Part shown: one piece after another, positions 1 through 64,000 of the stretch
Numbering within the stretch: the stretch's first letter is position 1
Layout: each line of letters opens with the position of its first letter
Assembly (NCBI GenBank): GCA_028689025.1
Contig: JAQTXA010000002.1
Coordinates: 1 to 64,000, forward strand
Reading direction: 5' to 3'
Source: Aliarcobacter sp.
GTDB taxonomy: Bacteria > Campylobacterota > Campylobacteria > Campylobacterales > Arcobacteraceae
DNA length: 64,000 nucleotides
Program-made: the position numbers and the translations under genes
The notes under the pieces: generated by a model
Seen by the model: only the letters and a program-made list of their open reading frames with translations
Database searches by the model: none
What the model was told of the DNA's origin: nothing

Positions 1-143
1 ATTATAATAGGTTTTTATCTCTTTGTCAAGGGGTTAGCGCTTAAATTTCGCTTAATGTTTCGGATTTTACGGTTTTTAAGGTTTTTGCTTACTTTTTATT
101 GGGTTTTTACGTATTTGTTTGATTTTTGTTGGGAATTAAATTA
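1..143. other. non-coding G/T-rich stretch at window edge
   Basis: No convincing gene was found. The plus strand is G/T-rich between about 55 and 135, with several copies of short GGTTTTT or GTTTTT-like runs. The only open frame there (from 55) runs antisense through the pseudopilin gene and has no ribosome binding site, so I do not call it. The stretch lies downstream of the pseudopilin gene and may hold its 3' end, but no clear terminator hairpin is seen. Confidence 0.4.
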
Positions 144-767
144 TTATTCTTCTATTTTTGTATATCCACTACTTGGAAATAAAACAATTTTCTTACTTTT
201 TCCATCTTTATTAATAAATTTTATATCACAATGCTCTGTTATTTCATATTCTGATGACTCATTTTCATATGAACTTAATTTTGAATATACTTTTCCATCA
301 CTTCCAAATGATAATTGTCCTAATGATGTTGTTTCATTACAAGATATTTGTACGTCAGTTATTCCAAAAACTTTTGTTAATAAAACATATTTACTATTTG
401 AACTATTTTCTTTACAATAATTTGAACTGTAAATATTTTTTTTTGTTAATGGATCTTTTAAACTATCTTCACTACTTGGATGACCACTATTGTTTTTATC
501 ACTGTAAATTGAATAATATATCCCATCTTCAGTTTCTCTACATCTAAAAAATTTCATAGTCCATCTTTTTTTATACCATAAAGAATCATTTGCATCATGT
601 TTATCATCAATTAATGCCAAGTATCTTGTATATGATAAATACAATAAAATTCTATTCGTTAATTCATCTAAATTGTTAATTTTATTTTTGGGCAAAAAAG
701 TTATATATAAAAAGCTTATGAGTGTTATTGTTAGTATCAATTCTAAAATAGAAAATGATTTTTTCAT
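144..767 (-). CDS. lone type II secretion/type IV pilus-like pseudopilin
   Basis: A 207-residue protein beginning with a class III prepilin signal: a short basic leader (MKKS), then FSILEL with Glu at +5 and a hydrophobic helix of about 16 residues. Such pseudopilins are cleaved and N-methylated by PilD-type peptidase and assemble at the inner membrane. The predicted -1 residue is Ser rather than the usual Gly or Ala. Four Cys (about 76, 118, 142 and 180) could form disulfides in the periplasmic domain. Its start overlaps the stop of the preceding membrane-protein gene by 4 bases, so the two are probably translationally coupled. No other secretion or pilus genes are near. The class is well supported; which machine it serves is unknown. 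Confidence 0.75.
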   Translation of the reverse strand: MKKSFSILELILTITLISFLYITFLPKNKINNLDELTNRILLYLSYTRYLALIDDKHDANDSLWYKKRWTMKFFRCRETEDGIYYSIYSDKNNSGHPSSEDSLKDPLTKKNIYSSNYCKENSSNSKYVLLTKVFGITDVQISCNETTSLGQLSFGSDGKVYSKLSSYENESSEYEITEHCDIKFINKDGKSKKIVLFPSSGYTKIEE

Positions 768-1963
768 TTTAATTTTATTAAATAAGCGACAAAAACTTCC
801 TTACCATAATATTTTATGCTTATCTTTTCGCTTGGATAATTATAATCTTTTAGTGTTAGTAAATAATCATCACCTTGCCCTATTTTATAGAACTTCAATC
901 TTAATGCTAATTCTATATCATCAGTAGTTACAGATTTTATTCCTCTTTTTGAAAGTTCTTTTGATAATTCTTTAACAAAATGATACTGATAGACAAAGTG
1001 TTTAGTTGGATTTTGAAGAATTAGATATAAAGGCTTATTCACAAAAGTTAAAATTACATTTATTGACAACATCCCTACAACTAATATAACTAGAATATTA
1101 TAATTAGTTCTAAACTCCCTTAGTCTAACTCTATATGAGTGAAAAAAAGTTTTTAACATAAATGGCAATGAGATTACAACAAAAGGTGCAAAATCTTCTA
1201 TATATACTCTCTGTCTAAAAGAAACAATTAAAGATAAAAGTAATGCAGTTATTGAAATATACCAAGTTAAAGTTTTTTCATTTTTTATCCATGCTCTATA
1301 TATTGTGTATATAAAATATATAAAAAGAAATGGTGAAAATACTGTTGAATAAATAGCAAATGTATCAACTAAAAATCCTCTTGGTTTTCCGCCAGTTGAA
1401 AACCCATATATATACATTGAAATTGTAAATAATATTAAAGAAAAATATAAAAGTTTTATATCTTTGTTTTTTAATGAATAAAAGAATAATGCTAAATACA
1501 ATATTGCAAAGGAATTATCTATAAATAAGAATAAAATTAATAAAACATAAGAGTGTTTATTATACTTCTGGTAATAATACAAATATAACAAAGTACAAAA
1601 AATTACAATTATTGCACTATTAACTAATAAAGATGCACTAAGAACACCAGGAAGAGTCATAAATATTATGATAGAAATGTATCTATCTTTTTCATATCTG
1701 AAATAATTTTCAGTGATTTTATACATAATAATTACAGAAAAAATATAAAATAAAATAAAAGGTAGTCGTAATGCTATATCATTTTGTCCAAAAATATAAA
1801 TAGATGTATTTGTAATTAAAGACAAAACAGATGTATTTACAAATACATTTAAAGCTTCTTTATATGAAATACTTAGAGAATTACTTGCTTTAAACAACAA
1901 TATAAATGTTAAAAATAGTAGTGATAGATAAAAATAGTATTTATATTTGTTGTTTGTAATCAT
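764..1963 (-). CDS. PMT/ArnT-like (glycosyltransferase 39 superfamily) membrane protein, possibly degenerate
   Basis: A 399-residue protein with about ten hydrophobic segments. The first periplasmic loop and the helix after it (EALNVF, then ALRLPFILF and a Tyr-Lys-rich end) follow the pattern of polyisoprenyl-phosphate-sugar glycosyltransferases of the GT39/ArnT type. In that family the loop carries an Asp-Glu pair whose Asp is catalytic; here the pair reads Lys-Glu, so activity is doubtful or different. The gene starts 5 bases after pabA and overlaps the pseudopilin gene by 4 bases, which suggests one transcript. A role in modifying a surface glycan or pilin is only inference. Assignment to the superfamily is moderate. 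Confidence 0.6.
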   Translation of the reverse strand: MITNNKYKYYFYLSLLFLTFILLFKASNSLSISYKEALNVFVNTSVLSLITNTSIYIFGQNDIALRLPFILFYIFSVIIMYKITENYFRYEKDRYISIIIFMTLPGVLSASLLVNSAIIVIFCTLLYLYYYQKYNKHSYVLLILFLFIDNSFAILYLALFFYSLKNKDIKLLYFSLILFTISMYIYGFSTGGKPRGFLVDTFAIYSTVFSPFLFIYFIYTIYRAWIKNEKTLTWYISITALLLSLIVSFRQRVYIEDFAPFVVISLPFMLKTFFHSYRVRLREFRTNYNILVILVVGMLSINVILTFVNKPLYLILQNPTKHFVYQYHFVKELSKELSKRGIKSVTTDDIELALRLKFYKIGQGDDYLLTLKDYNYPSEKISIKYYGKEVFVAYLIKLK

Positions 1964-1968
1964 TTTGT

Positions 1969-2538
1969 TTATAATTTTAAGAAATTATCTATAATTTTAT
2001 GTCCATGTTCACTCATAATTGATTCAGGGTGAAACTGTACTCCATAAATTTGTTTTCCTTTTATTTCCAAAGACATAATTTCACCATCATCTTCACTATA
2101 TGAAGTAACAGTTATATCTTCTGGTAAATTATCTTTTTCAACTATTAGTGAGTGATATCTTGTTTGTGTAAACTCTTTTGGTAAGCCTTCAAAGATTTTT
2201 GTATCTTCAACAACTTTTATTAAAGAAGTTTTTCCATGCATCATGTTTTTAGCTCTTACAACATTTGCACCAAAAACCTGTCCGATTGCTTGATGTCCTA
2301 AACAAATACCAAAAATTGGTTTTTTACCAGCAAAATATTTTATTACATCTAAACAAACTCCCGCATCATTTGGTGTTGCTGGACCTGGAGATATTATAAT
2401 TTTTTGTGGATTTAATTCTTCTATTTGTTTTAAAGTTAATTCATCATTTCTTATAATTTTTAAATCAGCTCCTAATTCTAGGCAATATTGAACTATATTA
2501 TATGTAAAAGAGTCATAGTTATCAATCATTAAAATCAT
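1969..2538 (-). CDS. pabA: glutamine amidotransferase, component II of anthranilate or aminodeoxychorismate synthase
   Basis: A 189-residue class I glutamine amidotransferase that releases ammonia from glutamine for a chorismate-using partner. The catalytic triad is visible: Cys79 in GICLGHQ, and His170 and Glu172 in FHPES. The oxyanion-loop motif SPGP and the MMHGK segment are also present. Length matches TrpG/PabA. No trp or pab partner gene is adjacent, so whether it serves tryptophan, folate or both cannot be decided here; pabA is the tentative name because it stands outside a trp operon. The start is preceded by an AGGAAA ribosome site. It heads the three-gene minus-strand group with the membrane protein and pseudopilin. 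Confidence 0.88.
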   Translation of the reverse strand: MILMIDNYDSFTYNIVQYCLELGADLKIIRNDELTLKQIEELNPQKIIISPGPATPNDAGVCLDVIKYFAGKKPIFGICLGHQAIGQVFGANVVRAKNMMHGKTSLIKVVEDTKIFEGLPKEFTQTRYHSLIVEKDNLPEDITVTSYSEDDGEIMSLEIKGKQIYGVQFHPESIMSEHGHKIIDNFLKL

Positions 2539-2619
2539 ATATATTATTTCCTTTTTTTTAAGTTTTGTATTATAACAATAATAAAATTTGTTTATCTTAA
2601 AAAATTATCTAAATTAATT

Positions 2620-2634
2620 TGATAATCATTCTTA
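2620..2634. promoter_or_regulatory. Fur-box-like site upstream of fbpABC
   Basis: The 15 bases TGATAATCATTCTTA match 13 of 15 positions of the 7-1-7 Fur inverted repeat (TGATAATnATTATCA). The site lies about 75-90 bases before the fbpA start and about 40 bases upstream of a possible -10 (TATAAAAT, 2676-2683). An ATTATC/GATAAT inverted repeat also spans 2604-2626. Iron repression by Fur is known for this transporter family; binding here is inference. Confidence 0.5.
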
Positions 2635-2708
2635 GTATTAAGATTAATTAAAGAATAATAATATTACTATACAAATATAAAATCTTGAAAAAAGAAAAAG
2701 GAATTTAA

Positions 2709-3716
2709 ATGATAAAAAAATTAGCACTGGGAGCTGTTGTTTTAGCTTCATCATTATTTGCTTCAGGTGAAGTAAATGTTTATTCTCAAAGACATTATGA
2801 TTCAGATAAAATCTTACTGAAACAATTTGAAAAAGAAACAGGAATTAAAGTAAATGTTGTAACTGCAAAAGCAGAAGAATTAGTATCAAAATTAACAATT
2901 GAAGGTGCTAACACTCCTGCAGATGTTTTAATCACTGCAGATATTGGTAATCTTTATGAAGCAAAAACAAGAAATTTACTTCAACCTATAGAATCAAAAA
3001 TATTAACAGATAATATTCCTTCTCATCTAAGAGATGATGAAAATACATGGTTTGCACTGACAAAAAGAGCTAGAGTTTTTGTTTATAATCCAAATAAAAT
3101 TAATCCTTCTGAATTAAGTGATTATTTAGATCTTGCAAATCCTAAGTTTAAAGGAAGAGTTATAACAAGATCATCAACGGCAGCTTATAATAAATCTCTA
3201 TTAGCATCAATTATTGCAAATCATGGAGAAGAGAAAGCATTAGAATTTACAAAAGGTCTTGTAAATAATTTTCCTTATAATCCAAAAGGTGCAGATAGAG
3301 ATCAAATTAGAGCAGTTGCAGCAGGTGATGCTGATTTAGCTATAGTAAACACTTATTATTTAGGTGTGATGTTAAATGGTGAAGATAAAAAAGATGTGGA
3401 GATTGCTAAAAGTTTAAAAATATTTTTCCCTGCACAAAATACAACAGGAACTCATGTAAATATTTCAGGAGCTGGTGTTACATATTATGCAAAAAATAAA
3501 GAAAATGCTATTAAACTTATTGAATTTCTAAGTTCTGTAGAAGCCCAAGGAATTTTTGCAGAAGCTAACCATGAATATCCTGTAAACCCAAAAGCTAAAA
3601 TATCTGCAACAGTTGCATCATGGGGAACATTTAAAGAAGATACAATACCATTAAATGAAGTTGGAAAAAATACTAAAAATGCTGTTAAAATTGCAACAGA
3701 AGGGAATTGGAAATAA
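2709..3716 (+). CDS. fbpA: iron(III) ABC transporter periplasmic binding protein
   Basis: A 335-residue FbpA/FutA-type ferric-binding protein. It has a signal peptide (about residues 1-19, ending near ASGEVNVYS) and the typical opening VNVYSQRHYDSD of mature ferric-binding proteins. The adjacent Tyr pair in VNTYYLG is the usual iron-ligand pair of this family. It delivers ferric iron from the periplasm to the FbpBC importer. The ribosome site AAAGGA lies just before the ATG. The stop overlaps the fbpB start. A Fur-box-like site upstream suggests induction under iron limitation. Identification is strong; the exact form of iron bound is not shown. Confidence 0.93.
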   Translation: MIKKLALGAVVLASSLFASGEVNVYSQRHYDSDKILLKQFEKETGIKVNVVTAKAEELVSKLTIEGANTPADVLITADIGNLYEAKTRNLLQPIESKILTDNIPSHLRDDENTWFALTKRARVFVYNPNKINPSELSDYLDLANPKFKGRVITRSSTAAYNKSLLASIIANHGEEKALEFTKGLVNNFPYNPKGADRDQIRAVAAGDADLAIVNTYYLGVMLNGEDKKDVEIAKSLKIFFPAQNTTGTHVNISGAGVTYYAKNKENAIKLIEFLSSVEAQGIFAEANHEYPVNPKAKISATVASWGTFKEDTIPLNEVGKNTKNAVKIATEGNWK

Positions 3717-5275
3717 ACAGATTAAAATACTACTTAGCACCTTTTTTGGGGCTAAGTATAGCCTTACCAATATTATCACTACTTTTATACTTTTTAAGTG
3801 AAGGCAAATTTGATTTTGACTTCTTATTTAGCAAAGTATTAACTCAATATATAAGTAGCACAACAATTTTAGTTTTAGGAACTTTTGTTGTTGTTGTTAT
3901 ATTAGGAACAATAAGCTCTTATTTAAGTGCTAGATTTGAATATTTTGGGGATAAAATTTTTGCTCTTTTATTTGTACTCCCACTTGCATACCCTGCTTAT
4001 ATTTTAGGTTATGCCTATGTTGGTTTTTTTGAATATAGAGGAATTTTATCAGATATTGTTGGTAATACTAATGTTAGATATGATATTTTGAATATGTCAG
4101 GAGCAATATTTATTTTTGGAATTGCGATGTTCCCATATGTTTATATATTAGCAAGAGTATCTTTTGGTTCAATTTCATCAACAGTTAGTGAACTAGTATC
4201 TTTACATAAAATAAATCCAATAAAAGCTTTTTTTACAGTCTATTTACCTTTAGCATATCCTGCAATTTTTGCAGGAAGTATTTTAGCAATAATGGAAACA
4301 TTAAGTGATTATGGGACAGTTTTATATTTTGGAGTAGAAACATTTAGTGTTGGTATTTTTAAAAGTTGGTTTGGATATGGTGATTTAGCACAAGCTATAA
4401 ATGTAGCAATAATTTTACTTATATTTGTATTTGCAATTTTATGGACAGAGAGTTTAATTAGAAAAAAATATAGATTTGTTAGTTCAACATTTAGTGGCAA
4501 AAAAGCTTCTAAAATAAAGTTAACAGGAAAATACAATTTTTTAGCTTTTTTAATCTCATTTTTAATAGCTACAATTACACTTTTTATACCAACTATGGTT
4601 TTAATTTATTGGTTTTTATTAGATATTCACACCCTAGATTTTACTACATTTGATTATCTTTATAATACTTTGAGTTTAAATATATTCTCTTCAATAATTA
4701 TTATACTTTTATCTTTTTTTGTTGTTTATATGCTTAGATTTTATCCATCAAAGATTGGAAACTTTACCCATAAACTATCAGTTTTAGGATATTCAATTCC
4801 CGGTGCTGTTGTGGGAGTTGGCTTATTAATAATAAGTAGTTTTGTTGATACATCACTTGGTTATCAACTTTTTAGTGGAACTTTTTTCATTTTAATCTTT
4901 GCTTATGCAACAAGATATTTTGCATCAAGTATTGGTTCAATTGAAAATGGTTTTAGTAAAATTGATACAAGTATAGATGATGCAACAAAAATATTTGGGA
5001 AAAGTGAATCAAATAATATTTTTAAAGTATATTTACCCTTAATGAAACCATATATTCTAAGTGGTTTTTTAATTTTATATATTGATATTGCAAAAGAGTT
5101 GCCAGCAACTTTAATATTAAGACCATTCAATTTTGATACCTTGGCTATTAGAATATATGAATTAGCAAGTAATGAGATGTTATATAAAGTTGGTTTCCCT
5201 AGTTTAATCCTTGTTGGAACAACTGCAATTGCGGTTATATTACTTAATTCAAAATTTGTGAGAAGAAAAATATGA
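3707..5275 (+). CDS. fbpB: iron(III) ABC transporter permease
   Basis: A 522-residue inner-membrane permease with about twelve hydrophobic helices in two homologous halves, as in FbpB/SfuB, which act as a fused dimer. Each half carries the EAA-type cytoplasmic loop that docks the ATPase (around ELVSLHKINPIKAFFTVYLP and DATKIFGKSESNNIFKVYLP). The start is TTG, placed inside the end of fbpA (10-base overlap) behind AGAAGGGA; this implies translational coupling. The end overlaps fbpC as ATGA. It carries iron across the inner membrane with FbpA and FbpC. Confidence 0.92.
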   Translation: MEINRLKYYLAPFLGLSIALPILSLLLYFLSEGKFDFDFLFSKVLTQYISSTTILVLGTFVVVVILGTISSYLSARFEYFGDKIFALLFVLPLAYPAYILGYAYVGFFEYRGILSDIVGNTNVRYDILNMSGAIFIFGIAMFPYVYILARVSFGSISSTVSELVSLHKINPIKAFFTVYLPLAYPAIFAGSILAIMETLSDYGTVLYFGVETFSVGIFKSWFGYGDLAQAINVAIILLIFVFAILWTESLIRKKYRFVSSTFSGKKASKIKLTGKYNFLAFLISFLIATITLFIPTMVLIYWFLLDIHTLDFTTFDYLYNTLSLNIFSSIIIILLSFFVVYMLRFYPSKIGNFTHKLSVLGYSIPGAVVGVGLLIISSFVDTSLGYQLFSGTFFILIFAYATRYFASSIGSIENGFSKIDTSIDDATKIFGKSESNNIFKVYLPLMKPYILSGFLILYIDIAKELPATLILRPFNFDTLAIRIYELASNEMLYKVGFPSLILVGTTAIAVILLNSKFVRRKI

Positions 5276-6204
5276 AAAAAATTGTACAAATAAAAAATTT
5301 AAGAAAAGTATTTTCTAAAGGTAATATTTGCGTAGCAAATGATATTAACTTATCTATTAATGAAGGTGAGATTTTTACAATACTTGGAAAAAGTGGAAGT
5401 GGAAAAACTACTTTTTTAAGAATGATAGCAGGTCTTGAAACACCTGATAGTGGCGAAATAATTATTGATGATAAAGAAGTTTTTTCAAAAAATAAAAATC
5501 TTCAACCAAAAGATAGAAAAGTTGCTGTTGTTTTTCAAAACTATGCCCTACTTCCACACATTAGTATAGCTTCAAATATAACCTTTGGAAGTGATGCCTC
5601 AAAAGCTGATTTGGAAGAAGTTTTAGAAAAAACAAAACTAAAAGGTCAAGAAAATAAATTTCCCCATGAATTAAGTGGTGGTCAACAACAAAGAGTTGCA
5701 TTAGCAAGGGCAATTATTAATAAACCAAAAATTCTACTTCTTGATGAACCTTTAAGTAATATTGACACAGAATTAAGAGCTCATTTAAGAGTTGAATTAA
5801 AAGAGATGATAAAATCTTTTGGAATAACAGCTCTATTTATTACCCATGATAGAGAAGATGCTTTTTACTTATCCGACAAAATTGCTATTATGAGTGGTGG
5901 AGATATTCTACAAATTGGAACGGCTAAAGATATTTATCATCACCCAGCAAATTTATATTGTGCAAACTTTTTAGGAAAAATGACAAAAATCTCTGAGAAT
6001 ACATATATTAGACCTGAACATATTCGTATTTGCCAAGATGGTAATTTTGAAGCAATTATTAAAAGCATTGTTTTTTATGGTAGTTTCTATGAAATAATTA
6101 TAAAAACAGAAGATAAAGAGTTACTAGTTCATAGTTTTGATGACAATCTAGAAGTAAATCAAAAAATAAAATATTTGTATGATGGTGAAATCTTAACATT
6201 TTAA
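5272..6204 (+). CDS. fbpC: iron(III) ABC transporter ATP-binding protein
   Basis: A 310-residue ABC ATPase. Visible motifs are Walker A GKSGSGKTT, signature LSGGQQQR, Walker B ILLLDEP and the switch His in FITHDRE. The C-terminal extension after about residue 235 resembles a TOBE-type regulatory domain, as in FbpC (IRPEHIRI-like segment). It overlaps fbpB by 4 bases and closes the fbpABC operon. It energises iron import. No clear terminator separates it from the downstream sensor gene 60 bases away, so read-through is possible. Confidence 0.92.
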   Translation: MKKIVQIKNLRKVFSKGNICVANDINLSINEGEIFTILGKSGSGKTTFLRMIAGLETPDSGEIIIDDKEVFSKNKNLQPKDRKVAVVFQNYALLPHISIASNITFGSDASKADLEEVLEKTKLKGQENKFPHELSGGQQQRVALARAIINKPKILLLDEPLSNIDTELRAHLRVELKEMIKSFGITALFITHDREDAFYLSDKIAIMSGGDILQIGTAKDIYHHPANLYCANFLGKMTKISENTYIRPEHIRICQDGNFEAIIKSIVFYGSFYEIIIKTEDKELLVHSFDDNLEVNQKIKYLYDGEILTF

Positions 6205-6264
6205 ATTATTAAGAAAATTATTATTTACAATATTATTTTTATAATTATTGTAGTAGAATATTGC

Positions 6265-8529
6265 ATGTTTATAAAAAAATTAATTTTAATATTTATATTA
6301 TTTGTTACAAGCTTATTAGCACGTGAAAATCAGAAGGTAACACTTTACTTAGATTGGTTACATCAATTCCAATTTGCTGGATATTATATTGCTAAAGAAA
6401 AAAATTATTATAATGATTTTGGATTAGACGTTGAGATTAAAGAGTTTAATTCAAATTCTAATATTTTAAAAAATGTTATGGAAGATGAAGCATCATATGG
6501 TGTGGGAAAATCATCACTAATAATAGATAAATTTAATGGAAATAATATTGTTTTATTATCTAGTATCTACCAAACTTCTCCCCTTGTACTTATAAGCCTA
6601 AAAGATTCAAATATTGAAACTGTTAAAGATTTAAAAAATAAAAATATAATGATAACAGATGATGCTATAAGTTCAGCTGCTATCAATTCTATGATTATAT
6701 CTCAAGGGGTAAAATTAGATGATATTACAATACAAGAACACTCATTTGATATACATGATTTAATAAATAAAAAAACAGATGCAATGGCTTGTTTTTTATC
6801 AAATGAACCCTACATTCTTGAAAAAGAAAATATTAAATTTAATATATTAAATCCCCACGATTACAACTTTGATTTTTATGAAGGGATTCTTTATACCTCA
6901 CAAAATGAACTAATTAATAATCCATCTCGTGCACAAAATTTTAATAAAGCTTCATTAAAAGGTTGGGAATATGCTTTTAATAATGTTGAAGAAACAGCAA
7001 AATTAATATATGAAAAATATAATACTCAAAATAAAAGTTTAGATGCTTTAATATATGAAGGGAATGTATTAAAAAAATTATCGAAAATTAATGATGGATC
7101 TTTAGGAGATATAGATACTAAAACTATAGATGAAATTAAAAGATTCTTTAGTTTTTTAGGATTAAATAAACAAAATACTGTTTTTGATACAAATTCTATC
7201 ATATTAAACAAAATGAATATCGTATTAAATGATGGAGAAATTAAATATTTAGAAAATAATAGTTTTACACTTTTGGTAAAAGATAAAAATGTTCCTTTTT
7301 CATTTAAATTAACTAATCAATTAATAGGTATGGAGATAGATTTTTGGAATCTAATTTCGCAAAAACTATCAAAACCATTTAATATTGAAGAGACTATTGA
7401 TAATAAAGTGTTTAATATTTTTTCTAATACCATTAAAGCTCAGTTTATTTATTCTTTTGAGAAAAAAAGTGAAAATGGTTATTTATTAAGTGAATCTATT
7501 GCTCAAATTCCTATTGCCCTTGTTACAAAAAATGACAAAAATTTCATTACAAACTTATCTACACTGAAAAATGTTCAAATAGGCGTAATGGAAAATTTAG
7601 AGATTATATCAACTTTACAAAATGAATATCCAAATATAAACTTTATAAGTTTAAGCTCTATTGATGAGGCTCTTTTAAAACTGAAGAAGAATGAAATTTT
7701 TGCATTAGTTGATAACATTTATACAATATCTAATAAAATAGATAAAAATCATCTCAATAATATAAAAATTAATACTCTGCTAAATCATAAACTTAATACA
7801 TATTTACAAGTTGATGAAAAAGATAAACCTTTCATTAATATATTAAATAGTGCAATCCATAGATTTTCAAAAGAAGAAAAAAGTAATATTTTAGATAGTT
7901 ATCAGTTTATCTTTTATCCTAAAGAGATAGATTTTTATTTTATTGCAAAAATTCTTATTCCATTTATTTTATTATTGATAATTTTTATATATTTTAATTT
8001 AAAACTAAAAAAAGAGATAAAAAGAAGAGTTGAAGTTGAAGAACAATTATCTCAACTTGCAAATAATGATAGTTTAACAAATATTTTTAATAGAAGAAAA
8101 ATTGAAGAACTTTGTGAATTAGAAATAGAAAGAACTAAGAGATACAAAAATGACCTTTCAATTATCTTCTTTGATATAAATGATTTTAAAAAAATTAATG
8201 ACTCATTAGGACACCATTTAGGCGATGAAGTTTTAGTAAAAATTGCAAATTTAATAGAAAGAAATATTAGAACAACTGATTCAATTGGAAGATGGGGAGG
8301 AGATGAATTTTTAATAATTCTTCCCCAAACAAATCTATCTCAATGCGAAAATATAGTTTCTCATTTAGAAAAACAGTTATCACTAATCACATTTAGTGAA
8401 TCAATAAAAGTTACTTGTAGCTTTGGGGTAACAACTTGTGAGAATTGCGATAACATAGATTCTCTGCTAAGAAAAGCAGATGAATCTATGTATCTGAAGA
8501 AAATTAATCATAAAAAAAATAGAAATTAA
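6265..8529 (+). CDS. sensor diguanylate cyclase with NMT1/THI5-like and SBP3-like periplasmic domains
   Basis: A 754-residue membrane receptor. Order: signal peptide (1-19); an NMT1/THI5-like ligand-binding domain opening with DWLHQFQFAGYY and AKEKNYYNDFGLDV (about 25-250); a second solute-binding domain of the SBP_bac_3 type (about 330-550); one membrane helix (about 556-578); a GGDEF domain with intact GGDEF at 678-682. The GGDEF domain makes cyclic di-GMP from GTP. The ligand is unknown: NMT1 domains bind pyrimidine, taurine or nitrate-like compounds in other proteins. It follows fbpABC on the same strand with a possible own -10 (TATAAT, 6240-6245). Its stop overlaps that of the convergent nitrite reductase gene. 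Confidence 0.85.
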   Translation: MFIKKLILIFILFVTSLLARENQKVTLYLDWLHQFQFAGYYIAKEKNYYNDFGLDVEIKEFNSNSNILKNVMEDEASYGVGKSSLIIDKFNGNNIVLLSSIYQTSPLVLISLKDSNIETVKDLKNKNIMITDDAISSAAINSMIISQGVKLDDITIQEHSFDIHDLINKKTDAMACFLSNEPYILEKENIKFNILNPHDYNFDFYEGILYTSQNELINNPSRAQNFNKASLKGWEYAFNNVEETAKLIYEKYNTQNKSLDALIYEGNVLKKLSKINDGSLGDIDTKTIDEIKRFFSFLGLNKQNTVFDTNSIILNKMNIVLNDGEIKYLENNSFTLLVKDKNVPFSFKLTNQLIGMEIDFWNLISQKLSKPFNIEETIDNKVFNIFSNTIKAQFIYSFEKKSENGYLLSESIAQIPIALVTKNDKNFITNLSTLKNVQIGVMENLEIISTLQNEYPNINFISLSSIDEALLKLKKNEIFALVDNIYTISNKIDKNHLNNIKINTLLNHKLNTYLQVDEKDKPFINILNSAIHRFSKEEKSNILDSYQFIFYPKEIDFYFIAKILIPFILLLIIFIYFNLKLKKEIKRRVEVEEQLSQLANNDSLTNIFNRRKIEELCELEIERTKRYKNDLSIIFFDINDFKKINDSLGHHLGDEVLVKIANLIERNIRTTDSIGRWGGDEFLIILPQTNLSQCENIVSHLEKQLSLITFSESIKVTCSFGVTTCENCDNIDSLLRKADESMYLKKINHKKNRN

Positions 8530-10115
8530 TCATTATCCTCAACAACTGCACCAGCAGGTTGTAAAACAGCTAAATAATCTTTAAATCTTTTTTGACCTAA
8601 ATTATCGGCTTTATAATCATTTATTAATTGTCCAACATAATCAACTAATTCAGTAGCTGGAACTTTTACTCCAACTTTTCTAGCAATTCTGCTGTTTGCT
8701 GTTCCTTCTAAGTTTCCACCCATTAGAACTTCATAACCCTCAACTCTTTCACCATTATGTCTAATCATTCCACCTACAAATCCAATATCAGAAATTTGAG
8801 GATGAGAACATCCATTTCCACATCCTGAAATTGCCATTGTTACATCTTCTTTAAAATCAGGGAATTTATTTTCAAGTTCTACTAAGAATTTTTTAGCAAA
8901 CTCTTTAGTTTCTGTAATACCAAATTTACAGAACTCTTTTCCTGTACATGATTGTAATCTTGCTCTAAATGGAGTTGGAATATACGGATAACCTAAATCT
9001 GCAAATTCATCTGCAAGATTTTGAGCTACCTCATCTTTTACACCATAAACGATAAAGTTTTGAGTAGCTGTAATTGTAATACCACCTGCATTATATTTTT
9101 TACAAATATCATACATTGCTTGGAAATCCTCACCTGCAACTCTTCCAGAGTTTGTAGCAAATCCAACATAAGAAAAACCATCTTGTTTTGCTTTGTTTAT
9201 ACCAAAGTGATTTCTATTTTCAGATGAAGTGATTTTTGGTTCAACTAAACCTTCTTGTAAAGAGTAACCAATTACTTTTTCAATTTCTGCAACAAATTTC
9301 TCAATTCCCCAGTCATTTAATAGGTGTCTTACTCTTGCTTTATTTCTATTGTCTCTGTTTCCATTGTCTCTAAAAATTTCAGCACATGCAACTGCTACAG
9401 CTTCAACTTGTTCAGGTTTTACATATCTAGAAGCTCTTGTAGCAATTTGTTTTGATTTTGATAAACCACCACCAATAGTTAAATCAAATAAAACTTCACC
9501 AGCTTCATTTCTAAATGCTGTAAATGCAACATCTTGGATTTCATGTGATGCACAATGACAAGCACATCCACTAATTCCAATTTTATATTTTCTAGGGAAA
9601 TTACAAAATCTATCTTCATTTTTATCAAAATATGTATCTACATTTTTTACAAGTTCTCTTGCATCAAAAATCTCATTTTTATCAACTCCACCAACTGGAC
9701 ATGTCATAATTGGTCTTGGTCCATCACCTGATGCCATTCTTGATGTTAATCCCACAGATTCTAATAATTTAAAAATTTCTGGCATATCTTTTATTTGAAT
9801 ATAGTGAAATTGAACATTTTGTCTATTTGTAAAGTCAACTAAACCTTGTGCATAATCTAAACCAATTTTTGCCATTACTTTTAATTGTTCTAAATTCATA
9901 CTAGTATCAACTAGTTTTATTCTTTTCATAAAATATTTTTTATCTTCAGTTCCATCTGTATTTACATGAGGGTACATTCCATACCATTTTAATAAACCAA
10001 TATATTCAGCACTTAAAGGAATTCCTTCATTTGCCTCTTTATATATATCGTCAATAACTCTTAATGGATTTCTTGAAGCTTTTAATTGCTCTAGTGCTGA
10101 TAACTCTTTTGCCAT
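8526..10115 (-). CDS. nirA: ferredoxin-type nitrite reductase (siroheme, 4Fe-4S)
   Basis: A 529-residue nitrite/sulfite reductase family protein that would reduce nitrite to ammonium in the cytoplasm. The cluster/siroheme ligands are seen as Cys390-x5-Cys396 and Cys432-x3-Cys436. The first motif reads CTGKEFC, the T-G-x-x-F-C form typical of nitrite rather than sulfite reductases. The open frame could extend 19 codons upstream, but I chose the ATG at 10115 because AGGAG lies just before it, the family begins like MAKELSALEQ, and the longer start would fall at the predicted transcription start. A -10 (TATAAT) is at 10174-10179 and a Crp/Fnr-like palindrome lies just upstream of it. Sulfite as substrate is not excluded. 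Confidence 0.88.
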   Translation of the reverse strand: MAKELSALEQLKASRNPLRVIDDIYKEANEGIPLSAEYIGLLKWYGMYPHVNTDGTEDKKYFMKRIKLVDTSMNLEQLKVMAKIGLDYAQGLVDFTNRQNVQFHYIQIKDMPEIFKLLESVGLTSRMASGDGPRPIMTCPVGGVDKNEIFDARELVKNVDTYFDKNEDRFCNFPRKYKIGISGCACHCASHEIQDVAFTAFRNEAGEVLFDLTIGGGLSKSKQIATRASRYVKPEQVEAVAVACAEIFRDNGNRDNRNKARVRHLLNDWGIEKFVAEIEKVIGYSLQEGLVEPKITSSENRNHFGINKAKQDGFSYVGFATNSGRVAGEDFQAMYDICKKYNAGGITITATQNFIVYGVKDEVAQNLADEFADLGYPYIPTPFRARLQSCTGKEFCKFGITETKEFAKKFLVELENKFPDFKEDVTMAISGCGNGCSHPQISDIGFVGGMIRHNGERVEGYEVLMGGNLEGTANSRIARKVGVKVPATELVDYVGQLINDYKADNLGQKRFKDYLAVLQPAGAVVEDND

Positions 10116-10173
10116 CTGATTTCTCCTATTATTAAAGATAATCATAATATCTTTAAATCTCTTTATTTTCAAA

Positions 10174-10179
10174 ATTATA
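10174..10179 (-). promoter_or_regulatory. -10 element of nirA
   Basis: TATAAT on the minus strand, preceded by GGA, about 59 bases before the chosen nirA start. The predicted transcript would start near 10167. No good -35 hexamer was seen, which is common in this group. Confidence 0.5.
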
Positions 10180-10203
10180 TCCTATTTTTATAAAAAATAA
10201 ATA

Positions 10204-10223
10204 AAATTAATCCTGATTAATTT
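10204..10223. promoter_or_regulatory. Crp/Fnr-family-like palindrome upstream of nirA
   Basis: A perfect inverted repeat AAATTAATC-CT-GATTAATTT. Its core TTAAT-N4-ATTAA has the 5-4-5 layout of Crp/Fnr-family operators. Its centre lies about 46 bases upstream of the predicted nirA transcription start, near the class II activator position. Regulator identity is unknown. Confidence 0.45.
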
Positions 10224-10388
10224 ACTATAGATTAAAAACAGTTTTTTTTATCTGATTTTTTCATTTAATCTTATAATATTAAATATCACAAGAATTTATT
10301 TATTTACTCATAAAGTCGATTTCTAGGGCTTTTAAAGAGTGAAAATATTTTTAAGATTTTTTTTAGGATATTTCTTTTTTTTATGGTT

Positions 10389-10394
10389 TATAAT
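10389..10394 (+). promoter_or_regulatory. -10 element of the M42 peptidase gene
   Basis: TATAAT, about 87 bases before the TTG start of the peptidase gene. No -35 is evident. Confidence 0.4.
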
Positions 10395-10480
10395 TGCAAC
10401 ATAGAATAAGTATTAAATTTAAAAGCATTTAATTTAGCTTCCTACAGTCTTGTTCTATCTAAAATTTTCAGGAGAATAAT

Positions 10481-11569
10481 TTGGGTGATTCATTTACAAA
10501 TGAACCAGTTATAAACTTTGTACATTTTCTAGACCTTTTAAAACAATTAATAAGAGTTCCATCAGTAACTGGTGCCGAACACTCTTTTTTATTATATTTA
10601 AAAAGAGAATTAGAAGAGATTGGTATAAAAACACAATATTACGATGGACTGTTAGTTGCGCAGGGTAAACATCCTACAAAAGGAATGCTCAGTGCTCATA
10701 TTGATAGACATGGAGTAATTTGTACAGGTCCAAATGAGTTCCAATTTGCTGCATTTCTTGCAAAAAATCGTTCTGACTTAAGAGGGAATTCTCTATCTGA
10801 ACAAACTTATCAATTAATTGCAAAAAGATATATAAATCAACAAGTTCAAGCTTATGAACCTTGGAGTGGAGGTTATTTAGGAATTGGTAAAATTACTGAT
10901 GCTTACATGTGCGAAGAAGTAAATAATCTAGTATTTAAGATAGATGGTTTATCACACTTACAACCAGGAACACCAATTGCATTTAGCGATAAGCTCAAAA
11001 GAGAAGATGATTTAATCTCAGCTCAACTTGATAATGTTATTAGTGCGGCTATTATTATCTATTTATACCAAAATGGATTTCAAGGAACTGCATTTTTTAC
11101 AGCACAAGAAGAAGCTGGAAAATCTTGGAGATATGTTTATGAGTGGTTTAGAAAGAATAAAGTTACTACAAATGAATTATTAGTTTTAGATACAAGTCCT
11201 TACGATAGTAGACTTGAAGCAGATGTTCAAAATGTTGTTTTACGAAATAGAGATGCAAATGCTAGATTTAAATCTCCTGTTTTAAAACAGTTAAAAAACT
11301 TTTGTCATAAAAATCAAATTAATTTTTCTTGTAAAGATACTTTTATTCAAGAGAAAAACAAAGTAAGAAAAGAAAAAGATTTACCTTTACTTACTCTTGG
11401 AAGTACAGAACTTGGTAGAATTGTAATGGAATCAAAGGGAACTATCCAAGGAACAACTTTACAAATACCAACAACGGGTTATCATACAGTCGAGGAGACA
11501 GCTTCAATAAAGTCTGTTAAAACAATTTTATATATATTAAGTAGTCTATATATAGATAAAAAAGCTTAA
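10481..11569 (+). CDS. M42-family metallo-aminopeptidase-like protein
   Basis: A 362-residue protein of the M42 (glutamyl aminopeptidase/cellulase M) family, cytosolic di-metal enzymes that trim short peptides. The expected ligands and base are in place: His73 and Asp75 in SAHIDRHG, Asp184 in QLDN, Glu210-Glu211 in TAQEEAG, Asp237 in LDTSPYD and His335 in GYHTVEE. The start is TTG behind CAGGAG; no suitable ATG lies nearby. It has its own -10 at 10389-10394. The small acidic gene follows 52 bases later. Peptidase activity is likely, since all metal and catalytic positions are present; the substrate is unknown. Confidence 0.85.
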   Translation: MGDSFTNEPVINFVHFLDLLKQLIRVPSVTGAEHSFLLYLKRELEEIGIKTQYYDGLLVAQGKHPTKGMLSAHIDRHGVICTGPNEFQFAAFLAKNRSDLRGNSLSEQTYQLIAKRYINQQVQAYEPWSGGYLGIGKITDAYMCEEVNNLVFKIDGLSHLQPGTPIAFSDKLKREDDLISAQLDNVISAAIIIYLYQNGFQGTAFFTAQEEAGKSWRYVYEWFRKNKVTTNELLVLDTSPYDSRLEADVQNVVLRNRDANARFKSPVLKQLKNFCHKNQINFSCKDTFIQEKNKVRKEKDLPLLTLGSTELGRIVMESKGTIQGTTLQIPTTGYHTVEETASIKSVKTILYILSSLYIDKKA

Positions 11570-11621
11570 TATTTAAAACTAAAATCAAAATAAATATATA
11601 TTAATTAGAGGAATTAAAATT

Positions 11622-11852
11622 ATGGATTTAGCGATTATTTATGAATTAAGAGCAAACAATGTTAGTGAAGATCACATTGAATTAATCATGGATAGAGTAA
11701 AAAATAGATTGACAGAAGAGAACATTGACAAAGAACTTCAAAAATTAGGTTATCAAAAGATATTTACAGTAGATTACGATGAATATGATAACTTTGATTT
11801 TAATGATGATTACGGATCAAGCCACAAGGGAAATCATGAAGAAATTGACTAA
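11622..11852 (+). CDS. small acidic protein of unknown function
   Basis: A 76-residue protein with a strong ribosome site (AGAGGA) before its ATG. Residues 1-45 look like two amphipathic helices (SEDHIELIMDRVKNRLTEEN); residues 50-68 are rich in Asp and Tyr; the tail contains His residues. No family was recognised. Its last 17 bases overlap the start of the next gene, so the pair is probably co-translated. It could be an adaptor or metal-binding protein, but nothing proves this. Confidence 0.65.
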   Translation: MDLAIIYELRANNVSEDHIELIMDRVKNRLTEENIDKELQKLGYQKIFTVDYDEYDNFDFNDDYGSSHKGNHEEID

Positions 11853-12240
11853 TAAAGAGTTAGTAAAATTATATTACACTGAATTATGGAATAAACAAAA
11901 TACTGATTACATTGATATTTTGTTTGATGACAATATCACTTTTCATGGTTCATTAGACATATCAGTTGTAGGAAAAGAAAAGTTCAAAGAGTATATGAAA
12001 ACTATGCTAATTGGTATTCCTAATTTATTCCATAGTATTTTAACTATGGTTTGTGAGGATGACAATATAGCTGTTAGAGCATTATACAATGGAAGACATA
12101 CTGGAAAATTATTTGATTATGAAGCAAGTAACAATAAAATTGTTTATAGTGGTGCATCTTTTTTTAAATTTAAAGATGGCAAAATTGTAGATATTTGGGT
12201 ACTTGGTGATTTAATTAATCTTACTAAGCAACTTTCATAA
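11836..12240 (+). CDS. SnoaL-like (NTF2-fold) protein
   Basis: A 134-residue protein with the layout of SnoaL/ester-cyclase-like NTF2-fold proteins: an opening helix LVKLYYTELWNKQN, the FDDNITFHGS segment, and a late strand pair SFFKFKDGKIVDIWVLGD. Such proteins bind or isomerise small hydrophobic molecules. I chose the internal ATG at 11836 over an upstream in-frame ATG at 11779 because AAGGGA precedes it and the extra residues do not fit the fold. It overlaps the small acidic gene by 17 bases. The stop lies inside a long inverted repeat that also covers the ribosome site of the next gene. Function is unknown. Confidence 0.75.
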   Translation: MKKLTNKELVKLYYTELWNKQNTDYIDILFDDNITFHGSLDISVVGKEKFKEYMKTMLIGIPNLFHSILTMVCEDDNIAVRALYNGRHTGKLFDYEASNNKIVYSGASFFKFKDGKIVDIWVLGDLINLTKQLS

Positions 12241-12258
12241 ACATAATGTTTATGAAAG
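12232..12258. promoter_or_regulatory. hairpin covering the ribosome binding site of the oxygenase gene
   Basis: CTTTCATAAAC (12232-12242) and GTTTATGAAAG (12248-12258) form a perfect 11-base-pair stem with loop ATAAT; counted as a palindrome, the repeat arms reach 13 bases. The right arm includes most of AAAGG, the ribosome site of the gene starting at 12266. No T-run follows, so it is not a standard terminator. A translational switch or a DNA operator are both possible. Confidence 0.55.
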
Positions 12259-12265
12259 GCGAAAT

Positions 12266-12976
12266 ATGACACAAATTAGTAACAATATTTATTGTGAAGA
12301 TTTCTTAGTTCAATTTGATATTGAAACAAAAGTACTACCTAATCCTTATTATGATTATCCATATTTGATTATTGAAAACTTTTTGAATGACCAAGAGTGC
12401 AAAGAGATTAATAAAAAAATCAAAGAAAATGATGATTATCAAAAAGCTCAATTAAAATTAAAAGATGTTTTAATAAAAGCTCAAACAAATGAAGAGATTA
12501 GAAAAACAAATATCTATTCATTAGATGAAGAAAATTTAAAAATCTATACAAATAAATTTTTAGACTACAAATCTAAAATCGAAGATTATTTTAAATTAAC
12601 ACTTACAGCATCTACAGAAGTTCAAGTTTTAGAATATTTAAAAGATTCATTTTATACCATGCATAGTGATGATTCAAGTATGTTATACAAAGATAATGAA
12701 TTAATTGGCTTTCTTCCAGTTGCAAGACAAAGAAGAGTTTCAACTGTTCTATTTACAACATCTTATGATGAAACTACAAGTGAAAATAGTTTCACAGGTG
12801 GTGAACTTTTATTTAATTTTCTTTGTGATGCAAATGGCAATGAAATAAAATTAAAACCAAAAGCTGGTGATATGGTAGTGTTTTTAAGTAATCCATATTT
12901 CACCCATGAAGTTTTAAAAGTAATTGATGGCAGAAGAATTAGTTTAGTTCAATGGCATAATGCACTTATCAATTAA
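12266..12976 (+). CDS. 2-oxoglutarate/Fe(II)-dependent dioxygenase (prolyl-4-hydroxylase-like)
   Basis: A 236-residue double-stranded beta-helix oxygenase. Iron ligands fit His133-x-Asp135 (MHSDDSS) and His214 (YFTHEV); Arg224 (DGRRISLVQW) would bind 2-oxoglutarate. The segment FTGGELLFNF and the later KPKAGDMVVF are typical of prolyl-hydroxylase-like members. These enzymes hydroxylate protein or small-molecule substrates with O2 and 2-oxoglutarate. The gene lies between a SnoaL-like gene and a PhyH-type oxygenase gene. Its ribosome site sits in a hairpin. The substrate is unknown. Confidence 0.8.
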   Translation: MTQISNNIYCEDFLVQFDIETKVLPNPYYDYPYLIIENFLNDQECKEINKKIKENDDYQKAQLKLKDVLIKAQTNEEIRKTNIYSLDEENLKIYTNKFLDYKSKIEDYFKLTLTASTEVQVLEYLKDSFYTMHSDDSSMLYKDNELIGFLPVARQRRVSTVLFTTSYDETTSENSFTGGELLFNFLCDANGNEIKLKPKAGDMVVFLSNPYFTHEVLKVIDGRRISLVQWHNALIN

Positions 12977-12993
12977 AAAAAAGTTTTTTTTAC

Positions 12994-12999
12994 TATAAT
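12994..12999 (+). promoter_or_regulatory. -10 element upstream of the PhyH-like gene
   Basis: TATAAT after a T-run, 31 bases before the ATG at 13030. This suggests that the second oxygenase gene and tex can be transcribed independently of the first. Confidence 0.4.
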
Positions 13000-13029
13000 T
13001 ATAAAAATATAACTAATCAAGAAGAGACC

Positions 13030-13764
13030 ATGAAATTAGATGAAAATCAATTAAAAGAGTTCCAAGAAAATGGATTTTTAATCCTTAAAAATTTTGCAGA
13101 TTCAGCACTTTGTGATGAGATTTTAGAAAAAGCTAAAATTCATTTAGAAAATAAAACTGCTCCAATTGAAACTGAACAAGAGTATATGCAGTTGGATAAA
13201 GACAAAATAACTGTAAGAAGACTAAGACAAGTTTATGATAGAGAAGAAGTTTTCCAAAAATGGATGACAAATGAGAAAATCAGACCTATTTTAAAACAAG
13301 TTTTAAATGATACACCTGTTTTAACTTTAGCTCATCATAACTCTATTATGACAAAGTTACCACACGAAAGTACTAGAACTTTTTGGCACCAAGATAGACG
13401 TTATTGGAATTTTGAAAATAATGATTTAGTTTCTGTTTGGTTAGCTTTAGGCGATGAATATTTAGATAATGGACTTTTAGAGTTTATACCAGCTTCTCAT
13501 AAACTAAATTTAGAAAAAGACCAATTTGATGAAGTGAGCAATTTCAAAGATGAACATCCAAAAAATCTTGAAATCATAAAAAATAAAGTTCATGCAAATT
13601 TACAAAAAGGTGATGTTGTTTTATTTCACTGTAAAACTCTTCATCATGCAAGTAAAAATAATAGTGATAAAGCAAAAATCTCTTTTGTTTACACTGTTCG
13701 AGCAAGTTCTAACAAACCTATAAACAACACAAGAAGTGACTTTAAAGAGATAATTCTTGACTGA
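13030..13764 (+). CDS. phytanoyl-CoA dioxygenase (PhyH) family oxygenase
   Basis: A 244-residue Fe(II)/2-oxoglutarate oxygenase of the PhyH family. Iron ligands fit His120-x-Asp122 in FWHQDRRYW and a distal His (205 or 206) in CKTLHHAS. The family opening ENGFLILKNF and the stretch NGLLEFIPASHK are clear. PhyH enzymes hydroxylate alpha carbons or other small molecules. Its ribosome site is AAGAGA. The last 8 bases overlap the TTG start of tex. With the preceding oxygenase and the SnoaL-like protein it may act in a small pathway, but no substrate can be named. Confidence 0.82.
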   Translation: MKLDENQLKEFQENGFLILKNFADSALCDEILEKAKIHLENKTAPIETEQEYMQLDKDKITVRRLRQVYDREEVFQKWMTNEKIRPILKQVLNDTPVLTLAHHNSIMTKLPHESTRTFWHQDRRYWNFENNDLVSVWLALGDEYLDNGLLEFIPASHKLNLEKDQFDEVSNFKDEHPKNLEIIKNKVHANLQKGDVVLFHCKTLHHASKNNSDKAKISFVYTVRASSNKPINNTRSDFKEIILD

Positions 13765-15868
13765 TAATTTAATAGCACTTTTAGAAGAGAAAACCTCATT
13801 TTCTAAAGGTGTTATTCAAAACATACTAAAACTTTTAGAAGATGGTTGTACGATTCCTTTTATTGCTCGATATAGAAAAGATTTAACTTCAAATGCTACA
13901 GATGAACAACTTCGTGATTTTGAAGATATATATAATTATTCACTAAAACTTCTAACTAGAAAAGAAGAGATTATCTGCATTTTAAAAGAAAGAAATTTTT
14001 TAGATGAAAAAATCAAAGCTCATATAAATAGTGCTACAACTTTACAAATGTTGGAAGATATTTATGCACCTTTTAAAGATAAAAAATCTTCAAGAACATC
14101 AACTGCTATTGAAAATGGACTTGAGCCACTTGCAAATATTATTCAATCAATGAAATACTCACTTGATGAAATAAACCAAAAAGCAAAACAGTTTATAAAT
14201 AAAGAAGTTACAACTGTTCAAGATGCAATAAATGGAGCTAGTGATATTATCGCTCAAAGATATGCCGATGATTTCAGAACAAAAGAAGTGATTAGAAATA
14301 CAGTTTTAAACTATGGAATTTTAGAGAGTAAAAAAACAAAAACATTTAATGAAAATGGTGTTTATGTAAGTGTTGCAAATGTAAGTGAAAAAGTGAAATA
14401 TATAAAATCACATAGATTCCTAGCAATCAACAGAGCTGTAAATGAAAAAGAACTAACAGTAAAAATCGAAGTTGATGAAAACTATATTTTAGAAAATATA
14501 AAAAAATATAAAATCCCATCAAGTGCATCAAGTTCAAAAGAGTTAGTTTTTGAAGCCTATAAAGATGGACTAAAAAGATTACTTCTTCCAAGTCTAAAAA
14601 GAGAAGCTCTAAGTGAACTAAAAGAAAAAGCTTCAAGTGAAGCAATCACACTTTTTGGGAAAAATCTAAAAGAACTACTTCTAACTCCTCCACTTGTAAA
14701 TCAAGTGATTTTAGGAATGGATCCTGGCTTTGTAAGTGGATGTAAATTAGCTGTTATTGATGAAAATGGAAACTATCTAGCTTCAAATGTGATTTATCCC
14801 ACAAAACCAAAAGAGGATTTTGTAAACTCTTCGAAAGTAGTTTTAGAGCTTATCAAAAAATACAAAATCAACTCAATTGCTATTGGAAATGGAACAGCTT
14901 CACAAGAGACAGCAGCATTTATAGTAAAACTAATAAATGAAAATAACTTAGATATAAAATACGCAGTTGTTAGTGAAATAGGTGCTAGTGTTTACTCAGC
15001 TTCAAAAATAGCCATGATGGAGTATCCAAATCTAGACGTTACAATAAGAGGTGCAATCTCAATAGCTCAAAGACTTCGTGATCCAATGGCAGCTTTGGTA
15101 AAAATAGACCCAAAATCACTAGGAATTGGACAATATCAACACGATGTAAATCAAAAAGAGTTAAGCCAAAAACTAGAAAATGTAACAGTGGATTTAGTAA
15201 ATAAAGTAGGAGTTGACATAAACTCAGCTTCATATAAAATACTATCTTTTATCTCAGGAATCTCAGAAAAACTAGCCCTTAATATAATAGAACACAAAGA
15301 AAAAATCAAAAACTTCAAAACAAAAGCAGAACTTCTAAAAGTAAAAGGAATAGGAGCAAAAGCTTATGAGCAAAGTGTAGGATTTTTAAGAATCAAAGAT
15401 GGAAAAAGTATTTTAGACAATACAGCCATTCACCCAGAAAACTACGATGTAGTTGAAAAACTGCAAAAAAAATACAAAATAGAAGAGATAAAAGATAGTG
15501 ATATTGAAACTATTTCAAAAGAGCTAAACTGCCCTATTTTACTTCTAAAAGATATAATCGCAGAACTTCTAAAACCTGGTTACGATGTAAGAAGTGAATT
15601 TGACACAGTAGAGTTTTCAAAAGATATAAAAACAATAGAAGACCTAAAAGAAGGTTTCATAATAAGTGGAGTGGTAAGAAACATCACAGACTTCGGAGCT
15701 TTTGTAGATATTGGTCTAAAAAATGATGGATTAATTCACATCTCACAAATAAGTGAAAAAAGAATCTCTCATCCAATGGATGTATTAAGTATAAATCAAC
15801 AGTTGAAAAATATAAAAGTTATTAGTATTGATTTAGAGAAACAGAGGGTTGGCTTGAGTTTGAAATAG
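13757..15868 (+). CDS. tex: Tex-family RNA-binding transcription accessory protein
   Basis: A 703-residue Tex protein with all expected parts: the N-terminal helical region with TIPFIARYRKD, a YqgF/RNase H-like domain (VILGMDPGFVSGCKLAV, about 310-440), helix-hairpin-helix region (about 470-560) and a C-terminal S1 domain (about 635-703, ending LEKQRVGLSLK). Tex binds nucleic acid and RNA polymerase. The start is TTG inside the end of the upstream oxygenase gene; no better start is seen. Only one base separates its stop from that of the convergent RhuM-like gene. Identity is very strong. Confidence 0.93.
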   Translation: MTDNLIALLEEKTSFSKGVIQNILKLLEDGCTIPFIARYRKDLTSNATDEQLRDFEDIYNYSLKLLTRKEEIICILKERNFLDEKIKAHINSATTLQMLEDIYAPFKDKKSSRTSTAIENGLEPLANIIQSMKYSLDEINQKAKQFINKEVTTVQDAINGASDIIAQRYADDFRTKEVIRNTVLNYGILESKKTKTFNENGVYVSVANVSEKVKYIKSHRFLAINRAVNEKELTVKIEVDENYILENIKKYKIPSSASSSKELVFEAYKDGLKRLLLPSLKREALSELKEKASSEAITLFGKNLKELLLTPPLVNQVILGMDPGFVSGCKLAVIDENGNYLASNVIYPTKPKEDFVNSSKVVLELIKKYKINSIAIGNGTASQETAAFIVKLINENNLDIKYAVVSEIGASVYSASKIAMMEYPNLDVTIRGAISIAQRLRDPMAALVKIDPKSLGIGQYQHDVNQKELSQKLENVTVDLVNKVGVDINSASYKILSFISGISEKLALNIIEHKEKIKNFKTKAELLKVKGIGAKAYEQSVGFLRIKDGKSILDNTAIHPENYDVVEKLQKKYKIEEIKDSDIETISKELNCPILLLKDIIAELLKPGYDVRSEFDTVEFSKDIKTIEDLKEGFIISGVVRNITDFGAFVDIGLKNDGLIHISQISEKRISHPMDVLSINQQLKNIKVISIDLEKQRVGLSLK

Positions 15869-15869
15869 A

Positions 15870-16733
15870 TTATTTTAGTTTTTCTAAAATATCTAAACTT
15901 TCAAATTCAAACTTTGAAAAAGCAAACCACTTTTTACCCAAATCTTTTATACTAGCTCCTAAATGATAAATCTCTTTTTTATCAATTATCAAAAATCTAT
16001 CATGAGAGTTTTTAAACTCTCTTAGTTCTATATTTTTATATTGCAATTGATACTTTTGAAAATCCAGTTTTAACTGTTTTGTAATAGTTTTTGTATAAAT
16101 TTTTACTTTTATACTTGCATATTTAGAAAAAAGAATAAATACACTTTCGTCTATATAATTATCTATCAAAACTATCTCTTCTTTCGCAAGTTTTAACAAA
16201 TCATTTGCAAAAATATAAGCATCAAATATTTGACCGTCATAAAATATCCCTTGTTTAGGATTTAAACTATTATTTTGAATTTGTGACATTATATACTTAA
16301 CATCTTCTTCTAAAAGTGTTAATCTCTTTTGAGTGATTTTCTCTTTATTTATTACATAACCATTTAATATATAATTTTTTAAAGTCTTTGTAGCCCATTG
16401 TCTAAACCTAACACCTTTTTTTGATTTGACTCTATATCCAACTGATATTATTACATCTAAATTATAATACTCAATTTCTCGATGAACTTCTCTTCCTCCT
16501 TCATTTTGAAGTGTCGCAAAATTTGCGACAGTTGAGACTTTTTCTAATTCTTCTTCTTTAAAAATATTACTTAAATGTTTACCAATAGTTTTTATATCTC
16601 TGTCAAAAAGTTCGGATAACTGCTGTCTATTTAACCAAACTGTTTCATTATCTAGTGAAACTTTTAATTCTAATTCCCCATCGTTATAGATTATGATGTC
16701 TGATTTATTATCATTAGTTATTAACTCTTGCAT
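15870..16733 (-). CDS. RhuM-family protein with C-terminal phospholipase-D-like domain
   Basis: A 287-residue protein. The N-terminal half carries the RhuM pattern: VWLNRQQLSELFDRD (a helix-turn-helix-like segment, 32-46), then the Asn-Leu-Asp-Val-Ile-Ile-Ser-Val-Gly-Tyr-Arg-Val core and the FRQWAT motif (110-115). A linker helix follows. The C-terminal third (about 165-275) resembles a PLD-type fold with HDRFLIID at 244-251, an H-x-R-x4-D variant of HxKx4D, in which Lys is replaced by Arg. RhuM proteins occur in pathogenicity and defence islands; their function is poorly known. It is divergent from the SIR2-NB-ARC gene and shares its 175-base promoter region. A paired role is inference. Confidence 0.75.
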   Translation of the reverse strand: MQELITNDNKSDIIIYNDGELELKVSLDNETVWLNRQQLSELFDRDIKTIGKHLSNIFKEEELEKVSTVANFATLQNEGGREVHREIEYYNLDVIISVGYRVKSKKGVRFRQWATKTLKNYILNGYVINKEKITQKRLTLLEEDVKYIMSQIQNNSLNPKQGIFYDGQIFDAYIFANDLLKLAKEEIVLIDNYIDESVFILFSKYASIKVKIYTKTITKQLKLDFQKYQLQYKNIELREFKNSHDRFLIIDKKEIYHLGASIKDLGKKWFAFSKFEFESLDILEKLK

Positions 16734-16874
16734 TTTTAGCCTTTGGAATTTATAGTAGTGATTATATATAAAAAATTTATTAATAATTAAAAATATTACA
16801 ATTTGTTATTTATTGATATTATTTCTGATAGATAAAAACTCAGCTTGACTTTAAAGTAGTTGAATAATTTTAGA

Positions 16875-16880
16875 TATAAT
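16875..16880 (+). promoter_or_regulatory. -10 element of the SIR2-NB-ARC-TPR gene
   Basis: TATAAT preceded by TAGA, 29 bases before the ATG at 16909. No -35 with normal spacing is seen. No strong ribosome site precedes the ATG (GGATACCTA only), which may mean weak translation. Confidence 0.4.
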
Positions 16881-16908
16881 AAATAATATATTAATTTATG
16901 GATACCTA

Positions 16909-19755
16909 ATGCCTCATAACTTGCCACAATCTTTAATAGATGCTATAAAAAATAACAATTTAATTCCCTTTGTTGGTGCTGGTGTATCAATGGGAATTAA
17001 AGATATTAAAGATATCAATAATCCTATATTTAAAAGTTGGACAAATAGTCTACTTGATGCTGTTGTAATGTTAAATAATGAACAAAAGACAAAAGAAGGA
17101 ACTGCAATAAAAGCTCTATTGGATTTACCAGATGTAGATTATTTAGAAACAGCATCAAAAATTCATAAATATTTAAATAGTCATTGGAACAAATATCTTA
17201 CTCAAACATTTGATAAAAACTTTCAAAATATCAATCAAAATAGTTTAGAAATTCCAAAAGAAATTCTAAAAATTAATAATCTTTTAATTACAACCAATTA
17301 TGATAATGTACTTAAATGGGCTTGTGAAAATAAAAATGATTTAGTTGAATGGGATAAAAAAGCTCTTGCAGGTCAAGTAGATTCGTTAAAACAAACTCCA
17401 CCAAAACAAACTATTTGGTATTTACATGGAAAAATATCAAATCCCGATGATATTGTATTTACAAAAGAAAGTTATGAAGAAACATACAAAGAGAATTCAG
17501 GAGCGATTGAAGTTTTAAAATCTTATTTACTTACAAAAAGTTTTATATTTTGTGGTTTTAGTTTAGATGACCCATATATCAAAATGCAACTTGAAAAACT
17601 AAAAGGAATTTTTGGAACAAATCTTTCAAAACACTATATGATTATTCAAAAAGGGCAACAAAAAGATTTTTCATATCTTGGAGATATTCATTTTTTAGAA
17701 GTTACAGATTATGATAAAGATTATTTAGCTTTATTAAAAAAAATTAATCAATATAAAACTTCAAATCCTATATTAGCAACACAAACTCCATCTGAAATTA
17801 ATACAAAAAAACAATTTTTTAATGTTCCTTTTGAATCAAAGAAAGATGATGTAGTAGGGATTGAAGGAAAACTAGAAGAAATACACGATAAATTAAACCA
17901 ATCAAAAAAATTACGTATTGGTCAAGTTGCAAAATTTGAAGGCATGGGTGGACTTGGAAAAACTCAACTTGCAGTTGAATATGCTCATAAATATAAGGAC
18001 TCTTTTGAAAATGGCGTTTTATGGCTTACTATGGATCAAGATTTAGATGAACAATTACTTACTTTTGGAAAAGAGAATAACTTAGTTAATCAAAATCTTG
18101 ATATTAAAGAGCAACTTAATGGAATTAAATATCAACTAAAATCATTTGAAAATATGCTTTTGATTTATGATAATACAAATAAACAAGAAGATATAGAACA
18201 AGATTTTTTACCAAAATCAACTACAAATAAAATATTAATCACAACAAGAAATCCTATTCATGGATATACATTAATTGAACTTGAAACTTTAAATCTTGAA
18301 AATTCAAAAAAACTTTTAGAGATAGAATCAGGTAAAGCTATTCTTGATAGTGAAATTATATTTGTTGAAGAATTATGTGAAAAACTTGATGGTTTGCCAT
18401 TAGCTTTAGAAATGGCTGGAGCTTATGTAAAACATTTAAATTTATCTTGGGAAAAATATTTAAGTCTTTACAATAAACAAAATATTGAATTATTAAATAA
18501 ATCAAAACTTCCAGAGAGTTTTACAAAACATGAAAACAATATTGCAAATACTCTAATTATTAGTCAACAAATAATAGATGAAACTGAAAAACTAAAAGAG
18601 ATACTTAATCTTCTAAGTTATGGTGCAAATGAACCAATAGATGATGAATTCATAACTAAACTTTTATCTTGTGATGATACAGATATAATTGAAGCTATTT
18701 CAATAGGTAAAAAATTAAAATACATCAAAGAATCTTCGCAAGGATATACTATCCATAGACTTCTAAAAGAAGTATGGAAATCTCAAGAAGAGTTAGAGCA
18801 AACTTTTATAGATAGTGTTGCAACAAATTTAGCAAATTATATTTATGAAATAAAAGATGAATTCTTAAACTTATCAGAACTTGAGAAATCAAATCTATTT
18901 TCAGAACAATGGATAAATCATTTACAAAATAATGATACAAAAGCTATCTTAATTGCGTATAGAGCTTATCTTAATTATTATAAAGGCGATTTTAGAAATG
19001 GATTGAAAATTGTAAATATTGCAGAAGAAATAGTAGAAAAAAAAGATTCTAAAGAGTATGCAGAGATACTTTTATATCAAGGTAGTTTAAATAGAGGTTT
19101 AAAAGAGTATGAAGTTGCTAAAGATTTTTATAAACAATCTTATGAAATATACACAAGACTATATCCAAATCAAGACAATTCTGATATCATAGTTTGCTTA
19201 AATAATTTAGGAGATGTTTGGTCAATGACTAACAATTTTGATAAAGCTTTAAATTTTCATTCCCATTCTCTTGAAATGAGTAAAAGACTTTACCCTAATC
19301 AAAACCATCTATTTATTGCAAGAGCTTTACATAATTTAGGGTCAATTTGGGAATTTAGAGATCCTACAAAATCTTTAAATTTTTATAATCAATCTTTTGA
19401 AATGTATAAGAAACTTTATCAGAACGAAGATCATCCTAATGTTTCAATTTCTTTAAATAATTTTGGATTTATTTGGAGAAATAAAGATTTTACAAAATCT
19501 TTAAATTTTTATAATCAATCTTTAGAAATGGCAAAGAGACTTTTTGATAATCAAGATCATCCTGATATAATCTTGCCAGTGATTAACTTAAGTATACACT
19601 TATGTAGAAATCCATTAACAAAGAAAAAAGGGTTGGATTTAATAAAAAAATATAAAAAAATTGTTACAAAACAAGAAGATAAACAAGAAATTGAAAATAT
19701 ACTAAAGAAATATGGCAATGTTGGAAGAGATAAGTCAAAAAGAAAAAGAAGATAA
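16909..19755 (+). CDS. SIR2 - NB-ARC - TPR protein, bacterial NLR-like (STAND) candidate anti-phage NTPase
   Basis: A 948-residue three-part protein. (1) SIR2-like domain, about 1-285: GAGVS (23-27), TTNYD (128-132, catalytic Asn130), LHG (172-174, catalytic His173) and CGFSLDDP (215-222); all expected NADase residues are present. (2) NB-ARC STAND NTPase, about 310-620: P-loop GMGGLGKT (345-352), Walker B LLIYD (417-421), TTR (445-447), GLPLAL (495-500) and an MHD-like TIHRLL (614-619). (3) C-terminal TPR array, about 680-890, with 42-43-residue kinesin-light-chain-type units marked by LYPNQ-like turns at 751, 794, 836 and 878. In known systems such proteins sense a phage component through the C-terminal region, oligomerise, and deplete NAD+. 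That job is inference here. The tail is very basic (KSKRKRR). The divergent neighbour is RhuM-like. Confidence 0.88.
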   Translation: MPHNLPQSLIDAIKNNNLIPFVGAGVSMGIKDIKDINNPIFKSWTNSLLDAVVMLNNEQKTKEGTAIKALLDLPDVDYLETASKIHKYLNSHWNKYLTQTFDKNFQNINQNSLEIPKEILKINNLLITTNYDNVLKWACENKNDLVEWDKKALAGQVDSLKQTPPKQTIWYLHGKISNPDDIVFTKESYEETYKENSGAIEVLKSYLLTKSFIFCGFSLDDPYIKMQLEKLKGIFGTNLSKHYMIIQKGQQKDFSYLGDIHFLEVTDYDKDYLALLKKINQYKTSNPILATQTPSEINTKKQFFNVPFESKKDDVVGIEGKLEEIHDKLNQSKKLRIGQVAKFEGMGGLGKTQLAVEYAHKYKDSFENGVLWLTMDQDLDEQLLTFGKENNLVNQNLDIKEQLNGIKYQLKSFENMLLIYDNTNKQEDIEQDFLPKSTTNKILITTRNPIHGYTLIELETLNLENSKKLLEIESGKAILDSEIIFVEELCEKLDGLPLALEMAGAYVKHLNLSWEKYLSLYNKQNIELLNKSKLPESFTKHENNIANTLIISQQIIDETEKLKEILNLLSYGANEPIDDEFITKLLSCDDTDIIEAISIGKKLKYIKESSQGYTIHRLLKEVWKSQEELEQTFIDSVATNLANYIYEIKDEFLNLSELEKSNLFSEQWINHLQNNDTKAILIAYRAYLNYYKGDFRNGLKIVNIAEEIVEKKDSKEYAEILLYQGSLNRGLKEYEVAKDFYKQSYEIYTRLYPNQDNSDIIVCLNNLGDVWSMTNNFDKALNFHSHSLEMSKRLYPNQNHLFIARALHNLGSIWEFRDPTKSLNFYNQSFEMYKKLYQNEDHPNVSISLNNFGFIWRNKDFTKSLNFYNQSLEMAKRLFDNQDHPDIILPVINLSIHLCRNPLTKKKGLDLIKKYKKIVTKQEDKQEIENILKKYGNVGRDKSKRKRR
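19365..19523 (+). repeat. tandem TPR coding repeat with 33-base identical segment
   Basis: The same 33 bases occur at 19365-19397 and 19491-19523, exactly 126 bases (42 codons) apart and in the same frame. They encode the TKSLNFYNQS helix of consecutive TPR units. The surrounding codons differ, so the identical block points to a recent duplication or gene conversion within the array. Confidence 0.85.
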
Positions 19756-20045
19756 AAGATTATTGCTTGGTAATAAAAAATCAATAAAAGAAGTAATATC
19801 AAATCAAAAAATGTGAGCATTTTCAAAATAGCGTTAAGAAAAATTTATATAAATTCGTAAAGAAATTTGAACTGTCTGAGACGGAGGTACGGAGTCGAGT
19901 TTTCTCAAAGAGAGTGCAAGCACAGCAAATTTTAGAATTTCTATAAATTTTTTAGCTATTTTAAAACTTCGCGAACGCTTTTCTTTTGTTTCTTTTCTTT
20001 ACTAAAAAGAAAAGAAAAAAGCATCCTTACTCAGAAATCCTTAAA
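19756..20045. other. palindrome-rich non-coding stretch of higher G+C, possible dispersed repeat
   Basis: No gene fits in these 290 bases. The middle part (about 19865-19980) is much richer in G+C than its surroundings and full of short inverted repeats: GTCT-G-AGAC near 19876, TCTC-AAA-GAGA near 19903, TGCAAGCA near 19916 and TTCGCGAA near 19968. It ends in a purine/pyrimidine hairpin at 19989-20017. It separates two convergent genes. It resembles an intergenic repeat or mobile remnant, but only comparison with the rest of the genome can show this. Confidence 0.45.
19989..20017. terminator. bidirectional hairpin between the NLR-like gene and the EAL gene
   Basis: TTTCTTTTCTTT (19989-20000) and AAAGAAAAGAAA (20006-20017) form a perfect 12-base-pair stem with loop ACTAA. 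It contains few G-C pairs, but its place between convergent genes fits a transcription terminator. Confidence 0.5.
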
Positions 20046-22115
20046 TTAAATCAAATGTTCCGGTTCATGGAACAAATAACCTTGTGAAAAATCTATTCCC
20101 AAAGACGCTACAATATCTTGAACCTCTTGGCAATGAACAAACTCTGCAACAGTTTGAATCCCAAGAACTTTTGCAAAGTTTACAATAGTCGAAACTGTTA
20201 ATCTAATATTCTCATTTATATGAATATTTTTTATCAAAGAACCATCTATTTTTAGAAAATCTACATTTAATTTTATAATATACTCAAAATTTGAATATCC
20301 AGTTCCAAAGTCATCAATAGCAACTTTACAACCAAGAGCTTTTGCTTTTCTTATAAAATCTCCAACCTCTTCAAACTTCTCAATTCCTTCAGATTCAACA
20401 ATCTCTAAAATCACACTATTTGCAATATTTGTTTCCATTAATTTTGTGAATAAAAAATTAACAGTTTTTTCATTTTTAATATCTTCAATCATTAAATTTA
20501 TAGAAAATGTAATATCTTTATCTTTGAAATATTCACAAGACTTTTCAATCATTTTATTTGTCATCAAAGGATAAAGTCTAGCTCTTTTTGCATGTTCTAA
20601 AAATATAAAAGGTGATAAGATTTTCCCATTTGGAAGTTTCATTCTCATCAAGGTTTCATATTTAATTTCTTTAGTTTTATTATTAATGATTTTTTGACCA
20701 TACATCAAAATATTATCATCTTTTAATGCTTGTTTAATTTCTTTTGTTAGTTCAACATTTCTTTCTAAATCTCTAAATTCTGGCATCTCTTCATTGAATA
20801 TTCCAATATCAATATTTATCTTTTTTGCCCAATATAGTGCAATTTCTGCATGAGCTAATAGTTTCTCATTATTATCTGCTATTCCTATTGTAAAAGAGAT
20901 ATCAAAACTATTATCCTCTACTGTAAAACTTTCCCTATCACATAAGATATTAAGATTTTCACAAGTCTTATGCAATTCTTTTATTTTTAAATTCCCAAAA
21001 GCCATAAAGGCAAATATATCTCCAGAAATTCTATAAACGTTTAAGTTTGCACTTTTAAATATTAATAACCTTTTTGCAAATCCTTTTAATATTTTATCTC
21101 CAATTTCTAAACCATAAGAGTTATTTATATCTTTGAATCTGTCAATATTTATGATTGCAAGTTTAGGATTAACGCTATTTTTTAAATCATTCAAAAGTTT
21201 TTGTCTATTTGGCAAAGAGGTTAGTTCATCGGTAAATTGTTCATAAATTAATTTGTCTTTTTCAAATATTGATGTTATGTCATTTCTAATGGCAATGTAT
21301 TCAATAATATTATTGTTTTTATCTAATATTGGAATTATTGTTGATTCAACATAATATGCTTGTCCATTTTTCTTTCTGTTTTTAACTATTCCTTTGAATA
21401 TTTTTTTATTACTAATTGTTTTCCACAACTCATAAAAGAACTCTTTTTGAGTATCTGGATGTCTAATAATATTATGATGTTGTCCAATTAATTCATCTTT
21501 TGTATAACCTGAAATCTCACAAAATTTATCATTAACATATGTAATAACACCATTCAAATCTGTTTTAGAAACAATTGAACTTTCATCAAGCGCTTTTTTA
21601 TATTCATCTAATAGAACTAATGATTCTAATAAATTTTTATTATCCTCATTACTTAATAATAAAGTTTCATTGATTTTTTGAATATAACTCTCTTTTTGCT
21701 CCAATAATTGTTTTTGCTCTTTTATCTCTTTTTCAAAAATTTTTATTGGTTCGAGATTTTTCCAAATAATTTGTAATATTGTTTTATCTTCAATATCTAT
21801 TACATTTAAATTAACTTCTACTAAAAAAGTTTTATTATCAAGTGTCTTATGTAACCATTCAAAACTATGAGTACCTAGCTTATAACAAAGTTCTATCATT
21901 TTGTCAGCTTTTATTGATGAGAGTTCACCATCAGGTTGATATTCAGGAGATATTTGAGAGGGATGTACTAAAAAAAGTTCATTCTTTGAACTCATATTTA
22001 AAAGCTTCAATGCAGATAAATTTGCATCAATAAACAAATAACCTTCCATCAGAAGAATTGGTTCTGAGATATTATCAAAGATATTTTCATAATAAGAAAT
22101 ATTTTTAGTCATCAA
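20046..22115 (-). CDS. PAS-PAS-GGDEF-EAL protein, probable cyclic di-GMP phosphodiesterase
   Basis: A 689-residue soluble signalling protein. Order: PAS-like domain (about 8-130), coiled segment (about 135-175), a second PAS domain with NDKFCEISGYTKDELIGQHHNIIRHP (aerotaxis-receptor-like; about 180-290), GGDEF domain (about 295-450) and EAL domain (about 460-689). The GGDEF motif is degraded (SGDIF), so cyclase activity is unlikely. The EAL domain keeps Glu487 (ETL), the Asn and Glu ligands (SINLM, EIVESE), DDFGTG (601-606) and the late Glu658, which fits hydrolysis of cyclic di-GMP. No membrane helix is seen. The PAS domains may sense redox state or oxygen. Confidence 0.85.
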   Translation of the reverse strand: MMTKNISYYENIFDNISEPILLMEGYLFIDANLSALKLLNMSSKNELFLVHPSQISPEYQPDGELSSIKADKMIELCYKLGTHSFEWLHKTLDNKTFLVEVNLNVIDIEDKTILQIIWKNLEPIKIFEKEIKEQKQLLEQKESYIQKINETLLLSNEDNKNLLESLVLLDEYKKALDESSIVSKTDLNGVITYVNDKFCEISGYTKDELIGQHHNIIRHPDTQKEFFYELWKTISNKKIFKGIVKNRKKNGQAYYVESTIIPILDKNNNIIEYIAIRNDITSIFEKDKLIYEQFTDELTSLPNRQKLLNDLKNSVNPKLAIINIDRFKDINNSYGLEIGDKILKGFAKRLLIFKSANLNVYRISGDIFAFMAFGNLKIKELHKTCENLNILCDRESFTVEDNSFDISFTIGIADNNEKLLAHAEIALYWAKKINIDIGIFNEEMPEFRDLERNVELTKEIKQALKDDNILMYGQKIINNKTKEIKYETLMRMKLPNGKILSPFIFLEHAKRARLYPLMTNKMIEKSCEYFKDKDITFSINLMIEDIKNEKTVNFLFTKLMETNIANSVILEIVESEGIEKFEEVGDFIRKAKALGCKVAIDDFGTGYSNFEYIIKLNVDFLKIDGSLIKNIHINENIRLTVSTIVNFAKVLGIQTVAEFVHCQEVQDIVASLGIDFSQGYLFHEPEHLI

Positions 22116-22175
22116 AATCCTAAGTAATTATTTAATTCAAATTCATCTTATAAACTTAAAACTAGAGTTTAATCT

Positions 22176-22559
22176 CTAGTTTTTAAAAGCTATTGTATCT
22201 ACTTCAACTAAAACATTTTTAGGTAAAGTTTTTACAGCAACCGTACTTCTTGCAGGTGCAGTTTCACCTTTGAAGTATTGTCCATAGATTTCATTAAATG
22301 CTACGAAATTATCCATATCTGATAAATAACAAGTTGTTTTTAAAACATTCTCAAAAGAACTTCCCGCTTCTTCTAAAACCGCTTTTAAATTTTCCATAAC
22401 TTGAACTGTCTGCTCTTGTACTCCACCTGTTACAATTTCCATAGTAGCGGGATTAAGTGCAATTTGACCTGAAGTAAAAATTATTTTATCAAAAGCTGTT
22501 GCTTGATTATATGGCCCAATTGCTGATGGAGCTTTTGGTGTAGATATTATAGTTTTCAT
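22176..22559 (-). CDS. ridA: RidA-family enamine/imine deaminase
   Basis: A 127-residue RidA/YjgF protein of exactly family length. It carries the family signature: SAIGPYNQA near the start, FTSGQIALNP, the conserved Arg in PARSTV and the closing VEVDTIAF. RidA hydrolyses reactive 2-aminoacrylate and related imines released by PLP enzymes. It is 41 bases after the Nudix gene on the same strand. A PLP aminotransferase gene is nearby and the threonine dehydratase gene lies 12 kb away, both plausible sources of such intermediates. Ribosome site AGGAAC precedes the ATG. Confidence 0.93.
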   Translation of the reverse strand: MKTIISTPKAPSAIGPYNQATAFDKIIFTSGQIALNPATMEIVTGGVQEQTVQVMENLKAVLEEAGSSFENVLKTTCYLSDMDNFVAFNEIYGQYFKGETAPARSTVAVKTLPKNVLVEVDTIAFKN

Positions 22560-22600
22560 TATTTAGTTCCTTTATTTAAAAAAATATATTATACAAGTTT

Positions 22601-23374
22601 CTAACTTTCTATTTGGAAAAATAGCTCAAAATCTTTTTTAATGTGACAAAGTGTTTCCTGATTTGCCCGTTTTAAACCTTTTGATTTAATTGCTGCTGTT
22701 ACAATTGCCTTTGAATAATCAAAAACCTCTTCATCATTTAGATATTCATCTACATTCACCCATTTCGCATCGATTATCTCATTAGAATCTTGGATATTTA
22801 TTTTAGAACTTTTTGCAATTGCAGTACATAAAATATATAAATTTGATTTGTGAAATTGGTGAGGATAAAAATGACCCAAAGAGATGATTGATTCAAACTC
22901 TACAATAATTCCCGTTTCTTCAAGAACTTCTCTCTCAAGAGCAGTTGTTATTAGTTCAGCATCATCAATATGTCCACCTGGAAGTTTGTATCCAGCAGTT
23001 GAGATTCTCTCTTTTATTACTAGAAGTTCATTTTTATGATTTATTACAACAGCTCCTACACCTAAAGTATGATTAGAAGCAGTTGGGATTATGGCGTCTT
23101 CTTTCAGTCTTTTAACAACTAAAATATAATCTTCATTGCATGAGTGAAAAAAGAATCCTCTTTTTGTAGCAATAGAAATATAATCTGATTTATTTATATC
23201 AATATAAATCCAAATTAAAAATCTTCTATTTTCTACATTCTCAATTAGATAATCAAGATTTAACTCAAACTCTTCTTTACTATTTGGTAAATCTTTTGAT
23301 TCAATTGTTATTCCATTATATGGGTCAAGTATAGTATTAAAACACCCTACTTTTTCTAAACTTGTATTACTCAT
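22601..23374 (-). CDS. Nudix hydrolase with pre-Nudix (NUDT6-like) N-terminal domain
   Basis: A 257-residue protein. Residues about 20-95 form a GNAT-like pre-Nudix domain (SDYISIATKRGFFFHSC) as in NUDT6-type proteins. The Nudix domain follows (about 105-235) with a full Nudix box from GGHIDDAE to REVLEETG, so the metal-binding Glu residues are intact. These enzymes hydrolyse nucleoside diphosphate derivatives; the substrate is not predictable. Nine bases separate it from the AraC-type gene upstream, so the two are probably co-transcribed. Confidence 0.88.
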   Translation of the reverse strand: MSNTSLEKVGCFNTILDPYNGITIESKDLPNSKEEFELNLDYLIENVENRRFLIWIYIDINKSDYISIATKRGFFFHSCNEDYILVVKRLKEDAIIPTASNHTLGVGAVVINHKNELLVIKERISTAGYKLPGGHIDDAELITTALEREVLEETGIIVEFESIISLGHFYPHQFHKSNLYILCTAIAKSSKINIQDSNEIIDAKWVNVDEYLNDEEVFDYSKAIVTAAIKSKGLKRANQETLCHIKKDFELFFQIES

Positions 23375-23383
23375 TTTTCATCC

Positions 23384-24259
23384 TTACACATATCTAATAG
23401 GTAAATAATAATCCAAAATAAACTCTTCATCATCACTTAAAAAATGATTCTTTTGATAAATCGTATATGAAGGGCTTGGTGTTGTTTCATAACCACTTTG
23501 AATTAACCAAGTATGATAAACCCATTGAATAAGTTTTATAACATCTCCATATTTCCCTCTCAAAGGAAACTTTGCATAAATTCCTTTTGGTATTATTAAA
23601 GTTGGAAGAGATAAATCTTTTAATTGTTCTTCATTTTCTAAAACAACAATTGCGATATATTGGCAATCTTCAAGGGGCGTAATAATTGGATTATCATGGT
23701 GAAGTGCCATTTGTTTATACTCTTTTATATCATTTGTATAAATCCATGTTTGAAGTTTCTGCCATGTTTTTTTAATACTTTTATCATAACCCTTATGTCT
23801 TACGTAATAACCATTTATTTCAGGCATTTTTACAATACTAGGTTCCATTTTTGAGAAATCAATTGTTTCATTAGTTGTTGCGATTTTTTCAACTATTTTA
23901 TTTGAGTACTCTTTATATCCACCATTTTTCCACATCTTTGGTGTCATTAAAAATCTCTCTTTAAAAGCTCTTAGAAATGATGTTTGAGAACTATATCCAG
24001 TCATTTTTGCAATATCTGTAATTGTTGAATATTTATTTGTTATTAAAAGATTTGCAGCTTTTTCAAGTCTGATTGATTTTATACTTTCATAAATATTTTT
24101 TCCAAACTCATCTTTGAAGATTCTATGAAGATGGAATTTACTAACATTTAACTCTATACTTAAATCATCTATATTTATATCTGTATCAATATATTTATAA
24201 ATGTAGTTCATTACATCATTTGCTATTTTTGCTCTTTTTTCGTAGGTACTTTTTTTCAT
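23384..24259 (-). CDS. AraC-family regulator with GyrI-like ligand domain
   Basis: A 291-residue transcription factor. The N-terminal about 110 residues hold two AraC-type helix-turn-helices (DLSIELNVSKFHLHRIFKDEFG and DIAKMTGYSSQTSFLRAFKERF). The rest (about 130-290) is a GyrI-like effector-binding domain with the opening VRHKGYDKSI. This order matches Rob/SbmC-related regulators that respond to small drugs or metabolites. It is divergent from the aminotransferase gene across 116 bases and heads a likely operon with the Nudix and ridA genes. It may control the divergent gene; no operator was recognised. Confidence 0.9.
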   Translation of the reverse strand: MKKSTYEKRAKIANDVMNYIYKYIDTDINIDDLSIELNVSKFHLHRIFKDEFGKNIYESIKSIRLEKAANLLITNKYSTITDIAKMTGYSSQTSFLRAFKERFLMTPKMWKNGGYKEYSNKIVEKIATTNETIDFSKMEPSIVKMPEINGYYVRHKGYDKSIKKTWQKLQTWIYTNDIKEYKQMALHHDNPIITPLEDCQYIAIVVLENEEQLKDLSLPTLIIPKGIYAKFPLRGKYGDVIKLIQWVYHTWLIQSGYETTPSPSYTIYQKNHFLSDDEEFILDYYLPIRYV

Positions 24260-24375
24260 AGGGTATTATAACATTAGTAAATGATAAAATTAGCAAGAAT
24301 AGATAATAATAAAAGCATTTTATGTAAAGAATAAAAGAGTTCTTTGTTGTATTCTACAATCAAAAAAGGAGATTT

Positions 24376-25479
24376 ATGAAAAGATCATTTATTAGAGAAA
24401 TCCTTGAATCAATTGATGAACATACAATATCATTTGCAGGTGGACTTCCAAGTGAAAAACTATTTCCAAGGGATGATTTAAAAACTGCAACAATGAAAAT
24501 ATTTGATAATCCAAAAGCATTTCAATATGGAGTTAGTAATGGAATTCCTGAATTAAGAGAAAAAATTGCAGCTAGATATACAAAAGAGGGATTTCCTACA
24601 ACTAAAGATAATATTCTAATTACTACAGGAAGCCAACAAGGTATGTACATACTTGCTAAATATTTTGAAAGTAAAGATATAACTATTGAAGAACCATCTT
24701 ATTTAGGTGCTATGAATATTTTTAGACTAAACCATCTTACAATGAAGGGTGTTGAGCTTGAAAATGATGGGATAAATATTGAAAAATTCAAAGAGAGTTT
24801 CAAACAAACAAAATTAGCATATATAATTCCAGATTTTCAAAATCCATCAGCAACTACATATTGCGATGAAAAAAGAGAGCAAATAGCAAAAATTGTTGAA
24901 GAAGAAAATGGATTACTAATTGAAGATAGTCCTTATAGTGAACTATTTTTTGATAAAAAGAATATCTCTATTAGTGTAAAAATTCCAAAAAATTCATTTC
25001 ACTTAGGATCTTTTTCTAAAACTTTAGTTCCAAGCCTTAGAATTGGATGGATTAGAGCAGATGAGAAGTTACTTCAATCTTTAATGATTATAAAAGAGAG
25101 CATTGATTTACACTCATGTGGAATTTCTCAATATATTTTAAATGAGTATTTAAAAGATGAAGAAAAATATGAAAAACATCTTCAAGATATTAGAGATGAT
25201 TATGCAAAAAAAGCGAGCTTCTTTTGTGAACAATTAGATAAATATTTACCAGAATTTAAATATGAAAAACCAAAAGGTGGAATGTTTTTATATGGTAGTT
25301 TTGAGGGAATTGACTCTTTTGCATTGGTTCAAAAATGTATTGAGAAAAAAGTTGTTTATGTTCCTGGGAATCAATTTTATATAGATAAAATTCCAAATGG
25401 TGAAATTAGATTTAACTACACTCACTCAAGTTTTGAACAGATTGAGCAAGGTATTAAATTAATCAAAAGCTGTTTATAA
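24376..25479 (+). CDS. PLP-dependent class I aminotransferase (MocR/2-aminoadipate type)
   Basis: A 367-residue fold-type I aminotransferase without the GntR domain of true MocR regulators. Features: SFAGGLPSEKLFP near the start, the YGVSNGIPELREKIA segment, TTGSQQGMYILAK, and the PLP lysine in GSFSKTLVPSLRIGW. Related enzymes act on 2-aminoadipate, aromatic or branched-chain amino acids, so I give no symbol. AAAAAGGAG precedes the ATG. It ends at a strong bidirectional terminator. Confidence 0.85.
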   Translation: MKRSFIREILESIDEHTISFAGGLPSEKLFPRDDLKTATMKIFDNPKAFQYGVSNGIPELREKIAARYTKEGFPTTKDNILITTGSQQGMYILAKYFESKDITIEEPSYLGAMNIFRLNHLTMKGVELENDGINIEKFKESFKQTKLAYIIPDFQNPSATTYCDEKREQIAKIVEEENGLLIEDSPYSELFFDKKNISISVKIPKNSFHLGSFSKTLVPSLRIGWIRADEKLLQSLMIIKESIDLHSCGISQYILNEYLKDEEKYEKHLQDIRDDYAKKASFFCEQLDKYLPEFKYEKPKGGMFLYGSFEGIDSFALVQKCIEKKVVYVPGNQFYIDKIPNGEIRFNYTHSSFEQIEQGIKLIKSCL

Positions 25480-25503
25480 AAAAGGCTAATTAAGCCTTTT
25501 TTA
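25478..25503. terminator. bidirectional intrinsic terminator
   Basis: AAAAAAGGCT / AGCCTTTTTT form a stem with loop AATTA, with T-runs in both directions. It lies between the convergent aminotransferase and porin genes. Confidence 0.85.
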
Positions 25504-25505
25504 TA

Positions 25506-26669
25506 TTAGAATTTATAAGATGCGTAAAGTCTTGATCTATAACTCTCATTAGCTAAATTATCATAACTTGCTAAGATAAATCTAGTAGAAAAGTTTTTAT
25601 TAAAATTATAAGTTGCAACAAAATCACTTTCTGATGCAGTTGGATTAGTTCCTGTTTTCCAAGCTCCATAAATTAAATCAAATGATAAATCTGTAGTGAT
25701 TTTATATCCAGCAGATAATTTATAAGCATCAGTATCAGCATCATAAACTCCACCATAAATCCATGGTCCTGTGTATAAATAATCAGCTCCATTTCCTAAT
25801 CCAGCAACAATATTTGCATCCTTAGCAATTGTACTATATGCAGCTCCTAAAGATAATTTATCAAAATTTCCTAAAAGATTAACAGCATACGCACTACCAT
25901 CTGAATTAGTTGCATTACCATTATCAGATTGGTATGTTTGAGCTTCTATTGTAAAAGGATTTATATTATAAGAACCAGCTGCATAAAATACTGTAGTATC
26001 ATTTGCAGTATTTACATTACTATCTATTAATGCATATTGTGCATCTACTGTAAGATTTTTAATTGATTTATTATTTACATATAATGTATATGCCCCATCT
26101 TTAACTTGTTCAAAATCAGAAACTGCTTTAACATTTGTTCCACCTGAAGCAATATTTGTTCTATATTGTTCTTTATCTACATATGCTGCAACAATTGTTG
26201 TATTAGCAATATCAGTATTTGAAACAACTAAACCTTCAAAAGATTCTTTAAACATTCTAGAACCAGAACCTTCAACTAATGGTGTAGAGATATATTGTCT
26301 ACCAACTTTTCCAGTTGTATTAGCTACAGAATATTGTAAATATGCTTGTGATAAAACAGCACCTGAAACATTTTGATCACTATTATATGCAGTTGGAGCA
26401 TTCTTTAAATCACTTGAAGTTACAGTTGAAGCTTGAGCAGTAACACCAGCATTAAATCCATAAAAAGCACCAGTAACGTATGATAAATTACCACCATTTG
26501 TCCAAACATTTACTTTTTTATCAGCAACTTCTTTTTGGAAATACTGAGATTTAATCTCTCCACTTACTTTTCCATTTTCAAATGCTTGAGCAAGAGTGTC
26601 TGCAGATACATTTTGAGCTGAAGCTAGAATAATTGCTGCACCTAAACTTATTTTTACAATCTTTTTCAT
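25506..26669 (-). CDS. outer membrane porin of the MOMP/OprD-like type
   Basis: A 387-residue outer membrane beta-barrel protein. A signal peptide (MKKIVKISLGAAIILASA, cleaved before about DTLAQ) is followed by alternating strand-like segments and a closing Tyr-Lys-Phe, the C-terminal aromatic signal for barrel insertion. The repeat of strand-turn units and length match campylobacterial major outer membrane proteins. I chose the ATG at 26669, with AAAGGGA before it, over an upstream in-frame ATG at 26699 that would spoil the signal peptide. It allows diffusion of small solutes and is likely abundant. The leader region (26670-26875) carries a possible TATATAAA -10. Confidence 0.88.
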   Translation of the reverse strand: MKKIVKISLGAAIILASAQNVSADTLAQAFENGKVSGEIKSQYFQKEVADKKVNVWTNGGNLSYVTGAFYGFNAGVTAQASTVTSSDLKNAPTAYNSDQNVSGAVLSQAYLQYSVANTTGKVGRQYISTPLVEGSGSRMFKESFEGLVVSNTDIANTTIVAAYVDKEQYRTNIASGGTNVKAVSDFEQVKDGAYTLYVNNKSIKNLTVDAQYALIDSNVNTANDTTVFYAAGSYNINPFTIEAQTYQSDNGNATNSDGSAYAVNLLGNFDKLSLGAAYSTIAKDANIVAGLGNGADYLYTGPWIYGGVYDADTDAYKLSAGYKITTDLSFDLIYGAWKTGTNPTASESDFVATYNFNKNFSTRFILASYDNLANESYRSRLYASYKF

Positions 26670-26875
26670 GTTTATCCCTTTATTTTTATATAAAATCAAC
26701 AGTCATTTCGCATTTTTCTGTCAATTTTTGTTCTTACTAATGCAATAGAATTTCTAAATCTTTTAAATTCTTAGCACATCACCTTTAATATTCACGGATC
26801 AATAGGCATCAAAAGGAGAACAAATGATTTGTTTATAGATTTATACCTACTCACCAATAGATACAAAACTTCTGA

Positions 26876-28582
26876 CTATGCAACTTTATTTTTTGAAAAA
26901 ATCCTTCTTTCAAATAATGAATCCATATCATCATGAATTTTTGAATCTATATCTAGAAATATTAATTTCTCTTTATCTAATTGTCTAACATTTTTTAAGC
27001 CCATAACAGCCAATAAACTTTTCATACTTTTTAAAACATTGTTATGATAATTCTTTACATATTCCGAATGTTTTGTTACAAAATAGTGTTTTCTTTTTTT
27101 AATATCTTGAGTTGCTAATCCTACTGGACATTGATGTTTTGTGGCACCTGAACAATATCTTGCTCGAATACAACCAGCACTCATCATAAATCCACGTGCT
27201 ATTTGAACAAAATCTGCCCCTAAACAAAGAGTAATAACTACATCATCAGGAGTTAATATTTTTCCACTTGCAGAAATCTTTACAAGTTCTCTTACACCAT
27301 AATCTTTTAATACTTTATCAACTAAATATAAAGCATCTCTAATATCCATACCAATTCTTTCCATCATATCAAGTGGTGCAGTTGCACTTCCGCCACTTCC
27401 TCCATCAATAGAGATATAATCTGGATATGGCAAGTTTAATTCAACTCTTCTTTTTATCTCTTTTGCAATTGGTACGATATTGTCATAATCAGAAATTACA
27501 ATTTTAATCCCTACAGGTTTTTGAGAAGCTTCTTGTAAAGTACCAATAAAATCAAATAACTCTTCAATACTATTTGCATAAGGAAATCTATTTGGAGAAA
27601 AAGCATCTTTATATGGTTCTATATTTCTATAATATCCAATAGAAGGAGTAACCTTTTGACCTATTAATTTTCCACCAGTTTGTTTTGCACCTTGAGCTAA
27701 TTTTATCTCTGTCATTTTGCAGAAAGTCATCTGTTTTTTATATCTTTCAATATCTAATTTTCCATCTTTTGTTCGTACACCATAAAGTCCTGAACTAATT
27801 TGTAAAATAATTTCAGGCATATCAGATGGAACTTCCTCTGGAAAATTCTCTATTGGAGCATCCCAATTTGGTCTATAAAAAGACTCTTTTTGTTTATTAA
27901 ACACATACGTATCTTTTAAAGGATTATTTTTAAAAACTATTTTTCTATAAATATCAACAGCAACTGGAACATTAAAGAAAAACTTTGAAATCCTAAAAAT
28001 TTTTTGTTGGAAATTGTTACCTATAACTTCTGTCATATATTTATCGCTATAGTTATTATGAGTAACAAAGAAATTTGATGTTAATCCACCTTCTCCGCTA
28101 TTTATAGGAAATTTTCCCATATATGAACCTTGAACAAATGCTCTTGTTCCTTCAGGTGAAATAGATCCATCACTCATAGGACCTCTTGCAATAATAGAAG
28201 ATGTTTTATATGGTTTTTCTCTTTTCTCTCCAAATACAACAGAAAAATCATTATCAACTTCATCATCATTTAACACAATTGTTGTATGTCTTAACATAAA
28301 TTTTGGTTTTGGTAAAGGCTGTGATGGAGAAAAAGAAGAGTAATTAATCTTATCTCTTGCTGCACTATAAACCCACTCTAGCTTATCCATAGATTCATAA
28401 AACTTTTCATCCCCAAAGTATTGTCTAAATGGCTCTCTAAACTCTTGGAAAACAAATCTTAATCTTCCAATTATTGGGTAATTTACTAAGATTTGATGTT
28501 TTCTTTGTACATATTTATCATGTATATACCATGCTAATATTAACAACAATACAAATAAGAATATTAATATTCCTGTACTCAT
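26876..28582 (-). CDS. FMN-binding glutamate-synthase-like domain protein, membrane-anchored
   Basis: A 568-residue protein with one N-terminal membrane helix (about 3-20) and then a long domain like the FMN/FeS part of glutamate synthase large subunit. Typical stretches are GANQ-like AQGAKQTGGKLIG, YPDYISIDGGSGGSATAPLDMMERIG (glycine-rich phosphate binding) and SAGCIRARYCSGATKHQCPVGLATQ, which holds three Cys for an iron-sulfur cluster. Glutaminase and GltD partners are absent. Such stand-alone proteins are common but their reaction is not established. Transcribed alone; the porin gene follows 206 bases later. Confidence 0.85.
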   Translation of the reverse strand: MSTGILIFLFVLLLILAWYIHDKYVQRKHQILVNYPIIGRLRFVFQEFREPFRQYFGDEKFYESMDKLEWVYSAARDKINYSSFSPSQPLPKPKFMLRHTTIVLNDDEVDNDFSVVFGEKREKPYKTSSIIARGPMSDGSISPEGTRAFVQGSYMGKFPINSGEGGLTSNFFVTHNNYSDKYMTEVIGNNFQQKIFRISKFFFNVPVAVDIYRKIVFKNNPLKDTYVFNKQKESFYRPNWDAPIENFPEEVPSDMPEIILQISSGLYGVRTKDGKLDIERYKKQMTFCKMTEIKLAQGAKQTGGKLIGQKVTPSIGYYRNIEPYKDAFSPNRFPYANSIEELFDFIGTLQEASQKPVGIKIVISDYDNIVPIAKEIKRRVELNLPYPDYISIDGGSGGSATAPLDMMERIGMDIRDALYLVDKVLKDYGVRELVKISASGKILTPDDVVITLCLGADFVQIARGFMMSAGCIRARYCSGATKHQCPVGLATQDIKKRKHYFVTKHSEYVKNYHNNVLKSMKSLLAVMGLKNVRQLDKEKLIFLDIDSKIHDDMDSLFERRIFSKNKVA

Positions 28583-28759
28583 TTTTTATCCTATTTTTAA
28601 ATTACATAGGAAATTTATCATTTTAAAGTGGGTTAATAGTAGGCTAGAAAACTAACTAAAGAATATAAAAAGAGCAATAAAATAAACTGTTTAGATTAGT
28701 TCTTTAAAATATCTACAAAACAGTAGACTAATGTAGCTAAATTAGAAAAAGTTTATTGA

Positions 28760-29302
28760 TTAGAATTTGATTTTTTGTTTTAAAAGTTTATAGATATAAA
28801 TTATTTTATGTTTTAATCTACTTCTTGCAGAAAAAAAGTTTTCTTTTATACACTGTTTTATATTAAGTGATTTATCTTTAATCATAATATAAATAGAAGA
28901 GTGTTTAATTTTGAAGATTGCTGAAATTAGAGAATTATAAATAAGTTCAAACCATCTAAATTCTAATAGTTTAGGTTTTACAATATTGAAAAACCAAAAA
29001 ATAAAAGCAGCAACTGGTATTTTAAGTACATAAATAAATGTAGCAGTAAAAATATGTCCAGATAGAAATAAAATTCCAGCATAAACACCTATAAACTCTA
29101 CAACTACAAATATACTAATAAAAAATATCAAAATAAAATATGAATTTAAAGCTAGGATTTTTGGGATAAGTTTTGTGAAAAGTTGTAAACTTGAGATTAA
29201 AGTAATTATAGGTTTAGCAAATTTTTCCCAGATAAGTTCTTCAAATATGATATAAATAAATACTAAAACAATTAAAAATATATTTAGTATTTTTTTATAC
29301 AT
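28760..29302 (-). CDS. membrane protein of unknown function
   Basis: A 180-residue protein with about three hydrophobic helices in residues 5-110, then a basic, Lys/Ile-rich cytoplasmic tail. No family was recognised. Only three bases separate it from the DedA gene upstream, so it is the last gene of the trmD-rplS-nucleosidase-like-DedA group. A partnership with the DedA protein is possible but unproven. Confidence 0.6.
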   Translation of the reverse strand: MYKKILNIFLIVLVFIYIIFEELIWEKFAKPIITLISSLQLFTKLIPKILALNSYFILIFFISIFVVVEFIGVYAGILFLSGHIFTATFIYVLKIPVAAFIFWFFNIVKPKLLEFRWFELIYNSLISAIFKIKHSSIYIMIKDKSLNIKQCIKENFFSARSRLKHKIIYIYKLLKQKIKF

Positions 29303-29305
29303 TGC

Positions 29306-29911
29306 CTATAATCCTTTTGTTTTTTTTATTCTCTTATAATACCAAAAAGTTAAGATAGTTAGTAAAATTAAAATAACTACAATTATGTAATGTAAATACT
29401 CTTTAATTAATAATTCATTATCACCTAAAAAATATCCCAATAGTGCCAAAACCACAACCCAAATTCCAGCACCTAAAAATGTATATAAACTAAATACAAA
29501 TATATTCATTTTAGCAAGTCCTGCTGGTAATGAAATATATTGTCTAACAACGGGAATTAATCTTCCAGAAAAAGTTGAAATATGTCCATGATCCTTGAAA
29601 AAAACTTCCATTCTAACAATAGTTTCTTCTTTTATAAAAAAATATTTTCCATATTTAATTAAAAATCTTCTTCCAAATTTAACAGCTAAATAGTAGTTAA
29701 ATAAAGAACCAGCCAATGAACCTAATATTCCAAATAGAATTACTAAATACATATTCATTTCACCTTTATAGGCTAAGTATCCAGCAGGAATCATAACAAC
29801 CTCAGAGGGGAAAGGGAAAAATGAGCTTTCTAAAAACATCATTATAAAAATACCTGCATAACCCAAACTTCCAACAGTTTGAACTATAAAATCAATTATA
29901 CTTGTAAGCAA
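29306..29911 (-). CDS. DedA-family (VTT domain) membrane protein
   Basis: A 201-residue DedA protein. The signature [17 protein letters not shown] near residue 30 and [21 protein letters not shown] near 115-135 are clear, and there are about five hydrophobic segments. DedA proteins move lipids such as undecaprenyl phosphate across the membrane and support envelope stability. The Arg pairs and the acidic residue of the first motif are conserved. It lies 10 bases behind the nucleosidase-like gene in the trmD operon. Identity strong; substrate from family knowledge only. Confidence 0.9.
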
Positions 29912-29920
29912 TTTTTGCCT

Positions 29921-30439
29921 TTATATTAATTTTTTCCATTTAGAAATTGAGTTATTAATAAGTTCGAATATTTTTTCATTTGTGGGTTCAACCTCATCAA
30001 AATAATCAGAAACAATTTTTAATATATAAAAATCTTTTATATTTTCTTTACATTTTTGAGAAAAAAACAAAGCTTGCTTATCAACAAGTAAAGTCTCTAA
30101 ATTTTCATCGGTTTCAAGGGGTTGTTCAATAGTAGTAATATTAGCAAAATTTAATCCACCAATAAATCTATTAGTACAAAAAAGTGTTCCAAGGGCAATT
30201 GAGCCATCACTACATGAGGCAATACTTAAATCAAATGCTTTTGAAATTGAATAGTTTTTAAAAATATAATCCAACGACTTAACTATTAAATCTTTACTTA
30301 CTCCAGAAATTATAAGTAAGATGTCATCGTTAGAATATATTTTATTTTCGATAGAGTTTTCTAATTCTTTCAAATTAAAAAAATCAATAATCGGTTTTGC
30401 TTCGATTATTGAGGTTGTGTGAATTAAGATCTTTGACAT
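29921..30439 (-). CDS. nucleosidase/phosphorylase-superfamily-like protein with altered active site
   Basis: A 172-residue protein resembling a short member of the MTA/SAH nucleosidase - purine phosphorylase superfamily. Seen: opening KILIHTTSIIEAKPI, a middle segment with ISGVSKD and SIASCSDGSIALGTLF, and a late part LLVDKQALFFSQ...LKIVSDYFD, placed like the VDMEA and SD motifs of active members. Asp-Met-Glu has become Asp-Lys-Gln, so hydrolase activity is doubtful, although the Asp of the SD motif remains. It might be a futalosine- or nucleoside-binding relative. Located between rplS (28 bases away) and DedA. Assignment is tentative. Confidence 0.55.
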   Translation of the reverse strand: MSKILIHTTSIIEAKPIIDFFNLKELENSIENKIYSNDDILLIISGVSKDLIVKSLDYIFKNYSISKAFDLSIASCSDGSIALGTLFCTNRFIGGLNFANITTIEQPLETDENLETLLVDKQALFFSQKCKENIKDFYILKIVSDYFDEVEPTNEKIFELINNSISKWKKLI

Positions 30440-30467
30440 AAATCAAACTAAGGCATAAGCCTAAGTT

Positions 30468-30827
30468 TTACTTTCTTTTAAGTTCTTTAATTCTTGCAGC
30501 TTTACCTTTTAATTCTCTTAAGAAGTTTAGTTTAGCTCTTCTTACTCTTCCTCTTCTTAATACATCAATTGATTTTAATGAATCAGAATATAATGGGAAA
30601 ATTCTTTCAACACCGATTGAATTTGCACCGATTTTTCTAACTGTAAAAGTTGAATCTACACCGTTACCACTTCTACCAATAACAATACCTTCAAAAAGCT
30701 GGATTCTAACTTTTTCACCCTCTTTAATTTCAACACCAAGTTTTACAGTATCTCCTGCTCTGAATTGAGGGATAACTTTTGACGCAATTTGAGCTGCTTC
30801 AAAACTAGCAATATATCTATTTTTCAT
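30468..30827 (-). CDS. rplS: 50S ribosomal protein L19
   Basis: A 119-residue L19 with typical [22 protein letters not shown] and [25 protein letters not shown] ends. Sits at the interface of the ribosomal subunits. Its start overlaps the trmD stop by 4 bases, the normal order of the conserved rpsP-rimM-trmD-rplS group; only trmD and rplS are together here. Confidence 0.97.
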
Positions 30828-31501
30828 CGTTTTTCCTTATTAGGTCTATAATATTTTGTCTTACAATTGGACATCTGGAATTTTAAGTCGGAAATTTTAC
30901 TATGATTTCCCTTTAAGAATTCTTTAACAACACTTAATTTTTGAAAAATTTCAGGTTTGGTAAAAGATGGTGCTTCTAAAAGGTTATTTTCATAGCTCTC
31001 AACATCCAAAGAATCAGCATTTCCAAGCACTTTATCCACATTTCTTGAAATAGCATCAGCCATCACAAGTGAGGGTAATTCTCCCCCAGTTAAGATAAAT
31101 TCACCTATAGAAAATACCTCATTTGCATATTTTTCTATAACTCTTTCATCAATTCCCTCATATCTTCCACTAACAAATACTATATTTTTTTTCTTTGCTA
31201 GTCGCTTCGCATCATTTTGTCTAAATGGTTTTGCAGCTGCTAGTGGAAAAACAATATAAGCATCATTATCTTTACTCTTTATTTCATCCAAGCAATCAAA
31301 CAAAGGCTGACAAGTAAGAAGCATTCCTGCTCCTCCTCCAACCATTTGTGCATCAACTTTTTTATGTTTATTAGAAGTAAAATCTCTAGGATTATAAAAC
31401 TCATAAGATATAAAATTTGAATCGATTGCTCTTTTTAATATAGAGTCTTGGAAATATGGTTCAATCAAATTTGGGAAAAGTGTAACAAATGTAAATTTCA
31501 A
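30824..31501 (-). CDS. trmD: tRNA (guanine-37-N1) methyltransferase
   Basis: A 225-residue SPOUT-class enzyme that methylates G37 of tRNAs with SAM and prevents frameshifting. Visible: [15 protein letters not shown] start, VGGGAGMLL, the knot motifs [13 protein letters not shown] and [13 protein letters not shown], and [11 protein letters not shown]. Full family length. It leads the operon with rplS. Between its start and the divergent small gene lie 105 bases with no rimM or rpsP, which are usually the two genes before trmD; they must lie elsewhere or be absent. Confidence 0.96.
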
Positions 31502-31606
31502 AATAAAATCTACCCTTTTTTTATTGGAATAATACCATATTTAATTTTATTTACAATTAAGCATTAATTATTTACACTTCGACCCTATTTATAATAAAGG
31601 TTTTAA

Positions 31607-31954
31607 TTGAAATTACTTAATGGTTTTGGGAAAAAATATTTTACACTTTGCTCAATACAAGCATATGCTGTTGCTCCAAAATTACATAGTGTAATTACTT
31701 CATATAAAAATCATTTAAGTACAAAATTATCTATATCTTCTGAAGATGAAAAAGAAGAAGATGAATCCCCACCTAATTTACAAGAAAATTTAGTATCTGT
31801 ATTTTTATTAAATAAAAAACCTTGTCATTGTGATTGTGTTTTTAAAAGAAAAACTGCATTAGCTGTTGCCCTTTTTAAATTCATTCCTAGATGTCCTTAT
31901 TATGACACATTCTTCGCATTTAGAAGAACTGGCGTTCATCCACCTATTTTTTAA
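31607..31954 (+). CDS. small Cys-containing protein of unknown function before metE
   Basis: A 115-residue open frame with TTG start and AAAGG six bases before it. Codon use is like that of neighbouring genes. The middle is highly acidic (EDEKEEDESPP, about 46-56); the C-terminal half has PCHCDC (71-76) and a further Cys at about 95 and ends in RRTGVHPPIF. The CxCxC-like group might bind metal. No family was recognised. A TATAAT at 31590-31595 is too close to serve this start, so the promoter is probably upstream. metE follows after 51 bases. Real gene likely, function unknown. Confidence 0.5.
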   Translation: MKLLNGFGKKYFTLCSIQAYAVAPKLHSVITSYKNHLSTKLSISSEDEKEEDESPPNLQENLVSVFLLNKKPCHCDCVFKRKTALAVALFKFIPRCPYYDTFFAFRRTGVHPPIF

Positions 31955-32005
31955 TTAATCTTTTATAACAAAAAATCAAAACAAAATATATCAACAGGAT
32001 TAATA

Positions 32006-34279
32006 ATGCAAAAAAATTACGTAATAGGATTTCCAAGAATTGGAGAAAAGAGAGAGCTTAAAAAAGTTCTAGAAAAATACTGGGCAAAACAGAGTGATTT
32101 TAGTGAAGTTGAATACTTAGCAAGTCAATTAAAAAAGAGACATTGGAATTATCAAAAAGATGCAAAAATAGAGTTTATTTCTTCAAACGATTTTTCATAT
32201 TATGACAATATGTTAGATACTTCTATTTTATTAGGTGCAATTCCAAAAAGATTTGAAAATCTAAAAAATGAAGAGTTATATTTTGCAATGGCAAGGGGAA
32301 ATGAAACTTGTGTTGCTATGGAGATGACCAAATGGTTTAATACAAACTATCATTATATTGTTCCTGAAATTTCAAAAGAGACTACTTTTAAACTAAATAG
32401 TAAAAAAGTAATTGAAGAGTATAAAGAGGCTCGTGAGTTAGGAATTAAAACAAAAGTCAATTTAATTGGAGCAATTACATATTTAGGTTTATCAAAAAGT
32501 ATTGATAATAGTGATGTTTTTTTACATATAAATAGTATTGTAGAAGTTTATAAACAACTATTATTAGAAATATCAAAACTAGATGAGGAAGTTGTTATTC
32601 AATTTGATGAGCCTTTATTTGTTAAAGATTTAGATTCTAAAGTTTTATCTTTAATAAAACCAGTTTATGATGCGCTCTCTTTGGTTGCAGATAATATTAA
32701 AATTGTTGTAACTACATATTTTGAACACTCAAATGAAGCAACAAAAATATTGGTAAATACGCCAATTTGGGCTCTTGGATTAGATTTTATTTATGGAGCT
32801 AAAAACTTTGAAAGTTTAGAATATATTAAAAAATCAAATAAAATCTTAATTGCTGGTGTTATTGACGGAAGAAATATTTGGAAAAGTAATTTCAAAGATA
32901 AACTAAATCTTCTAGATGAAATATCAAAAATAGTAAATAAAGATAATTTAATTATTTCAACATCTTGTTCACTATTACATGTTCCTTTTTCTTTAAAATA
33001 TGAAGACAATTTAGATAAAGAGTTAAAATCGTGGTTAGCCTTTGCTTGTGAAAAACTAAATGAATTAAAACTTGTAAGTAAAGAGTTTTTTGCTTTTAAA
33101 CTAAATTTAGATGAAGTTTCAATTATCAAAAAAAATATTGAAGATAATAATCAAAGAAAAACATCTAATAAGATTCATAATCTAGAAATTCAAAATGAGA
33201 TAAAAAATCTAAAAGTTTGGCAAAGAGCCGATAAATTTGAAGATAGAATAAAAGTTCAAAGAGAATTTTTCAATTATGATTTTTTAACAACTACAACAAT
33301 TGGTTCATTTCCTCAAACTCCTGAAATTAGAGAAAATAGAAAAAATTACAAAGCAAATCTAATTTCAAAAGAGACTTATGAGCAAGAAATAAAAAAATAT
33401 ATTGATGATTGTATCGCTTTTCAAGAAGAGATTGGACTTGACGTTCTTGTTCATGGTGAGCCTGAAAGAAATGATATGGTTGAATATTTTGGTGAGATGT
33501 TAGATGGATTTGCTTTCACTCAAAATGCATGGGTTCAATCTTATGGAAGTAGATGCGTAAAACCTCCACTTATTTTTGGAGATGTAAATAGAGCAAATCC
33601 AATGACAGTTGAGTGGATTAAATATGCCCAAAGCAAAACTTCAAAAGTAGTAAAAGGAATGTTAACAGGCCCAGTTACTATTTTAAACTGGTCATTTGTA
33701 AGAGATGATATTCCAAGAAGTGAAGTAGCACGTCAAATCGCACTTGCAATTTGTAAAGAGGTAGATGATTTACAAAAACACGGAATTAAAATGATTCAAG
33801 TTGATGAAGCAGCTTTTAAAGAGGGTTATCCCTTAAGAGTTGAAAATATAAAAGAGTATGAAAATTGGGCAGTTGAGAATTTTAGATTAAGTGTTAGTTC
33901 TTCAAAAATTGATACTCAAATTCATACACATATGTGTTATAGTGAATTTAATGACATTATTAAAACTATTGAAGCAATGGATGCGGATGTAATTTCGATT
34001 GAAACAGCACGAAGTGGAAATAGACTTCTTAGAATTTTTAAAGAGGTAGCTTATAAACAAGAAATCGGACCTGGAATTTATGATATTCATAGTCCAAGAG
34101 TTCCAAGTGTTGAAGAGATGGTTTTACAAATAAAATCATTACTTGAAGTTTTACCCAAAGAACAATTATGGATAAATCCAGATTGTGGATTAAAAACAAG
34201 AAAATGGCCAGAAGTAAAAGAGAGTTTAAAAAATATGGTTAAAGCCGTAAATATCATAAAAAAAGGAGAAGTGAAATAG
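32006..34279 (+). CDS. metE: cobalamin-independent methionine synthase
   Basis: A 757-residue MetE, which moves the methyl group of 5-methyltetrahydropteroyl-triglutamate to homocysteine, the last step of methionine synthesis. Both barrels are present: the N-terminal one begins NYVIGFPRIGEKRELKK and the C-terminal one TTTTIGSFPQTPEIRENR. Zinc ligands are visible in HTHMCY (His, Cys) and PDCGLKTRKW (Cys). Length equals the E. coli enzyme. The ATG follows ACAGGA. No riboswitch was recognised upstream. Two hairpins follow before ilvA. Confidence 0.96.
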   Translation: MQKNYVIGFPRIGEKRELKKVLEKYWAKQSDFSEVEYLASQLKKRHWNYQKDAKIEFISSNDFSYYDNMLDTSILLGAIPKRFENLKNEELYFAMARGNETCVAMEMTKWFNTNYHYIVPEISKETTFKLNSKKVIEEYKEARELGIKTKVNLIGAITYLGLSKSIDNSDVFLHINSIVEVYKQLLLEISKLDEEVVIQFDEPLFVKDLDSKVLSLIKPVYDALSLVADNIKIVVTTYFEHSNEATKILVNTPIWALGLDFIYGAKNFESLEYIKKSNKILIAGVIDGRNIWKSNFKDKLNLLDEISKIVNKDNLIISTSCSLLHVPFSLKYEDNLDKELKSWLAFACEKLNELKLVSKEFFAFKLNLDEVSIIKKNIEDNNQRKTSNKIHNLEIQNEIKNLKVWQRADKFEDRIKVQREFFNYDFLTTTTIGSFPQTPEIRENRKNYKANLISKETYEQEIKKYIDDCIAFQEEIGLDVLVHGEPERNDMVEYFGEMLDGFAFTQNAWVQSYGSRCVKPPLIFGDVNRANPMTVEWIKYAQSKTSKVVKGMLTGPVTILNWSFVRDDIPRSEVARQIALAICKEVDDLQKHGIKMIQVDEAAFKEGYPLRVENIKEYENWAVENFRLSVSSSKIDTQIHTHMCYSEFNDIIKTIEAMDADVISIETARSGNRLLRIFKEVAYKQEIGPGIYDIHSPRVPSVEEMVLQIKSLLEVLPKEQLWINPDCGLKTRKWPEVKESLKNMVKAVNIIKKGEVK

Positions 34280-34295
34280 AGCTTTTGCTCTATTT
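34274..34295 (+). terminator. hairpin overlapping the end of metE
   Basis: AAATAGAGC (34274-34282) pairs with GCTCTATTT (34287-34295) around loop TTTT. The stem includes the metE stop. There is no T-run, so it may be an mRNA 3'-end stabiliser rather than a full terminator. Confidence 0.5.
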
Positions 34296-34328
34296 AAAAA
34301 AAGTTTTAATAATACTAAAACTTTTTTT
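34296..34328 (+). terminator. A/T hairpin with T-run between metE and ilvA
   Basis: AAAAAAAGTTTTA (34296-34308) pairs perfectly with TAAAACTTTTTTT (34316-34328) around loop ATAATAC. The T-run at the 3' side fits intrinsic termination or attenuation before ilvA at 34363. Confidence 0.65.
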
Positions 34329-34362
34329 AGATAACATCACAAAAAAAATGAGAAAAGAAATC

Positions 34363-35568
34363 ATGATAACACTTAACAATATTAAAGAAGCAAGAAAAAA
34401 TCTTGAGAATATAGCAATAAATACACCAATAGCAAAAGCTCCCATTTTAAGCAAAGAGTTAAATGCAGAAATTTTCTTAAAAAAAGAGAATTTACAATTA
34501 ACAGGAAGTTTTAAATTAAGAGGTGCATTTAATAAAGTTGCCACATTAACAAAAGCACAAAAAGATAGTGGCGTTGTAGCTGCAAGTGCAGGAAATCATG
34601 CGCAAGGTTTAGCCTATGCCGCACAATATTTTAATTGTGAAGCTACAATTTTTATGCCAGAAGCTACTCCACTTACAAAAGTATCAGGAGTTAGATCGTA
34701 TGGTGCTCAAGTTGTATTAATTGGTGAAAATTTTGATGAAGCTTATGAAGCAGCTACAAAATTTGCCCAAGAAAATGATAAAGAGTTTATTCATCCATTT
34801 GCCGATGATGAAGTAATTGCTGGACAAGGAACAATTGCTTTAGAAATTTTAGAAGAGATAAAAGATTTAGACAGAATCATCGTTCCAATTGGTGGAGGTG
34901 GATTAATCTCAGGAATTGCAATTGCAGCGAAATCAATAAACCCTAATATTAAAATCACAGGCGTAGTTGCAAGTGGTGCAAAAGGAATGAAAGAGTCTTT
35001 TGAATCAAGAATGCCAATTGATTCTGTAACAGTTCGAACAATAGCAGATGGAATTGCAGTTCGTGATGTAACTCCAAAACTTCTTGATATTATTTTAGAT
35101 TATGTGGATGAAATAGTTGAAGTAACAGATAATGAAACTGCAAATGCAATTTTATTTTTATTAGAAAAACACAAACTTATGGTTGAAGGTGCGGGAGCTG
35201 TTGCAACTGCTGCACTTATGCATGGAAAAGTTGATGTTGAAAACTCAAAAGTGTGTGCAATAGTTAGTGGTGGGAATATAGATGTTACTATGTTATCTTT
35301 AATTATTGAAAAAGGTTTAGTAAAATCAAATAGAAAAATGAATCTAATCGTAACACTTATGGATAAACCAGGTGCATTAATGCATTTAACAGAAGTTTTC
35401 ACAAAAAGTGCAGCAAATATTGTACAAATAGATTATGATAGAAAATCGGTAAAATTGGAGTTTGGTGAAGCACATGTAACAATTGCCCTTGAAACAAAAG
35501 GTGAAGAGCATCAAAAACTAATAAGGGAAAATTTGAAACAAAGCGGATTTAGATTTAAACAAATTTAA
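34363..35568 (+). CDS. ilvA: threonine ammonia-lyase (threonine dehydratase)
   Basis: A 401-residue PLP enzyme that deaminates threonine to 2-oxobutanoate, the first isoleucine step. PLP lysine is Lys51 in TGSFKLRGAF; the phosphate-binding glycine loop is PIGGGGLISG. A C-terminal ACT-like domain (about 325-401, KMNLIVTLMDKPGALMHLTEVF) may bind Ile or Val. The frame is open 26 codons further upstream, but that part overlaps the hairpin region and is not like the family, so I chose the ATG at 34363. Two hairpins separate it from metE. The short-ACT form is shared by biosynthetic and catabolic enzymes. Confidence 0.9.
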   Translation: MITLNNIKEARKNLENIAINTPIAKAPILSKELNAEIFLKKENLQLTGSFKLRGAFNKVATLTKAQKDSGVVAASAGNHAQGLAYAAQYFNCEATIFMPEATPLTKVSGVRSYGAQVVLIGENFDEAYEAATKFAQENDKEFIHPFADDEVIAGQGTIALEILEEIKDLDRIIVPIGGGGLISGIAIAAKSINPNIKITGVVASGAKGMKESFESRMPIDSVTVRTIADGIAVRDVTPKLLDIILDYVDEIVEVTDNETANAILFLLEKHKLMVEGAGAVATAALMHGKVDVENSKVCAIVSGGNIDVTMLSLIIEKGLVKSNRKMNLIVTLMDKPGALMHLTEVFTKSAANIVQIDYDRKSVKLEFGEAHVTIALETKGEEHQKLIRENLKQSGFRFKQI

Positions 35569-35609
35569 CTTAATTTATTATCTTTAGAAAGATTTTAGAA
35601 AATAAATAT

Positions 35610-35615
35610 TATAAT
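35610..35615 (+). promoter_or_regulatory. -10 element of atpB
   Basis: TATAAT followed by GCAGG, 45 bases before the atpB start; AAAGGAAGAA lies before the ATG. Confidence 0.45.
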
Positions 35616-35659
35616 GCAGGCATAATTTAGTATGTAGTAGAACAAAAAAAAGGAAGAAC

Positions 35660-36346
35660 ATGGAAGGAAGACTGTTTACATTCTTAGGTGCAATCGGTGG
35701 GCACGGGCAAGAGTGGATAATCTTATCGCACTATATTTTAGTGCTTGGTATTATTTTTCTAATTGCAAGAGCTGCAACAAGAAAATTACAATTAGTTCCA
35801 ACTGGTGCTCAAAACGTTATGGAAACATTCGTTGGTGGTATCATTAAAATGGGAACAGATACAATGGGTGAGCAAAATGCTAGAACATATATGCCATTAA
35901 TTGCATCTTTAGCTATTGTTATTTTTGTAAGTAACATGATGGGAGTTATTCCTGGATTTGAAGCTCCAACAAGTAACATTAACTTTACTTTATCATTAGC
36001 ATTAATTGTATTTGTTTATTACAATTATGTTGGTATTAAGAAAAATGGTTTTGTAGCTTATTTTAAACATTTTATGGGACCAATGGCTATCCTTGCTCCT
36101 TTAATGTTTCCAATCGAAATTATTTCTCATTTGTCAAGAATAATTTCATTATCATTCAGACTTTTTGGATCAATCAGAGGTGATGATATGTTCCTTATGG
36201 TACTTTTAATGTTAGTACCTTGGTTATTACCATTACCAGGATTTTTCCTATTAACAGCGTTTGGTTTCTTACAAGCGTTTATTTTCAGTATATTAACTTA
36301 TGTTTATATTGCTGGTTCTGTAATGATGGAACACGACGAACACTAA
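35660..36346 (+). CDS. atpB: F0F1 ATP synthase subunit a
   Basis: A 228-residue membrane protein with about five or six helices that forms the proton path of F0. The essential Arg lies in the LSLSFRLFGSIRGDD-like segment (HLSRIISLSFRLFGSIRG, about 153-170), and the C-terminal helix with Gln (LTAFGFLQAFIFSILTYVYIAG) is present. Single gene, as in other Campylobacterota, apart from the other atp genes. It has its own -10 and a strong terminator. Confidence 0.95.
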   Translation: MEGRLFTFLGAIGGHGQEWIILSHYILVLGIIFLIARAATRKLQLVPTGAQNVMETFVGGIIKMGTDTMGEQNARTYMPLIASLAIVIFVSNMMGVIPGFEAPTSNINFTLSLALIVFVYYNYVGIKKNGFVAYFKHFMGPMAILAPLMFPIEIISHLSRIISLSFRLFGSIRGDDMFLMVLLMLVPWLLPLPGFFLLTAFGFLQAFIFSILTYVYIAGSVMMEHDEH

Positions 36347-36365
36347 TCTTAGTGATTTGAAACTT

Positions 36366-36400
36366 AAAAGGGAGGAAGTTTTTACTTTCTCCCTTTTTTT
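36366..36400 (+). terminator. intrinsic terminator after atpB
   Basis: AAAAGGGAGGAAGT (36366-36379) and ACTTTCTCCCTTTT (36384-36397) form a 14-base-pair stem (one G-T pair) with loop TTTT and a T-run. Confidence 0.9.
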
Positions 36401-36418
36401 ATACATAGGAATTCTGAA

Positions 36419-36973
36419 ATGATTAAATATTTAATAAGTGATCCAAAATATTATACAAATGACGAAAAAAAATTTGAAGAAATTTTAATAAATGTTTTAA
36501 ACAAACAACAAATTGATATTACTTGTTTTAGGGACAAAGAATCAGGAAATTTTGAAAATTTAGCAAAAATTTTTATTAAGATTTGTAAAGAAAAAGATAT
36601 AAAAAAGATTTTATTAAATAGTGATTATTTACTTGCCCATAAGTTAAATGCAACAGGTGTTCATTTAACTTCAAGCCAATTTGATAAAATAAAAGAGGCA
36701 AAAGAGCTTGGTTTATATGTGATTATTTCATGTCATAATTTAAATGATATTCAAATAGCACTTGATAATAAAGCAGATGCTGTTACTTTTTCTCCTATTT
36801 TTGAAACACCAAATAAAGGTGAACCAAAAGGGATAATTGCTTTAGAAGAAGCTATTAATAAATATCCTAATTTAAACATTATCGCTCTTGGTGGGATTAT
36901 AAATGAAAACCAAATAAAACAAATATCTGAAACTAAAGCCTATGGTTTTGCTTCAATTAGATATTTTGTTTAA
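36419..36973 (+). CDS. thiamine-phosphate-synthase-like (ThiE/TenI) protein
   Basis: A 184-residue TIM-barrel protein of the ThiE/TenI family. Visible: ATGVHLTSSQFD, VIISCHNLNDI, the FSPIFETPNKGEPKGI loop, and the late phosphate loop IIALGGI followed by FASIRYF. ThiE joins the pyrimidine and thiazole halves of thiamine phosphate; TenI-like forms may aromatise the thiazole. The protein is shorter than typical ThiE, and the ASIRYF end replaces the usual AVISAI, so TenI-like is preferred. Its last 4 bases overlap the convergent helicase gene. No other thi gene is adjacent. Confidence 0.75.
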   Translation: MIKYLISDPKYYTNDEKKFEEILINVLNKQQIDITCFRDKESGNFENLAKIFIKICKEKDIKKILLNSDYLLAHKLNATGVHLTSSQFDKIKEAKELGLYVIISCHNLNDIQIALDNKADAVTFSPIFETPNKGEPKGIIALEEAINKYPNLNIIALGGIINENQIKQISETKAYGFASIRYFV

Positions 36974-39702
36974 ACTTCACTAATCTGCACTTCATTTGAT
37001 TGTAAATAAAGCAAATAAGAAAAAACATTTTGTGTTTGAAAGATATCTTTTATAGCTTTTTTGTAAAAGGCTACTTGAGCTATATGTTCAACATGTCTAT
37101 CTTTTGTAGTTTTATAATCAATAATATAATAGTTTCCATCTTTAAAAAGAAGTAAATCAATAATTCTTATCTCTTCTTTGTAAACTAAAGATTGTTCAGT
37201 TATAAACTCACTATCTTTAATAAGTGAAAGGAATTGCTCATTTTTTACCAATAAAGATAATCTATTTTTTATATCAAGAAAGTCAATTTCATCTAAAAAG
37301 TTTGAATATCTAGTTTTTGCTAAATTCAAAGAATATAACAGATTATCACTATTAAATTCATTCATCATTTCAAGACAATAGTGAGTTGCAAGCCCAAAAT
37401 ATTTGGCTTTTAAATGTTTTTCATCAAACTCTTTTTCTTTAGAAATTTGTTTTTCTTGAGTTCCTAAATCCATTGGAGTATAAAGAACTTTTTCTATTTT
37501 TTCATAGTTTTTTGAAATATTCTGACTTTGAATTACTGTTCCAATTTGTGTAGGTTTCATATTTAAAACATCAAAAACTGAAGATTTTGATTTTTTGAAA
37601 ATAATCATATTATTTTTTGCTCTGGTTAATGCCACATATAAAATATTTATCTCATCTTCAATACTCAAAGCTTTCTCTTTTGAAAGTGCTTTTTCATAAT
37701 CTTTGTTATAGTTTTCATAACCTTTGATTTTATAAAAAATATTTTTTAATTGCACACTATCATATTCAAATAGAAGAGAAGATTTATCTACATTTTTTCT
37801 TTTTATTCTATCAAGCATAATTACAGTATTAAACTCTAAACCTTTTGATTTAAAAATAGTTAAAATCTGAAGTCCAACTGATTCTGAATTTTCCATATTA
37901 GAATCTAGTTTGTCAATCTCATATACAAAATCAACAATATTAGAAAAAACTGAACTAACTTCAATTAGTTTAATTATGTTTTCATCAATAATTTTTAGTT
38001 TACTTGCTAACTCTTTTATAAGTTCTTGAATAGATTTTTCTTCTAATTCTATTGATAAATCAAGTTCATTTAATATTGGCTTTCCAATTAATGCATTTAG
38101 ATTCTCTTTATAAATCTCTTCTTTAAAATAAAGATATTTAATTGCATTAATTATGGCTTTTACATTTTGCTGATTTATAAGTTTTGAAGTCATCTCTGTT
38201 GATATTTTCAAAGATGGGAATTTTTGTTTTAAATAATAATATAGATTTAAAACATCATCATTTGTATAAGTTAGAATTGCAATATCATTTGAATTAACAC
38301 CCTCTTTTAAAAGCTGAGCAATTTTTGAAGCAATATTTTCATATTTATCATCTTCATCTAATTTTTCATCAACAATAACTTCAATATATCCACCTTTTGA
38401 AACAGACTCTTGTTCAAAATATTCATAATTTGGAATATTTAAAAACAAAGAGTTTACATAAGAAATTATATTTTCACATGAACGATAATTTGTATTTAAA
38501 ACTTCAACTTCTAAAAGTTTATTTGTATTTGCTACATAATCAAAAAGTTCTCTTTTCCCACCACGAAATCTATAAATTGATTGTTTTGTGTCTCCCACAT
38601 AAAAAAATGTTTTAAATTTAGTTTGATCACCTGCAAGAATCTCTTTAATTAATGGCTCTAAGATTTTATATTGTAAAAGTGATGTATCTTGAAACTCATC
38701 CATCAAAATATGTGAAAATGAAGAATCAAGTCTAAAATATAAAAAATCTTTATCAATTTTTGTAGATAAAAGTTCATAAACTAAATTTGAAATATCATTA
38801 AATTCCAAATAGTTTTTGTTTTTGTTAAAAGTAAATTTAAAATCTTTAAACATCAAATAAAGCTCAAAAAGTTTACTCAAACTATATCCAGCTCGTAATT
38901 TATAATAAATTGATATTTCATCTTTTAAATTAGAAAAATATGATTCTATTGTCTCATTTGCACATTTTTTAAAATATGAATAATCAGCCAAGGTTTCCTT
39001 TTCAAGCCAAGTTCTTCCAAATAATTCATCGAAAGTTTCAAAGTCAACAGCTTTTATAGCACTGGCACTGGCTGCGTTGCAATTTAAAATTTGCTCTTTT
39101 ATTTTAAAAGCAAACTCTAAAACATTACTTTTTTGCAAATCAATAAGTTTTGCATCAATATTTAAAATATCAACTGTTTCATTTTTTTCAAGCAAATTTT
39201 TGAATAATTCAAAAATTGAATTAAATTTCTTTTTTTCGTAGTGGGAAAAATCAATCAAAGTTTCAAATTGAGTTGCATTTAATGATTGCAAAAACTTCAT
39301 ACTTAAAGCTTCAATATCATCAACTTTTATCTCAAAATCATCTGATATTCCAATATATCCACAAAATTCTCGTAAGATTTTATTTATAAATTTATCAATC
39401 GTAAAAATAGATAAAGTTGCATTTGAAAATGATTTAACCAAAAAACTTTTTTTTCCAAGAATATTTTGTTTACTTAAAGATGATTGTTCAACAATTGCAC
39501 TTAAATATGCTTCATCATCACCTAAGGTTAAAAGAGTTTTATAAATTCTTTCACTCATTTCATTTGCAGCTTTATTTGTAAATGTAAGGGTTAGAATTTC
39601 ATTTGGTTTTGCACCAAGCAACATTAGTGTTATATATCGAACAGTTAAGGCAAAAGTCTTTCCACTTCCTGCACTGGCTTTTAGGGCTAAGTATTTTTTC
39701 AT
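36970..39702 (-). CDS. addA: AddA/RecB-like helicase-nuclease
   Basis: A 910-residue UvrD-type superfamily 1 helicase with a C-terminal RecB-family nuclease. Helicase motifs: Walker A ASAGSGKTFALT (9-20), TLTFTNKAANEM, DEFQDTSLLQY, GDTKQSIYRFRGG, LTIFKSKGLEF and LYVALTRAKN. The nuclease part (about 790-910) has RIIDLL followed by YIIDYKT and Q..FY, the D-x(n)-DYK metal site. With an AddB-like partner such proteins resect double-strand breaks for RecA loading. No addB lies next to it here. Shorter than E. coli RecB. It is divergent from argB, 80 bases apart. Confidence 0.88.
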   Translation of the reverse strand: MKKYLALKASAGSGKTFALTVRYITLMLLGAKPNEILTLTFTNKAANEMSERIYKTLLTLGDDEAYLSAIVEQSSLSKQNILGKKSFLVKSFSNATLSIFTIDKFINKILREFCGYIGISDDFEIKVDDIEALSMKFLQSLNATQFETLIDFSHYEKKKFNSIFELFKNLLEKNETVDILNIDAKLIDLQKSNVLEFAFKIKEQILNCNAASASAIKAVDFETFDELFGRTWLEKETLADYSYFKKCANETIESYFSNLKDEISIYYKLRAGYSLSKLFELYLMFKDFKFTFNKNKNYLEFNDISNLVYELLSTKIDKDFLYFRLDSSFSHILMDEFQDTSLLQYKILEPLIKEILAGDQTKFKTFFYVGDTKQSIYRFRGGKRELFDYVANTNKLLEVEVLNTNYRSCENIISYVNSLFLNIPNYEYFEQESVSKGGYIEVIVDEKLDEDDKYENIASKIAQLLKEGVNSNDIAILTYTNDDVLNLYYYLKQKFPSLKISTEMTSKLINQQNVKAIINAIKYLYFKEEIYKENLNALIGKPILNELDLSIELEEKSIQELIKELASKLKIIDENIIKLIEVSSVFSNIVDFVYEIDKLDSNMENSESVGLQILTIFKSKGLEFNTVIMLDRIKRKNVDKSSLLFEYDSVQLKNIFYKIKGYENYNKDYEKALSKEKALSIEDEINILYVALTRAKNNMIIFKKSKSSVFDVLNMKPTQIGTVIQSQNISKNYEKIEKVLYTPMDLGTQEKQISKEKEFDEKHLKAKYFGLATHYCLEMMNEFNSDNLLYSLNLAKTRYSNFLDEIDFLDIKNRLSLLVKNEQFLSLIKDSEFITEQSLVYKEEIRIIDLLLFKDGNYYIIDYKTTKDRHVEHIAQVAFYKKAIKDIFQTQNVFSYLLYLQSNEVQISEV

Positions 39703-39782
39703 GGCCTAATGATACTAAATTTTTTATTAATAAGATTCTTTTAGATATAATCAGCACTCAAAAATCACTTAGGATTATAGAT

Positions 39783-40682
39783 ATGCAAAATAAACATCAA
39801 AAAGTTCAAACTCTACTTGATGCAATACCATATATTAAAAAATTTTTCGGAAAAGTTATTGTTATCAAATATGGTGGCTCAGCACAAACAAGCCCTGATT
39901 TAAAAGAAAAGTTTGCTCAAGATATAGTTTTTCTTTCACTTTTAGGAATTAAACCTGTTATTGTTCATGGTGGTGGGGCAAGAATTACTGAATTATTAAC
40001 TAAATTAGAAATTCCTTCACACTTTGTTGATGGACACAGAGTTACTTGTGAAGAGAGCATGAGAGTTGTTGAAATGGTTTTAAGTGGTGAAATCAATAAA
40101 AATATTACATCTTTATTAAATCATCATGGGGCAAAAGCTATTGGAATTTCTGGAAAAGATTCTGCTTTAATAAATGCCGTTCCAAAAGATGGTGGAAGAT
40201 TTGGTTACACAGGTGAAATTACAAAAGTAAATGGAAGTATGATAAATAATCTTATCAAAGAAGGTTTCATTCCTGTAATTGCACCAATTGCTGATAGTGC
40301 AGAACCAAATCATCCAGGATTTAATATAAATGCAGACGTTGCAGCTTGTGAGATTGCAGCTGCAATTGGAGCACAAAAAGTTCTATTTTTAACTGACACT
40401 ATTGGTGTTTTAGATAAAGAGGGAAAACTAATTCAAACTTTAGATAAACAAAGTGTTGAAAACTATAAAAAAGATGGAACAATTGCAGGTGGAATGATAC
40501 CAAAAGTTGATTCTTGCATAGATGCAATATATAATGGCGTTAATAAAGCACATATAATTGATGGAAGAGTTGAACACTCAATCTTACTTGAACTATTTAC
40601 AAGTGATGGAATTGGCACTCAATTTATAAGAAAAGACAACCCTAATAATGGGATAGATTTAGAAAAACTATTAGAAAACTAA
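39783..40682 (+). CDS. argB: N-acetylglutamate kinase
   Basis: A 299-residue amino acid kinase for the second step of arginine synthesis. Seen: the lysine-containing IKYGGSAQ, VHGGGARI, the substrate-binding FVDGHRVT and ININADVAACEIAAAIGA, and LTDTIGVLD. I chose the ATG at 39783; the frame is open upstream but runs into the divergent helicase gene and has no matching sequence. thrC starts 8 bases after its stop, so the two form an operon. Confidence 0.95.
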   Translation: MQNKHQKVQTLLDAIPYIKKFFGKVIVIKYGGSAQTSPDLKEKFAQDIVFLSLLGIKPVIVHGGGARITELLTKLEIPSHFVDGHRVTCEESMRVVEMVLSGEINKNITSLLNHHGAKAIGISGKDSALINAVPKDGGRFGYTGEITKVNGSMINNLIKEGFIPVIAPIADSAEPNHPGFNINADVAACEIAAAIGAQKVLFLTDTIGVLDKEGKLIQTLDKQSVENYKKDGTIAGGMIPKVDSCIDAIYNGVNKAHIIDGRVEHSILLELFTSDGIGTQFIRKDNPNNGIDLEKLLEN

Positions 40683-40690
40683 GGAATATT

Positions 40691-42172
40691 ATGAATTTTA
40701 TTGAAACAAGAGGAAATGATGGTGTTAAACCAATTGAAGTGCCATTTAGTGAAGCAATACTAAATCCAAGTACTTCATTTGGTGGATTATATGTACCAAA
40801 AAGTTTACCAAAATTAGAAGATAACTTTATTTTAAATCATATTAACTCTTCTTATAAAGAACTTGCTTTTGACATATTAAAAGCATTTGAAATTGATATT
40901 GATGAAAGTGAAATAAACAAAGCTTTAGCTTTATATGACAATTTTGATGATGCATCAAATCCTTGTCCAGTTGTGAAAGTTAAAGATGATTTATTTGTAC
41001 ATGAACAATATCATGGTCCAACTCGTGCATTTAAAGATATGGCATTACAACCTTTTGGTTCGATTCTTTCTTCAATTGCAAAAAAAAGAGATGAAAAATA
41101 TCTAATTCTAGCTGCAACAAGTGGAGATACAGGACCAGCTGCACTTAATACTTTTAAAAATAAAGAAAATATCCAAGTAGTTTGTTTATATCCTGATGGT
41201 GGAACAAGTGATGTTCAAAAACTTCAAATGGTTTGTGAAGATGGAAAAAACCTAAAAGTTTTAGGAATTAAAGGAAATTTTGATGATGCACAAAATGCAC
41301 TAAAAAAACTATTAGCTTCTAAAACTTTTAAAGAAGAGTTAGAAAAAGACAACATCAATTTAAGTGCAGCAAACTCAGTAAACTTTGGAAGAATTATTTT
41401 TCAAATCATCTATCACTTTTGGTCATATATCCAACTTTTAAAACAAGAAGAGATTACAAATGGAGAGAAAATTTATCTAGTTGTGCCATCTGGAAACTTT
41501 GGAAATGTTTTAGGTGGATTTTATGCACTTCAAATGGGTGTTCCAATTGAAAAACTTCTAGTTGCATCAAATGAAAATAATATTTTAACTCAATGGATTA
41601 ATACAGGAGTTTATGATATTAGAGGTAAAGAGTTAAAACTTACAAAGTCTCCTGCAATGGATATATTAAAATCTTCAAATATTGAAAGAGTTATATATTC
41701 ACTTTATGGAGCAGATAGAACTAAAGAGTTAATGGAAGATTTAAACAATAATAATATCTTCAAAATGAGTGAAAATGAAACACTTGAACTACAAAAATAC
41801 TTCTCAGCAATCTACTCAGATGATACATTTGGTACAAAAACAATAAAAGAATTTCTTGATATTGGATACTTAATGGATCCTCATACAGCAACTTGCATAA
41901 AGGCATACGAAAGTTTAAGAGAAAAACCATTAAAAACTGTTATCTATTCAACTGCTGAATGGACAAAATTCTCTCCAACTGTATTAAATGCTCTAAATCA
42001 ACATAATGAAGAATATCGTGATAAAGAGGCTTTGGAAGAAATTTCTACAAAATATAATGCCACGTTACCTCAAAGTATTAAAGAATTATTTAATGCAAAA
42101 ATTAACCATTCTTCAGTTATAGAAAAAGAAGATATTGAAGAAGAAATTGTAAAATTCATTAGAGAATCATAA
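40691..42172 (+). CDS. thrC: threonine synthase
   Basis: A 493-residue PLP enzyme converting O-phosphohomoserine to threonine. The PLP lysine lies in GPTRAFKDMALQ; AATSGDTGPAAL and VPSGNFGNVLGG are the substrate and phosphate loops. Length and sequence fit the long bacterial type. The ATG follows AAGGAATATT, 8 bases after argB. A hairpin covers its stop. Confidence 0.95.
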   Translation: MNFIETRGNDGVKPIEVPFSEAILNPSTSFGGLYVPKSLPKLEDNFILNHINSSYKELAFDILKAFEIDIDESEINKALALYDNFDDASNPCPVVKVKDDLFVHEQYHGPTRAFKDMALQPFGSILSSIAKKRDEKYLILAATSGDTGPAALNTFKNKENIQVVCLYPDGGTSDVQKLQMVCEDGKNLKVLGIKGNFDDAQNALKKLLASKTFKEELEKDNINLSAANSVNFGRIIFQIIYHFWSYIQLLKQEEITNGEKIYLVVPSGNFGNVLGGFYALQMGVPIEKLLVASNENNILTQWINTGVYDIRGKELKLTKSPAMDILKSSNIERVIYSLYGADRTKELMEDLNNNNIFKMSENETLELQKYFSAIYSDDTFGTKTIKEFLDIGYLMDPHTATCIKAYESLREKPLKTVIYSTAEWTKFSPTVLNALNQHNEEYRDKEALEEISTKYNATLPQSIKELFNAKINHSSVIEKEDIEEEIVKFIRES

Positions 42173-42182
42173 GATTCTCTAA
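42159..42182 (+). terminator. hairpin at the end of thrC
   Basis: TTAGAGAATC (42159-42168) pairs with GATTCTCTAA (42173-42182) around ATAA. The following bases are A/T-rich but without a clean T-run. Confidence 0.55.
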
Positions 42183-42266
42183 TAATTATTCAATTATATT
42201 CAAAAACTATATAAAAATTATACACTGTATCATAACTTCACAGAAACCTACTAAAAACAATCAAAA

Positions 42267-42282
42267 TGTGACACAAGTCAAA
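42267..42282. promoter_or_regulatory. CRP-like site upstream of petABC
   Basis: TGTGA-N6-TCAAA matches 9 of 10 conserved positions of the CRP operator TGTGA-N6-TCACA. Its centre (42274.5) is about 41.5 bases before the start of transcription predicted from the -10 at 42304-42309, the class II activator position. The regulator is unknown. Confidence 0.45.
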
Positions 42283-42303
42283 ACTTTTTAAGTAATTTGA
42301 TAA

Positions 42304-42309
42304 TATAAT
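42304..42309 (+). promoter_or_regulatory. -10 element of petABC
   Basis: TATAAT, 36 bases before the petA start, which is preceded by AAAAGGAAG. Confidence 0.5.
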
Positions 42310-42344
42310 CATGGAATTCAAAATTTAAGAAAAGGAAGCCAAAT

Positions 42345-42845
42345 ATGTCTAAAGAAACAAATAGACGAGATTTTATTGGTTACTCATTTGCTGCAGTTGC
42401 TGCAGTTGGTGGTGCCGCGTCACTTGTTGGTATGAAACAAGCTTGGGATCCACTTCCAAGTGTACTTGCTGGTGGATTCACAACTGTAGACCTTGCTCCA
42501 GTTAAAGCTGGAGAACCAGAGACTTTTGTATGGAGAGGGAAACCAATATTCGTACTTAAGAAAACTGCAGAAATGGAACAATCTTCAAGAGATTTAGTAA
42601 TTGGATCTGATAGATTCATTATTGCTATTGGATTATGTACACATTTAGGATGTATCCCTGCATGGGCTAAAGATAAATGGAAATGTGCATGTCATGGAGG
42701 AGAGTATAATTCTAGTGCTAAACAAACTTTTGGACCACCACCAAGACCACTTGATTTACCTCCATTTAGTTTAAAAGGAACTGTTATCACTTTAGGTGAA
42801 GATGGTCCTGAACACCAAGCAATCGCTGCAGCGATGAAAGCGTAA
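42345..42845 (+). CDS. petA: Rieske iron-sulfur protein of cytochrome bc1
   Basis: A 166-residue Rieske protein. The N-terminus has a twin-arginine signal/anchor (RRDFIGYSF, then a hydrophobic helix to about 28), so it is exported folded through Tat and stays anchored. 2Fe-2S ligands: Cys98 and His100 in CTHLGC, Cys114 and His117 in CACHGG; Cys103 and Cys116 would form the disulfide. It passes electrons from quinol to the c-type hemes. petB starts 10 bases later. The promoter has a CRP-like site. Confidence 0.96.
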   Translation: MSKETNRRDFIGYSFAAVAAVGGAASLVGMKQAWDPLPSVLAGGFTTVDLAPVKAGEPETFVWRGKPIFVLKKTAEMEQSSRDLVIGSDRFIIAIGLCTHLGCIPAWAKDKWKCACHGGEYNSSAKQTFGPPPRPLDLPPFSLKGTVITLGEDGPEHQAIAAAMKA

Positions 42846-42855
42846 GGAGTAATTA

Positions 42856-44106
42856 ATGGCAAAATTTGAAAAAGCTAACTCTGTTGGTGAATGGTTAGAT
42901 CAAAGATTAAATCTAACTACTTTCAACAAAGTAATGATGACAGAATATTGGATTCCAAAAGATATTAACTTCTTATGGGCAATGGGTGTTTTATTAGCTA
43001 CTACTTTTGGTATCCTAATAATTTCTGGTATTTTCTTAATGATGTACTACAAACCTGATATTAACTTAGCATTTGACTCTGTTAACTACACAATTATGCA
43101 AGAAGTTGCATTTGGTTGGTTGTTTAGACATATCCATGGGGTTGCAGCATCTGTTATATTTTTAATTATCTATATTCACATGTTTACAGGAATCTATTAT
43201 GGTTCTTACAAACAAGGTAGAGAGATGATTTGGATTTCTGGTATGTTATTATTTATGACATTCTCAGCAGCTGGATTCTCTGGATATATGTTACCTTGGG
43301 GACAAATGTCTTACTGGGCAGCAATGGTTATTACAAACTTATTTGGTGGAGTTCCTGTTATTGGAGATGCACTTGTAGTTTGGATTAGAGGGGACTTTAA
43401 TGTTGCGGACGCTACATTAACAAGATTCTTTATGTTACACGTATTCTTATTACCAATTACTATTATGGGTATTATTGGTTTACACTTCTATACATTAAGA
43501 ATTCCTCACGTTAATAATCAAAATTCTGATGAATTTGATTTTGATGCTGAAGCTGAAAAATATTTAGCGGGAAATAAAAAAGAGTCAAAAGTTATTCCTT
43601 TCTGGCCAGTATTTATTTCTAAAGATTTAGCCGTTTTAGGTGTTTTCTTAATATTCTATTTCTATTTAGTATTCTTCCATTATAACTTTGCAATGGATCC
43701 AGTTAACTTTGACCCTGCTAATAACATGGTTACACCTGCACATATTTATCCTGAGTGGTATTTCTTATGGTCATATGAAGTATTAAGAGGTTTCTTCTTT
43801 GATATTGCTGGCTTTAAAGCATTTGATATTGGATTAATTGCGTTCGCATTTGCTAATGCTATTTTCTTAGTATTACCATGGTTAGATAGGGATCCTAAAA
43901 TTTTACCAGCGCATAGAAGACCAGTATTCTTTATTTGGTTCTGGATATTAATGGTAGATTTAATTGTATTAACTGTTTATGGTAAATTACCTCCAACAGG
44001 AACTAATGCATGGGTTGGATTCTTTGCTGCAGTAGGATTTATTTTACTGTTCTTAATCTTACCAATTGTTACTAAAATTGACGCTAAGAAAAGGGGATCA
44101 CTATGA
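42856..44106 (+). CDS. petB: cytochrome b of the bc1 complex
   Basis: A 416-residue cytochrome b with both halves in one chain (about eight helices). Heme-ligand His residues are in FRHIHGVAASVIFLIIYIHMF and in the FMLHVFLLPITIMGIIGLHFY helix. The quinol-oxidation motif PEWYF (HIYPEWYFLW) is intact. It overlaps petC by 4 bases. In the inner membrane it oxidises menaquinol and drives the Q cycle. Confidence 0.96.
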   Translation: MAKFEKANSVGEWLDQRLNLTTFNKVMMTEYWIPKDINFLWAMGVLLATTFGILIISGIFLMMYYKPDINLAFDSVNYTIMQEVAFGWLFRHIHGVAASVIFLIIYIHMFTGIYYGSYKQGREMIWISGMLLFMTFSAAGFSGYMLPWGQMSYWAAMVITNLFGGVPVIGDALVVWIRGDFNVADATLTRFFMLHVFLLPITIMGIIGLHFYTLRIPHVNNQNSDEFDFDAEAEKYLAGNKKESKVIPFWPVFISKDLAVLGVFLIFYFYLVFFHYNFAMDPVNFDPANNMVTPAHIYPEWYFLWSYEVLRGFFFDIAGFKAFDIGLIAFAFANAIFLVLPWLDRDPKILPAHRRPVFFIWFWILMVDLIVLTVYGKLPPTGTNAWVGFFAAVGFILLFLILPIVTKIDAKKRGSL

Positions 44107-44987
44107 GAGAATTAAAAATACTAGCAGTTGTAGTAGCTTTAACACTAATTACATACTGGGGAGTTGAACCTTATGCTCACTCTCAAATGCATCCACATGT
44201 AGCACCAGCAGATTTTGCTTTTACTGATTTAAAAGAAGCTGTTGCTCCAGTTAAAGAATTAAAAGGTGATGTTGCTAATGGTGAAACTTTAGTAACAAGT
44301 AACTGTACAGCTTGTCACTCAATAGAGTCAAAAGGTTTCCCTCAAATTATGGATAATGTGAGTTCTGCAGCAGCTTATGGTGTAGTTCCACCTGATTTAG
44401 GAACTGCAGGAAAATTATATAATGCTGATTATTTATCATCATTTGTTCAAGATCCAGCAACTACTTCAAAAGTAGGACATAAATATGTTGATGGTAAAGT
44501 TCATCCTATGCCTTCATATAATTGGTTACAACCTCAAGAAATAGCTGATGTTGTTGCTTATTTAAAAGACATTTCACCAAAAGAGATGACTAATAAAGAA
44601 GTGTTTACTAATGCTTGTCAAAGATGTCACTCTATTAAATATGCTGATATGAAAAATGGTACAATGGCTTCATTTACACCTAATGATGATATCAAAAAAT
44701 ATATGGGTAAATTACCACCTGACTTATCTCAAATGATTAGATCAAGAGGAGCTGAGTACTTAGAGACATTTATCAATGATCCTCAAAAACATCTTCCAGG
44801 TACAGCAATGCCTAGAGTTGGATTAACTGAAGAATCTCAAGCTCAAGTAATTGCATATTTAGAAGAAGTTGGTGATTCTAAAAAAGCTCAAAGAGAAGAG
44901 TTAGGACCTAAATTCTTAATATATCTTGTAATTTTTGCAATTTTTGGTTTCTTATGGAAAGCAAGTAAATGGAGAGATGTTCACTAG
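44103..44987 (+). CDS. petC: diheme cytochrome c1 of the bc1 complex
   Basis: A 294-residue membrane-bound cytochrome with two CxxCH sites, at 68-72 (CTACH) and 172-176 (CQRCH); Met residues in HPMPSY and TAMPRVG are likely sixth ligands. N-terminal helix (about 5-20) and C-terminal helix (about 270-287) anchor it. This two-heme form replaces the single-heme c1 of proteobacteria and is typical of Campylobacterota. Overlaps petB as ATGA. Confidence 0.95.
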   Translation: MRELKILAVVVALTLITYWGVEPYAHSQMHPHVAPADFAFTDLKEAVAPVKELKGDVANGETLVTSNCTACHSIESKGFPQIMDNVSSAAAYGVVPPDLGTAGKLYNADYLSSFVQDPATTSKVGHKYVDGKVHPMPSYNWLQPQEIADVVAYLKDISPKEMTNKEVFTNACQRCHSIKYADMKNGTMASFTPNDDIKKYMGKLPPDLSQMIRSRGAEYLETFINDPQKHLPGTAMPRVGLTEESQAQVIAYLEEVGDSKKAQREELGPKFLIYLVIFAIFGFLWKASKWRDVH

Positions 44988-45016
44988 AACATCTCTTCTA
45001 TAATAGGAGAAAATAA

Positions 45017-45412
45017 ATGAAACTATCAAAATTAATAATAGCAGCAACTCTATTTGTAGTAACTGCAAATGCAAATGATGTAATGCAAAAATCAATGTCA
45101 ACTATGGAAAAAGGTATGACTCAAATTCAACAAGGTTTTTTAAATAATAACCTTGGATTAATTAAAGAGGGTACTAAACTTGTAAAAGAGGGAAATGCAC
45201 TTTTTTCAGACAAAAAAGTAATAAGTCAATATTTACCAGATAACAAAAAACACATGGTAAATGTTGCTGAAAATGCTTCAAAAAGAATATCTTTAGATAT
45301 TAATGAATTAGAAGTAAATTTAGATAATAAAGCATTTATAAATGCTGCAAATTCTTACTCAGACATGTTAAATGCATGTTCTAGCTGTCACTCAATAGTT
45401 AGAAGCTGGTAA
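45017..45412 (+). CDS. periplasmic cytochrome c'/c556-type protein
   Basis: A 131-residue protein with signal peptide (1-19, ending TANA) and a single heme site CSSCH near the C-terminus (about 122-126), the place it has in four-helix cytochromes c' and c556. The rest is helical. It is 29 bases after petC and before a strong terminator, so it is the last gene of the bc1 operon. It may accept electrons or bind a gas ligand; which one is open. Confidence 0.85.
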   Translation: MKLSKLIIAATLFVVTANANDVMQKSMSTMEKGMTQIQQGFLNNNLGLIKEGTKLVKEGNALFSDKKVISQYLPDNKKHMVNVAENASKRISLDINELEVNLDNKAFINAANSYSDMLNACSSCHSIVRSW

Positions 45413-45418
45413 AAAATT

Positions 45419-45450
45419 AAAAAAGATAAACTTTTAAGTTTATCTTTTTT
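45419..45450. terminator. bidirectional terminator between the cytochrome c' and rsmE genes
   Basis: AAAAAAGATAAACTT and AAGTTTATCTTTTTT form a long stem (45419-45450), with T-runs on both strands. Confidence 0.88.
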
Positions 45451-46120
45451 ATAAAAGAATTTTTGCTCCTGCTGATACTATTGCTGTTTCAGAACGAAGT
45501 ATTAAATTAGAATTAAATCCTACAATATTATCTTTAGTAAAAGTGTCCCTCTCATTTTTAGAAAAACCACCTTCACAACCAATAACTAAAGTTTTAATTT
45601 CATCTTTTTTATTATCAATACAAACTGTAGAAAAATCTAAGAAATAAACATTTTCATTCTCTTTAATAAATTGTTCAATATTTTTTGAAACTTCAAGTTT
45701 TATGATATTTGAACGCCCGCATTGGCTTGAAGAATTGATTAAAATCTTTTCCAGCTTCTCAATATTTATTTTGAAATTCTTTTGTGAATAATCAGCATAA
45801 ATAAAAGTGATTTTATCAACTCCCATTTCATTTAATGAAGCAATATATTTTTCAACTGTTTTTGGATCAACAACACACCAACCAAGGTGCAGTTTGTTTT
45901 CATTAAGTAAAATTTTTTCTTCACTAGAAATTAGATTTAAAATAGCTCTCTTTTTATCTATATTATTAATTTTATATAGATAAATATTATCATCTTTTAA
46001 GTTCCTAAAATATATCTCATCATCAATTTTATGTCGTCTAGCTTTTATTAAATAGTTATAAACATCATCTTTTATTTCTAAAATATCTTTTCCACAAAAT
46101 TCATCATAAGTAAATTGCAT
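45449..46120 (-). CDS. rsmE: 16S rRNA (uracil-1498-N3) methyltransferase
   Basis: A 223-residue SPOUT methyltransferase. The knot motif GCEGGFSKNERD (usually G-P-E-G-G-F) and the closing LRSETAIVSAGAKIL are typical. The N-terminal PUA-like part holds LIKARRHKIDDEIYFRNLKD. It methylates U1498 of the ribosome decoding centre. The ATG overlaps the stop of the upstream membrane protein gene by one base. Pro in the motif is Cys here. Confidence 0.92.
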   Translation of the reverse strand: MQFTYDEFCGKDILEIKDDVYNYLIKARRHKIDDEIYFRNLKDDNIYLYKINNIDKKRAILNLISSEEKILLNENKLHLGWCVVDPKTVEKYIASLNEMGVDKITFIYADYSQKNFKINIEKLEKILINSSSQCGRSNIIKLEVSKNIEQFIKENENVYFLDFSTVCIDNKKDEIKTLVIGCEGGFSKNERDTFTKDNIVGFNSNLILRSETAIVSAGAKILL

Positions 46121-46524
46121 TAAAATACCTTACTAAGAATATAAACAGCAATTATTACTGATATTTCTATTGTATAAATCTTTTTTGCATAAACGAAAAA
46201 TTCATTTTGTAATTCAATTTGATCATGTTTTATTACTCTCATTTTTTTATATCTTTTTATCTCAATAACCAATAAAAATATAGAAGCTGGAATCATTAAA
46301 GCAATTGTAAAACTAAAAGTTTGTGCATAAAATGCAACAATTGTACCTGTGTAAATAACTATAGCATTTGTTAAATGATATAAAGGAGTTAAAAATTTTA
46401 ATCTTTTTGCTAAAACAATAAAATTCTTTTCTCTTGTAACTGAATATAAATTAAATAACATAATTGCTAAGAAAAAATATATTGTATAAACGTGGGTTTG
46501 CACCGCACTTTGCATTAATTCCAT
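46120..46524 (-). CDS. small membrane protein of unknown function
   Basis: A 134-residue protein with four hydrophobic helices (about 10-25, 45-65, 70-88 and 113-132). A basic loop with KRYKKMR lies between helices three and four. Homologs appear next to rsmE in this group as far as I recall, but no function is known. Co-transcribed with rsmE (1-base overlap) and divergent from moeA. Confidence 0.65.
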   Translation of the reverse strand: MELMQSAVQTHVYTIYFFLAIMLFNLYSVTREKNFIVLAKRLKFLTPLYHLTNAIVIYTGTIVAFYAQTFSFTIALMIPASIFLLVIEIKRYKKMRVIKHDQIELQNEFFVYAKKIYTIEISVIIAVYILSKVF

Positions 46525-46607
46525 ATGTGTTTATCTCACTTTTAAAAAATTTTGGTATTATATCTAACTTGTCATAAGTTTTTATTTTAACTACACAAAG
46601 GAATAAT

Positions 46608-47831
46608 ATGGCTATAAAAGTGCACACTGCCATAGAAATTATTTCAGATTTAACACTCGATTTGAATTTTGAAATTATCCCTATAGAGAATGCTACTAGC
46701 AGAATATGTGCTCAAGATATTTTTGCCACAAGTTTTTTGCCAAAATTTAACAATTCAGCAATGGATGGATATGCAATAATTTATGAAGATAAAAATAATG
46801 AATTAAATATAATCGATACAATTTTTGCAGGTGATGATAATAATAAATTATTAGAAAGAAATTCTTGTATAAAAATAATGACTGGAGCAAAAATTCCAGA
46901 AAATTCAACAGCTATAATTCCAAAAGAAGATATAGAAGAACTTAATGATAATAAAATAAAAATTTTAAAAAATGTTAAAGAATTTCAACACATAAGATAT
47001 ATTGGTGAAGATATTGAAAAAAATGAACTTTTGCTAAGTAATGGGGAAGAAATAAACTTTTCTAAAATTACCCTACTTGCAAGTCAAGGAATATCACATA
47101 TCAAAGTATATAAAAAACCAAAAGTTGTAATTTTTGCAAGTGGTGAAGAGTTAAAACTTCATTATGAGAAAATCGAATCTTTTCAAATATATAATTCAAA
47201 TACACCAACATTTATTTCACGAGCCAAAGAATTAGGTTGTGATGTAACATTTATAGGTCAAGCAAAAGATACTATTGAAGATATTAAAAATTTAGTAAAT
47301 AACTCTTTAGACGCAGATTTAATAATTACCTCAGGTGGTGTTTCAGTTGGTGATGCTGATTTTACAAAAGAAGCATTTTATGAACTAGGATTTGAAGCAC
47401 TTTTTGATGGAATTAATGTAAAACCTGGAAAACCAACGGTTTTTGGAAAAATTAAAAATACCTATATTTTGAATCTTCCAGGTAATCCTTTAGCATCTGC
47501 ACTAATATTTGAAGTGTTTGGAAAAATATTAATACAGAAACTTCTAGGTTCTAAAGATATTCATCAAAATTTTATACTTGGGAAATTAAAAAACTCTTTT
47601 TTTACTAAAAAAGGAAAAACTACAATTATTCCAGGTTTTTTTGATGGAGAGTTTTTTGAAGTTTCACAAAAAAGATCACCAGGAATGGTTTCAGTTTTAA
47701 GCTCTTGTAATTCAATGATTATGATTGATGATGAAGTTGAAACATTAAAAGAAGATAGTTTAATAAAAATATTACCAATAAATTGGAAATTCTTTAGCGA
47801 TATAAAAAAGGACTTTTTAACACATGAATAA
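46608..47831 (+). CDS. moeA: molybdopterin molybdenumtransferase
   Basis: A 407-residue MoeA. It inserts molybdate into adenylylated molybdopterin. Motifs: FNNSAMDGYAI, TGAKIPENSTAIIPKEDI, TSGGVSVGDADF and LPGNPLASALIFEVF. A C-terminal domain (about 330-407) completes the fold. It shares 8 bases with queC, so the queuosine genes appear to be coupled to molybdenum-cofactor synthesis, probably by position only. Ribosome site AAAGGAATA. Confidence 0.94.
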   Translation: MAIKVHTAIEIISDLTLDLNFEIIPIENATSRICAQDIFATSFLPKFNNSAMDGYAIIYEDKNNELNIIDTIFAGDDNNKLLERNSCIKIMTGAKIPENSTAIIPKEDIEELNDNKIKILKNVKEFQHIRYIGEDIEKNELLLSNGEEINFSKITLLASQGISHIKVYKKPKVVIFASGEELKLHYEKIESFQIYNSNTPTFISRAKELGCDVTFIGQAKDTIEDIKNLVNNSLDADLIITSGGVSVGDADFTKEAFYELGFEALFDGINVKPGKPTVFGKIKNTYILNLPGNPLASALIFEVFGKILIQKLLGSKDIHQNFILGKLKNSFFTKKGKTTIIPGFFDGEFFEVSQKRSPGMVSVLSSCNSMIMIDDEVETLKEDSLIKILPINWKFFSDIKKDFLTHE

Positions 47832-48507
47832 CAAATCAACTAAAAAAGCAATATGCATTTTAAGTGGAGGAATGGATTCAACATTAGCTTCATACATAGC
47901 AAAAAATGAAGGTTATGAAATTATTGCTGTTCACTTTAATTATGGACAAAGAACACAAGATAGAGAACTAAAAGCATTTAGAGATATTTGTGATGATTTA
48001 AAAATTTTAGAAAAATATGAAATAGATATTCCTTTTTTCACACAAATAGGTGCTAGTGCTTTAACAGATAAAAATATTGATGTACCAACAGGTGGAATTG
48101 AGGCTGGAGTTCCTATTACTTATGTTCCATTTAGAAATGGGATTTTTCTTTCAATCACAGCAGCAATTGCAGAAAAAGAAGGCGCAACTGCTATGTATAT
48201 TGGAGTTGTTCAAGAAGATAGTTCTGGTTATCCAGATTGTACTGATTTATTTATATCAGACATGAAAAAAGCTATAAATCAAGGAACAAAAAAAGATACT
48301 CATATTGATATTGTAACTCCTTTAGTTCATCTTTCAAAAGCTCAAATTGTTCAAGAAGCAATGAAATTAAATGTTCCACTTGAACACACTTGGTCATGTT
48401 ACAAAGAAGAAAAAGAAGCTTGTGGAGTTTGTGACTCATGTAGATTAAGACTTAATGGATTTAAAATAGCAAACCAAATAGATCCAATACTTTACAAGGT
48501 TTTATAA
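47824..48507 (+). CDS. queC: 7-cyano-7-deazaguanine (preQ0) synthase
   Basis: A 227-residue PP-loop enzyme that makes preQ0 from 7-carboxy-7-deazaguanine. ATP loop SGGMDS (14-19); zinc Cys in CYKEEKEACGVCDSCRLR near the end; VPFRNGIFLSI in the middle. It overlaps moeA by 8 bases and queD by 1. Three queuosine-precursor genes form this set. Confidence 0.95.
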   Translation: MNNKSTKKAICILSGGMDSTLASYIAKNEGYEIIAVHFNYGQRTQDRELKAFRDICDDLKILEKYEIDIPFFTQIGASALTDKNIDVPTGGIEAGVPITYVPFRNGIFLSITAAIAEKEGATAMYIGVVQEDSSGYPDCTDLFISDMKKAINQGTKKDTHIDIVTPLVHLSKAQIVQEAMKLNVPLEHTWSCYKEEKEACGVCDSCRLRLNGFKIANQIDPILYKVL

Positions 48508-49040
48508 TGCATTGGAAAATATCAAAAGAATTTGAATTTTGTTATGGGCATAGGGTTTGGTCACAAACTTTAGATATAGAATTTTCATTGGATTCTTGTT
48601 TAAAATGCAGACATTTACATGGACATCAAGGGAAAATTTTAGTTTATCTAGAAGCCCAAGAGTTAAAAGATGGAATGGTTACAGATTTTAAACATCTTAA
48701 TTGGTTTAAACAATTTATTGATAATATTTTAGATCATAAATTTATTCTAGATATTAATGACCCACTATTTTCAACCCTACTTCCACATGTAAATAAAGAA
48801 GATTTAATTAAATTTGATGAAAATTACTATTTAGTAAATTTAACAAAATTTAATGATGAAGAAACTCATATTAAAGAGCTCTATGAAGGTTATGTTTTAG
48901 TAGATTTTGTACCAACAAGTGAAAATTTATCAGCCTGGTTTTTAAAAATTGTTCAAAAAAAGATGGATAAAATAAATATCAAAGTTTCTCATGTGGAATT
49001 TTTGGAAACACCAAAAAGTAAAAGTACTTTTTATGCTTGA
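48507..49040 (+). CDS. queD: 6-carboxytetrahydropterin synthase
   Basis: A 177-residue QueD-family protein, longer than the usual 120 residues because of an insertion in the second half. Zinc His in HRVW and HLHGHQGKI, catalytic Cys in CLKCRHLHGH, and late His/Glu in KVSHVEFLETPKS are seen. It converts dihydroneopterin triphosphate to carboxytetrahydropterin. Overlaps queC (TAATG) and queE (8 bases). Confidence 0.92.
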   Translation: MHWKISKEFEFCYGHRVWSQTLDIEFSLDSCLKCRHLHGHQGKILVYLEAQELKDGMVTDFKHLNWFKQFIDNILDHKFILDINDPLFSTLLPHVNKEDLIKFDENYYLVNLTKFNDEETHIKELYEGYVLVDFVPTSENLSAWFLKIVQKKMDKINIKVSHVEFLETPKSKSTFYA

Positions 49041-49797
49041 AATAAATGAAATTTTTGGTCCAACAATTCAAGGTGAAGGAAAACTTGTTGGAACTCCTTC
49101 AATTTTTATTCGATTTGGAAAATGTAATTTCAAGTGTGAAGGATTTCAAGTTGAGTATGAAACACCAAGTGGAATTAAAAAATGTGCTTGTGATTCATAT
49201 TATGCAGTTGATACAGAGTTTAAAGATACTTGGACAAAATATAAATCTTATGAAGAGATTGTAAGTGAAGTAAACGAATTATTAGCAAAATATTCAAATA
49301 CTTATAAAATTGACATTGTAATAACTGGTGGCGAACCACTTTTATATTGGAATAAAATAGAGTTTCAAAAACTTATAAAACATTACATAAACGATGGTCA
49401 CAAAGTTACAATTGAAACAAATGCATCGTTGAATTTAAACTTTGAATTTGATTATCAAAAAGAGATTTTATTTTCAATGAGTGTAAAACTTAGCAATTCG
49501 TTAGAGCCCTTGAAAAAACGAATAAATAAAGCAACTCTTACAAAAATTTTAACAAATACAAAAGAGTCTTACTTAAAATTTGTAATTGGAAAAGATTTTT
49601 TACAAGATGCAAAAAAAGAGATAATTGCAATTTTAGAAGATATTCCAAAGAGCGATGTTTATTTAATGCCACTTGGTGATACTGCAGATGAAATAAATAA
49701 AAATTGTGAAGATGTGATAAATATGGCAATTGAAAATGGTTTTAAATATTGCGATAGATTGCATATTAGAGTTTGGAATAATAAAAGAGGCGTTTAA
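49033..49797 (+). CDS. queE: 7-carboxy-7-deazaguanine synthase (radical SAM) with extended cluster motif
   Basis: A 254-residue radical SAM enzyme that makes 7-carboxy-7-deazaguanine. It starts LEINEIFGPTIQGEG, typical of QueE. Cluster cysteines are Cys31-x3-Cys35 and then, after a long insertion, Cys51/Cys53 (KKCACDS), instead of the compact CxxxCxxC; the Cys53-Asp-Ser matches the third position. VITGGEPLL and IETNAS follow. I chose the ATG at 49033 over an upstream one because family similarity starts there. A variant motif is known for some QueE members. Confidence 0.9.
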   Translation: MLEINEIFGPTIQGEGKLVGTPSIFIRFGKCNFKCEGFQVEYETPSGIKKCACDSYYAVDTEFKDTWTKYKSYEEIVSEVNELLAKYSNTYKIDIVITGGEPLLYWNKIEFQKLIKHYINDGHKVTIETNASLNLNFEFDYQKEILFSMSVKLSNSLEPLKKRINKATLTKILTNTKESYLKFVIGKDFLQDAKKEIIAILEDIPKSDVYLMPLGDTADEINKNCEDVINMAIENGFKYCDRLHIRVWNNKRGV

Positions 49798-49828
49798 CAC
49801 ACAAATATATTATTTATAAAAGTGTTGA

Positions 49829-49834
49829 TATAAT
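49829..49834 (+). promoter_or_regulatory. -10 element of fabG
   Basis: TATAAT after GTTGA, 32 bases before the fabG start; AAAAGGA lies before the ATG. Confidence 0.45.
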
Positions 49835-49865
49835 AAACAATTAATGTAAAATTAAAAGGATTAAA

Positions 49866-50609
49866 ATGAAATTTACAGGTTCTAATGTATTAGTTACAGG
49901 TGCAAGTAGAGGAATTGGTGCGCAAATTGCAAAAACTCTTGCAGGTTTTGGACTAAAAGTTTGGATAAATTATAGAAGTGGTGCTGAAGCTGCAGAAGCT
50001 ATAAAAGAAGAGATTGAAAAAGCAGGTGGAAAAGCTGCAATAATTAAAGCAGACGTTACAAATGATGAAGAGTTTGCAAACGCTGTTAAAACTATAGTTG
50101 ATGCAGATGGTGAATTATCTTATTTAGTTAATAATGCTGGAATTACAAAAGATAAATTAGCATTAAGAATGAGCGTAGCTGATTTTAATGATGTTATTAG
50201 TGCAAACTTAACATCTGGATTTATTGGTTGCAAAGAAGCTTTAAAAGTAATGAGTAAAAAAAGATTTGGATCTGTTGTAAATATTTCTTCGATTGTTGGA
50301 GAAATGGGAAATGCAGGTCAAACTAATTATTCAGCTTCAAAAGGTGGCTTAAATGCGATGACAAAATCATTTGCAAAAGAAGCAGCATCAAGAGGAATTA
50401 GATATAACGCAGTGACTCCAGGATTTATTCAAACAGATATGACACATGAATTAAAAGATGAAGTAAAAGCAGAATATGAAAAAAATATTCCCCTATCAAG
50501 ATTTGGACAACCAAGTGAAATAGCCGATGCAGTAGCATTTTTATTAAGTGATCATGCTTCATATATTACGGGTGAAATATTAAAAGTTAACGGTGGATTA
50601 TACGTTTAA
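49866..50609 (+). CDS. fabG: 3-oxoacyl-ACP reductase
   Basis: A 247-residue short-chain dehydrogenase that reduces 3-oxoacyl-ACP with NADPH. Cofactor loop TGASRGIG (11-18), NNAG (89-92), Ser141/142, Tyr155 and Lys159 (YSASK). Head of the fabG-acpP-fabF-accA cluster. Terminator-like sequence follows. Confidence 0.95.
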   Translation: MKFTGSNVLVTGASRGIGAQIAKTLAGFGLKVWINYRSGAEAAEAIKEEIEKAGGKAAIIKADVTNDEEFANAVKTIVDADGELSYLVNNAGITKDKLALRMSVADFNDVISANLTSGFIGCKEALKVMSKKRFGSVVNISSIVGEMGNAGQTNYSASKGGLNAMTKSFAKEAASRGIRYNAVTPGFIQTDMTHELKDEVKAEYEKNIPLSRFGQPSEIADAVAFLLSDHASYITGEILKVNGGLYV

Positions 50610-50640
50610 TTTTTTGTCAAAAAGTTAAAATATTTAATTT

Positions 50641-50663
50641 AAAAGAGTTTTTAAAACTTTTTT
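50641..50663 (+). terminator. weak terminator between fabG and acpP
   Basis: AAAAGAGTTTT and AAAACTTTTTT can pair with one G-T pair, followed at once by the acpP promoter. Confidence 0.5.
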
Positions 50664-50665
50664 GT

Positions 50666-50671
50666 TATAAT
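50666..50671 (+). promoter_or_regulatory. -10 element of acpP
   Basis: TATAAT, 31 bases before the acpP start. It allows acpP, which must be abundant, to be transcribed separately from fabG. Confidence 0.55.
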
Positions 50672-50701
50672 ACAAACATAATTTTATAAAAGGAAATAAA
50701 T

Positions 50702-50932
50702 ATGGCATTATTAGATGACGTAAAAGAAGTAGTTATTGAGCAATTAGATTGCGATCCAGCAGAAGTAAAAGAAGATTCAAAATTCATTGAAGATTTAGGT
50801 GCAGATTCTTTAGACGTAGTTGAATTAGTTATGGCTTTAGAAGAAAAATTTGACATCGAAATCCCTGATGAAGATGCTGAAAAAATCTTAACTGTTGCAG
50901 ACGCTATAAAATATATTGAAAATAACGCGTAA
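50702..50932 (+). CDS. acpP: acyl carrier protein
   Basis: A 76-residue acidic ACP. The phosphopantetheine Ser is Ser36 in [10 protein letters not shown]. It carries acyl chains for all fatty-acid synthesis enzymes. Ribosome site AAAAGGAAAT; hairpin behind the gene. Confidence 0.97.
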
Positions 50933-50944
50933 TTTATGGATTTT

Positions 50945-50970
50945 AAATAGAAGATTAACATCTTCTATTT
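50945..50970 (+). terminator. hairpin after acpP
   Basis: AAATAGAAGAT (50945-50955) and ATCTTCTATTT (50960-50970) pair around TAAC; only a short T/A tail follows, so partial termination is likely. Confidence 0.65.
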
Positions 50971-51044
50971 ATTCATTTTAACTATTGAGTTTTTTTATAA
51001 AAAAATTGAATAATTCAAATAATAAAAACATGGAGCATATTTAA

Positions 51045-52301
51045 ATGAGAAGAGTTGTTGTAACAGGTATAGGTACTATTAATTCTACAGGACATAACGT
51101 AAAAGATTCTTTTAAAGCTGTTGTAGATGGTGTTTGTGGTATTGACACAATAACACTATTTGATGCAAGTGAATTTTCTGTAAAAATTGCTGGAGAAGTA
51201 AAAGATTTCGATCCTACAACTGTAATGGACAAAAAAGAAGTAAAAAAAGCTGATAGATTTATTCAATTAGGGATAAAAGCAGCTCTTGAAGCTATGATTG
51301 ATTCAGGTTATGTAACAGAAGAAAATAAAAAAGTTGACGCTTCTATTGCTGATAGATTTGGTATGATTTCTGGTTCTGGAATTGGTGGTTTATCAACAAT
51401 TGAAAGAAACTCTGTTGTTTGTGAAACAAAAGGTTCGAGAAAAGTTTCACCTTTCTTTATTCCATCATCACTTGCAAATATGTTAAGTGGATTTATTTCT
51501 ATTGAACATAATTTAAGAGGTCCATCATTATCACATGTTACAGCTTGTGCTGCTTCTACACATGCATTAAATGACGCTGTAAAAACTATAATGATAGGTG
51601 GTGCAGATAGAATTTTAGTTGTAGGTGCAGAAAGTGCGATTTGTGCTGCAGGTGTTGCAGGATTTGCAGCAATGAAAGCATTATCTACAAGAAATGATGA
51701 ACCAAAAAAATCATCAAGACCATTTGACATTGATAGAGATGGTTTTGTGATGGGAGAAGGTGCTGGAGCACTAGTTGTTGAAGATTTAGAAATAGCACTT
51801 GCAAGAGGTGCAAAAATTTATGCTGAAATTATTGGATTTGGAGAATCAGGGGATGCTAACCATATAACTTCACCTGTTATGGATGGTCCATTAAGAGCTA
51901 TGAAAGCTGCATTTGAAATGGTAAAAAATATTACTGGTGAATATCCAAAAATTGATTATATTAATGCACATGGAACATCTACTCCTGTTGGTGACAAAAA
52001 TGAAACAGCAGCAATAAAAGCACTATTTGAAGGAAAAGATATACCATTAGTTTCTTCTACTAAAGGTCAAATAGGACATTGTTTAGGAGCAGCAGGAGCT
52101 ATTGAAGCAATATTTACGCTTAAAGCTCTTGAAGAAGGTATTATTCCTCCAACTATTAATATAGATAATCAAGATCCTGAATGTGATTTAGATTATGTTG
52201 CAAATGTTGCAAGAAAAGCTAATCTTACAACAGTAATGAGTAATAACTTTGGATTTGGTGGAACTAACGGTTCTGTGATTTTTAGAAAATACGAAAAATA
52301 A
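51045..52301 (+). CDS. fabF: 3-oxoacyl-ACP synthase II
   Basis: A 418-residue condensing enzyme that extends acyl-ACP with malonyl-ACP. Active Cys168 in TACAAS; His in NAHGTSTPVGD and GQIGHCLGAAG; closing NNFGFGGTNGS. Full length. Between acpP and accA. Confidence 0.96.
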   Translation: MRRVVVTGIGTINSTGHNVKDSFKAVVDGVCGIDTITLFDASEFSVKIAGEVKDFDPTTVMDKKEVKKADRFIQLGIKAALEAMIDSGYVTEENKKVDASIADRFGMISGSGIGGLSTIERNSVVCETKGSRKVSPFFIPSSLANMLSGFISIEHNLRGPSLSHVTACAASTHALNDAVKTIMIGGADRILVVGAESAICAAGVAGFAAMKALSTRNDEPKKSSRPFDIDRDGFVMGEGAGALVVEDLEIALARGAKIYAEIIGFGESGDANHITSPVMDGPLRAMKAAFEMVKNITGEYPKIDYINAHGTSTPVGDKNETAAIKALFEGKDIPLVSSTKGQIGHCLGAAGAIEAIFTLKALEEGIIPPTINIDNQDPECDLDYVANVARKANLTTVMSNNFGFGGTNGSVIFRKYEK

Positions 52302-52322
52302 TTTAAACTAAAACCTAAATAT

Positions 52323-52356
52323 AAAAGAGATAATTTAGATTATCTCTTTTTTTTTT
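52323..52356 (+). terminator. intrinsic terminator between fabF and accA
   Basis: AAAAGAGATAAT (52323-52334) and ATTATCTCTTTT (52339-52350) form a 12-base-pair stem with loop TTAG, followed by T's. accA starts 13 bases later, so it must have read-through or a promoter inside fabF. Confidence 0.85.
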
Positions 52357-52368
52357 AAAGGGAAAAAA

Positions 52369-53307
52369 TTGGCAACTTACCTAGAATTTGAAGATAAAAT
52401 CAAAAAAATTGAAGATGAAATTATTACAGCAAAAACAAAATCAGATGAACATGCTGTAGATATTTTAGAAAAGAAATTAGAAAAAGAAGTTGAAAAAACT
52501 TTTAAAAATTTAAGTGACTATCAAAAACTTCAACTTGCACGTCATCCTGATAGACCTTATTCACTTGACTATATAAATGGTTTATTAACAAATGCTTATG
52601 AAATTCATGGGGATAGACATTATGTTGATGATCATGCAATTGTATGTTACTTAGGATATATTGGTACTCAAAAAGTATTAGTTATCGGTGAGCAAAAAGG
52701 TAGAGGGACTAAAGATAAACTTTACAGAAATTTTGGAATGCCAAGTCCTGAAGGATATAGAAAAGCTTTAAGAGCTGCAAAAATGGCTGAAAAATTTCAA
52801 ATTCCAATTCTTATGTTAGTTGACACTCCGGGTGCATATCCTGGTATTGGAGCAGAAGAGAGAAGTCAATCTGAAGCAATTGCAAGAAACTTATACGAAT
52901 TTGCAGATTTAACAACACCAACAGTATCAGTTGTTATTGGTGAAGGTGGTTCAGGTGGAGCCTTAGCAATTTCTGTAGCTGATAAACTTGCAATGATGAG
53001 ATATTCTGTTTACGCAGTTATTTCACCAGAAGGTTGTAGTGCAATTTTATGGAATGATCCAACAAAAGTTGAAACTGCTGCAAATGCATTAAAAATTACA
53101 GCTGAAAATTTAAAAGATTTAAATCTTATTGATGATGTAATAAATGAGCCTTTAATTGGTGCTCACAGAAAAAAAGAAGAAGCAATTTTAGCTTTAAAAG
53201 AGTACTTTTTAACTTCATTAGATGAATTAAAAAGATTAACTCCAGCTCAAAGATCTGAGAAAAAATATCAAAAAATTATGAATTTAGGTTCTTTTTTAGA
53301 AAGATAA
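52369..53307 (+). CDS. accA: acetyl-CoA carboxylase carboxyltransferase alpha subunit
   Basis: A 312-residue alpha subunit of carboxyltransferase. It starts at TTG behind AAAGGG. Seen: [49 protein letters not shown] and [11 protein letters not shown]. With AccD it makes malonyl-CoA. The first 50 residues form helices. Ends at the palindrome shared with the HIT gene. Confidence 0.96.
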
Positions 53308-53317
53308 TATTAATTCA

Positions 53318-53341
53318 AACAAGAAGTTTAAACTTCTTGTT
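53318..53341. terminator. bidirectional terminator between accA and the HIT gene
   Basis: A perfect 24-base palindrome, AACAAGAAGTTT mirrored as AAACTTCTTGTT, between convergent genes. T-runs are short. Confidence 0.65.
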
Positions 53342-53669
53342 ATCGCACTAATCTACCAACTGGCTCTCCACCAATTAAATGAAAATGTAAATGATGTACT
53401 TCTTGTCCACCATGTTCACCAATGTTTGTAATTAATCTATAACCACTCTCTTTTACATCTAATTTAGCAGCTACTTTTTGAATAAACTCTGTCATTTCTG
53501 ACATTATTTTTGGAGGTGTTACATCAAAAGAAGCATAATGCTCTTTTGGAATAATTAATACATGAATTTTTCTAGTTGGATTAATATCATTAAATGCTAA
53601 AAAATTCTCATCCTCTAAAATAGTTTGATTTGGAATCTCACCTTTTACAATCTTACAGAATATACACAT
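53340..53669 (-). CDS. HIT-family (HinT-like) nucleotide hydrolase
   Basis: A 109-residue HIT protein. Cys2 and Cys5 (CIFC) may bind zinc with His residues; the triad HLHFH is at 93-97 (His93, His95, His97), and HVLIIPKEHY lies before it. Such proteins cleave adenosine phosphoramidates. Small, soluble, divergent from pheS. Confidence 0.93.
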   Translation of the reverse strand: MCIFCKIVKGEIPNQTILEDENFLAFNDINPTRKIHVLIIPKEHYASFDVTPPKIMSEMTEFIQKVAAKLDVKESGYRLITNIGEHGGQEVHHLHFHLIGGEPVGRLVR

Positions 53670-53728
53670 TATTTTTCCTTGAAATTAAATAGTAAAATAT
53701 TATAACCAAACTCTAATAAATCTTTAAG

Positions 53729-53734
53729 TATAAT
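53729..53734 (+). promoter_or_regulatory. -10 element of pheST
   Basis: TATAAT after TTAAG, 65 bases before the pheS GTG. No attenuator with Phe codons was recognised in the leader. Confidence 0.4.
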
Positions 53735-53798
53735 CCCAAAAATACAGATACGAATAATTTAAATCCAAGATAATTATTTATAAATTTAGGGAGAAAAA

Positions 53799-54791
53799 GT
53801 GACACAGTGGATTGAAAAAATTAACAATGCAACATCACTTGAAGAGTTAGAAAATTTAAGAATTGATACTTTAGGTAAAAAAGGTATTTTAACTTTAGAA
53901 TTTGCTAAAATGAAAAGTGTTCCAAATGAAGAAAAAAAAGCTTTTGCAGAAAATTTAAATAAACAAAAAGAGCTTGTAACTGATGCTCTTGAATCTAAAA
54001 AGATTATTTTAGAAAAAGAGGCTTTAAATAAAAAATTAGAAAATGAAAAGATTGATGTAACAAGATTTAACAATGAATTATCTTGTGGAGCTACACATCC
54101 AGTTGTTGAAACAATGGATAGAATCATTACATATTTTCAAAATCTTAATTTTGCAGTTGAAGAGGGTCCACTTGTAGAAGATGATTTTCATAACTTTGAA
54201 GCATTAAATCTTCCTAAGTATCATCCAGCTCGAGATATGCAAGATACGTTTTATAATAAAGATTATACTTTATTAAGAACTCATACATCTCCTGTTCAAA
54301 TAAGAACAATGTTAAGTCAAAAAACACCTATTAGAATGATAGCGCCAGGAACAGTATTTAGAAGAGATTTTGATATTACACACACACCAATGTTCCACCA
54401 AATTGAAGCATTAGTTGTTGATGAAGCAGATAAAGTATCATTTGCAAATCTAAAACATGTTTTAGTTGAATTTTTACAACATATGTTTGGTGATGTTGAA
54501 GTTAGATTTAGACCTTCATTTTTCCCATTCACAGAACCATCAGCAGAAGTTGATATTTCATGCGTATTTTGTAAAGGTGATGGATGTAGAGTTTGTTCAC
54601 AAACAGGATGGCTTGAAGTATTAGGTTGTGGTGTTGTGGATGAAAATGTATTCAAAGCTGTTGGATATGAAAATAAATCTGGTTACGCTTTTGGATTAGG
54701 AATTGAAAGATTTGCAATGCTAATTCATGGTATTGGAGATTTAAGATCACTGTTTGAAAGTGATACAAGATTATTAGGACAATTCAAATGA
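53799..54791 (+). CDS. pheS: phenylalanyl-tRNA synthetase alpha subunit
   Basis: A 330-residue class II synthetase subunit. Start GTG behind AGGGAGA. Motif 2 ([24 protein letters not shown]) and motif 3 ([12 protein letters not shown]-like, [10 protein letters not shown]) are visible; a Cys-rich stretch [17 protein letters not shown] (about 254-270) may bind zinc. The N-terminal coiled coil binds tRNA. Overlaps pheT by 4 bases. Confidence 0.96.
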
Positions 54792-57109
54792 TAATTACAA
54801 GAACATGGTTAGAAGAATTTATAGATATTTCAAAAATTTCAACTGGTGAAATTTGTAAAACATTAAACTCAATTGGTCTTGAAGTTGATAGTGTAGAAAA
54901 AATCTCAATAGTTCCAAAAGTAGTTATTGGAAAAGTGCTAGAAAAAGAGAAACATCCTGATGCTGATAAATTAAATATTTGTCAAGTTGATTTAGGAACT
55001 CAGATTGTTCAAATAGTTTGTGGTGCAAAAAATGTAGATGCTGGCCAATTTGTTCCAGTTGCGACTGTTGGTTGTGATATGGGAAATAATTTTATTATTA
55101 AAGAAGCAAAATTAAGAGGTGTTGAATCAAATGGTATGATTTGTTCAGCAACTGAACTTGGACTTTCAAAATTAAATGATGGAATATTAGAACTTGATGA
55201 TTCTATTGGAGAACTAATTTTAGGAAAAGAGTTAAGAGAATATTCAAAATTAAACGATGAAATTATTGAAATTGAATTAACTGCAAATAGAGGTGATTGT
55301 TTAAGTATCAATGGAATTGCAAGAGAGTTAAGTGCTTTTTATAATATTCCATTTATAGAATTAGACAAACAAATAAACTACAATAATTTTGGTATTGGTC
55401 AAGTATTAGAAGTTGAATGTGATAGTAATATCCAATCATCTTTAATATTCAAAGCAATTGATTTTAGTCAATTTAAATTAAATGTATTACATAAATTAAG
55501 AACTGCATTCCTTGGTAAATACCAAGATAAAAATGATATTAAAAATGTTCTAACTTATGTTACACACTCAACTGGAGCTATTTTAAATGCTTATCCAAAA
55601 GAAAAAGCTATATCTTCAAATAATTTATGCCTTTTAAATGTTAAAAAAGATTCAGATGGATTTGATAATGTTTATGGAGTTGAACAATTAAGTAAAATCT
55701 GTGTTGAACATAATGAAATAGATATAAATGAAACTAATTTTATTATTGAAGCATCATATATAAATCCTGAATTAATCTCTAAAAAAGTTTTTGAAACAAA
55801 AGTTAAAACTGGAGAAGTTTATTATAAAGCTTCAAGAGGAAGTGAACCAAATATTGAATTTGGAGTTGATTATTTTACAAGATTTGTTTCTAAATATGGA
55901 GCACTTATTTATAAAGGCAGTGAAACATTTATAGAAGATAAAGAAAAACTTGCACTTGATATTAGTGTAAAAAAAGTAAATGCAATTATTGGTCAAGAAA
56001 TTCCAAAAGTTGAAATTGAAAAAATCCTTAATTCACTTGCTTTTGAAGTAAAAGATATGGGAGATGTTTTAGCTATAAAAGTTCCTTATTATAGACATGA
56101 TATAAAAAATATTGCTGATGTTACTGAAGAGATTGTAAGAATAATTGGAATTGATAATATTATTGCAAAACCCCTACAAATTGATGAAGTAAATAGAGTT
56201 AATAAAACTTCTAATGACTTAATCAAAAAAAATAGATTAAGATTTAAAGCAATTGAAAATGGTTTTTATGAAACATTAACTTATGTTTTTTGTTCAAAAG
56301 AAAATTTAGAAAAATATGGTTTTAAAACTGTAAAAGATGAATTAGAATTAATTAATCCAATAGTAAAAGAGTTAAATACATATAGAACTACAATACTTTT
56401 AAATTTAGTTGAAGCTTGCGCAAATAACTTTAAAGTTGGGGCAAGATCAACTGCATTTTTTGAAATCGGAACAATTTTTGATGAGAATAGAGCTGAGAGT
56501 AAAAAAATCTCATTTATTCAAACTGGAAATGCAGAATTAGAAGATTTTTCAAATGCTGGAAAACCAAAAAATATTGACTTCTTCTCTTTTTCTAAAAAAG
56601 TATTAAATACTATTGGAAAATTTGATTTAGAACCAATGACAAATATCGATAATTTATTCATTCACCCTTTCCAAAATGCAAATGTATTGATTGATGGAAA
56701 AGTTGTAGGTTATATTTGTAAATTACATCCAAGTGTTTGTACAGATTTTGATTTAAATGATACATTTATTGCTGAAATTGATTTTGAAGCTATAAAAAAT
56801 GATTTAATAAAAACTACATCTTATTCAAAATTCCAATCTTCAAAAAAAGATTTAACTATTATTGCTCCAAAATCTTTAGAGTATAAAGAGATTAAAAAAG
56901 TAATTAATTCATTAAATAATTCAAATATTAAACAATTTAATTTAATTGATATTTATAAGGATGAAAAACTTGGAGAAAATGAAAGTTTAACAATTAGATT
57001 TGTTTTACAAAATGATGAGAAAACAATGGAAGAAGAAGATATTACAACAACAATGAATTCAATTTTAGATGCACTTAATAAAGAGTTATCTATTGGTTTA
57101 AGACAATAA
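54788..57109 (+). CDS. pheT: phenylalanyl-tRNA synthetase beta subunit
   Basis: A 773-residue beta subunit. Order: tRNA-binding EMAP-like domain (about 40-150, [16 protein letters not shown]), B3/4 editing region, B5, synthetase-like core and the C-terminal anticodon-binding domain (about 680-773, [19 protein letters not shown]). Forms the alpha2-beta2 enzyme with PheS. Overlaps pheS (ATGA); aroA is 14 bases later. Confidence 0.96.
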
Positions 57110-57123
57110 TCAAAAGGGAAAAA

Positions 57124-58404
57124 GTGGAAAAATTTAGTATAAAAAAATTGACAAAAAAATTTGATATAGAAATAGATTCAATTGCAAGTGATAAATCAAT
57201 ATCTCATAGATGTGCAATGTTTTCACTTTTTTCAAACCAAACTTCTTATATAAAAAATTATTTACCAGCGGAAGATACTTTAAATACTCTAAGTATTGTA
57301 GAACAACTAGGTGCCATTGTTAAAAGAGATGGTTCAAGCGTTGAAATTACACCAACTCCAACTCTTACTGAACCTTCAGATGTTCTTGATTGTGGAAACT
57401 CAGGAACTGCAATGAGACTATTTTGTGGACTATTAGCTAGTGTAGATGGGGCATTTACACTAACAGGTGATAAATATCTAAGAAATAGACCAATGAAAAG
57501 AGTAGCCGATCCTCTGAGAAGTATTGGCGCACTAATTGATGGAAGAGAAAATGGAAATAAAGCACCTTTATTTATTAGAGGTGTAAAAGAATTACAACCA
57601 TTTACTTATCACTCTCCTGTTGATTCAGCTCAAGTTAAATCGGCAATGATTCTAGCAGCACTTAGAGCAAATGGAATTTCAAAATATAAAGAAAATGAAC
57701 TAACACGTGATCATACTGAACGAATGTTAAAAGGGATGGGTGCAGTTCTTGAAAATGATGCTGATGGTTTTATAAATATTCATCCATTAACTGGTCATTT
57801 AAAACCTTTAAATATTACAGTTCCAACTGATCCTTCATCTGCATTTTTCTTTGCACTTGCTGCTGCAATTACAAAAAATGCGAGGGTTCTAATAAAAAAT
57901 GTAACTTTAAATCCTACAAGAATTGAAGCTTATCAAGTTTTAAAAAGAATGGGTGTAATTGTAAACTTTATTGAAAAAGAGAATGTTTATGAACCAATTG
58001 GAGACATTGAAGTAATTAATAATGAATTAAATGGTGTTGTTGTTAGTGAAAATATATCATGGCTTATTGATGAGTTACCAGCCTTATCAATTGCAATGAG
58101 CTTAGCAAATGGGCAATCAAAAGTTTCAAATGCAAAAGAATTAAGAGTAAAAGAGTCAGATAGAATTTCAAGTGTCGTAAATAATCTAAAACTTTGTGGT
58201 GTAACATACACAGAATTTGATGATGGTTATGAAATCATTGGAGGAACTATACAAAAAGCTGTAATAAATTCTCACGGTGATCACAGAATTGCCATGAGTT
58301 TTGCAATAGCTGGACTTAATAGTGATATGGAAATTGAAGATACTCAATGCATAGATACTTCTTTCCCAAATTTTAAAGAAATATTAGACTCTTTATATAA
58401 ATAA
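57124..58404 (+). CDS. aroA: 3-phosphoshikimate 1-carboxyvinyltransferase (EPSP synthase)
   Basis: A 426-residue EPSP synthase joining shikimate-3-phosphate and PEP. GTG start behind AAAAGGGA. Seen: [47 protein letters not shown] and [16 protein letters not shown]. The motif G-N-S-G-T-A-M-R-L is class I-like. Operon with pheT and ispH. Confidence 0.96.
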
Positions 58405-58415
58405 AGGTAATTTAA

Positions 58416-59252
58416 ATGAAAGTAAAATTAGCATCAAATTATGGATTTTGTTTTGGTGTAAAACGAGCAATTAAAATTGCAGAAGATTATAAAAATTCTG
58501 CAACAATGGGTCCACTTATTCACAACCAAGATGAAATAAATAGACTGAAAAATGATTTTAATGTAGGATTGTACAACAATTTAAGTGATGTAAAAGAGAA
58601 TGATACTGTAATTATTAGAACCCACGGTATTCCGAAAAATGACTTAAAAAACTTAAGAAAATTAAATGCTAAAGTTATTAATGCAACTTGTCCATTTGTT
58701 ACAACTCCACAGCAAATAGTAAAAAAAATGTCCAATGAAGGATATTCTATACTTATTTTTGGAGATGCAGATCATCCTGAGGTAAAAGGTGTTCAATCTT
58801 ATGGTGAAAATCAAGAAGATGTTCATATTATTTTAGAACCTTCAGATTTAGACAATATTGTATTTAGACAAAATAAAATTGCAACCGTTGCGCAAACAAC
58901 AAAAAAGAAAGAAAAATATCTTGAAATTGTTAATAGCTTAATTCTAAAAAATAAAGAAGTTAGAGTCTTTAATACTATTTGTGATGCTACTTTTGAGAAT
59001 CAAGATGCAGCAAGAGATCTTTCAAAAGAGGTTGATATTATGATTGTAATTGGTGGTAAAAACTCATCAAATACAAAACAATTACACTCTATTTGTTTAG
59101 AAAATTGTTCAGATTCTTATCTAATTGAAAATGAAACTGAACTAGCTAGTTCATGGTTTTTACGAAAAAAGCTATGTGGAGTAACAGCCGGTGCTAGCAC
59201 ACCTGACTGGATAATACAGCAAGTTATAGACAAAATTGAATCATTCAACTAA
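58416..59252 (+). CDS. ispH: 4-hydroxy-3-methylbut-2-enyl diphosphate reductase
   Basis: A 278-residue IspH (LytB), last step of the MEP isoprenoid pathway. Cluster Cys: NYGFCFGVKRAI (Cys12), ATCPFVT and FNTICDATFENQ. The His of GPLIHNQ and HGIP motifs bind diphosphate. Ends with AGASTPDWIIQQVI. Between aroA and rpsA. Confidence 0.96.
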   Translation: MKVKLASNYGFCFGVKRAIKIAEDYKNSATMGPLIHNQDEINRLKNDFNVGLYNNLSDVKENDTVIIRTHGIPKNDLKNLRKLNAKVINATCPFVTTPQQIVKKMSNEGYSILIFGDADHPEVKGVQSYGENQEDVHIILEPSDLDNIVFRQNKIATVAQTTKKKEKYLEIVNSLILKNKEVRVFNTICDATFENQDAARDLSKEVDIMIVIGGKNSSNTKQLHSICLENCSDSYLIENETELASSWFLRKKLCGVTAGASTPDWIIQQVIDKIESFN

Positions 59253-59274
59253 GAGTTTTTAAGCCAATTTTCTG

Positions 59275-59280
59275 TATAAT
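59275..59280 (+). promoter_or_regulatory. -10 element of rpsA
   Basis: TATAAT after TCTG, 40 bases before the rpsA start; gives rpsA its own promoter within the cluster. Confidence 0.5.
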
Positions 59281-59319
59281 CTTCCCATTTAATAAAACTG
59301 GTAAATATGAAGGAATAAA

Positions 59320-60972
59320 ATGGGTATCGAAGATATTGATTTAGGTGAAGACTTTGATTTTGAGCAAATGCTTAATGAGTCTTTCGAGAATGCAGAAAAT
59401 AATTCTGTAGTTGATGGTGTAATTGTAGAAATTTCTAATGAGAGAGTTTTAGTTGATGTTGGTCAAAAAATTGAGGGTCAATTAAGTATTTCTGAAATTA
59501 CAATTGGTGGTGAAGTTAAATACAAAGTTGGTGACACAATTCCTGTTATGTTAATGGGAAGCAGAGGTGAAAGACCAAGTATTTCACATAAAAAAGTTTT
59601 ACAAAAAGAAAAATTTGATGCTTTTGTAAAAACTCATGGTGAAGATGTAGAAGATGTAACTATTGAAGGTAAAATCGTTTCTGTTAAACAAAGAGGTGGT
59701 TTTATAATCGAAGATGCTGATGGTTGTGAATATTTCATGCCTATGGCTCAATCTTACTTAAAAGCTATTGGCGCAGTTGGTAAAACTGTTAAAGCAAAAG
59801 TTATTAAAGTAAATAAAGCTCAAAATTCAATTATTGTTTCAAGAAAAAAATTAATTGAAGAATCAAAAGCTGTAAAAGACAATAAAGTAACTGAAATTTT
59901 AGATAATAAAGAACCAGTTATTGGAACAATCAAAAAAATTACTTCTTATGGAATGTTTGTTGATTTAGGTGGAATTGATGGTTTAGTAAACTACAATGAA
60001 ATCTCATACAAAGGTCCTGTAAATCCTGCAAATTATTACAATGAAGGTGATGAAGTTTCAGTTGTAGTTTTATCTTATGATAAAACAAAACAACATTTAT
60101 CATTATCTATCAAAGCTGCACTTTCTAATCCTTGGGAAGAGATCAAAGACGAATTAGAAGTTGGAGATACAATTACTGTAACTGTTTCTAATTTCGAATC
60201 TTATGGTGCATTTGTTGATTTAGGAAATGATATTGAAGGTTTATTACACATTTCAGAAATTTCATGGAATAAAAACTTAAAAAATCCAAAAGAACTTTTA
60301 ACAATTGGTGAAGAAATCAATGTTGAAGTTATTGAATTAAATATTGAACAAAAAAGATTAAGAGTATCTTTAAAAAATCTTCAAGAAAAACCTTTTGCTA
60401 AATTCACTAACGAACACAAAGTGGGAGATGTAATTAAAGGTAAAATTGCTACATTAACTGATTTTGGTGCTTTTGTTAGTATCGGTGATGTTGATGGTTT
60501 ATTACACAATGAAGAAGCTTCATGGGAACCTAATGCAAAATGTAAAACTCTTTACAAAAAAGGTGATGAAGTTGAAGTTAGAATCATTAAAATAGACAAA
60601 GAAAAAGAAAATATTTCATTATCAATTAAAGAAATAGCTGATTCTCCTGCAAAAAAATTCCAAGATGCTTATAAAATTGGTGATATTGTAAAAGGTACAG
60701 TTAAAGATGCTAAAGATTTCGGAATTTTCATTAAACTTGAAAACAATCTTGATGGTCTAATCAGAAATGAAGATTTTGGTCCATTAAAAATTGAAGAAGT
60801 TAAAAATGGTGATGAAATTGAAGCAGTTGTTGTAAATATTGACACTAAAAAAAATAGAGTAAGATTATCAGTTAGAAGATTAGAGCAACAACAAGAAAGA
60901 GAAGTTCTAAAATCTGTTAATGATGATTCATCTATGACTTTAGGTGACATTATAAAAGACCAAATGAAATAA
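59320..60972 (+). CDS. rpsA: 30S ribosomal protein S1
   Basis: A 550-residue S1 with six successive S1 domains; the later repeats share TDFGAFVSIG or SYGAFVDLG openings and LSLSIK ends. It unwinds mRNA and helps initiation. ATG follows AAGGAATAA. Acidic opening (GIEDIDLGEDFDFEQM). Followed by serA 15 bases later. Confidence 0.96.
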   Translation: MGIEDIDLGEDFDFEQMLNESFENAENNSVVDGVIVEISNERVLVDVGQKIEGQLSISEITIGGEVKYKVGDTIPVMLMGSRGERPSISHKKVLQKEKFDAFVKTHGEDVEDVTIEGKIVSVKQRGGFIIEDADGCEYFMPMAQSYLKAIGAVGKTVKAKVIKVNKAQNSIIVSRKKLIEESKAVKDNKVTEILDNKEPVIGTIKKITSYGMFVDLGGIDGLVNYNEISYKGPVNPANYYNEGDEVSVVVLSYDKTKQHLSLSIKAALSNPWEEIKDELEVGDTITVTVSNFESYGAFVDLGNDIEGLLHISEISWNKNLKNPKELLTIGEEINVEVIELNIEQKRLRVSLKNLQEKPFAKFTNEHKVGDVIKGKIATLTDFGAFVSIGDVDGLLHNEEASWEPNAKCKTLYKKGDEVEVRIIKIDKEKENISLSIKEIADSPAKKFQDAYKIGDIVKGTVKDAKDFGIFIKLENNLDGLIRNEDFGPLKIEEVKNGDEIEAVVVNIDTKKNRVRLSVRRLEQQQEREVLKSVNDDSSMTLGDIIKDQMK

Positions 60973-60986
60973 TAGGATTTATTTAA

Positions 60987-62570
60987 ATGAGTAAATATAC
61001 AATTGTAGTTTGTGATCATATACATGAAGCTGGTTTACAAATTCTTCAAAATACTGAAGATGTAAACTACGTATATGCAGCAGATGTAAATAAAACAGAA
61101 CTATTAAATATTATCAAAGATGCACATGTTGCAATCACAAGATCATCAACAGATGTTGATGAAAAGTTTTTAAATGCAGCAACTAACCTAAAAGCAATTA
61201 TTAGAGCTGGTGTTGGTTATGATAATGTTGATATTGAAGGTTGTAGTAAAAGAGGAATAATCGCAATGAATGTTCCTACTGCAAACACAATAGCAGCAGT
61301 TGAATTAACAATGACACATATGTTATCTTGTATGAGAAAATTTCCATATGCTCATAATCAATTAAAAATTGATAGAGTATGGAAAAGAGAAGATTGGTAT
61401 GGAAATGAACTTTATGGTAAAAAACTAGGAGTTATTGGTTTTGGAAATATCGGTCATAGAGTTGCACTTAGAGCTAAATCATTTGAAATGGATGTAATGA
61501 CATACGATCCATATATTCCTTCAACTAAAGCAACTGATTTAGGTATTAAGTATACAACTAATTTCGAAGATATTTTATCTTGTGACATTATTACAATTCA
61601 TACGCCAAAAAATAAAGAGACTATCAATATGATAGGTTTTGAAGAAATTGCAAGAATGAAAGATGGTGTAGTTTTAATTAACTGCGCTAGAGGTGGATTA
61701 TATAATGAAGATGCACTATATGAAAACCTTAAATCTGGAAAAATTGCAATGGCAGGAATCGATGTATTTATCAAAGAACCTGCAACAAGCAATCCTTTAT
61801 TAGATTTACCAAATATAACTGTAACTGCTCACTTAGGAGCAAATACAAAAGAGTCACAAAGAGAAATTTCAGTTCAAGCAGCAAACAATGCTATTGAATC
61901 AGCACGTGGAATTGCATATCCAAATGCTCTAAATTTACCAATTGATGAGAGTAAAATTCCATCATTTGTAAAACCATATATTGAATTAACTCAAAAAATG
62001 GCATTTTTACTTGCACAATTAAGTAAAAGTGAAATTAGATCTATTAATATTGCAGCAGAAGGTGAAGTTTGCGAATATTTAGACTCTTTACAAACTTTTG
62101 CAACAGTTGGAGTATTAGCTGTTTCTTCAGGTGATGAAGTTAACTATGTAAATGCTAACTTTATTGCAAAAGAGAAAGGTATAGAATTAACTACTTCTGA
62201 GTTTTCTAACCATAGTGGATACCAAAATAAAGTATCTATTAAAATCACAACACCTAATGGTGTAAAAACTATATCTGGAACTGTATTTAACGAAGATGTA
62301 CAAAGAATTGTTGAAATTAATGGATTCTCTTTAGATATTGAACCAAAAGGTAAAATGATTATCATGAGAAATACTGACGTGCCAGGAGTAATTGGTGAAG
62401 TTGGTAAAATCTTAGGTGATAGCAATATTAATATAGCTGACTTTAGATTATCTAGAGGAAAAGATGGCGCTTTAGCTGTTATTCTTATTGATGAAAAACC
62501 AAGTTCAGATATATTAAAAAAACTTGATAGTTTAGAAGCTGCAATTGCAGTTGCTTACGCAGAAATTTAA
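60987..62570 (+). CDS. serA: D-3-phosphoglycerate dehydrogenase
   Basis: A 527-residue long-type SerA, first step of serine synthesis. NAD loop GVIGFGNIGHRVA (about 146-158), Arg in NCARGGLYNE, Glu in DVFIKEP and His in TAHLGANTKE. Then an intervening ASB-type domain (about 320-450) and C-terminal ACT domain (about 455-527) that may bind serine. Cotranscribed with rpsA; efp is 10 bases later. Confidence 0.95.
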   Translation: MSKYTIVVCDHIHEAGLQILQNTEDVNYVYAADVNKTELLNIIKDAHVAITRSSTDVDEKFLNAATNLKAIIRAGVGYDNVDIEGCSKRGIIAMNVPTANTIAAVELTMTHMLSCMRKFPYAHNQLKIDRVWKREDWYGNELYGKKLGVIGFGNIGHRVALRAKSFEMDVMTYDPYIPSTKATDLGIKYTTNFEDILSCDIITIHTPKNKETINMIGFEEIARMKDGVVLINCARGGLYNEDALYENLKSGKIAMAGIDVFIKEPATSNPLLDLPNITVTAHLGANTKESQREISVQAANNAIESARGIAYPNALNLPIDESKIPSFVKPYIELTQKMAFLLAQLSKSEIRSINIAAEGEVCEYLDSLQTFATVGVLAVSSGDEVNYVNANFIAKEKGIELTTSEFSNHSGYQNKVSIKITTPNGVKTISGTVFNEDVQRIVEINGFSLDIEPKGKMIIMRNTDVPGVIGEVGKILGDSNINIADFRLSRGKDGALAVILIDEKPSSDILKKLDSLEAAIAVAYAEI

Positions 62571-62579
62571 GGAGAAATT

Positions 62580-63140
62580 ATGGCAATTGGTATGAGTGAA
62601 TTAAAAAAGGGATTAAAAATTGAAGTTGATGGTGTTCCTTACAAAATTACAGAGTATCAACATGTAAAACCTGGTAAAGGTGCTGCATTTGTTAGATGTA
62701 AAATTAAATCATTTTTAAATGGAAAAGTTATTGAAAAAACTTTCCATGCAGGTGATAAATGTGAAGTTCCAAATTTACAACAAAAACAAATGCAATTTTT
62801 ATATGATGATGGTGAATTATTACAATTTATGGATAATACAACTTATGAGCAAGAAGGTTTAACTTACGAGCAAGTTGGTGAAGCATTTGATTGGATTATT
62901 GATGGTATGACTTGTGACATGATGTACTATAATGGTAAAGCAATCACAGTTGAACCTCCAATGGTTGTAGAATTAAAAATTGTAGAAACACCACCTAACT
63001 TTAAAGGTGATTCTCAAGGTGGTAGAAAACCTGCTACTTTAGAATCAGGTGCAGTTGTACAAATTCCTTTCCATATTCTTGAAGGTGACATTATTAAATG
63101 TGACACAAGAACTGGTGAGTACCTAGAAAAAGTAAAATAA
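62580..63140 (+). CDS. efp: elongation factor P
   Basis: A 186-residue EF-P that rescues ribosomes stalled at proline runs. Three beta domains. The tip loop [10 protein letters not shown] has Lys33, the position beta-lysylated in other bacteria. Ending [20 protein letters not shown] fits the family. The ATG follows AAGGAGAAATT. A strong hairpin ends the operon. Confidence 0.96.
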
Positions 63141-63146
63141 AAATAT

Positions 63147-63180
63147 AAATCTTTATCGCTATAAACTGCGATAAAGATTT
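63147..63180 (+). terminator. terminator-like hairpin after efp
   Basis: AAATCTTTATCGC (63147-63159) pairs perfectly with GCGATAAAGATTT (63168-63180). No clean T-run follows, but stem length and place support an end of transcription. A second short repeat CTGACA-CT-TGTCAG is near 63195-63208. Confidence 0.75.
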
Positions 63181-63349
63181 CTTATCTTCAGTCACTGACA
63201 CTTGTCAGCTCCTTCCTCAAAAAAACCTCTCTCTTGTTTCTATCAATAAATATTTATATTTTAGGAGATTTTATTATATTTGATTTCTTAATTTTTTGGT
63301 CACTTATATTACTAATAAAAATTTTAACTATTGTAAAAATTTATCTAAA

Positions 63350-64000
63350 TTATTTTCTCTTTAAATATATAATTTTTTCTTCACCTAAATAATTCTCATG
63401 TACAATCTCAAAGTCCATATCTATATCATTTAAAGCATTAATTCCATTTCTAATTTTTGGACTTACAATTAATACAATATAATCTATTTTTTCTTTTAAT
63501 ATATTCATTAAATTATAAACACCCTCCACCATTACAAGTTTGTAATCAAGTAGTTTAAATAAATCATCACTAATCAAAACTTGCCTATTTGGTACTTTAA
63601 ATAATGGAATATTATTGTCAAATATTTTATTTTTACTGTAAATCATAATATTTGGAGCTCGACCTGCAATATATCTTGCATCAAGAGTTGGTTTATCAAT
63701 TCTTACTGTGTTTCCACCTATTAACATTAAATCAACTTTATCTCTTAATGTATGAACATATAGTTGACTCATTTTAGAAGATACAGTTCCATCAATAGAG
63801 CCATTTAATGTTTGTGCCATTTTATAAAAGATAAAGGTTCCACTACTCCACTTTATAAATGGATATAAAAGGTTATAAGCCTCTTTTTTTAAACAACCCA
63901 GACTAACATCAATATTTACGCTCTTTAGTGTTTCTATGCCACCTGAGGCAACTTTATTTATATCTTCATGGGCAATGATTACTCTTTTTGGTTTTAACTC
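63350..64000 (-). CDS. ribD: riboflavin biosynthesis protein RibD, 5' end beyond window
   Basis: Partial: 216 codons are visible, and the frame is open to the window edge. The visible part starts at the end of the deaminase domain (IIAHEDINKVASGGIETL), then continues into the reductase domain with YKMAQTLNGSIDG (around the Met at 63820), LMLIGGNTVRIDKPTLDAR and the C-terminal strand set. RibD deaminates and reduces the pyrimidine intermediate of riboflavin synthesis. The Met at 63820 is internal, not the start. The N-terminal zinc site lies outside the window. Confidence 0.9.
   Translation of the reverse strand, partial: ELKPKRVIIAHEDINKVASGGIETLKSVNIDVSLGCLKKEAYNLLYPFIKWSSGTFIFYKMAQTLNGSIDGTVSSKMSQLYVHTLRDKVDLMLIGGNTVRIDKPTLDARYIAGRAPNIMIYSKNKIFDNNIPLFKVPNRQVLISDDLFKLLDYKLVMVEGVYNLMNILKEKIDYIVLIVSPKIRNGINALNDIDMDFEIVHENYLGEEKIIYLKRK

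Follow-up and report, generated by a model that had tools for sequence, protein, structure and literature searches.

Plant NLRs and APAF-1 use the NB-ARC (AP-ATPase) domain as their switch, and the tested bacterial NLR-like systems that we found in the literature have NACHT or Avs-type switches. In Avs5 (AVAST type 5), a single chain, of 768-833 residues in the solved structures, carries an N-terminal SIR2 NADase, then a STAND NTPase, and the sensor at its C-terminus (PMC12931631; PDB 9nc9, 9jap). The bNACHT proteins follow an effector - switch - sensor logic (PMC12169576), with TIR or SIR2 effectors occurring among them (reviewed in PMC10952713), and the fungal PLP-1 (patatin - NB-ARC - TPR) has an NB-ARC switch and TPR repeats behind an exchangeable N-terminal enzyme (PMC12881547). 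By SIR2 fold and sequence, the nearest proteins to the one described here are ThsA (Thoeris), DSR2, KomC and FAM118B. To our knowledge, none of these four carries an NB-ARC-TPR module.

Here, we propose that a single gene in a 64,000-nucleotide stretch of Aliarcobacter DNA (the window, meaning the whole stretch analysed) encodes a single-protein NLR-like immune receptor, of SIR2 - NB-ARC - TPR architecture, directed against phages or other invading elements. We give this reading a probability of about 0.75. We consider it well supported by homology, mobility and genomic context. Some NB-ARC-TPR proteins are regulators (AfsR), so that membership of the class is by itself no proof of immunity. 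The features on which the argument draws are collected in Table 1.

Table 1. Features of the SIR2-NB-ARC-TPR locus, with positions in the window
Feature	Position	Strand	Basis
tex, conserved left border of variable site	13757..15868	+	Pfam, comparison with relatives
RhuM-family gene, PADLOC candidate PDC-S05, divergent neighbour, same insertion	15870..16733	-	Pfam, PADLOC
SIR2 - NB-ARC - TPR protein, single gene, 948 aa	16909..19755	+	ORF and Pfam
SIR2 effector domain, residues 1-285	16909..17763	+	Pfam SIR2_2, invariant residues, fold model
Catalytic N130, D132, H173	N130 17296-17298; H173 17425-17427	+	Within SIR2 domain
NB-ARC and winged-helix part of switch, residues 305-640	17821..18828	+	Pfam NB-ARC 319-531, solved-structure matches
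P-loop	17941-17964	+	Within NB-ARC
Kinesin-light-chain-type TPR sensor region, residues 718-935	19060..19713	+	TPR_12/TPR_10, DNA repeats, helical model
Short basic C-terminal tail GRDKSKRKRR	19714..19752	+	Echoed in PRTase-CE homologue
Repeated structured element between SIR2-NB-ARC-TPR gene and EAL gene	19808..20022	+	Repeat search, covariation
PAS-GGDEF-EAL gene, conserved right border of variable site	20046..22115	-	Pfam, comparison with relatives

The reading frame is intact from an ATG start, and the three-domain protein that it encodes, with its motifs undamaged, is real and not a chance assembly of matches. A first-pass annotation had named the relevant profiles as a check on its domain calls, and all of them score over the Pfam curated cut-offs: SIR2_2 at residues 125-253 (E 1.4e-26), NB-ARC (E 1.6e-15; 57.5 bits against a cut-off of 23.5), TPR_12 (E 3.8e-28) and TPR_10 (E 7e-13). 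Its motif positions were likewise all correct when checked residue by residue. The SIR2 part carries GAGVS (23-27), N130 within TTNYD (128-132) and H173 within LHG, and the NB-ARC feature set is complete, with the P-loop GMGGLGKT (345-352), Walker B LLIYD (417-421), TTR (445-447), GLPLAL (495-500) and an MHD-like IHRL (615-618), set between an N-terminal effector and C-terminal repeats. The predicted 42-43-residue TPR units agree with the DNA, in which positions 19124-19602 hold four units spaced by 129, 126 and 126 nt; at just 61-72% DNA likeness between units, a recent duplication is ruled out. Their assignment to the kinesin-light-chain type also agrees with the solved structures, among which kinesin light chain is the main match to the TPR part.

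In phmmer searches of solved structures, the switch matches the plant receptors NRC1, ZAR1 and Roq1 and the bacterial regulator AfsR. The same annotation had cited Avs5 and related proteins as precedents, but the data do not support placing the protein in Avs5: no Avs5 chain is among its phmmer matches at E up to 1, though Avs5 structures exist, and PADLOC gives no Avs match, from a library that may not include Avs5 models. A full-length AlphaFold2 model (ten sequences) gave an all-helical TPR region with pLDDT mostly 70-95, and an NB-ARC part so poor (pLDDT mostly 23-45) as to be unusable. We therefore restricted the fold search to the SIR2 domain, and what we say of the NB-ARC fold and of any oligomer rests on sequence.

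What does the genomic setting say of such a protein? Compared at the tex site alone, the gene is an insertion at a site that holds other defence-type genes in relatives (genomes are given by our handles, G000 being that of the window). Two relatives have the site empty, with a tex-EAL gap of 11 bp in G021 and of under 50 bp in G006. On the same side of tex, G025 has an FRG gene (PDC-S15), which in G010 is split in two ORFs; G029 has a TIR-like gene, G017 a type IIG restriction-modification pair and G001 a weak SIR2-like gene accompanied by further small ORFs, and the genes of G004, G019 and G023 are without a match. The SIR2-like gene of G001 (L106, 1688-2746, minus strand) encodes 352 aa; its PADLOC SIR2 matches are weak (E 5e-8), and Pfam gives none. 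The RhuM-family neighbour in the window is a full-length PDC-S05 match (365 bits in PADLOC). A functional link between it and the receptor gene was considered and set aside, the two being divergently oriented and the RhuM gene being missing upstream of the Sulfuricurvum copy described below, so that we treat it as separate cargo. Relatives of the RhuM-family gene, up to 54% identical, occur on Bacteroides plasmids.

The distribution of the receptor gene is patchy. Some match to the protein occurs in 12 of the 104 genomes of the family, and E 1e-20 is passed in only 3 of 397 genomes sampled evenly across the phylum. The closest relative (L027) lies in a Sulfuricurvum MAG and is 74% identical, as against 56% for Tex between the same two hosts; its gene has 30.5% GC in a contig of 41% GC. 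This excess of identity over Tex, together with the deviant GC, indicates that the gene was transferred between genera. Directly upstream of the L027 gene lies a tyrosine-recombinase-like fragment, read by eye. A family confined to core housekeeping loci had been named beforehand as what would speak against an immune role; this gene, mobile and patchily distributed at a variable site, is not of that kind. No close relative was found on phage records or viral contigs, where the searches returned 27 distant SIR2 loci, none with NB-ARC or TPR matches. Further afield, plasmid pOC5aB of Pantoea ananatis (L220, 2501-5392) encodes a 963-aa protein of the SIR2 family whose SIR2 domain is 28% identical. 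It has a P-loop-like GIGGQGKS further downstream, its switch gets no score from the NB-ARC profile, and an integrase gene lies about 0.8 kb away.

Between the window and Sulfuricurvum copies, SIR2 is 74% identical, NB-ARC and winged-helix are each 82%, the helical part is 67% and TPR unit 1 is 57%; dN is 0.17, 0.11 and 0.13 for SIR2, NB-ARC and winged-helix, and 0.28 for the helical part with the first TPR unit. The sensor is thus the part diverging fastest between the two copies. L027 also lacks 126 residues that make up three TPR units of the window protein, in a contig that ends shortly past the gene. The dN/dS ratio of about 0.11-0.22, a rough figure with dS near saturation, suggests that the window copy is under purifying selection relative to the Sulfuricurvum copy.

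The modules have also changed partners. In G089, a homologue (L028) carries a PRTase-CE domain (PF24390) at the N-terminus of an NB-ARC-TPR protein; PADLOC assigns this effector as a retron III-A PRTase, the NB-ARC is 51% identical to that of the window protein, and the basic C-terminal tail GRNNSKRKKNK resembles the window's. A 424-aa integrase-like ORF, read by eye, lies about 3.3 kb upstream. A second SIR2-NB-ARC-TPR lineage is present in G061, G004, G019 and G090, and in G410 of another family; its members (L029-L032, L124) are 36-40% identical to the window protein in SIR2 and 22-29% in NB-ARC. The NB-ARC tree unites the window and Sulfuricurvum proteins with the PRTase-CE protein (97/96), and the second lineage forms a clade of its own (100/100). 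Since the switch of the window protein is nearest that of the PRTase-CE homologue and its SIR2 domain nearest the second lineage, effector and switch have been re-paired: either SIR2 was joined to NB-ARC-TPR repeatedly, or effectors were swapped on a shared chassis.

The second lineage has features of its own. All five of its proteins end in a conserved tail, KKG[RK][FY]CKD, after TPR arrays of widely varying length. In four genomes (L029-L032) a neighbour gene of 484-504 aa, SelO-like by eye, is common to all, mostly together with a 361-aa gene, from which it follows that this lineage has its own fixed chromosomal site, unlike that of the window. The window's genome also holds a second, divergent SIR2-NB-ARC-TPR gene (G000:C22, L033, 15975-18793, minus strand), in which a frame change splits SIR2 from NB-ARC; decay, assembly error or frameshifting are possible causes.

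Beside the window gene lies a repeat of about 170-215 nt, with further copies at G000:C5:28075-28262, C5:138751-138947 and C32:214592-214782. At E 1e-15, 27 of the 104 family genomes have it, with one to four copies per genome; the copies often lie where two genes converge, with variable cargo next to them. Over 24 copies, a 43-pair hairpin has 98.6% of its cells paired, and sliding it gives 54% at most; this control favours the hairpin because the alignment scored is also the one from which the structure came. Free of that dependence are the two-sided changes: 51 cells carry a change on both sides of the hairpin, against 14.6 in shuffles. Rfam offered no known RNA for the repeat, its one match being a chance one elsewhere. 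At the tex site, repeat and cargo occur together in G000, G029, G010, G004 and G019, partially in G025 and G020, and the repeat is missing from both empty sites. At a second site, next to a flavoprotein gene, the cargo differs, being DUF2971 (PDC-S31) in two cases, and the left end of the repeat is no more than about 12 bases away from the cargo stop codon. The repeat was rejected as an obligatory partner, as cargo occurs without it at tex (G001, G017, G023) and at the second site (G029, G010), and the repeat is also found without cargo. The simplest reading is a long, bidirectional terminator-like repeat, with a mobility element as another possibility. On a more novel but unlikely reading, the folded, non-coding repeat, its left end adjoining the cargo stop codon, would act as a cassette end or recombination handle in a so far undescribed route that moves single defence-type genes, such as this swappable NLR, in and out of fixed Arcobacteraceae sites.

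Turning to the effector, F21, G23, G25, S27, N130, D132, H173, G174, G216 and D221 are invariant across 14 SIR2 sequences, and by profile the solved structures matched are ThsA, DSR2, KomC, FAM118B and the SIR2-like protein of a HerA complex. The structure prediction that had been suggested, in which the lack of a SIR2 fold was to count against the proposal, bore out a fold like that of the defence NADases. A model of residues 1-292 (pLDDT 75, pTM 0.77) aligns with BcThsA at Z 24.0 over 255 residues (3.3 A), followed by KomC (Z 23.4), DSR2 (about 21, best 21.6), the two Avs5 structures (19.9 and 17.8), FAM118B (19.3) and SPARSA (18.8), with only 13.1 for a deacetylase-type sirtuin. The model thus assigns the domain to the fold class of defence NADases, not to that of deacetylase sirtuins. 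Defence by PaAvs5 requires N110 and D112 (PMC12931631), whose counterparts by motif are N130 and D132 of the window protein. Given this fold class, the kept catalytic residues and the PaAvs5 equivalents, NAD+ hydrolysis is the likely chemistry.

In light of these likenesses, how might the protein work? By analogy with the NLR/STAND family, the NB-ARC would hold ADP in the resting cell and keep the protein inactive, until a product of the invader, or a host protein that infection has altered, is bound by the TPR superhelix; nucleotide exchange may then open the switch and allow oligomerisation through NB-ARC. As in ThsA, DSR2, KomC and Avs5, the clustered SIR2 domains would hydrolyse NAD+ to nicotinamide and ADP-ribose, and the loss of NAD+ would stop the cell before the invader multiplies. 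The outcome is probably shutdown of the infected cell.

The trigger could be of another kind. The protein may defend against plasmids or further kinds of mobile element, or may guard a host factor, in place of sensing a phage structural protein directly: SPARSA, of the same SIR2 fold class, is placed by the literature next to anti-invader Argonautes (PMC10952713), and host DnaJ mediates the sensing of phage by bNACHT25 (PMC12169576). As most characterised relatives of this SIR2 class act on phage (PMC10952713), we hold this variant to be possible, at rather less than even odds. Use of NAD+ without depletion, for ADP-ribosylation of a target or for a signal molecule, is unlikely. The fold leaves the chemistry unsettled, and a sirtuin with 2'-O-acetyl-ADP-ribose also matches the model (Z 13.1), yet both by fold and by sequence the domain is closest to defence-system NADases, and it retains the catalytic N, D and H.

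Still less probable is a regulator of cell physiology, like AfsR or FxsT, with SIR2 acting on a host protein. The AfsR matches and the NCBIfam FxSxx_TPR model (NF040586, 141.9 bits) lean that way, but this score is far under the cut-off of 300, by which we reject an FxSxx-COOH TPR protein; Pfam finds no DNA-binding domain in the window protein, and a strain-variable insertion with horizontal transfer speaks against a regulatory role. A decayed or passenger gene that has lost its function is very improbable, for although the frameshifted second copy suggests that such genes may decay in this genome, the window copy keeps 948 open codons, all its motifs and the constrained dN/dS given above.

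If the immune reading is right, a compact bacterial SIR2-NB-ARC-TPR protein would serve as a simple model for how a plant-type resistosome drives a NADase. The homologues also form a series found in nature: one chassis bears either SIR2 or PRTase-CE, and between two genera it differs by three TPR units. On this series swaps could test whether the chassis alone sets the trigger and whether the number of TPR units sets specificity.

How, then, does the immune receptor proposed here relate to known systems? The PADLOC check envisaged at the outset turned out in part: the protein matches ThsA, LmuA and generic TPR models, and no complete system. Thoeris does not fit, as the ThsA models match the SIR2 part only and the neighbours are the tex, RhuM and EAL genes with no ThsB TIR gene; nor was any SLOG, macro or TIR partner gene found nearby with Pfam or PADLOC. 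DSR2, with SIR2 and a long helical sensor without an NTPase, is excluded by the NB-ARC, and Lamassu by an LmuA model that covers residues 8-296 (the SIR2 part) only and by the absence of an adjacent SMC gene. A literature search lying mostly outside subscription journals found no characterised SIR2-NB-ARC-TPR system. Within the literature and PADLOC library searched, the modules are known and their combination appears new as a candidate defence system.

The PRTase-CE homologue shares the chassis and the basic tail with the window protein and differs in its effector, whereas the second Arcobacter lineage shares the domain order and differs in NB-ARC clade, site and C-terminal tail. From PLP-1, which has the same switch and repeat classes, the window protein differs in having a SIR2 effector and in being a bacterial single gene. 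It shares its effector - switch - sensor logic with bNACHT proteins, but its switch is NB-ARC, with no Pfam NACHT match at E 0.01. Compared with Avs5, it is a longer chain, its switch is an NB-ARC that is plant NLR-like by sequence, its sensor is a kinesin-light-chain-type TPR, and it keeps the canonical HG where PaAvs5 has NG. Thus, the protein would work like Avs5 or bNACHT in its logic and appears to belong to neither.
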